NCBI GenBank assembly: GCA_011321725.1
Contig: DROX01000205.1
Span: 1 to 32,896, forward strand
Reading direction: 5' to 3'
Length of the DNA stretch: 32,896 nucleotides
Source of the DNA: Nitrospirota bacterium
GTDB lineage: Bacteria; Nitrospirota; Thermodesulfovibrionia; Thermodesulfovibrionales; JdFR-85
Positions 1 through 32,896 of the stretch are shown here, in pieces. The position numbers and the translations under genes were made by a program. The notes beneath the pieces are model-generated. The model was given only the letters and a program-made list of their open reading frames with translations, made no database searches and was not told the DNA's origin. Each line of letters opens with the position of its first letter. Position 1 is the stretch's first letter.

Positions 1-133
1 ACTATCTCTGAGCAATCAATGAAGAAAATGAACTCTGTAATAAAATTTAATTTGAAAATATTCTATCACCAAGTTTTTAAATTTGTCAAACAAAAATAAA
101 AAACTGTTCCTTTTACTCCATTTTTAACTATAC

Positions 134-1081
134 TCACGGTTTCTCTGTTGTCCTGAACTGATGAAGGGCATCGGCTGGTTGAGTCTTCTGAAGTTTCTCT
201 GAGGAACTGCCGCCGAATTTAAAACTGAATAATCCCTCCTCTACTCCAAGCTCCTCACGGCAGGCTGTAATGCACTCTCCGCAATTCACGCAGTTAATCT
301 CCTTCTTTGTAGACCTGGGCTTGACACCCATGAAACAGACCCTCTCGCAGCGCCTGCAATCCGTACAGCGGGAGAAATTCTTCCTGTCAAAGACAACCCT
401 TAATGATTTAGGACTGAACCACCCGAAGATCATCTGCATCAGCCCCGGTGCACATACATATTTGCAGAAGACATGTCTTACAAAAATGGAGGTAATGATT
501 ATATAAAGAGTGACACCTGTAATGCCGGCAACAAGGCCTCTGGAGAGTTTCAGGGTGGTTATCTCCCCCCATATCCTTGAAGGGGCAATAAAATAACCAC
601 TCAGCAGTATACCTATTACAGGAGGTATGGTCATATAAAAGAGCACGGCAAGTACTGCATATACCCATCTTCCTTCCAGGGATTCCCTGCTGGTATGATT
701 GCCCTTTCCAAGGAGTGATCTCCTTCCAAGTATCTTCCCGTTCAGAAAATCGGCAAACTCAAAGAGAAATCCCTCAGGACATAGCCAGCCGCAGAAAAAC
801 CTCCCGAATATGGCCCCCATCACGGGAAAGAAGGCAAGGACAAGTAACCAGGGAATTATAGCCTTCAGTACTATGGTGATTGCAACCTCACCAGAGCCAT
901 GAAGTGTTCCGGCAGCCAGAGCATCCCTGATGCCAAGGCTCCATACCTTTCCAAATAGATAAAGCTCCTTGCTATCAGAGTCATAACGGAGTATATTGAA
1001 TATGGGCATGGTGAGGAAGAAGGCAAGGAATAACACCTGTGAGATTCTTCTGAAAAGGTGTAGTTTTCTGATTCTGTTCAT
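134..1081 (-). CDS. NapH/YccM-like polytopic membrane polyferredoxin (4Fe-4S)
   Basis: Translation has several TM helices, FCGWLCPEG and CxxCxxCxxxC clusters (CTDCRRCERVC, CVNCGECITAC); FNR-like palindrome upstream. Confidence 0.85.
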   Translation of the reverse strand: MNRIRKLHLFRRISQVLFLAFFLTMPIFNILRYDSDSKELYLFGKVWSLGIRDALAAGTLHGSGEVAITIVLKAIIPWLLVLAFFPVMGAIFGRFFCGWLCPEGFLFEFADFLNGKILGRRSLLGKGNHTSRESLEGRWVYAVLAVLFYMTIPPVIGILLSGYFIAPSRIWGEITTLKLSRGLVAGITGVTLYIIITSIFVRHVFCKYVCAPGLMQMIFGWFSPKSLRVVFDRKNFSRCTDCRRCERVCFMGVKPRSTKKEINCVNCGECITACREELGVEEGLFSFKFGGSSSEKLQKTQPADALHQFRTTEKP

Positions 1082-1113
1082 GTTTATTTATAACCTGACT
1101 TTTATTAAAATTG

Positions 1114-1131
1114 TTATGATTTAAATCATAA
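1114..1131. promoter_or_regulatory. Perfect 18-bp palindrome TTATGATTTAAATCATAA (TGAT-N4-ATCA), FNR/DNR-type box
   Basis: Read directly; about 33 bp upstream of the minus-strand start at 1081; related boxes at 3884 and 13346. Confidence 0.6.
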
Positions 1132-1239
1132 ATAAAAAGTTATAATAAAGCATTTTAAAAAAATGACATCAAAAAGGCCTTTGCCTTTGATGTGCATTTT
1201 GAGAGAGACGGGATGTTTGAATAGAAAGAGGAAAAAAAC

Positions 1240-1635
1240 TTGTCTATTATGTATGATAAAATACTATCCATGAAGGAACGGATTTTAAAAGTTTTTGAAG
1301 ATTTTCCTGAGGTGTTATTTGCCTATTTATTTGGCTCTGTCTCTGAGGGAATCTCAGGGCCTCTCAGTGACCTGGATATTGCCATTTACATGAAGCCATA
1401 TTCAGGTGAGAGGTACATAAAACTTCATACTGCCCTATGCAGGATACTTAGAAGAAGTGATATTGACCTTCTTGTGCTGAACAGGACAAGAAACCTGATA
1501 CTCATTGAGGAGATATTCAGAAAGGGGCAACTTATATACGACAAAGAACCAGGGTTCAGGATTGAGTACGAGGTAAAGATGATTCACAGAGCAATTGATT
1601 TTCGAACACAGAGAAAGGCGGTAATGGGAATTTGA
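1240..1635 (+). CDS. MNT-type nucleotidyltransferase domain protein (MntA-like)
   Basis: GSVSEGISGPLSDLDIAIY matches the GSx10DxD Pol-beta nucleotidyltransferase motif. Confidence 0.8.
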   Translation: MSIMYDKILSMKERILKVFEDFPEVLFAYLFGSVSEGISGPLSDLDIAIYMKPYSGERYIKLHTALCRILRRSDIDLLVLNRTRNLILIEEIFRKGQLIYDKEPGFRIEYEVKMIHRAIDFRTQRKAVMGI

Positions 1636-1676
1636 GGGAGAGGATTCTTTATACCGAGAAAATCAGGGGAGGCTGA
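1632..1676 (+). pseudogene. Possible remnant of HepT/HEPN partner (LRERILYTEKIRGG*)
   Basis: TTG overlaps the mntA-like stop (TTGA); 14-codon peptide resembles HepT N-termini, then stops inside a terminator hairpin. Confidence 0.3.
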
Positions 1677-1691
1677 AAGCCTCCCCTGATT
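1661..1691. terminator. Bidirectional hairpin between nucleotidyltransferase and norB
   Basis: Perfect 13-bp inverted repeat AATCAGGGGAGGC-TGAAA-GCCTCCCCTGATT flanked by T-rich sequence. Confidence 0.8.
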
Positions 1692-1697
1692 GAATTT

Positions 1698-3089
1698 TTA
1701 TACCGTTGTCTCTGAAGGCTCTGTAGCTACAGCCTCCACAGGCTCCCTGCCAAGTTTGAAGAAATCAATCACAAAGAGTGTTACACCATAGAGGAAGCCA
1801 AGTCCGAATATTGCCCTGAATATCCAGAACCAGAGGTTGTAATTTGCCTTGACAGTCACATAGTCAAGTCCCACAAGCCTCTCCATATAGGTCTGCACCA
1901 TTCCCGCACCTGTAAGGGTAAGGACGATAAAGATCATTGATATGGTCATCCACCAGAAGGAACGGTAGCCCCTTGAGGTATTGAAGTTCTCAGCCCCTCT
2001 GATAAGAGGCAGTGTTATATAGATCATGGACATGACAAGCAGCACATAGGCTCCATAGAAGGCAAGGTGTCCGTGTGCTGTGGTAATCTGTGTACCATGT
2101 GTCCATTTGTTCACCTGTGGCAGTGTATGAATCACTCCCCAGAGACCTGCACCGACAAAGTTGAAGATTGCATGAGAGGTGGCATAGAAAAGTCCGAGAC
2201 GGTTGCTCACTACCCTGTGTGTCCTTGTTGTCCTGAAGGCATCCCAGACCATCACAAGAAGTGGTATGGGTTCAAGGGCGCTGAATATTCCGCCCACCCA
2301 TAACCAGTATCTCGGTGTTCCGATCCAGTAGTAGTGATGTCCTGTGCCAAGTATGCCTGTGAACAGGACAAGGGCCACCTCTATATACATCCATCTCTCA
2401 ACTACATGACGCTCAACATTGGTGACCTTCATGAGCATAAAGGCCAGTAGCGCACCGGCGATAACCTCCCAGGCACCTTCAACCCAGAGATGTATCACCC
2501 ACCACCACCAGTACTGATCCTTTACCATGCTCTTTGAGTAAAACATGCCTGGCAGGTACATAAGGGCAAGGAAGGTAAGACCACCAAGTAAGGTTCCCTG
2601 TATCCCTGTCCAGCGTTTTGATTTGTACATAGTCATAAAATTGTTGAGGAGAAAGAGTATTACTGATAGGGCTATCAGCCAGTCAGCCCAGCGTGGTGCT
2701 TCAATATATTCCCTGCCTTCGTTAAGAAGCAGTGTTCCGGCTATAAATTTGTTAGCCTGAGGATCAAAACCCATCCAGATATAGCCAAGGACCACAGCAG
2801 TTACTGCCACAACAGTGGCCCAGAACTGGAACTTTGCAAGGGGTATACTCCATAGCTCGCTCTGAGATTCCTCTGGAACCACATAGTAGGTAGCACCCAT
2901 CAACCCCATCAAAAGCCATACAACAAGGGCATTTATATGAAGATCCCTGATTATATTGAACTTCAGCGGGAAGAAATCCGGCCAGATAAACTGCAGTGCT
3001 GCTATTATACCAACAAGCACCTGAACAAGAAAGAGAAGCACAGCAAAGGTGTAAAAGTTTTGTGCTATCTTCTGACTTTCATATCTCAT
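1698..3089 (-). CDS. norB: Nitric oxide reductase large subunit (cNOR family)
   Basis: Heme-copper oxidase fold with HLWVEGAWEV and FSALEPIPLLVM, matching NorB glutamate motifs; adjacent norC. Confidence 0.87.
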   Translation of the reverse strand: MRYESQKIAQNFYTFAVLLFLVQVLVGIIAALQFIWPDFFPLKFNIIRDLHINALVVWLLMGLMGATYYVVPEESQSELWSIPLAKFQFWATVVAVTAVVLGYIWMGFDPQANKFIAGTLLLNEGREYIEAPRWADWLIALSVILFLLNNFMTMYKSKRWTGIQGTLLGGLTFLALMYLPGMFYSKSMVKDQYWWWWVIHLWVEGAWEVIAGALLAFMLMKVTNVERHVVERWMYIEVALVLFTGILGTGHHYYWIGTPRYWLWVGGIFSALEPIPLLVMVWDAFRTTRTHRVVSNRLGLFYATSHAIFNFVGAGLWGVIHTLPQVNKWTHGTQITTAHGHLAFYGAYVLLVMSMIYITLPLIRGAENFNTSRGYRSFWWMTISMIFIVLTLTGAGMVQTYMERLVGLDYVTVKANYNLWFWIFRAIFGLGFLYGVTLFVIDFFKLGREPVEAVATEPSETTV

Positions 3090-3104
3090 CTTTGTGACAC
3101 CTCC

Positions 3105-3770
3105 TTATTTAAGTGTTATTAAGTAATCAACAAGCTGGTTAAGTTCTTCATCAGAGATCTGTGGAAAAGGCGGCATTGCAGAATCAGACACAACGCTCTG
3201 GGGATCTCTGATATGTTTCTTATGCCACTCGGGATCGGGTTTTCTTGAGCCCACATGAGTCAGATCAGGTCCGGATGTACCTCCAACACCGTTTATCATA
3301 TGACAGGCCTTGCAGTTATACTTCTCATATACGGTGGCACCTGGTATCTGGGGCACTCTGTATCTGGCAAGCACCGGTTTAGGTGGCCAGCCGTTTGTGT
3401 CAACCTTTGAGACCCAGTCAAGAAAGGCTACTATTTTCTTTGCCTCCTCCGGTGTGATACCAAGCACAGGCATGGCTGCATTTGGTTTTACCTTCCTTGG
3501 ATTTACAAGGAACTTCTCAAGATAGCCCTCCGGCTTGTTGACTGTTATCTTGGTGAGGTCAGGAGCATAATAGGAGCCGTTACCCAGGATGGTATGACAA
3601 CCTATACAGTCATACTTATGCCAGAGTTTCTTGCCTGCATCAACCTCTTCTGTTATCTTGGGAGCCCGCTTGTCAACCTTCTTCATCGTGTCAATGGTAA
3701 GACCAATAAAGATCACGAAGAAGAAGATACTCCCGAAGATAAAGAGATTTCTGATACCCTTGTTACTCAT
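3105..3770 (-). CDS. norC: NorC-type cytochrome c fused to a second c domain
   Basis: N-terminal anchor, NorC-like CIGCHTILGNGSYYAPDL and WPPKP, then a second domain with CKACH; start revised to 3770 (AGGGAGGT RBS). Confidence 0.85.
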   Translation of the reverse strand: MSNKGIRNLFIFGSIFFFVIFIGLTIDTMKKVDKRAPKITEEVDAGKKLWHKYDCIGCHTILGNGSYYAPDLTKITVNKPEGYLEKFLVNPRKVKPNAAMPVLGITPEEAKKIVAFLDWVSKVDTNGWPPKPVLARYRVPQIPGATVYEKYNCKACHMINGVGGTSGPDLTHVGSRKPDPEWHKKHIRDPQSVVSDSAMPPFPQISDEELNQLVDYLITLK

Positions 3771-3883
3771 GCATGGCACCTCCCTGTAGTTGATTTGAAT
3801 AAGCCGACAGATGTCAGCCCCTTGTATATGCATTGAAAAATATTGGTTCTGTATAAAATTATCATTGCAGCCGGGAAATTACA

Positions 3884-3897
3884 ATGATATAAATCAT
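3884..3897. promoter_or_regulatory. FNR/DNR-like box ATGATATAAATCAT upstream of norC
   Basis: TGAT-N4-ATCA, about 115 bp upstream of the norC start. Confidence 0.5.
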
Positions 3898-3977
3898 AAT
3901 TATCACAGCCTGTGCAGGTTGTAAGGAAGACATGCGCCGATGAAGCGAAACAGACAGTTGTAAAATGGGGCAGGATG

Positions 3978-4001
3978 AGGGGCAGGCCACTGCCTGCCCC
4001 T
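3978..4001. terminator. Hairpin downstream of the hao-like gene
   Basis: AGGGGCAGGC-CACT-GCCTGCCCCT inverted repeat just after the stop at 4006 (minus strand). Confidence 0.65.
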
Positions 4002-4005
4002 GTGA

Positions 4006-5508
4006 TTACTTGAGTCCCAGCTTCTTCTTCACTTCTGCCCTTGTCCTCAGTTCGTCAAGCCAGTTGGCCATCTCTGCACCGTCAACGGTTATCTCATAGG
4101 AGCCATGCCATAGTGCATAGTCAGGGCCCTGCATGAATGCACCCATTCTCCAGCGTCTGCCTTCATGGTGCCATATCTCGTGCCAGAGTGTATCTACCTC
4201 GCTTTTACCGTTGAACTTGATCTCCTTGTCAAGACCTTCCTTCTTGATGGGATCGTAGTACTTCTTCTTTATACCAAGTGCAACAGCATTGTACACATCA
4301 ATCACCTTCTCAGCCTTTGCAAGCTCGCCCTTTACCCATGATGAGGAATGACACTGGGTACAGACCTTTACCATGTCCGCCCTCTTGGCCTCTGGTGAGC
4401 GCCTGCCATCACCCTGGATTGCATCCCAACGGGTATCACCTTTTTCCCACCATTTACCGGGTCCGACATAGGCATTGTATACCTCTGGTGCAAACTTCTT
4501 GGCAATAGCAAAGGGATTGGGTAGTCCTGTACCCACCTTTCTCAGGGAGCCTTCGGGCAGTCCATACATCTTTTCGTATCGCTGCGCAATCTCAGGGTCT
4601 ATAGAGAACTTGGCCTGTCCTTTGAGATACTTCTCAGAGGTTGGCCATGAAAAGGCAGGTTCAAGCTCCCATTTCAATCTTGCACTCACATTGTGTGTAC
4701 TCTCCACGGCTCCTCCAAATCCGCTCATGTGACAGGTTGCACAGGTAGGTGCCTCAATGTCCTCTGGACCCCACTGCCCTGGTGGGACATCCCAGTTCCA
4801 GTGTTCACCTTTTGCGGCAAAAATTGCACCATGTTTGCTCTCCTCGTAAATCTCTGCCTGGGGATGGTCAGGTCCAAGGTGACACTGGCCACATGCCTCG
4901 GGTTTACGGGCCTCGGCCACACTGAAGGCATGCCTTGTATGACAGGCGGTACAGGTGCCCACGCTTCCGTCAGGATTGAAGCGACCCATTCCATTGTTTG
5001 GCCAGTTGATAAGCTTTCCATCCTTGCCGACCTTGATCACCGTACCATGACAGTGAAGACAGCCTGCCTCTGCTGTCTCGCGAGAGAAGTTTGTCTTGTA
5101 GTTCCTGTTTTTCCCCACGGTGATATTATCCTCTGTAACCCTTTCACCTTCAGAGATTGCATAGGATGAGAGGGAGAAAAGCCCTGCTGCCGAGTGCAGG
5201 CTCTCTCTGAACTCCTTTACCTGCTTTGGATGACAGCTCTGGCAGTACCTTGGTGTAACAAGGGCGGTAACCCTGTAGCCATTATGATCAAACCCAGCAG
5301 GGTCGTCTTTTTTTGCCATGTGACATACATAACACTTCACACCCACCTTGCTGTGCTTTGACTCCTGCCACTGCTTTACTATGCCAGGCGTAACCGTATC
5401 ATGACAGCTTATGCACGGATCTGTTGGATTCTCAAAGGCATTGACCACCTTCTGATTTACTGTAAAGACAATCAATAGACTTATTATTAACAACAAAAGT
5501 CTTCTCAT
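4006..5508 (-). CDS. Octaheme c-type cytochrome, hydroxylamine oxidoreductase (HAO) family
   Basis: Eight CxxCH motifs, signal peptide, C-terminal WHHEGRRWRMGAFMQGPDYALWHG as in HAO family; AAGGAGGT RBS upstream of 5508. Confidence 0.85.
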   Translation of the reverse strand: MRRLLLLIISLLIVFTVNQKVVNAFENPTDPCISCHDTVTPGIVKQWQESKHSKVGVKCYVCHMAKKDDPAGFDHNGYRVTALVTPRYCQSCHPKQVKEFRESLHSAAGLFSLSSYAISEGERVTEDNITVGKNRNYKTNFSRETAEAGCLHCHGTVIKVGKDGKLINWPNNGMGRFNPDGSVGTCTACHTRHAFSVAEARKPEACGQCHLGPDHPQAEIYEESKHGAIFAAKGEHWNWDVPPGQWGPEDIEAPTCATCHMSGFGGAVESTHNVSARLKWELEPAFSWPTSEKYLKGQAKFSIDPEIAQRYEKMYGLPEGSLRKVGTGLPNPFAIAKKFAPEVYNAYVGPGKWWEKGDTRWDAIQGDGRRSPEAKRADMVKVCTQCHSSSWVKGELAKAEKVIDVYNAVALGIKKKYYDPIKKEGLDKEIKFNGKSEVDTLWHEIWHHEGRRWRMGAFMQGPDYALWHGSYEITVDGAEMANWLDELRTRAEVKKKLGLK

Positions 5509-5545
5509 AAACACCTCCTTCTGAAAAAATTCTCGAAACCAGGTC

Positions 5546-5779
5546 CTACATGTCTTCCCAGTTCAGATAGACCAGTTCAAACTCTATCACCTCCTCCCAC
5601 TGGTTGATCTCCTCGGATATCTCCTTTAGCCTTTCTGCGGTCTCAGCCTCAAGAACAATTGCAATACCCTTCTCACCTACCCCCTCAACTGTTACGGATG
5701 GAAGCCTTTCAAGACGATCCACTATACTGTCCTCATACTCCCTGGACATGGGGACAACCACAGCACCTGCTACTGGCAT
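5546..5779 (-). CDS. napD: NapD-like chaperone
   Basis: 77 aa, MPVAGAVVVP...VEGVGEKGIAIVLEAE, NapD-like; sits in nap operon. Confidence 0.8.
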   Translation of the reverse strand: MPVAGAVVVPMSREYEDSIVDRLERLPSVTVEGVGEKGIAIVLEAETAERLKEISEEINQWEEVIEFELVYLNWEDM

Positions 5780-5780
5780 A

Positions 5781-6659
5781 TCATCTCCTTCTGAACATGT
5801 ATTTTATTGCCCCTGTTGGACATACATCCCTGCAGAGGCCACAGTTATCACATTTTATCCAGTCAAATCCGGGCTCATCCTCAAGCAATCTCATCGGCTC
5901 AAGATTGTATGGACATCTCTCATCACATCTCCCGCACCGGGTGCATAATTGTCTCTCCATCCCTATCCTTAGAACCCTTTTGGCTCCCAGGATTGACAGC
6001 CCTCCACCTGACGGGCAGAGACTGCTGCACCATGCCCGTGATGTGGAAAGGCCCTCAAAAAGGATAATACCAGAGAGAATGGAAACACCCGTCAGAGATA
6101 CGCTATGATGGGTAAAGAGATACATCAACTCCCTTCCAAGCATATGGGGCGGGTCAATGACAGACACAACAGGTGTGGACAGGATAAAGGACAGCAGGAG
6201 CATTACGGATAAAAGTGGATACCTTATGTCAGGCAGCCTCAGTTCGTGATTCAACCCCATCCTTTTCAGAAGGGTGTTTGTCCTCTGGTTCAGTTCAAGA
6301 ATAAAACCCACAGGACAAAGCCAGGAACAAAAGACCCTTCCAAGAACAATAGTTATAAAAAGCGGGATGATAAGCCCCAGAAGATAGGGTATGTATATTA
6401 CCCTGGCCGAGAGGATACCATCCATGAAGGCTATGGGATGTACAAACCTGAAGCCTCCTATTGTGAACACCCAGGTATCACCGCTGATGTTTCTGATTGT
6501 GGGTGGTGGCAGGTGGCCCAGGACAATACGTGACGGCGACCATTCAAAGGAGTTCATCGTGACTGCTGGCACCACTATTAATAGAGCTATCACAAAGAGC
6601 TGGCTCAGCCGTCTGAGATAGATTACCCTTCTCATTTTCATGCCGGGGTCTCTCTTCAT
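5781..6659 (-). CDS. napH: NapH-like membrane ferredoxin
   Basis: TM helices, FCSWLCPVG, CTRCGRCDERCP and CDNCGLCRDVCP; overlaps napG. Confidence 0.85.
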   Translation of the reverse strand: MKRDPGMKMRRVIYLRRLSQLFVIALLIVVPAVTMNSFEWSPSRIVLGHLPPPTIRNISGDTWVFTIGGFRFVHPIAFMDGILSARVIYIPYLLGLIIPLFITIVLGRVFCSWLCPVGFILELNQRTNTLLKRMGLNHELRLPDIRYPLLSVMLLLSFILSTPVVSVIDPPHMLGRELMYLFTHHSVSLTGVSILSGIILFEGLSTSRAWCSSLCPSGGGLSILGAKRVLRIGMERQLCTRCGRCDERCPYNLEPMRLLEDEPGFDWIKCDNCGLCRDVCPTGAIKYMFRRR

Positions 6660-7393
6660 GGCCTTAACACCACCCTTATTGCCGGTAGTCTTACCCCGGG
6701 TCCTGCGGAACCGATAAGATTCCTCACCATTGCAGCATATCTCTCCTCAAAAAAAGTCAGCTTTATACTCCTGTCCATCACAGAGCGTGCAATATACTCC
6801 TTTACAGGGCATACATAGTTGCACATACCACATCCTATGCAGTGTTCCGGGTCCACCCATGGCCTTATACCTGTTGCCCCTACAATCACCTCATTGGGCG
6901 GGAAATCCCTCAATGCCTTATCCCTGAGAGGGCAGTTGTAGTAACACTCCCCGCATGAGTCATACTGCCATGCAAGACATATCTTCCTGTTAAGTACGGA
7001 CACACCTATCTTCAGCTCCTCCGGCACCTCTGCAAGGACATCTTTGGTGTTTCTTATCCTCTTTATTGCACCTGTTGGACATGCCTCACCGCAGCGAAGA
7101 TATCTGCTTATTGGTCTGTCCTTACCATCAGGTCCCCTCTGCTGGCAGAGATAACAGGGTGTCCTCAGGGGATCAATGTAGGGTGTATGAATGAATGCCC
7201 CTGCCGTAATGTCAAGTGCACGGATGCTGTCATAGGGGCACGCCTCAATACACTGGCCACATCTTATGCAACGAGCAAGAAAGTCCCTCCCTGATCCCGG
7301 TGGTCTCAGGACAGGACCATGGAAGTTCAATGGCAGGAGCCCAATTGCACCTACATACACAATGCCCTTCAGAAATTCCCTTCTTGCTATCAT
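6656..7393 (-). CDS. napG: NapG-like periplasmic ferredoxin
   Basis: Four 4Fe-4S clusters (CIRCGQCIEACP, CGEACP, CGECYYNCP, CIGCGMCNYVCP); overlaps neighbours. Confidence 0.85.
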   Translation of the reverse strand: MIARREFLKGIVYVGAIGLLPLNFHGPVLRPPGSGRDFLARCIRCGQCIEACPYDSIRALDITAGAFIHTPYIDPLRTPCYLCQQRGPDGKDRPISRYLRCGEACPTGAIKRIRNTKDVLAEVPEELKIGVSVLNRKICLAWQYDSCGECYYNCPLRDKALRDFPPNEVIVGATGIRPWVDPEHCIGCGMCNYVCPVKEYIARSVMDRSIKLTFFEERYAAMVRNLIGSAGPGVRLPAIRVVLRP

Positions 7394-7770
7394 TGCCTCT
7401 CATTCTCTTTTATTACAATATCGTACCTCCTGCCCTTTATCTGGTAGGGTGACAGGACAGTACCTCTCACGGTTACGATGGCATCCCGCTCCGGCATGAC
7501 ACCTGATGTAATCACCCATATCTGTCCTGTATCATCAACGAGGAGGTAGGGCTGTTCATTCACAAACTCAAAGGCAAGACCCGGCTCTGCCCTGCCCCTT
7601 ACAAGTACATCCTTCCCCAGATATCTTTCCTTATACCTGATGATTTCTCCTATTGGTACTGTCCTTGAGGCTTCACGTTCTGGCCTCTTTTCACCTACTG
7701 TGCTCTCCTTTTCCGTACATCCAAGAAGAACCAGGACAACCACCAGGAAGATCCATAGGCACCTCTTCAT
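7390..7770 (-). CDS. Predicted lipoprotein with OB-fold-like domain, nap operon
   Basis: Lipobox VLLGC; beta-rich GKDVLVRGRAEP...VDDTGQIWV...VTVRGTV; overlaps napG start. Confidence 0.65.
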   Translation of the reverse strand: MKRCLWIFLVVVLVLLGCTEKESTVGEKRPEREASRTVPIGEIIRYKERYLGKDVLVRGRAEPGLAFEFVNEQPYLLVDDTGQIWVITSGVMPERDAIVTVRGTVLSPYQIKGRRYDIVIKENERQ

Positions 7771-7834
7771 TTCAATCCACCTTGAGAGATTCCCCCTCCC
7801 ACTGGTTTATGAGAGGGGAATAAATCGGGAGGGG

Positions 7835-10255
7835 TCACACCTTTATCAGCTTTACAGCGCATACCTTGAAATCAGGCTCTCCGGCACCTGACCAGCTCCT
7901 GGGGTCATCCACGGTAAGAAGGTTTATCAGCTTGTTCTCATCAAACCATGGAACAAATACCATCCCAGGTCTTGCCCTGTCCGTAACCCAGACGGGAAGC
8001 ACGATCTCCCCCCTCCTTGAAACAATCCTGAGATTCTCGCCACTGTTGAGATTGAGGGACCTTGCATCCTCAGGTGAGACCTCCACATAGGCATGGGGGT
8101 TCATCTCCCTGAGGAGCTTCACCCTCATGGTCATGGTGCCTGAATGCCAGTGCTCTATCACCCTGCCGGTGTTGAGCACATAGGGATACTCGGCATCAGG
8201 CATCTCGAAATCAAGCCCTGCCTTAAGGACCCTGATGATCGCCTTCCCCTCAGAGCCTTTATGGAATGGGTGATGACCATAGTAATTTATTGGACCTGAC
8301 AGCCCCTTTTCCTCAAGATGCTGGTCATAGAGTGTCACATAGCCGGTCTTGTACCTTCTGGTGGTTGCTCCAAATACACCCTCGGCATAATCCTTTGAGA
8401 TGTAGCGTTTGGCAGATCCCCTGTTATCAAACTCCGTGCTCGGGCATGGCCACTGTATGCCACCGGCATGGGCCTTCAATTTCTCGTAAGTAGCACCCCA
8501 GAGATCCACATCCTGCCCTCTGGTACAGAGGCGGTATTCGTTCCAGGCCTCTTCTTCTGTCTCAAACCCGAGGCCATACACATTCCTGATCTTTTTGACC
8601 CTGCCGGTCATGGGATCAATGACCCTGTAGGCTGTCTTCCTTCCCAGCTTCTTTGCAATCCTCCTTGCTACCTCCTTAATCTGCCAGAAGTCAGGCCTTG
8701 CCTCTCCAGGCGGATCAATAAGCTTCGGTATGAACTGGGATCGTCTGTCCGTCTGTCCCATGACACCCTCTTTTTCCACCCACATGGCAGAAGGCAGTAT
8801 TACCGTGGCAAGCTCTGTTGTCCTTGTTGGATAGATATCACTGACCACCGTGAAGGCCTTTTTCATTGCCTCACGATACCTGCCCGCATTTGGAAGGCTC
8901 TGGCCTGGATTGGTGGTGTTTATCCAGATGGCCTTTATCTTTCCCTGGGCAAGACGCATGAACATGTTAACAGCAGGTCCGGTGGGTTTCTTGGGCATCC
9001 ATTCCACGTTTATACCCCAGATGTCTGCTATCTCCTTTCTGTGTTTCGGGTTTGCCACAGCCCTGTGCCCCGGCAGGATATGTGTAAGTCCACCCTGCTC
9101 ACGGGTGCCACCGCATGCATTTGGCTGCCCTGTAAGGGATAGGGAGTCACTGCCTGGTTTTCCTATCTTACCGGTCAGTAGATGGAGGTTGTGGAGCTGG
9201 CAGTTCAGCTGTACCCCCTTGGTACGCTGGTTTATCCCCATGGTCCAGATACTGAGTGTGGGATGCCCCTTTCTTGCAAACCACTGTGCCGCCTTTCTTA
9301 TATCTGAGGCAGGCACCCCCACCAGTGCCTCAACCTTCTCAGGTGCGTAATCTGAAAGAAATCTTTTGTATTCCTCAAAATCAACAAAATCACCCTTTGT
9401 CTTGAGACCCTTCCTGAATGTACAGTACCTCAGATGCTCATTGTCCACAAGCCCCTTTTCTATGATCACATAGGCCATTGCATTAAGGAGATACATATCA
9501 TAGCCTGGACGGAACTTCAGATGTAGATCAGCATATCTTGCTGTGGGTGTATAACGTGGGTCAGCAACAATCACCTTGACCCTATCTGGATATGCGCTTT
9601 TGCGGTCTATGACCCTCCTGAAGAGCATGGGATGGTTCTCTGCGGTGTTTGAACCTATTATGAAGAAACAGTCTGAGGTATCAAAATCATCATATGAGCC
9701 TGCAGGCTCATCCGCACCAAAGGTGTTGAGGTACCCACCCACTGCAGAGGCCATACAGAGCCGGGGGTTTCCCTCAACATTGGCGGTACCGATTATTCCC
9801 TTGAACAGCTTGTTTGCAGCAAAGGCCTCCTGGGTGGTATTCTGGCCTGAGCCATACCAGGCAACACTGTCAGGTCCGTACTTCTTAATATATCCGGCAA
9901 ACCTGTCAGCAATCAGGTCAAGGGCCTCGTCCCACGAAACCTCCTTGTAGGAACCATCGGACTGCCTGACCATGGGCCTTGTGAGCCTGTCCTTGCCATA
10001 CATTATATGGGGAAGTGAGTAGCCCTTCATACAGAGCCGGCCGAAATTTATTGGACTATCTGCGTCACCCTTCACGGCCACAACCCTGCCGTTCCTGACC
10101 CCGGCAAGCACGGTACAGCCAGTTCCACAAAAACGACACTGAGACCTTCCATATCTGATTGAAGGCTCAGCAACCGCCTCCACAGGCAGTCCTGCCATTG
10201 CAAGTGCAGTAGCTGCAGCGGAGGCCCTTATGAATTCTCTTCTACTAATTCCCAT
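7835..10255 (-). CDS. napA: Periplasmic nitrate reductase catalytic subunit
   Basis: Tat signal SRREFIRAS, CRFCGTGC 4Fe-4S motif, molybdopterin oxidoreductase signatures; RBS GGGAGGT before 10255. Confidence 0.9.
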   Translation of the reverse strand: MGISRREFIRASAAATALAMAGLPVEAVAEPSIRYGRSQCRFCGTGCTVLAGVRNGRVVAVKGDADSPINFGRLCMKGYSLPHIMYGKDRLTRPMVRQSDGSYKEVSWDEALDLIADRFAGYIKKYGPDSVAWYGSGQNTTQEAFAANKLFKGIIGTANVEGNPRLCMASAVGGYLNTFGADEPAGSYDDFDTSDCFFIIGSNTAENHPMLFRRVIDRKSAYPDRVKVIVADPRYTPTARYADLHLKFRPGYDMYLLNAMAYVIIEKGLVDNEHLRYCTFRKGLKTKGDFVDFEEYKRFLSDYAPEKVEALVGVPASDIRKAAQWFARKGHPTLSIWTMGINQRTKGVQLNCQLHNLHLLTGKIGKPGSDSLSLTGQPNACGGTREQGGLTHILPGHRAVANPKHRKEIADIWGINVEWMPKKPTGPAVNMFMRLAQGKIKAIWINTTNPGQSLPNAGRYREAMKKAFTVVSDIYPTRTTELATVILPSAMWVEKEGVMGQTDRRSQFIPKLIDPPGEARPDFWQIKEVARRIAKKLGRKTAYRVIDPMTGRVKKIRNVYGLGFETEEEAWNEYRLCTRGQDVDLWGATYEKLKAHAGGIQWPCPSTEFDNRGSAKRYISKDYAEGVFGATTRRYKTGYVTLYDQHLEEKGLSGPINYYGHHPFHKGSEGKAIIRVLKAGLDFEMPDAEYPYVLNTGRVIEHWHSGTMTMRVKLLREMNPHAYVEVSPEDARSLNLNSGENLRIVSRRGEIVLPVWVTDRARPGMVFVPWFDENKLINLLTVDDPRSWSGAGEPDFKVCAVKLIKV

Positions 10256-10305
10256 GAAATACCTCCCTTTGGATAAGTTATTAATCAAAGATTTAGGCTC
10301 CTTTA

Positions 10306-10366
10306 GTTATATCATCTCACATCGGGAGGTAAAGTGTCCGTCAATGGTTGTAAAGTTTCTGTAAAG
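10306..10366 (-). promoter_or_regulatory. Putative napA promoter with 11-bp-phased CTTTACA direct repeats
   Basis: Minus strand: CTTTACAGAAACTTTACA, then TTTACC-N16-TATAAC. Confidence 0.45.
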
Positions 10367-10393
10367 CCCTGATGTGCCTCTATGAGAACTCTC

Positions 10394-11083
10394 TTATCTC
10401 TTGGAGGGCATGAACCTGTATCCCACACCAGGGATGGTAATGATATATTTTGGGTTGGAGGGATCCTTTTCTATCTTTGAACGGAGGTGCTGGATATGAA
10501 CATCAATGACCCTTGACCAGGAGTACAGCTTCTTGTTGTCCTTCCAGAGGGAGTTTCTTATAAAATCACGGGTGAGCACCTTTTCCCTGTGGTTGATGAA
10601 GAGGCACAACAACTCAAACTCCTTGGGTGTGAGGTCAACCCTTTTTCCCCTCACCCGCACCATTCTCTTTGGTACGTCCACCACAATCTCGCCTGCACGC
10701 AGCCTCTCCAGGGACTCCAGGGATGTACGTCTCAAACACGCCTTTATCCTTGCCACAAGTTCAATCGCCTCAAAGGGCTTCACCACATAATCATCAGCAC
10801 CGCTCTCAAGGCCCAACACCCTGTCAGAGATGCCGTCACGGGCTGTGAGCATAATCACGGGTATACTGATATGCCTTTTCCTGAGTTCACGACACAAATC
10901 CATACCGTCACCATCAGGCAGCATGAGATCAAGAACGATAAGATCAGGGATCCTTTTATTGATGAACTGCCATGTTTCAGCACAATTTGTAGCAGTGGCC
11001 ACTTCAAAACCTGCTATCTCAAGGTTTGCCTTCAGCACCTTCAGTATGTCTGGGTCATCATCAACCACCAGAATCAAAGCCAT
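10394..11083 (-). CDS. OmpR/PhoB-family response regulator
   Basis: Receiver domain (VVDDDPD, LDLMLPDGDG, VVKPFE) plus winged-helix output (RVIDVHIQHLRSKIE...GVGYRF). Confidence 0.93.
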   Translation of the reverse strand: MALILVVDDDPDILKVLKANLEIAGFEVATATNCAETWQFINKRIPDLIVLDLMLPDGDGMDLCRELRKRHISIPVIMLTARDGISDRVLGLESGADDYVVKPFEAIELVARIKACLRRTSLESLERLRAGEIVVDVPKRMVRVRGKRVDLTPKEFELLCLFINHREKVLTRDFIRNSLWKDNKKLYSWSRVIDVHIQHLRSKIEKDPSNPKYIITIPGVGYRFMPSKR

Positions 11084-12740
11084 CAGCCCCTCCCTTGTAA
11101 AAGGGTAGTTTGAAATAGAATGTGCTCCCCCTTTTACCGTTACTGATTACACCGATCTCACCCTCATGGGCCCTTATGATGGCCTTGGAGATTGCAAGGC
11201 CAAGCCCTGTACCCCCCTTCCTCTCCTTGTAGAACCTGTCAAATACCCTCTGTTGCTTGTCATATGCTATCCCTGGACCGTTGTCAGTCACGGACAGGAC
11301 CACCCAGTTGCCTGTACGGTAGGCCTCCAGCATGATCATGTCACCTTCCGGAGAGAACTGTATTGCATTCGTGACAAAATTCAGGATTACCTGGCGTATT
11401 CTGTCCTCATCAGCCCATACGGAGAGACCATCCTCTATCTCCGTCTTCAGGGAGAGCCTCTTGTCATCCAGAAGAGGCATCACCTCAAGGGTCAGGCTCT
11501 TGAGGATACGGTCCAGATACAGATGTTCAAAACTGAATTCCATCTTACCATTTTCTATCTTTTCAAGGTCAAGTGTTTCATTGACCATCCTGTTGAGCCT
11601 CTCGGCATTTGATGAAATGATATCCATGAATGAGAGGATCTCATCTATATCACACATCTTCGGGCAGGTCTCATGTAATGATAACAGTTTCTGCTGGATA
11701 TAGCTTATTGAACCCTTGATAGAGGTCAGGGGGGTTCGGAGTTCATGGGAAATGGAGGATATAAAGTCGGACTTCCTTGCACTTAGCTCCCTGTATTCCT
11801 GGTTCACCTTGAGAAGTTTCTCATTGGCCTTTCTCAGGCCCTCCGTGGCATTCCTCACCTCCTCCTCAAGGGAGTCATGATATCTTCTTATTGTGTCCAT
11901 CATCTCTGTGAATGTACTATACAGTGATTTCAGCTCCTCTGCATCAGGTTCCACCAGTTCTATCTCACCACCCCTCCTGTATCCCTCCATTGTCTTCTGC
12001 AACCTCTTAATGGGTCTGACAACAAGCTTGTTCATGGAGAGATAAAGGAAAACGAGCAGACTCAGGGAAATGGACAATGCACCTGCTGCCAGGGTCCACC
12101 TGTTCTTTGAGAGGTTCTGAAGGATAGGGTTAATGGGAATGGAAACACTGATGGCACCCCTTACACTTCCGACCCTGTAATCACTGTGACATTCCAGGCA
12201 TGACGCCTCCACATACAGTGGCGCAATGTAACGGTAGATACTGATACCATTGCTCCTCTCAATGGTGGACAGCTCCTTCAGCCCCTCATTTTCAAATCTT
12301 ACCAGGGCACTTCTCTCAAACTCGTCAGGTTTGTTTGAGGGATTTACAAGCCTGAGGCTTGTTATGTGGAACCAGTAAAGCCCCTCCCTCTTTGAATACT
12401 CTGAGAGCTGCCTTGTGACATATGCAGGATTCTCTTTTACATACCGCCTGCCGGTTATATCAACAATCTCCGGTTTTTTCAGATAGGGATTACTTGTGAC
12501 CCAGGGCAGTTTCTCTACGAATATACCACCATGGTCAGCGATCCATCTCCGCGTAAGCACAATCTGTTTGAAGAGTATCTTGGCCTGGGATTCCACCTGC
12601 TTGAAGACAAGCCCTTCATGGGCCTTTTCCACAACATAAAAGGTTATGCTGAAGGTTATCAGAAGGGCTATGGAGGATGATAGGAGTATGCGTGCACTCA
12701 GGCTGTTGAGTATCCTGCCCCTGGAGAGAGTCTTTTTCAT
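11061..12740 (-). CDS. Sensor histidine kinase with periplasmic heme-c (Tll0287/DUF3365-like) sensor
   Basis: Two TM segments, CLECH in periplasmic domain, HAMP, SHELRTPL H-box, ATPase motifs; overlaps the RR gene. Confidence 0.9.
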   Translation of the reverse strand: MKKTLSRGRILNSLSARILLSSSIALLITFSITFYVVEKAHEGLVFKQVESQAKILFKQIVLTRRWIADHGGIFVEKLPWVTSNPYLKKPEIVDITGRRYVKENPAYVTRQLSEYSKREGLYWFHITSLRLVNPSNKPDEFERSALVRFENEGLKELSTIERSNGISIYRYIAPLYVEASCLECHSDYRVGSVRGAISVSIPINPILQNLSKNRWTLAAGALSISLSLLVFLYLSMNKLVVRPIKRLQKTMEGYRRGGEIELVEPDAEELKSLYSTFTEMMDTIRRYHDSLEEEVRNATEGLRKANEKLLKVNQEYRELSARKSDFISSISHELRTPLTSIKGSISYIQQKLLSLHETCPKMCDIDEILSFMDIISSNAERLNRMVNETLDLEKIENGKMEFSFEHLYLDRILKSLTLEVMPLLDDKRLSLKTEIEDGLSVWADEDRIRQVILNFVTNAIQFSPEGDMIMLEAYRTGNWVVLSVTDNGPGIAYDKQQRVFDRFYKERKGGTGLGLAISKAIIRAHEGEIGVISNGKRGSTFYFKLPFYKGGADGFDSGG

Positions 12741-12804
12741 AATACTATTTTAACATGTGTTGAAGCGGATACAAAAGTTACAGGGGGAAAGAAGAAAGCC
12801 CCGG

Positions 12805-13311
12805 TCAGCTCCTCTTTTGCTGGAACCCATGAAGATAATCAAGCCCCTCGGCACCCTGATAAACCCCTTCTGTCCCGTCAACATCCCTGACTATCCTTTT
12901 TATATGCATCCTCTCGGTGCTGTCCATCTTCCTGAGCCTGCCGAGAGAGAAGACTATCGCAAGTGCAAGCCCCACAAAACCAGAGAGCACATCAATACCT
13001 CTGAGGCCTGTATAGAGAGAGATTAGATAACCTGACAGTGATGATACGACAAAGATCAGCAGGGGAAGAATGAAGGCTATAAAATATCCCTTCCAGTGCA
13101 CCTCCCTTTTCAGTCCCAGCATCACCGTGTCTCCAACCTCGGCGTTGAGGGTGTTATCAACGGTAAATATCATATTTGCACCGCCAGGCCTGCACATGCC
13201 CAGCTTGGCCATGGCGCAGCCACGGCAGGAGGTACCCTTGCCAAGAAGCACCTTAGCGGTGGTACCCTCCCTTTCAATCACAACGCCTGTCTCCACGATA
13301 CTGGTCTTCAT
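12805..13311 (-). CDS. RseC/MucC family protein
   Basis: CRGCAMAKLGMC motif, V.V......GD.V.LG, two TM helices. Confidence 0.75.
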   Translation of the reverse strand: MKTSIVETGVVIEREGTTAKVLLGKGTSCRGCAMAKLGMCRPGGANMIFTVDNTLNAEVGDTVMLGLKREVHWKGYFIAFILPLLIFVVSSLSGYLISLYTGLRGIDVLSGFVGLALAIVFSLGRLRKMDSTERMHIKRIVRDVDGTEGVYQGAEGLDYLHGFQQKRS

Positions 13312-13345
13312 AAAATAATTATAAAATAAATTGTTTTGTTCACTT

Positions 13346-13359
13346 ATGACATAAATCAT
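13346..13359. promoter_or_regulatory. FNR/DNR-like box ATGACATAAATCAT in divergent intergenic region
   Basis: TGAC-N4-ATCA, differs at few positions from the 1114 and 3884 boxes. Confidence 0.45.
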
Positions 13360-13388
13360 AAAATTTCACTTCAGGTCTTCTGCAAAAT

Positions 13389-14408
13389 ATGTGTATGAAG
13401 GAATCCCAAAAGCCCTATCTGAGAAGGTTACGATATGCTGTGCAGCTCTGGTTCCTTCTGTTCTGCATATACGCAGGCTACAGGTTCTTTCAGTTCCTAC
13501 TTCACTTTGAAAAGCCAGGGCAACCCTTCGTACAGAGACCTCCATCTGTAGACGGGTTTCTGCCAATAGCCGGTTTCATGTCACTCAAGTACTTCCTCCT
13601 TACAGGTATCATTGAGCCCATCCACCCTGCGGCAATGATCCTCTTCGTTGCCATCCTGATGACCTCGCTTCTTCTTAAGAAAGGGTTCTGTGGATGGATA
13701 TGTCCTGTGGGAACGGTGTCACAGTATCTGTGGATGGCTGGCAGGAGGCTATTTGGCAGGAACTTTGTAATCAAAAAGGAGATAGACATCCCGCTAAGGG
13801 CAATCAAGTACATCATCATGGCCATCTTCCTCATACTGATCGGTATCGCCATGACCCCGAATATGATGATCCTCTTCTTCATAACCGACTACTACAAGAT
13901 CGTTGATGTAAGAACCATGAGGTTCTTCACCGAGATGTCCGTGACAACCGCTGTGGTGCTTTCTGTTCTGGTCCTGCTGAGCCTGCTTTACAGGAACTTC
14001 TGGTGCAGATATCTCTGCCCTTACGGAGCACTGCTGGGTCTGGTCAGCATCCTGAGCCCCCTCAAGATCAGGAGAAGGCAAACAGACTGTATTCACTGCA
14101 GGAGATGTTCTGATAACTGTCCGTCCCTTATTGATGTGGAAAAGAAGACCACTATCTCATCACCCGAATGCTGTGGCTGCCTTACCTGTGTGAGTTATTG
14201 TCCCTCAGGGGCTGTAGAGGTAACACTGAGAACAAACAGGTCACGCATACTGGTAAGGCCTGCCTATTACATAGCATCGCTTCTGATCGTCTTCTATCTC
14301 TTCGTAGGGATCGGGAAACTTACAGGCCATTGGCAATCAAAACTCCCCTATGCCGAATACAAGAGGCTCCTTACCCCTCAGGGGACAGATGGGTCAGCAG
14401 GGAGGTGA
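13389..14408 (+). CDS. NapH/YccM-like polyferredoxin
   Basis: TM helices, FCGWICPVG, FWCRYLCPYG, CIHCRRCSDNCP, CCGCLTCVSYCP. Confidence 0.85.
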   Translation: MCMKESQKPYLRRLRYAVQLWFLLFCIYAGYRFFQFLLHFEKPGQPFVQRPPSVDGFLPIAGFMSLKYFLLTGIIEPIHPAAMILFVAILMTSLLLKKGFCGWICPVGTVSQYLWMAGRRLFGRNFVIKKEIDIPLRAIKYIIMAIFLILIGIAMTPNMMILFFITDYYKIVDVRTMRFFTEMSVTTAVVLSVLVLLSLLYRNFWCRYLCPYGALLGLVSILSPLKIRRRQTDCIHCRRCSDNCPSLIDVEKKTTISSPECCGCLTCVSYCPSGAVEVTLRTNRSRILVRPAYYIASLLIVFYLFVGIGKLTGHWQSKLPYAEYKRLLTPQGTDGSAGR

Positions 14409-15321
14409 TAAGCAGGGCCAGTACGCCCAGTACCGCCTCTATGGTTATGCACCAGTAGAGGTATTTCTTCACCTTCAGGAGGCTCTCCCATTCAGGGTTA
14501 CCCTTTTTCTCAAGTAGGGGTATGATAAAAAATTTGTTTATACCACCCAGTGCAAATATCCCGGAGACAACAAAAACCTTGGCCACAAAGGTCCTGCCAT
14601 AGGCTGTGTCCGTAAGTATGGATAGACCATTGATCCTTATGAGAGCAAGGACAATGCCTGTTAAACCTGCAAGGGCTACAGAATAGGTGGCAAGGCTGGA
14701 GAACCTCTTGATCATGCCCAGGAATACCCCCCACAGATCCTTGCCCCTGTCACGCAGAAAAAAGCCGTAGCAGAACCTGATAAAGAATACACCGCCGATC
14801 CATAGGGAGACTGAAACCACATGGCCCACATCAAGTAGAAAGGCAATGGTGAAGTAACCTCTCTGTGCCTGGTGGCTTGACATGCTGAGACTTGCCAGGA
14901 GAAGAAGAGAAAGTATCACCCCTGAGACTATACTCCATCTCTTTGGTCTCTTTATGTTGAAATAGGCGACGATAAGCAGCAGGGCCAGTATAGCTGTCCT
15001 GAGGATCACCAGGTTGCCGTACCCTGTTCTGGTTAAAAAGAGGGGTATTACCGAGAATGTCTCCGCCATCGGGGTCTCTGTCATGTAGGATACATGGAAA
15101 AAAAGGTGTATAAGGTTGGCAAGGCTTGCAAGAATCGCAGAGATAAATATATAAACAGATGAGACCTCACCAAAACAACTGCCCCTGCCCTCAACAGGGC
15201 ATATATCCGCTCCCGAAGGCGCGGTAACCAGTGCCTTTGATATAAAGGCACCGGCAAGGAAGACCACACACGAGAGAAAGATCCAGTAGGCTACAATCAT
15301 TGATATGAAGGGAATTGTCAT
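14371..15321 (-). CDS. copD: CopD-family copper resistance membrane protein
   Basis: Polytopic membrane protein with CopD-like organisation; next to copC. Confidence 0.8.
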   Translation of the reverse strand: MTIPFISMIVAYWIFLSCVVFLAGAFISKALVTAPSGADICPVEGRGSCFGEVSSVYIFISAILASLANLIHLFFHVSYMTETPMAETFSVIPLFLTRTGYGNLVILRTAILALLLIVAYFNIKRPKRWSIVSGVILSLLLLASLSMSSHQAQRGYFTIAFLLDVGHVVSVSLWIGGVFFIRFCYGFFLRDRGKDLWGVFLGMIKRFSSLATYSVALAGLTGIVLALIRINGLSILTDTAYGRTFVAKVFVVSGIFALGGINKFFIIPLLEKKGNPEWESLLKVKKYLYWCITIEAVLGVLALLITSLLTHLSPEG

Positions 15322-15323
15322 GC

Positions 15324-15680
15324 CTACTTGATTGTAAACCTGAATTCCTTCCTTTGTTTGTGACCATCAATACTCACACACCTCCACCTTACTGTATATA
15401 CACCTGGTGGAAGGTTCTTCTGCAGCTCCACCTCCATTGTTGTATCATCATCACGGAAGGTGGTCTTTTTTGAGACCTTCCTGCCCTTCTCATCAAAGAC
15501 CTCAATCTTTGAAAATGCCTGCTCTACAGATCCAAGAAATGTAAGTGATACCTTCTCAGGGGGTGAACTCAGGACCGCATCAGGCTCGGGGCTGCTCTGC
15601 ATCACACGGATATGGGCGTTAACCACAAGTGGCAAACCCACCACCAGAAACAAGACACCATATAAAAAAAACCTTCTCAT
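15324..15680 (-). CDS. copC: CopC-domain periplasmic protein
   Basis: Signal peptide then AHIRVMQSSPEPDAVLSSPPEKVSLTF, typical CopC; RBS GGAGGT before 15680. Confidence 0.87.
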   Translation of the reverse strand: MRRFFLYGVLFLVVGLPLVVNAHIRVMQSSPEPDAVLSSPPEKVSLTFLGSVEQAFSKIEVFDEKGRKVSKKTTFRDDDTTMEVELQKNLPPGVYTVRWRCVSIDGHKQRKEFRFTIK

Positions 15681-15865
15681 GCTTACCTCCATTGTTTTGG
15701 TCTTTTTATTTTTACAAACAACAAGATTCCCTTTCACCCTGAAATAGCGATTTACTTTAAACATTATAGGTTCATATGTATTGCCTGCTTCTGGGCTTGA
15801 CCTTTTTCTATCAGCAAGCTTGGGCCTACATGGGATTTATGGATTTTTCACAATTTCTCCTTAAA

Positions 15866-15897
15866 ATAGTATTAAAAAAATATGAACAAATTATGAA
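15866..15897 (-). promoter_or_regulatory. 11-bp-phased repeat promoter, copC/copD
   Basis: Minus strand: TTCATAATTTG TTCATATTTTTTTAA TACTAT; last unit start to -10 start = 15 nt. Confidence 0.65.
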
Positions 15898-16007
15898 GAC
15901 CCCATACTGCCCTGTCTACCCCCTCACACCTGCCCCGTGAAGTAAAAGTGTTATAGCAGGTCAGAAGTAGTTTTTAAAATCGGTGAACTCTGCTGGCCTG
16001 TAACTCC

Positions 16008-16036
16008 TTGACATTTTGTGTAAAAAGCCCTATGAT
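16008..16036 (+). promoter_or_regulatory. Sigma70-like promoter TTGACA-N17-TATGAT
   Basis: Near-consensus hexamers upstream of the CDS at 16081. Confidence 0.7.
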
Positions 16037-16080
16037 GTAGATATAGGTTCATAATTTTACGGGGAAAGGAGGTATTATCC

Positions 16081-16866
16081 ATGATTGTAATAGCAGAAAA
16101 TCTCAATACCCGCAACAGCACTTATATGGATGCAGTAAAGAGGAAAGACCTGGATACCATTGTTAAACTGTGCGGCGAACTGATTGACCGAGGAGCAGAT
16201 GTCATAAATGTACAGACCTCCCTTGATGGCTCAGGTGATGAAGAGATACTGCCAGAGATCATAAAGGCAATCTCAGATACCCATGATATAACCCTATCCA
16301 TTGATACAAGAAACATTGAGGCATTAAGGAGAGGTATTACCCATTGCAGAAAACCCCCCTTCATCAATTATCTCTCCCTTGAAGAAGACAACCCTGAGGA
16401 GATATTGTCACTATGCAGAGACCATAAATGCAATCTTATCATAAGGGCCTTAAGAGGTATCATACCCACCTCGCTGGAGGGAAAGCTCCAGTGTATTGAG
16501 GAACTCATTGAGATGGCCAACGCCTCAGACATACCCAATGGCAGGCTCTTTGCAGATCCATCGGTTGTCCATTTCGGCAGCGGCATGGGGCAGGACCATA
16601 TTGTAAGCTGCCGTGACTTTGTGGTAGCACTGAAGGAACTCGTGGAACCACCTATCAATACGATTGCATGGATCTCAAACATCTCCGTTGGGATCAACAG
16701 GAGACTGAGTTCATGGCTGAATTGTAATTTTCTTCTCTACCTTGCAGGCGCCGGTCTTGATGCCGCTATAGTGGATGTCCTTGATAAGGATATGATGAAA
16801 ACAATATACTTAATCAGGGCCTTCAGGGATGAGGTGGTATTTTCCCAGGCTGATCTGGAGGGTTGA
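16081..16866 (+). CDS. Pterin-binding/DHPS-like methyltransferase (AcsE/MtrH-like)
   Basis: ENLN...GADVINVQTSLDG, LSIDTRN, ISNISVGINRR: TIM-barrel pterin-binding signatures. Confidence 0.75.
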   Translation: MIVIAENLNTRNSTYMDAVKRKDLDTIVKLCGELIDRGADVINVQTSLDGSGDEEILPEIIKAISDTHDITLSIDTRNIEALRRGITHCRKPPFINYLSLEEDNPEEILSLCRDHKCNLIIRALRGIIPTSLEGKLQCIEELIEMANASDIPNGRLFADPSVVHFGSGMGQDHIVSCRDFVVALKELVEPPINTIAWISNISVGINRRLSSWLNCNFLLYLAGAGLDAAIVDVLDKDMMKTIYLIRAFRDEVVFSQADLEG

Positions 16867-16867
16867 T

Positions 16868-17353
16868 ATGTTAACAGGAAAGGAATCACTTTTAGAGGCA
16901 TTCTCAGAGGCCTTATCAATGGAGAAGGGGACAAGGGAGTTTTATGATTACGCATCCCACAGGGCTATCTCTGGAAGGACACGGGAGATCTTTGAAAAAC
17001 TGCGAAACTGGGAAGACAGCCACATGCATTACCTGATCTATCTCTACAAGGCATTTACAGACGAGAGGGATTTGATCACCTACGAGGAGTATCTTGAGAA
17101 GATGCCATCAGTTGACACAGAGGCTGCAATACCGGTCAGGGAAGCAGAGGAACTCTTTGAAAAAAAAGAATTCATTGATGACACAGAGGCGATCCGTTAT
17201 GCCCTTGAGATTGAGGGTAAGGCCTTCAATCTATACAGGGAGTTCTCTGACAGGGCAGTTGATAGCAATGCCAGGGTTGTCTTTCAGCACCTGAAAGAAG
17301 AGGAGGCAAAGCACATTAACGAACTGAAAAATCTCAAGATGATGGTTGGATAG
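16868..17353 (+). CDS. Ferritin-like/rubrerythrin-type diiron domain protein
   Basis: Repeated E...EE..H motifs (EIEGKAFNLYREF, EEEAKHINEL). Confidence 0.75.
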   Translation: MLTGKESLLEAFSEALSMEKGTREFYDYASHRAISGRTREIFEKLRNWEDSHMHYLIYLYKAFTDERDLITYEEYLEKMPSVDTEAAIPVREAEELFEKKEFIDDTEAIRYALEIEGKAFNLYREFSDRAVDSNARVVFQHLKEEEAKHINELKNLKMMVG

Positions 17354-17362
17354 GGGAGTGTT

Positions 17363-18208
17363 ATGTTGAAGCTGAAACATGGCATAGTTGAACTTTACAA
17401 AAAGGTTGCCACATCCATTCCGCCGGACGTGGAAGAGGCACTCAAGGCTGCCCTTGACAAGGAACCCGGTGGCGAGGGCAAGAGGATCCTGGAGGGTGTA
17501 ATATCAGACATCAGCAGGGCAAGAAAGGAAAAAGGCCCTGTCTGTATTGATACGGGGGTACCAACATTCGTTATAAAGGCCCCCTCTTCAATTGACCGGA
17601 AAAAGATGAGGGAGATAATCCTTGAGGCAACAAGGGAGGCAACAAAGTCAATACCCCTTAGACCAAACGCAGTGGATATCATAACAGGGGAAAACTCTAC
17701 AGACAATACGGGAAGGAACTTCCCTGTCATCTATATTGAGGAGAGCGAAAACAACCTCCTTGTCGTGGACCTCCTCTTCAAAGGTTATGAGTGTGAGGAA
17801 CTGAGTCGTACATACCGTCTGCCAGATACCACGATAGGTGCTGAAAGGGACCTTGACGGTGTGAGGAAGGTGGTTATTGACGCGGTCAGGAAGGCAGAAG
17901 GAAGGGGATGCCCACCCTACAGTATAGGGGTAGGGATCGGTGCAAGCAGGGACCAGGTGGTTGTGCTTTCCACAAAACAGCTGTTCAGAAGATGTTATGA
18001 GAAGCACCCTGACCCTGCCATCTCAAGGCTTGAAGAGGAGACCCTCTCCGAACTTAACAGCCTCGGGATCGGACCAATGGGAAAGGGTGGCAGAACAACG
18101 GCAATAAATGTTAGCATTGAATATGCCCATCGCCATCGTGATACATATCTTGTGGATGTATCCATAAGCTGCTGGGCAAACAGGAGGGGAAAGCTCATCT
18201 GGGGTTGA
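17363..18208 (+). CDS. Class I fumarate hydratase alpha (N-terminal) subunit
   Basis: CIDTGVPTFVIK, RPNAVDIITGENSTDN, GIGPMGKGGRTTA signatures. Confidence 0.85.
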   Translation: MLKLKHGIVELYKKVATSIPPDVEEALKAALDKEPGGEGKRILEGVISDISRARKEKGPVCIDTGVPTFVIKAPSSIDRKKMREIILEATREATKSIPLRPNAVDIITGENSTDNTGRNFPVIYIEESENNLLVVDLLFKGYECEELSRTYRLPDTTIGAERDLDGVRKVVIDAVRKAEGRGCPPYSIGVGIGASRDQVVVLSTKQLFRRCYEKHPDPAISRLEEETLSELNSLGIGPMGKGGRTTAINVSIEYAHRHRDTYLVDVSISCWANRRGKLIWG

Positions 18209-18215
18209 TAAGGGT

Positions 18216-19109
18216 ATGATATTCATAACAGGAGCGACAGGTTTTGTAGGGTCCCATCTTCTAAAGGCATTGCAGAAAGAGGGGATTGAGGCGAGGTGCC
18301 TGGTAAGAAACAAGGAAAAGGCAAGGATAGTAGAGTCCCTGGGGTTTGAGGCTGTCATAGGTGACATCACGGACAGGGGATCGCTCAGGGGAAAGATCAG
18401 GGGTGCCAGGGTCGTGGTACACCTTGTGGGAATAATCCAGGAGACCCAGGATATCACCTTTGATCAGGTTCATTTAGAAGGCACCGAGAACCTGATTGAG
18501 GAGGCGCTATCCGCAGGTGTAAGAGAAATCTTCTACCAGTCAGCCCTCGGTGCTGATATCAACTCACGCCACAAATACCTTCAGACAAAGGGTCATGCCG
18601 AGGAACTCGTAAAGCTCTCCGGCATGGATTACTGGATATTCAAACCGTCACTGATTATAGGACCTGGCGATGGATTTACGGAGAATATCAAAAAGGTGCT
18701 AAGCCTGGGACCTGTTGTGACGGTACCAGGCACGGGTAATACAAAATTCCAGCCCCTTTCTGTAGACGACTGGACAAGGGCCTTTCTGATAGCCCTGAAG
18801 GACGGGGACAGACAGATCAAGACCTATGAGTTCGGTGGCCCGGAACATATAACCTACAACGAGATGCTCAGGATCATGATGAAGGAGATGGGAATAAACA
18901 AACCCATTGTCCATCTGCCAATAGGCCTGGTAAAGGCAGGAATACCTCTTGCGACGCTTCTGGGAAGGTTCACCACAAAGATCCCCAGGGTAACATCCGA
19001 ACAGCTTGACCTCCTGCAGATAGATAACATAACAGATATCCACTCAATGGAGAGGCTCTTCGGGTTCACACCTGAGCCATTCAGGGCTGCCATAAAGAAA
19101 GCGCTGTAA
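18216..19109 (+). CDS. NAD(P)-binding epimerase, NDUFA9-like family
   Basis: FITGATGFVGSHLLKAL Rossmann start; YQSALGA, KPSLIIGPGDGF. Confidence 0.8.
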   Translation: MIFITGATGFVGSHLLKALQKEGIEARCLVRNKEKARIVESLGFEAVIGDITDRGSLRGKIRGARVVVHLVGIIQETQDITFDQVHLEGTENLIEEALSAGVREIFYQSALGADINSRHKYLQTKGHAEELVKLSGMDYWIFKPSLIIGPGDGFTENIKKVLSLGPVVTVPGTGNTKFQPLSVDDWTRAFLIALKDGDRQIKTYEFGGPEHITYNEMLRIMMKEMGINKPIVHLPIGLVKAGIPLATLLGRFTTKIPRVTSEQLDLLQIDNITDIHSMERLFGFTPEPFRAAIKKAL

Positions 19110-19139
19110 AGATATCTCCGACCCTTTGTGACCTCAAAA

Positions 19140-19193
19140 TTCATATATTCTTCATAATCCCTTCAAAGTTTCTTCGCAATCTACTGTTAGACT
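19140..19193 (+). promoter_or_regulatory. 11-bp-phased repeat promoter, CCAHH protein/ccm cluster
   Basis: TTCATATATTC TTCATAATCCC TTCAAAGTTTC TTCGCAATC... TAGACT; last unit to -10 = 15 nt; TGN extended -10. Confidence 0.7.
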
Positions 19194-19230
19194 GAAGTCA
19201 GATCAGAGCAATGGCACAAAGGAGTGTACC

Positions 19231-19824
19231 ATGCAAGAGGGCACAGCAATCTATAGTCTTAAAAGACCCTACATATGGGGAGTCACATCCGGAGCTGTTC
19301 TATTTCTGGTCTACTCGGTCATCCTCACCGTATCAAACTCCCTGAAACATGCCGTAGAAGAGCTTCTACTCTACTGGTATTGGATCTTTCCCCTCATAGG
19401 GGGCTTCGGACTTCAGGCCGGCCTGTACTCCTACATCAAGGCCTCACTGAAGGCAAAGAGGACAAGCGGTGTTGCCTCTGCATCAGTTGTAACGGCAGGG
19501 GGTGTTTCAACAACCTCAATGGTAGCCTGTTGTGCACACCATGTAACAGACCTGCTCCCCCTCGTGGGTCTTTCCGCGGCGGTTGTATTTCTGAATAAGT
19601 TCCAGAGTATTTTCTTCCTCATCGGGATCGTCTCAAATACAGTAGGTGTGATACTGATGTTGAAAATAATACAGCAACACGGCCTCTACAGCCAGCAAGG
19701 ACGGATATTACCTCTTCTCATGAAGATACAGATGAAGAAGGCCCTGTATGTTAGTATCCTGGCAGGCACACTGATAATTATTGTCACTTTGTACAAAAAA
19801 ATTTCCCTTTATGGAGGTGTATGA
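19231..19824 (+). CDS. Polytopic membrane protein with CCAHH motif, putative metal handling
   Basis: About 5-6 hydrophobic segments; STTSMVACCAHHVTDLLPLVGLSAA resembles layout of MerT-type Cys-Cys helix. Confidence 0.6.
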   Translation: MQEGTAIYSLKRPYIWGVTSGAVLFLVYSVILTVSNSLKHAVEELLLYWYWIFPLIGGFGLQAGLYSYIKASLKAKRTSGVASASVVTAGGVSTTSMVACCAHHVTDLLPLVGLSAAVVFLNKFQSIFFLIGIVSNTVGVILMLKIIQQHGLYSQQGRILPLLMKIQMKKALYVSILAGTLIIIVTLYKKISLYGGV

Positions 19825-20288
19825 TGAAGTTTCAGAAGCCCCTTATTTTTTTAGCCGCCCTTCTGATCGGACTGGGCATTGTATCTGGTTTGGACAGGGT
19901 ATTCAGAACAGGAGATAATCCCGGTAAAGACAGAACACCCACAAGCGCTGAGGCGGGGTCTATTGAAAGGGTCTTCCCTACAAGATCCTCTGGGAGCATG
20001 AACCCTGGAGATGTGCTTGTTGAACTCACACCAAAATATGTTGCACCTGGAAAACTCATCGTAAAATTCGCACTTAACACACATACTGTTGACCTTAACC
20101 GGTTCAACCTGAAAGAGATCACCAGTCTCCAGTATGGCTCCAAAAAGATAAAACCATCAGAGGCCAACAGGACAAGGGGACACCATTCCTTCGGTTTGAT
20201 TGTCTTTGATCTTGAAGACAGTCCTGATAAGTTCACAATCACCATCAAGGGGATACCCAAGGAGAAGAAAAGGATATTCACATGGTAA
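19821..20288 (+). CDS. Signal-anchored extracytoplasmic beta-rich protein of unknown function
   Basis: N-terminal hydrophobic anchor; ATGA overlap with the upstream CCAHH gene. Confidence 0.6.
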   Translation: MMKFQKPLIFLAALLIGLGIVSGLDRVFRTGDNPGKDRTPTSAEAGSIERVFPTRSSGSMNPGDVLVELTPKYVAPGKLIVKFALNTHTVDLNRFNLKEITSLQYGSKKIKPSEANRTRGHHSFGLIVFDLEDSPDKFTITIKGIPKEKKRIFTW

Positions 20289-20301
20289 AGGAGATACCTT
20301 C

Positions 20302-20333
20302 TTCACATTTTCTTCATATTTTATATTTATAAT
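20302..20333 (+). promoter_or_regulatory. 11-bp-phased repeat promoter, ccmH
   Basis: TTCACATTTTC TTCATATTTTATATT TATAAT; last unit to -10 = 15 nt. Confidence 0.6.
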
Positions 20334-20347
20334 ATAATTTGTTTGAG

Positions 20348-20845
20348 ATGAATAAAATAGTGTCCACATCCAGATACCTTTTTATTTTACTACTGGCTTC
20401 CCTCTTGGCACCAAATATCTCTGCATCCAGAGAGATAACGCTGATGGAGCTTGAGGAGGTGACTGATCTTATAATGAGCCCTGGTTGCAACTACATATAC
20501 ACCCTCACGAACTGCCCGTCCGCAGAGGCAGCACAGATGCGCGAGATAGTAAAGGATAAACTCCAGAGAGGTGAAAGCAAAGAGCAGATACTCTCCTACT
20601 TTGAGGAGGTATATGGTCCCAGGGTACTTGCCCAGCCCAAGAAAAAGGGGTTTTACTTTGTTGCATGGTGGTTCCCCTATTTTCTCATAATTGACATCTT
20701 TGTCCTTATCGGAATCATCTTGTTTTTATGGCAGAAAAAAGGCAGGAGGCGGTCTGCCGTGGCATCAGACAGTACTGCACCTGTTGCAGAAGACAAGGAT
20801 GCCGAGAGGCTACTGGAAGAGGAGCTGAAGAGGTTCCGTGAATAA
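20348..20845 (+). CDS. ccmH: CcmH-like cytochrome c maturation protein, variant motif
   Basis: CcmH-like architecture; CNYIYTLTNCPSAEAAQMREIVKDKLQRGESKEQIL..YFEEVYGPRVL, then TM helix. Confidence 0.75.
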   Translation: MNKIVSTSRYLFILLLASLLAPNISASREITLMELEEVTDLIMSPGCNYIYTLTNCPSAEAAQMREIVKDKLQRGESKEQILSYFEEVYGPRVLAQPKKKGFYFVAWWFPYFLIIDIFVLIGIILFLWQKKGRRRSAVASDSTAPVAEDKDAERLLEEELKRFRE

Positions 20846-20892
20846 TTTCCCGGAAAGGGTCATTGGTGTCCGAATAATTTCAGATAAGTAGA

Positions 20893-20914
20893 CAAGGCGG
20901 GGTTCCCTGCCTTG
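20893..20914 (+). terminator. Possible hairpin between ccmH and tlpA-like gene
   Basis: CAAGGC-N10-GCCTTG followed by ATAATATTTTAT. Confidence 0.4.
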
Positions 20915-20953
20915 ATAATATTTTATCCTGGAAGGAATGAGAAAGAGGTATAC

Positions 20954-21520
20954 ATGAGAAACATACTGAAGGCACTCTTTATTATACCGGCATTGATACT
21001 GGTTGTAGTAGTCCTTGGCGGGGTCTTTTCTGGCAAGGAAAGGTCCACCAAGAAACACCCAAGGCCGACCATAGGGGAACCGGCACGGGACTTTGCCTAT
21101 CCTGACCTCAATGGTAAGACCGTGAGACTTTCGGATTTTTTCGGGAAAAAGGTCATCTTCCTCAACATATGGGCCACATGGTGCACCTCATGCAGAAAGG
21201 AGCTTCCCACGGTGCAGAAGATGTATGAAAAATTCAAAGGGGATGACTTTGAGGTTATCGCGGTAAGCATAGATGCCCTCGGGAAAAAGGCTGTAGAGCC
21301 TTTCATGAGAAAGTATGGGCTCACATTCCCTGCACTGCTTGACATATCCGGCTCAATACAGCTCCTCTACGGAACCACTGGAGTCCCTGAGACATTCATT
21401 ATTGACAAAAGCGGTAAGGTTGCCTATGTAGAGATAGGTGCAGGTGACTGGACAGACCCTGAAAAGCAGTCCATAATCCAGAGCCTCATGAGTGAGCCTG
21501 ACAGGGAGGTTACAAGGTGA
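20954..21520 (+). CDS. TlpA/ResA/CcmG-like thioredoxin
   Basis: WATWCTSCRKELP active site, N-terminal anchor. Confidence 0.88.
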   Translation: MRNILKALFIIPALILVVVVLGGVFSGKERSTKKHPRPTIGEPARDFAYPDLNGKTVRLSDFFGKKVIFLNIWATWCTSCRKELPTVQKMYEKFKGDDFEVIAVSIDALGKKAVEPFMRKYGLTFPALLDISGSIQLLYGTTGVPETFIIDKSGKVAYVEIGAGDWTDPEKQSIIQSLMSEPDREVTR

Positions 21521-21924
21521 AGGGGAAAAAGGTAATTATACTGGTAGTGGTCATGCTTGCAGCCTTCTCCTATCTACTGCTTATAGGTATGAAGGAAGGT
21601 AGCATGTACTACCTTGAGGTCTCCGAGTATCTTGCCAGGGCAAGGGAACTCGGTAACAGAAAGGTAAGGGTGAACGGAAGGGTCGTGAAAGAAAGCCTTG
21701 ATTTTAATACAAAAACTCTCACGTTGAGATTCATTCTGAAAGACACGAAAGGCAACGAATCCCTTCCCGTTGTGTATCACGGAAGCCCTCCTGACCTGCT
21801 AAACCAGGATGGCGTGACAGCCGTGGCAGAAGGTCACTATGACCTGAAAAACAATGTCTTTATTGCAAGGCAGCTTCTTGTGAAGTGTCCGTCAAAATAC
21901 GAGAGAAAGGACAAAGGGGTATGA
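21517..21924 (+). CDS. ccmE: CcmE heme chaperone, CxxxY variant
   Basis: OB-fold CcmE features; C-terminal LLVKCPSKYE where canonical CcmE has HxxxY; GTG start overlaps upstream stop. Confidence 0.85.
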   Translation: MKGKKVIILVVVMLAAFSYLLLIGMKEGSMYYLEVSEYLARARELGNRKVRVNGRVVKESLDFNTKTLTLRFILKDTKGNESLPVVYHGSPPDLLNQDGVTAVAEGHYDLKNNVFIARQLLVKCPSKYERKDKGV

Positions 21925-23924
21925 TTGAGATTGCCGGGTTTCTACTTCTACTGGCACTGATCCTGTCTACCGCCATCTCACTGTCTTTAGTATACGGGCT
22001 CTACAAAAGAGACGGCAGGTTCATTGATATCTCCTACAGAGGATCAAAGGGCGTGTTTGTCCTTCTCAGCACTACAGTACTGTTTATGATATACTTTTTC
22101 CTTACAGACGACTTCAGGGTGGAATATGTGGCATCCTACTCAGAGAGGGTCCTGCCCGTGTTCTACAAAATTACAGGACTATGGGCCGGACAGAAGGGTT
22201 CGCTTCTCCTCTGGGCCTGGCTGCTGTCGCTCTTCACCTTTATCACCATTGCAAGGGATGAACATAGGCCGAACAGATACTACCTGCCTTATGTACTGTT
22301 CACTTTGAATATTACTACACTCTTTTTCCTTGTCCTTCTGAATTTTGTTACACCTCCCTTTGAGATGAGCACAAGGGTGCCAGCGGATGGTAACGGATTG
22401 AATCCACTGCTCCAGAATCCTGGGATGGTCTTCCATCCTCCCACACTCTACCTTGGTTACGTGGGATTCACCATCCCCTTTGCCTTTGCCATAGCAGCAC
22501 TATTTATGAAAGACCTGGGTGAGTGGTGGATAAAGAAGACAAGGGCATGGACGCTCTTCTCATGGGCATTTCTCACCCTTGGTATCGTCTTTGGTGGATG
22601 GTGGGCCTACAGAGAGCTTGGCTGGGGAGGAGTGTGGGGATGGGACCCTGTGGAGAATGCCTCTCTTATGCCATGGTTAACATCCACCGCCTTTCTTCAC
22701 TCTGTCATTATACAGGAGAGAAGAGGGATGTTGAAGGTCTGGAATATTGTACTCATACTGCTTACATTCGCACTGAGTATTTTCGGAACCTTTATAACAC
22801 GTAGCGGGATCATCACCTCTGTTCATGCCTTTGGCCAGTCTTCTGTAGGGTATGTCTTCCTTGGATTCCTTGCTGTTGTAGTTGTATCAGGAGGTTACCT
22901 GATATGGAGCCGTTACGAAAAACTCAAAGAGAAAAATCCCAGGATAGAATCGGTTCTTTCAAAAGAAAGTTCCTTTCTATACAACAACATAATCCTATTC
23001 GGCCTTGCCTTTGCCACCTTCTGGGGCACGATATTTCCGCTCATAGTTGAGGCTGTCAAGGGAATCAAGATATCCGTGGGGCCGCCCTTCTTTAACAGGG
23101 TAAACTCACCCCTCTTTCTGCTACTTATAATCCTGATGGCACTCTGTCCGCTTCTTGCATGGAGGCGTACATCATGGCAGGGGATAAAAAAGAACTTTCT
23201 TATGCCTGCATCGCTGATGATCCTGTCACTACCCATACTGCTCTTTTCCGGGGTCCGTGGATTCATGCCCCTTTTCTTCTATGCCTTCTGCCTCTTTGTG
23301 GTCTTCTCACTTATCAGGGAATTCTACATCGGCACAAGGGCAAGGGTTATACACAGGGGTGAAAAATGGGTTAGCGCCTTTGCAAACCTTCTGTCCAATA
23401 ACAGGAGGAGATACGGCGGTTTCATTGTTCATATCGGGATCGTCTTCATTGTAATAGGGCTTGCCGGTTATGGATACTTCCAGTTCAAAGAGAGCTATAC
23501 CATGAAACCGGGCGACACGGTCAATGTGAAAGGATACCAGTTAAAGTATATCACCCTGCAGAGTGTCCAGAAAGGGCATTACACAGGCATCGGTAGTCTG
23601 ATAAATGTCTACAAATCCGGAGACTTCATCGGGTCCTTGAGACCTGAAAAGAGGTTTTATAAAAGGCAGGAACCCACAACAGAGGTGGCCATTAAAAGCG
23701 GAATACTTGAAGACCTCTATCTCGTACTCAACGGCTGGGAAAGTAATGGCGTTATCACACTTACAGTGGTCATCAATCCCCTTCTTTCATGGGCATGGTT
23801 TGGAACAGGAGTGGCCATCCTTGGGGTGTTATGGGCTGTCTATCCTGTAAAAAGACGGGTATCTGAAACAGCGCTCCTTGAGAAGGAGCTCATCCTTTCC
23901 CTGCAGGAGGCCAGAGAGATATGA
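21921..23924 (+). CDS. ccmF: CcmF heme lyase component
   Basis: GGWWAYRELGWGGVWGWDPVENASLMPWL tryptophan-rich motif; many TM helices. Confidence 0.95.
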   Translation: MIEIAGFLLLLALILSTAISLSLVYGLYKRDGRFIDISYRGSKGVFVLLSTTVLFMIYFFLTDDFRVEYVASYSERVLPVFYKITGLWAGQKGSLLLWAWLLSLFTFITIARDEHRPNRYYLPYVLFTLNITTLFFLVLLNFVTPPFEMSTRVPADGNGLNPLLQNPGMVFHPPTLYLGYVGFTIPFAFAIAALFMKDLGEWWIKKTRAWTLFSWAFLTLGIVFGGWWAYRELGWGGVWGWDPVENASLMPWLTSTAFLHSVIIQERRGMLKVWNIVLILLTFALSIFGTFITRSGIITSVHAFGQSSVGYVFLGFLAVVVVSGGYLIWSRYEKLKEKNPRIESVLSKESSFLYNNIILFGLAFATFWGTIFPLIVEAVKGIKISVGPPFFNRVNSPLFLLLIILMALCPLLAWRRTSWQGIKKNFLMPASLMILSLPILLFSGVRGFMPLFFYAFCLFVVFSLIREFYIGTRARVIHRGEKWVSAFANLLSNNRRRYGGFIVHIGIVFIVIGLAGYGYFQFKESYTMKPGDTVNVKGYQLKYITLQSVQKGHYTGIGSLINVYKSGDFIGSLRPEKRFYKRQEPTTEVAIKSGILEDLYLVLNGWESNGVITLTVVINPLLSWAWFGTGVAILGVLWAVYPVKRRVSETALLEKELILSLQEAREI

Positions 23925-24289
23925 TTGTAGCATTACTGATTCTCATTACAGTTGTTACTGTCCTTTATGTAACCCTGCCGCTTTTGAGGGAGCCTTACTG
24001 GCAGTATGTAAACCTCAACAGACTAAGGGATATATACGAGGAGAAAAAGACCGGTCTCTGGGCACTTACTGATATTGACAATGAATACGAGATGGGAAAG
24101 CTCTCAGAGGATGACTACAGGGCACTGAAGGAGCAATTCAAGACAGAGGTCATCCCTGTACTTATGGAGGAACGCAGAATAGTCGGAGAAGCTATAGTCG
24201 GACTAGACAACAAGGGCAGCCTCAACGAAAAGGCAAAAGAAGCAGCCCTCTCTGAGGTGATAAGGATATGTGGAAAAAGACTATCCTGA
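23921..24289 (+). CDS. CcmI-like N-terminal domain protein
   Basis: N-terminal TM, then LTDIDNEYEMGKLSEDDYRALKEQF as in CcmI. Confidence 0.65.
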   Translation: MIVALLILITVVTVLYVTLPLLREPYWQYVNLNRLRDIYEEKKTGLWALTDIDNEYEMGKLSEDDYRALKEQFKTEVIPVLMEERRIVGEAIVGLDNKGSLNEKAKEAALSEVIRICGKRLS

Positions 24290-25359
24290 CAGTACTGCTT
24301 ACAACCCTCTTTGTATCATCTCTATATGCTATGCCAGTGGAGGTAACCATAAGAAATGGTACTACCAGAGATGTGCTTCCTAACTATCCCTTCACCATAC
24401 ATATGCTCAACAAGACCGGTAAAGAAACCAGCAAACTGGATCTCAGGACAGACTCTAAAGGGCTTTACAGGGGAGATCTTCCCTTTGGCAAGGACACCGT
24501 CCTTCTCGCCAGGGCAACCTACAGAGGCGTAACATATGAAACAACATCATTTAAAAAGATCAAAGATACACTTGTTGCAGAGCTCACTGTCTATGAAATA
24601 ACCGACAGGGCTGACAATATAACCATCCCCCACAGGACACTGGTGGTCTCACCACAGAACGACCATACAGTGCAGGTCTTTGAGATAATACAGCTGAAAA
24701 ACAAAGGTACCAGAACATTTGTAGGCCGTTACAACGATGAACTTGATACACATCAGGTGCTTTACATCCCCATGCCATTGGGATACCGTTTGAACCACCT
24801 CCAGGGCATTGATTCCAGAAAGGTATTGACATACAACAGGGCTATAATCACAGAGGAGAAGCTCCCCCCTGGAGAGCGGGAGATAGTGCTCGGGTATCTC
24901 CTGAGAAGTGACACAGGCCTTTTTGATCTCTCCCTCGTCTCTGACGGAAACAAGCCAGAACCGGAACAGGCCACAGTGCTTCTACTGAAAAACAACAACT
25001 GGAGGCTAAAATCAGGGGCACTTGAGTTTTCCGGTGAAACCGATTTTTATGGTAAACTCTATCAATCATGGACTGGCAAGGGATCGGACATACTTAAAAT
25101 CAAACTCTATAGCCCTGCCTACAGGGACCGGACCTTTACATGGGCCTTAGCGATTATTGGAGGTGTCCTTTTAAGTGCAATGCTGATGTTCCTGGGAGGC
25201 AAAAGGATACGCCTCTATTATACTCTGAAAGAAAAGGACAGGATAATGAATACCCTCTCTGCCCTGAAGGCCACAGGTGGGGAGGACGGCTATTACCAGC
25301 CAATAATAAAGATTCTTGAGGAGCGTCTCAGCGAGATAAACAGAAGAATGGCAAGTTGA
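24268..25359 (+). CDS. Secreted/anchored protein of unknown function in ccm cluster
   Basis: Signal peptide, beta-rich extracytoplasmic domain, TM near C-terminus; overlaps neighbours. Confidence 0.6.
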   Translation: MWKKTILTVLLTTLFVSSLYAMPVEVTIRNGTTRDVLPNYPFTIHMLNKTGKETSKLDLRTDSKGLYRGDLPFGKDTVLLARATYRGVTYETTSFKKIKDTLVAELTVYEITDRADNITIPHRTLVVSPQNDHTVQVFEIIQLKNKGTRTFVGRYNDELDTHQVLYIPMPLGYRLNHLQGIDSRKVLTYNRAIITEEKLPPGEREIVLGYLLRSDTGLFDLSLVSDGNKPEPEQATVLLLKNNNWRLKSGALEFSGETDFYGKLYQSWTGKGSDILKIKLYSPAYRDRTFTWALAIIGGVLLSAMLMFLGGKRIRLYYTLKEKDRIMNTLSALKATGGEDGYYQPIIKILEERLSEINRRMAS

Positions 25360-26042
25360 TGATCCGTCTGATAGATATAAACAAGACATACAGCCTCAGA
25401 CCGGTACTGAAAGATATAAACCTGGACCTCGGTGTGGGAGAGATATTTGTCCTCTTTGGTCATAATGGCGCAGGGAAAACCACCCTGCTGAAGATCGTCT
25501 CCGGTATCATGTCACCTACCAGAGGCAGGGTGGAGGGGCTGGAGAAGGAGCCGATCTGCAATCGCATCTTCTACCTCGGACACAACAATGGCTTATACAG
25601 TGAACTCACCGTTTTGGAGAATGTCCGTTTCTTCCAGCGGTTGTTCAGTGGTGGAAATGGTGATAATACCATCATCAAGAAGAACCTTTCAGAGTTCGGG
25701 CTGTGGCAGAGAAGAAATGACAGGGTAAGATCACTATCCCAGGGAATGAAAAGACGGCTTGCCCTGATGAAGACACTCATTTGTGATTCTGGTTTCATTG
25801 TGCTTGACGAACCCTTCACAGGCCTGGACCTCAGATGGAAAGACACCATCGTAGAAAAGATCCTTTCACTCAGACAGAGGGGGACCACCGTACTGATCAC
25901 CACACATCTTGTAGAGGAAGGCCTGAGGCTTGCCGACAGGGTCGGATTCCTTGAGGAAGGTAAACTGACCCTGATACGAAAAAGGACCGAGATAGACGAA
26001 CTACAGATAAGGGAGATGCTGAAGGGTGAGGTTTGCAGCTAA
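25359..26042 (+). CDS. ccmA: CcmA ABC transporter ATPase
   Basis: GHNGAGKTTLLK Walker A, LSQGMKRRLAL signature, VLDEPFTGLD Walker B. Confidence 0.87.
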   Translation: MIRLIDINKTYSLRPVLKDINLDLGVGEIFVLFGHNGAGKTTLLKIVSGIMSPTRGRVEGLEKEPICNRIFYLGHNNGLYSELTVLENVRFFQRLFSGGNGDNTIIKKNLSEFGLWQRRNDRVRSLSQGMKRRLALMKTLICDSGFIVLDEPFTGLDLRWKDTIVEKILSLRQRGTTVLITTHLVEEGLRLADRVGFLEEGKLTLIRKRTEIDELQIREMLKGEVCS

Positions 26043-26706
26043 CATATTCCTGGTGGTAAAGAAGGATCTTCTCCTTGAATTGAGAGGGAAAGAGGCATTG
26101 AGCATAATGATCTTTCTGTCGCTACTGCTACTTGTGGTGTTCAATCTTGCAGTGGATATCAACAGGGATAATGTCTCTGAACTTGTCTCAGGGATTCTCT
26201 GGGTGATATTTGCCTTCTCCGGGATTCTTGGCATGGGCAAGACCTCCCTTTCAGAAAGAGACGACGATGCCTATCTGAACGTTGTATTTTCTTCTGTATC
26301 CATGGAAAGTTTCTTCTTTGCCAAAGTACTCAGCAACCTCCTCTTTTTAATGATCATGGAACTATTCACCATTGTTTTCTTTGTGGTACTCTTTGACTAT
26401 GAGAGGCTCTTTTCTGCACTGCCAGGCCTCTCAATCCCCCTGTTACTTGGAAGTTTCGGATTCTCCGTTGTGGGTACCCTGTTCTCTTTTCTTTCCACGG
26501 GATCAAGGTTCGGGGAGATAATACTGCCACTGCTTTTTCTTCCCCTTGTGGTCCCGGTCCTGATAGGTGGTGTTTCATCCACAGACATCATCCTTAATGG
26601 TTCAGCAGGTGATACCCCTGGCAAGTGGCTGAAGATACTCCTTGTCTTTGACATGCTTTATCTTTCAATATCTTTGATACTCTTCAGGTATCTCGTGGAG
26701 GAATAA
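26026..26706 (+). CDS. ccmB: CcmB heme exporter membrane protein
   Basis: KDLLLELRGKEALSIMIFLSLLL and six-TM profile between ccmA and ccmC; GTG start. Confidence 0.87.
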   Translation: MRFAANIFLVVKKDLLLELRGKEALSIMIFLSLLLLVVFNLAVDINRDNVSELVSGILWVIFAFSGILGMGKTSLSERDDDAYLNVVFSSVSMESFFFAKVLSNLLFLMIMELFTIVFFVVLFDYERLFSALPGLSIPLLLGSFGFSVVGTLFSFLSTGSRFGEIILPLLFLPLVVPVLIGGVSSTDIILNGSAGDTPGKWLKILLVFDMLYLSISLILFRYLVEE

Positions 26707-26777
26707 ATTATGAGAGATAGTTCACAAAACATGATAACTACAGACAGTTTCACTATTTATGGGATGGAATTAAAACC

Positions 26778-27455
26778 ATGAGATACAGAAAGATTATTAA
26801 GGCATTATCGCTTCTGCTATTTTTCCTGTTCCCTGTAAATTTCTACCTGATCTTCCAGGTCGCACCAACGGAGCGGATCATGGGAGATGTACAGCGCATA
26901 TTCTATCTCCACCTGTCCCTTGCCATAAGCGCCTATATCGGCTTTGGTGTGCTTTTTGTGGCAAGTATCCTTTTTCTGATAAAAAAGAATATCCTCTACG
27001 ACGTGCTGGCCTCATCAGCAGGAGAGGTGGGGCTCATCTTCTCCACCCTTGTACTCATAACAGGTTCATTCTGGGCAAGGCCTGTCTGGAATGTATGGTG
27101 GACATGGGACCCACGGCTTGTTACGGTACTCATACTCTGGTTCATATACCTGGGATACTTTCTCCTCAGGAAATCCCTGCCCGAAAGAATGAAAAAGGCC
27201 AGATACTCTGCCATTGTTGGAATACTCGGGTTTCTTGATGTACCCGTTGTCAGGCTTGCAACAAAGTGGTGGAGATCTATCCACCCAAGACTATCAAAGG
27301 AGGGTGGCGGACTTGACCCATTGATGGTAAAGGTCTTGCTGTTCAGCCTTTTCACCTTTGTTGTCTTTACCATTGCGCTTATATATTTCAGGTTCAGGGT
27401 TGCACTGGTAGAAGAACGGATAACCTCAATACTTAACCGAATGGAGGAGTCATGA
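26778..27455 (+). CDS. ccmC: CcmC heme exporter protein
   Basis: FYLHLSLA, ARPVWNVWWTWDPRLVTVLILWFIYLGY WWD-type motif. Confidence 0.93.
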   Translation: MRYRKIIKALSLLLFFLFPVNFYLIFQVAPTERIMGDVQRIFYLHLSLAISAYIGFGVLFVASILFLIKKNILYDVLASSAGEVGLIFSTLVLITGSFWARPVWNVWWTWDPRLVTVLILWFIYLGYFLLRKSLPERMKKARYSAIVGILGFLDVPVVRLATKWWRSIHPRLSKEGGGLDPLMVKVLLFSLFTFVVFTIALIYFRFRVALVEERITSILNRMEES

Positions 27456-27592
27456 ACAACATGTTTTTTCTCTTTGGTGCCTACTCGGTAGCCTGGCTTG
27501 TGGTGGCAGGCTATCTCTTTGTCAACCTCAAGAGGCTGCGGAATATTGAAGATAGGATTGAAGATATGGAGGATATCGTCGGGAAAAAATGA
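27452..27592 (+). CDS. CcmD-like small membrane protein (46 aa; absent from ORF track)
   Basis: MNNMFFLFGAYSVAWLVVAGYLFVNLKRLRNIEDRIEDMEDIVGKK; ATG overlaps ccmC stop. Confidence 0.7.
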   Translation: MNNMFFLFGAYSVAWLVVAGYLFVNLKRLRNIEDRIEDMEDIVGKK

Positions 27593-27678
27593 GATAACTG
27601 TTAAACCCTTTATCAAATAGTATAACAGGATCCAAAGGCAATGCGGGTGTAGTTCCCCTCTCCTGTCACTTCAAAAAA

Positions 27679-27708
27679 AAGGCAGCCAGGGGGAGGACTG
27701 ACTGCCTT
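27679..27708 (-). terminator. Rho-independent terminator of the minus-strand nucleotidyltransferase
   Basis: Minus strand: AAGGCAG-N16-CTGCCTTTTTTTTG. Confidence 0.7.
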
Positions 27709-27737
27709 AGAGGAAGGGAGGTAACGAGGCTTAAACC

Positions 27738-28964
27738 TCAGGAGATGATGCAATTCCTGTAAGCAGGGTTTTTAATCCTTTGGTACTCACCTCTTTTCAT
27801 ACAAAGAACGTCCTTGATAAGATTCTTTATCTCTACACTGAATCCAGCATACTGCACTATCTCAAGAAAAAGCCCTGTTGAGAGTTTTCTGAGCCTGTGA
27901 TACTGACTTTCTGATATCTCCTTAACATCTGCCCTAACCATATTCACCACATCCTCTATAACCGCTGCCGTTTCATCACCGTAAACCCTTTGGGCAAAAT
28001 ATACTACATCCGTCTTTGTGAGAGGCATATATCCATGGACTGGAAGGGTTATGTAAAGCATCTTTATGATTACATTAAGCAACCTCTCAGCAGGCCCATG
28101 TCCCAGACATACTCCCCTTTGAGCGCATGCACCAGAGAAAGAATGAGCCCTTCTTATATCCCTGCTTAGGTCCTTTAGAGAGCCATAATACTGGGTAAGG
28201 ATTCCGTTATAGAGTGCTCTGATAATGTATCTCCTTGTTGGCAATCCTGCCTTACAGGAGGACTCTATCCTTTCAAGAAAACCATCAGAGTACAGTCTAA
28301 GTCCGTACCTCAATGAATAGGAGAAAGGTGAAGAATCACGGAACTCGTCTCTGACAAGCTTTTCGTTGAGAACCGTAAACTCCATCTTAATGTTGTTACC
28401 ACGGTCTTCAAACTGCTCATCTATCTCTTTCTGGAAGACAACCTCACGGACCGTGTTATACCCCTTCTTCTTGCATATCAGGACAACATCCCTGTCAGAG
28501 TTCCTGGATGCCTTCCCGTAGACACTACTACCTACAAGCACAATGGCATGCAAAAGACTACGGTAGGGTCTCAGGAAGGAAAGCTCTTTTTCCATCTCTT
28601 CAACCCTATCCTTGCCCGCAAGGGAGTGGGACCTTACCACGGGGAGTGAAACATCTCCGGTCCTCCTGTCATAGAGAAACTCCCCGATCCATCTGGTTAT
28701 TAACCTGCCACCATAGGCAAGAAACAGGGCGTAAAGGATCCCAAACAGTATACTACCAAATATTACAACCTGCTCAAGAAGACATGGTTCATCATGATTA
28801 TAGGTTAAACCTGTCAGGAGCTGTGTTGCACCATAACCTCCTGTAAACAAACCAAGGGGAAGTCCTGCAATGAAAAATACAAAGGGAAGGGACCACTCAA
28901 CAAGCCTTCTCCTGTAGCTGCCGTTGTAAGTTCCTGTTGCCTCCTTTGCTATCAACTTATCCAT
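27738..28964 (-). CDS. Membrane-anchored nucleotidyltransferase-domain protein
   Basis: Two N-terminal TM segments, then VLVGSSVYGKASRNSDRDVVLI and a helical C-terminal region. Confidence 0.7.
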   Translation of the reverse strand: MDKLIAKEATGTYNGSYRRRLVEWSLPFVFFIAGLPLGLFTGGYGATQLLTGLTYNHDEPCLLEQVVIFGSILFGILYALFLAYGGRLITRWIGEFLYDRRTGDVSLPVVRSHSLAGKDRVEEMEKELSFLRPYRSLLHAIVLVGSSVYGKASRNSDRDVVLICKKKGYNTVREVVFQKEIDEQFEDRGNNIKMEFTVLNEKLVRDEFRDSSPFSYSLRYGLRLYSDGFLERIESSCKAGLPTRRYIIRALYNGILTQYYGSLKDLSRDIRRAHSFSGACAQRGVCLGHGPAERLLNVIIKMLYITLPVHGYMPLTKTDVVYFAQRVYGDETAAVIEDVVNMVRADVKEISESQYHRLRKLSTGLFLEIVQYAGFSVEIKNLIKDVLCMKRGEYQRIKNPAYRNCIIS

Positions 28965-28970
28965 GTCTTG

Positions 28971-29027
28971 ATAGTATTATTTTTTTGTGAAGATAAGATG
29001 AAGATATTCTGAAGATTTTGTGAAGAT
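28971..29027 (-). promoter_or_regulatory. 11-bp-phased repeat promoter, membrane nucleotidyltransferase
   Basis: Plus strand TGAAGAT at 28988, 28999, 29010, 29021; minus -10 TACTAT starts 15 nt after the last TTCA. Confidence 0.7.
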
Positions 29028-29032
29028 AGGAC

Positions 29033-29086
29033 TTCATAATTTATTCACAATTCCTTCATATTCCCTTCGTATTTATGTGATATCAT
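29033..29086 (+). promoter_or_regulatory. 11-bp-phased repeat promoter, SHOCT/Met-rich genes
   Basis: TTCATA 29033, TTCACA 29044, TTCATA 29055, TTCGTA 29066, TATCAT at 29081; last unit to -10 = 15 nt. Confidence 0.7.
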
Positions 29087-29113
29087 TAAGACAATGAAAG
29101 GAGGTGTAATGTG

Positions 29114-29347
29114 ATGCACGGAGCAGGATTCGGAATGGGAGGTTTTGGCTTTGGCTGGATATTCATGATACTTTTCTGGGTTCTGGTAATAGCAGCTGTC
29201 TTCTATACCGTGAGGTACCTTATTGATCGTGGAAGAACTGTTACGGTTGAAAAAGACAGGGCAGAGGATATCCTCCGGAGGCGATTTGCCAGTGGTGAGA
29301 TTGACAAAAAGGAGTACGAAGAAAAAATGAGGCTGATTGGAAGCTGA
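29114..29347 (+). CDS. SHOCT-domain small membrane protein
   Basis: One TM, then AEDILRRRFASGEIDKKEYEEKMRLI; AAAGGAGGT RBS. Confidence 0.85.
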   Translation: MHGAGFGMGGFGFGWIFMILFWVLVIAAVFYTVRYLIDRGRTVTVEKDRAEDILRRRFASGEIDKKEYEEKMRLIGS

Positions 29348-29370
29348 TTGGAAAAGGCGAAAAACCTAAA

Positions 29371-29446
29371 ACCACAGAGTACACAGAGCGGTTTCACCAT
29401 ACTCCATAATTATTTGTAAGCAGTGTCTCTCCATGCCCTCTGTGGT
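29371..29446. repeat. REP-like intergenic element with ACCACAGAG/CTCTGTGGT ends
   Basis: 9-bp perfect inverted termini 76 nt end to end; internal ACACAGAG. Confidence 0.5.
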
Positions 29447-29468
29447 AAAAAAGAAAGGAGGTGAAGCC

Positions 29469-29531
29469 ATGAAGATCAAAAAGGTGACAAAAAAGAGTTC
29501 TTCGGCATGCAAGTGTCATAGCTCGTGCTGA
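29469..29531 (+). CDS. 20-aa Cys/His microprotein MKIKKVTKKSSSACKCHSSC, copy 1
   Basis: RBS AAAGGAGGTGAAGCC; identical 63-nt ORF at 31276. Confidence 0.6.
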   Translation: MKIKKVTKKSSSACKCHSSC

Positions 29532-29535
29532 GGCA

Positions 29536-29583
29536 ATGGATGGATGGTTAGCAAAAAAGCTCTCTCTAATCCGGATGGATTAA
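29536..29583 (+). CDS. Possible second micro-ORF MDGWLAKKLSLIRMD, copy 1
   Basis: Starts 4 nt after the microprotein stop; frame kept in copy 2 despite a 3-nt indel. Confidence 0.25.
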   Translation: MDGWLAKKLSLIRMD

Positions 29584-29621
29584 AATGAAGAAACCTGATA
29601 TATCAAAGGAGGAAATTGATT

Positions 29622-30296
29622 ATGAAGCGAATGTTCTTGACACTGATTGTCATTCTCGGACTGATGACAGGCACCGCCTTTGCCCAGATGGGCGGTGGGA
29701 TGATGGGCGGACAGGCAATGATGGGAACAGATCAACAGCAGGCACAGCCGATGCCATACCAGACCTATCCAGGCATGGGATATGGCTATGGAATGGGACC
29801 TGGTATAATGATGGGTCCTGGCATGGGATATGGCATGATGGGTCCAGGCTATGGAATGGGACCGGGCATGATGGGCTACGGTGGTCCTGGAATGGGTATG
29901 ATGGGCGGCATGGGTCGTGGAATGATGATGGGACCTGGCATGATGGGAATGATGCACAATATGATGATGGGTAGAGGCATGATGGGTGGTTATGGTATGG
30001 GACCAATGATGGGCGGACCAGGTATGATGGGAATGGGCCCCATGATGATGGGTCCTGGTATGGGATATGGTATGATGGGCTATGGCTACTCAAAGGCCTA
30101 TCAGAAGTTCCTTGACGAGACAAAGGAACTGAGAAAGCAGCTTAATGAAAAGAGGTTTGACTATTTTGAGGCACTCAGGGATCCCAAAACAAAGCCTGAG
30201 ACCATCTCAAAACTCCGCAGGGAGCTGTATGAACTGAAGAAAAAAATATATGAAAAATCTCCCCTCAAGAACTTTGGTTATTTTGGTTGTTATTAA
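29622..30296 (+). CDS. Secreted Met/Gly-rich protein with C-terminal ZraP/Spy-like helical region
   Basis: Signal peptide MKRMFLTLIVILGLMTGTAFA, repeated MMGPGMGYG, then FLDETKELRKQLNEKRFDYFEAL; RBS AAAGGAGG. Confidence 0.8.
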   Translation: MKRMFLTLIVILGLMTGTAFAQMGGGMMGGQAMMGTDQQQAQPMPYQTYPGMGYGYGMGPGIMMGPGMGYGMMGPGYGMGPGMMGYGGPGMGMMGGMGRGMMMGPGMMGMMHNMMMGRGMMGGYGMGPMMGGPGMMGMGPMMMGPGMGYGMMGYGYSKAYQKFLDETKELRKQLNEKRFDYFEALRDPKTKPETISKLRRELYELKKKIYEKSPLKNFGYFGCY

Positions 30297-30304
30297 CATG
30301 ATCA

Positions 30305-30326
30305 AGGGCAGGCCATGGCCTGCCCT
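30305..30326. terminator. Palindromic hairpin downstream of Met-rich protein 1
   Basis: Perfect palindrome AGGGCAGGCCATGGCCTGCCCT. Confidence 0.5.
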
Positions 30327-30349
30327 CTGATAAACTCAAGGAGAGTTCA

Positions 30350-31072
30350 GTGGGAATAAGCACAAAAAGAGGAGATGCAGGCTTTACGAGCACTCTATCA
30401 GGCAAAAGGGTACCAAAACACCACATAGTTACAGAGGCTGTGGGTGCTGTAGATGAGGCCAACTCCCTCTTGGGTCTGGCAAGGGCCTCTGTTAAGGAGA
30501 AAAAGATCAAAAGGATAATCCTTCAGACACAGAAGCATCTTTTTACAATAGGGGCTGAACTGTCGCTTTGCGGCAGCAGCAGTAGAAAGCTCGAAAGCAA
30601 GATCGGTATAGATGACCTTAAATGGGTTGAGAGGCTTGTGGATGAATTGGAGGACGCCCTTTCGCTACCTCCAGGGTTTGTTGCCTTCGGACAGGAAATC
30701 ACCTCATCGCATCTTGATGTGGCCCGTACAGGGATACGCAAGGTTGAAAGAATAGTGGTAAAGATGTGTTCAGAGGGTTACATTGAAAACACCTTCACGG
30801 TTAAATACCTGAACCGCATTTCGGACCTTCTTTTCCTGCTTGCTGCATATGAAGAGAAATCCGAGAATGGAAGAAAGGGGCTCTCTCTTTCCAGCCTCAC
30901 CGTACATCTGAACGATTCATTTTTCAGGAAGTGGTTTATCCTTGGAACAGTAACAATTGTTTCACTTGTAATAACGATTTTTCTTCTCCTGCTGTTTCAC
31001 AAACCATCAACCAATCTTTCATATGATGTAATAAAACACATGGAGAATATGCACTCTCCTGCAGGTTCATAA
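30350..31072 (+). CDS. PduO-type cob(I)alamin adenosyltransferase domain with C-terminal TM tail
   Basis: TKRGDAGFTS, GAVDEANSLLGLARA, HLDVARTGIRKVER, YLNRISDLLFLLA; TM helix WFILGTVTIVSLVITIFLLLLF; GTG start. Confidence 0.75.
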   Translation: MGISTKRGDAGFTSTLSGKRVPKHHIVTEAVGAVDEANSLLGLARASVKEKKIKRIILQTQKHLFTIGAELSLCGSSSRKLESKIGIDDLKWVERLVDELEDALSLPPGFVAFGQEITSSHLDVARTGIRKVERIVVKMCSEGYIENTFTVKYLNRISDLLFLLAAYEEKSENGRKGLSLSSLTVHLNDSFFRKWFILGTVTIVSLVITIFLLLLFHKPSTNLSYDVIKHMENMHSPAGS

Positions 31073-31275
31073 TTATCGTCGGGAAAGCAGTTCTCTAACC
31101 TTCTTCCGGACAGATGGTCGGAATTTTAATGAGAAGGCAAAAAAGCGTATATTAAGAACAACTTGTTGTATAATGGAGTTAGATCAATAGAAGAGAAAAT
31201 AAATCCTTAAAGTAAAACCTGCTCTTCAGGTACCTGGATAGATATTACTTACATTCAATGAAAGGAGGTGCAGCT

Positions 31276-31338
31276 ATGAAGATCAAAAAGGTGACAAAAA
31301 AGAGTTCTTCGGCATGCAAGTGTCATAGCTCGTGCTGA
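31276..31338 (+). CDS. 20-aa Cys/His microprotein MKIKKVTKKSSSACKCHSSC, copy 2
   Basis: RBS AAAGGAGGTGCAGCT; nucleotide-identical to copy 1. Confidence 0.6.
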   Translation: MKIKKVTKKSSSACKCHSSC

Positions 31339-31342
31339 GGCA

Positions 31343-31393
31343 ATGGGTGGATGGTGGTTAGCAAGATACCTCACTCCAAGCCGGATGGATTAA
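31343..31393 (+). CDS. Possible second micro-ORF MGGWWLARYLTPSRMD, copy 2
   Basis: Counterpart of 29536..29583. Confidence 0.25.
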   Translation: MGGWWLARYLTPSRMD

Positions 31394-31432
31394 AATGAAA
31401 AAAACCTGAAATATCAAAGGAGGAAATTGATT

Positions 31433-31870
31433 ATGAAACGAATGTTCTTTACATTAATTATTGCCTTTGCCCTTCTGGCAGGAACTGCACTTGCACAGAT
31501 GGGCGGTGGGATGATGGGTGGTTCTGGCAGAATGAGCGGAGATACCATGCAGGGACAGGGCTCCATGGAGAATCAGCAGATGGGACAGACCGGAATGATG
31601 ACAGGCCAGGAGATGACAGGCTCAATGATGCGAATAATGAAACAGATGGCGGATATAATGAAAAAGATGTCAGGCGCCATGTCTTCAGAGAAGATTGACA
31701 AGAAACACAGAAGAGAGATGGCAGAGATAATGGTAGAGTTATCCAGACACATGGAAGCCATGTCCATGTACATGAATGCAGGCAGGGCACCACGTGACAA
31801 ACTACAGGAAGAGCAGAAAAGGCTGGAAGAATTCAGAAAAAGACTGCAAAGATACAAGGATGTCTATTAA
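31433..31870 (+). CDS. Secreted Met-rich protein, paralog of 29622..30296 by its leader
   Basis: MKRMFFTLIIAFALLAGTALAQMGGGMMGG leader; helical C-terminal half. Confidence 0.75.
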   Translation: MKRMFFTLIIAFALLAGTALAQMGGGMMGGSGRMSGDTMQGQGSMENQQMGQTGMMTGQEMTGSMMRIMKQMADIMKKMSGAMSSEKIDKKHRREMAEIMVELSRHMEAMSMYMNAGRAPRDKLQEEQKRLEEFRKRLQRYKDVY

Positions 31871-31888
31871 ACCGAGAAAGGGAAAACA

Positions 31889-32896
31889 ATGAAGAGAGAC
31901 CCCGTATGCAACATGGATGTTGATGAAAAGGAGGCCCTTACCACTGAATGTGAAGGTAAAACCTTTTACTTCTGTTCCGAAGGCTGCAGGGACAGGTTCC
32001 TGAAGGAAAAGGCCTGTAAACTCCCACGTACCACCTATGATCTGATAATAGTAGGTGGTGGTCCTGCAGGACTTACAGCTGCTGTTTATGCCGCAACCCT
32101 CCGGATGGATGCCTTCCTGATAGCCAAAGACCTTGGTGGTCAGGCCATAGACAGCACCAAGATAGAAAACTATATGGGATATGATTTCATCACAGGCCCT
32201 GAGCTGACAAAGAGGTTTCAGGATCAGTTGATACACTCCCACTATATAGACCACCTGATGGGACAGGTTGAAAAGATAGAGCCCTCAGAGGAGGGATTCC
32301 ATGTGGTCACCTCTGACCTGAAAAAATATGGTGCAAAGGCCCTGATCATCGCTACAGGCATGACAAGGAGGAAGCTCAGGATACCCGGTGAGGAGGAATT
32401 TCAACGCAAGGGTGTGTTTTACGGTAACATCCAGGATCTGTCCTTTGTCCAGGGTGAGGATACGGTTGTGATAGGAGGAGGAAATTCAGCATTGCAGATA
32501 GTTGAGAATCTACATACAGTGGCCGGTAGTATCCATCTTGTCTCAGACTCCGGGCTCAGGGCAGATGCTGTAATTATTGAGCGGATAAAGGGGTTCAGAA
32601 ATCTGAAAATCTATGAAGGATATACACCTGTTGAGTTCAGAGGGGACAAAACTCTTTCATCTGTTGTGATAAGAAAGATGGCCTCTCATGAGACCATGGA
32701 ACTTCCTGCAAAGGGTGTATTCATAGCAATAGGGCTTCAGCCCAACTCCTCTCTTGTTTCAGGTCTCTGTAAATTGAACGAACGGGGAGAGATCGTCATT
32801 GGCCCTGATTGTTCCACATCTTACCCTGGAATATTCGCTGCAGGGGATGTCACTAATGCATATGGGAAGAGGATCATCATAGCCTCAGGTGAGGGA
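31889..32896 (+). CDS. YHS-domain fused to thioredoxin-reductase-like flavoprotein (runs off window)
   Basis: MKRDPVCNMDVDEKEALTTECEGKTFYFCSEGCRDRF then DLIIVGGGPAGLTAAVYA, VVIGGGNSA, FAAGDVTNAYGKRIIIASGEG; absent from ORF track because truncated. Confidence 0.85.
   Translation, partial: MKRDPVCNMDVDEKEALTTECEGKTFYFCSEGCRDRFLKEKACKLPRTTYDLIIVGGGPAGLTAAVYAATLRMDAFLIAKDLGGQAIDSTKIENYMGYDFITGPELTKRFQDQLIHSHYIDHLMGQVEKIEPSEEGFHVVTSDLKKYGAKALIIATGMTRRKLRIPGEEEFQRKGVFYGNIQDLSFVQGEDTVVIGGGNSALQIVENLHTVAGSIHLVSDSGLRADAVIIERIKGFRNLKIYEGYTPVEFRGDKTLSSVVIRKMASHETMELPAKGVFIAIGLQPNSSLVSGLCKLNERGEIVIGPDCSTSYPGIFAAGDVTNAYGKRIIIASGEG

Follow-up and report, generated by a model that had tools for sequence, protein, structure and literature searches.

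What is the purpose of the repeats in the short stretch of intergenic DNA that separates a gene for a membrane-anchored nucleotidyltransferase (NTase) from a gene for a small SHOCT-type protein in this Nitrospirota genome? In the window (the whole stretch of DNA that was analysed, 32,896 nt), two four-unit arrays with 11-bp phasing lie head to head at this place, each with its own -10 box; the original prediction had described just such an arrangement, and the unit coordinates bear it out. The left operator (28988..29024, minus strand, directed towards the NTase gene) has its TTCA units at 28988-28991, 28999-29002, 29010-29013 and 29021-29024; read on the plus strand it is TGAAGAT four times over, reaching 29027. 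Its -10 box, TACTAT (28971..28976, minus strand), is offset by 15 nt from the fourth unit, and the predicted transcription start at 28964 coincides with the A of the NTase ATG. The right operator (29033..29069, plus strand, directed towards the SHOCT gene) has units starting at 29033, 29044, 29055 and 29066, and its -10 box, TATCAT (29081..29086, plus strand), has the identical 15-nt offset, and the predicted start is at 29093. The right-hand units had been described as four TTCATA-like repeats: this holds for units 1 to 3, which are TTCA, but not for the fourth, which is TTCG (a variant also found at 19173 and in copies from related genomes). The gap between the innermost units of the two arrays is only 8 bp, and the interval 28971-29086 runs exactly from the outer edge of one -10 box to that of the other. 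A consensus scan for ordinary -35/-10 promoters gave none at either of the two sites; the window contains no Rfam matches.

The arrangement is far from private to this locus. Exact four-unit TTCA arrays occur in 51 copies distributed over 30 of 61 related genomes. Among 50 distinct copies, the first base of a TAnnnT -10 hexamer lies 15 nt beyond that of the fourth unit, with at least 48 copies agreeing at every fixed position of the hexamer, and a CA consensus, which is probably the transcription start, follows at offsets 59/60, 7 nt past the -10 box. The position of the -10 box and this start consensus together put the units at about -60, -49, -38 and -27. No -35 box stands apart from the repeats; its place is taken by the two units closest to the -10 (at -38 and -27). 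A sequence model trained on other copies of the promoter (R1) finds sites in 44 of the 61 genomes, and in none of the four that belong to family f9, in which matches to the candidate regulator discussed below are absent or weak. The four repeats would be the docking site of a stress-response activator, and the recurrence of this switch with identical spacing across a whole order of uncultured Nitrospirota means that the site belongs to a real regulon, one that appears to be previously undescribed but is of a familiar type.

The explanation that best accounts for the whole (we assign it a probability of about 0.78) is that the site comprises back-to-back σ70-type promoters, devoid of a -35 box, which an OmpR-family response regulator switches on. 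Each promoter would present its four 11-bp half-sites, from the positions just given, to head-to-tail regulator dimers, one on units 1 and 2 and another on units 3 and 4; the proximal dimer, lying over the -35 region, would recruit RNA polymerase to the -10 box at a fixed distance. Both sides taken together would accommodate four dimers, and would fire jointly upon activity of the sensor kinase. The sequence itself establishes the operators with their geometry and conservation, and the predicted regulon; that the response regulator encoded on contig C12 and its adjacent kinase read the site, and that the regulator does so as an activator, we infer.

Could the repeat be no more than AT-rich intergenic DNA that looks periodic by accident? 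The GC content of the region (~25-27%) invites the question, but the likelihood is negligible: the pattern read in reverse has no copy in any of the 61 genomes, the -10 offset is fixed, and shuffled sequence falls short of four exact units and of 5 bits. Specifically, TTCA recurs at exact 11-bp spacing up to 4 times in a row in the window, against 1-3 times in 200 order-2 Markov windows. With a matrix made from other genera only, the top-ranked positions of the window are 29031(+), 28965(-) and 19138(+), at 52 bits for the right array, 49 for the left and 48 for a further four-unit site described below, while shuffled windows reach a maximum of 4.5 bits; under R1 the left array (28963-29026, minus strand) matches at 41.8 bits, and the right array, which is absent from the training set, still reaches 35.9 bits. 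The reversed-pattern control, the shuffles and the fixed offset thus rule out chance periodicity. A different proposition is that the eight units build a single cooperative complex linking the two promoters, for instance through mutual dependence or repression of one side, instead of serving as two independent activator sites. The 8-bp gap between the arrays and the existence of further back-to-back operator pairs (in genome G002, with 4+2 units, and in G004, G005 and G008) are to its credit. We nevertheless think it unlikely, since most arrays are solitary and have the identical geometry, so that one array suffices, and since the two sides stand apart in G004 and G012. (In G002, L110 415-520, and G004, L114 2072-2186, the back-to-back operators have a gene for a Met-rich protein on one side and a ccdA-like gene on the other.)

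If independent activator sites are the preferred reading, which regulator fills them? Four OmpR-type regulators are found in the genome, and from presence, absence and linkage we infer that the BaeR/CreB-like protein of contig C12 is the best candidate among them. The C12 type (72-90% identity within family f1) is present in every f1 genome that is at least 90% complete and has arrays, whereas every one of the other three is absent from several array-bearing genomes. Exact boxes (2 units plus -10) occur at 11 of 30 C12-type loci and at none of 45 control loci, which are the loci of the other three regulators (Fisher p = 1e-5); other unit spacings gave at most 3 in the same test. Model hits tell a similar story: 14 of 119 are no more than 3.5 kb away from a C12-type regulator, against 0.4 expected, and 17 fall in the 30 C12 loci, with 3, all weak, at loci of the other three regulators. 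(All C255-type loci entered the exact-box and model-hit tests; nine went unscored in another, their start motif not having been found.) That the operators are instead read by one of those three, i.e., the window's own regulator (10394-11083, with a Tll0287-type kinase), the CzcR/CopR-like C255 or the PhoB-like C170, is accordingly quite improbable: all are OmpR-family proteins, able in principle to bind 11-bp direct repeats, C255 comes nearest to the subfamily of heavy-metal regulators, and the gene for the window's own regulator is close at hand, but presence/absence and linkage disfavour every one of them.

The case for the C12 type is not free of complications. Boxes lie directly upstream of the regulator gene in G004, G006, G008 and G011 and divergent from it in G035, and others lie between the kinase gene and a gene for a small secreted protein with an invariant TPYGD motif; in contrast to these linked loci in relatives, the C12 locus of the present genome is without an adjacent box. 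G021 has arrays without a C12-type match below 1e-60, and G002 (75% complete) has arrays and a distant C12-type match only; conversely, several genomes of families f2, f3, f5, f12 and f13 possess the regulator without a strong array. A second C12-like paralogue group is also found near arrays, and the motif may therefore be read by more than one regulator. The best PDB match of the C12 regulator is BaeR, and its scores fall below every relevant equivalog cut-off: 229.5 bits for BaeR (cut-off 380), 219 bits for CreB (cut-off 273) and 179.9 bits for TIGR01387, the CopR/CzcR/SilR model (cut-off 279.2). C255, which has no link to arrays, is also below the last of these cut-offs, at 266.3 bits. Since no NCBIfam equivalog cut-off is reached, the C12 protein is to be called BaeR/CreB-like, not BaeR or CreB, and the signal cannot be read from a regulator name; the adjacent kinase matches HAMP/HisKA/HATPase models only. 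The signal would be metal or redox stress in the periplasm, with copper the likeliest.

Two side observations belong here. The window's own two-component pair (10394-12740, minus strand), with its Tll0287-type sensor domain, is a separate system that lies beside a molybdopterin oxidoreductase cluster and is unlinked to the operator. The small secreted proteins, with the fuller invariant pattern TPYGD.C...YG, form an order-wide family repeatedly found beside the regulator-kinase pair and under the operator (L206, L207, L208, L209, L210, L211, L215, L120, L110, L108 and L198); none of the scanned members has a Pfam match over cut-off.

The promoter layout of OmpR-family activators is known from PhoB and PhoP promoters. 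The pho box of PhoB and the operators of Bacillus PhoP are tandem 11-bp direct repeats that are bound head to tail and replace the -35 box, and PhoP sites can hold four repeats. The sites described here share tandem half-sites with an 11-bp period (one helical turn), half-sites that overlie the -35 region with constant spacing to the -10, and, in relatives though not at this genome's own C12 locus, a linked OmpR-family regulator gene. The half-site sequence and the regulon are unlike those of PhoB and PhoP, and the genome's PhoB-like regulator, C170, has no link to the motif by presence/absence or by boxes at its locus. The cre/blr-tag recognised by CreB of E. coli and BlrA of Aeromonas, TTCACnnnnnnTTCAC (PMC3660660), resembles the repeat: it is likewise an 11-bp direct repeat, with nearly the same half-site (TTCA, then C or T) and a regulator of the same family. 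The present motif is relaxed relative to it (position 5 of the half-site is C or T, with C in 32 of 50 copies at unit 1), has four half-sites instead of two and a fixed -10 offset, and serves a predicted periplasmic metal/redox regulon, not carbon metabolism or β-lactamase. In the BaeSR envelope-stress system, BaeR controls spy in E. coli (PMC7657598) and BaeS binds copper directly (PMC4780735). Likenesses to that system are that BaeR is the best solved structure for the C12 regulator, that a kinase gene is adjacent, and that the predicted targets include Met-rich proteins with a weak, below-cut-off match to Metal_resist; a difference is that neither mdtABC nor acrD was seen beside the sites examined.

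The fixed promoter geometry makes it possible to predict the regulon from sequence. The model scan of this genome, a 302-contig draft for which all functional statements are predictions, yields ~12-15 promoters. A third four-unit operator with promoter (19140..19200, plus strand; R1 36.9 bits) lies in the window upstream of the gene at 19231 and the cytochrome c maturation region. Shorter copies, each with two clear units and a -10 box, precede a ccmH-like gene at 20339 (PF03918; site at 20294..20338, plus strand, 22.4 bits) and copC-copD (PF04234, PF05425; site at 15865..15899, minus strand, -10 TACTAT, 18.5 bits). The predicted targets are Met-rich proteins (one of them followed by a kinase, on C27), CcdA, a cytochrome c/Rieske pair, a multihaem cytochrome protein, a second SHOCT protein, an RseC-like protein, copC-copD, the operon at 19231 that leads to the ccm genes, the NTase and the SHOCT operon; a further, weaker site is close to an NrfD-type membrane protein. 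Their common theme, as predicted, is that of periplasmic metal and redox proteins. Metal_resist is the family that contains Spy/ZraP-like proteins; the matches of the Met-rich target family to it (E=8e-6, 26.5 bits against a cut-off of 29.2, and E=0.0033) are both below cut-off.

Activation through direct repeats by OmpR-family proteins is of a known kind, and the regulon itself appears to be undescribed: the literature searched has no description of the operator in Nitrospirota, an absence that counts as weak evidence. It is reasonably likely that we are dealing with an order-wide, previously undescribed Nitrospirota regulon in which a BaeR/CreB-like two-component system reads rigid four-repeat promoters without a -35 box. 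Brought together under it would be cytochrome c maturation, copper/Met-rich periplasmic proteins, the family of small secreted proteins and the membrane-anchored NTase, whose message would be leaderless. What began as one odd repeat between two genes has become a regulon for which a regulator can be proposed, in an order that is known mostly through environmental genomes, and an uncharacterised membrane nucleotidyltransferase and a small secreted family are now placed in a testable context of metal/redox stress.

Are the NTase and SHOCT genes, then, partners in a special sense? The proposal had been that one regulator could drive both and thereby tie the enzyme, a putative signalling one, to the metal-binding module. 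The two sides have the same operator and promoter geometry and belong to a predicted multi-promoter regulon, so that one activator very probably does drive both; a special tie between just these two finds no support, theirs being two of the ~12-15 predicted regulon promoters. Conservation in relatives, which had been suggested as a check, is partial. The four-unit array is kept at NTase orthologues in G004, G005 and G012, making four genera in all (a paralogous NTase group, to which the C284 copy of the present genome belongs, is without it); the divergent NTase/SHOCT pairing is kept in G005 only, and there the NTase array faces a promoter with two clear units, with SHOCT as the second gene. 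G008 has a SHOCT and Met-rich operon under the same operator with a different divergent partner, and G004 and G012 do not keep the two sides together. The G005 and G008 arrangements imply that the exact pairing is not strongly conserved and that regulon membership of each side is. Under the two-unit promoter in G005 lies a gene (L035 1475-2344) of GRDB type (glycine reductase selenoprotein B), whose codon 172 is an in-frame TGA in the context TPG-U-GIC; its product is probably a selenoprotein.

On the right, the SHOCT-type small membrane protein (29111..29347, plus strand; PF09851 below the curated cut-off, with homologues in relatives) starts at GTG 29111 or ATG 29114, after GGAGG, and is followed by the Met-rich secreted protein (29616..30296, plus strand), whose family in relatives weakly matches Metal_resist (PF13801). 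Between them (29469-29531, plus strand), also with GGAGG ahead, is a possible 20-aa peptide, MKIKKVTKKSSSACKCHSSC, whose three Cys and one His suggest a metal-binding mini-peptide.

On the left, the NTase (408 aa; 27738..28964, minus strand) is identified by PF01909, alignment, a structure model and a fold search; it has two predicted N-terminal membrane helices and a GS...D.D catalytic motif. The AlphaFold model (mean pLDDT 75.9) consists of two long N-terminal helices, read here as the membrane helices, a nucleotidyltransferase domain and a helical C-terminal part. Its best structural neighbours are aminoglycoside nucleotidyltransferases, HalB of the Hailong system and MNT antitoxins, with low TM-scores, and a sequence search for solved relatives gave nothing significant; the fold is predicted to be that of a nucleotidyltransferase anchored in the membrane and similar to MNT proteins and aminoglycoside nucleotidyltransferases. 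Three of the four orthologues have their ATG exactly on the predicted +1 (offset 60), which makes a leaderless NTase message likely; in G005 the ATG lies downstream of the predicted +1, after a Shine-Dalgarno sequence. Other operator promoters, in G053 (L118 114-178) and G031 (L064), also have an ATG on the predicted +1, there opening a signal-peptide-like frame and hinting at more leaderless messages.
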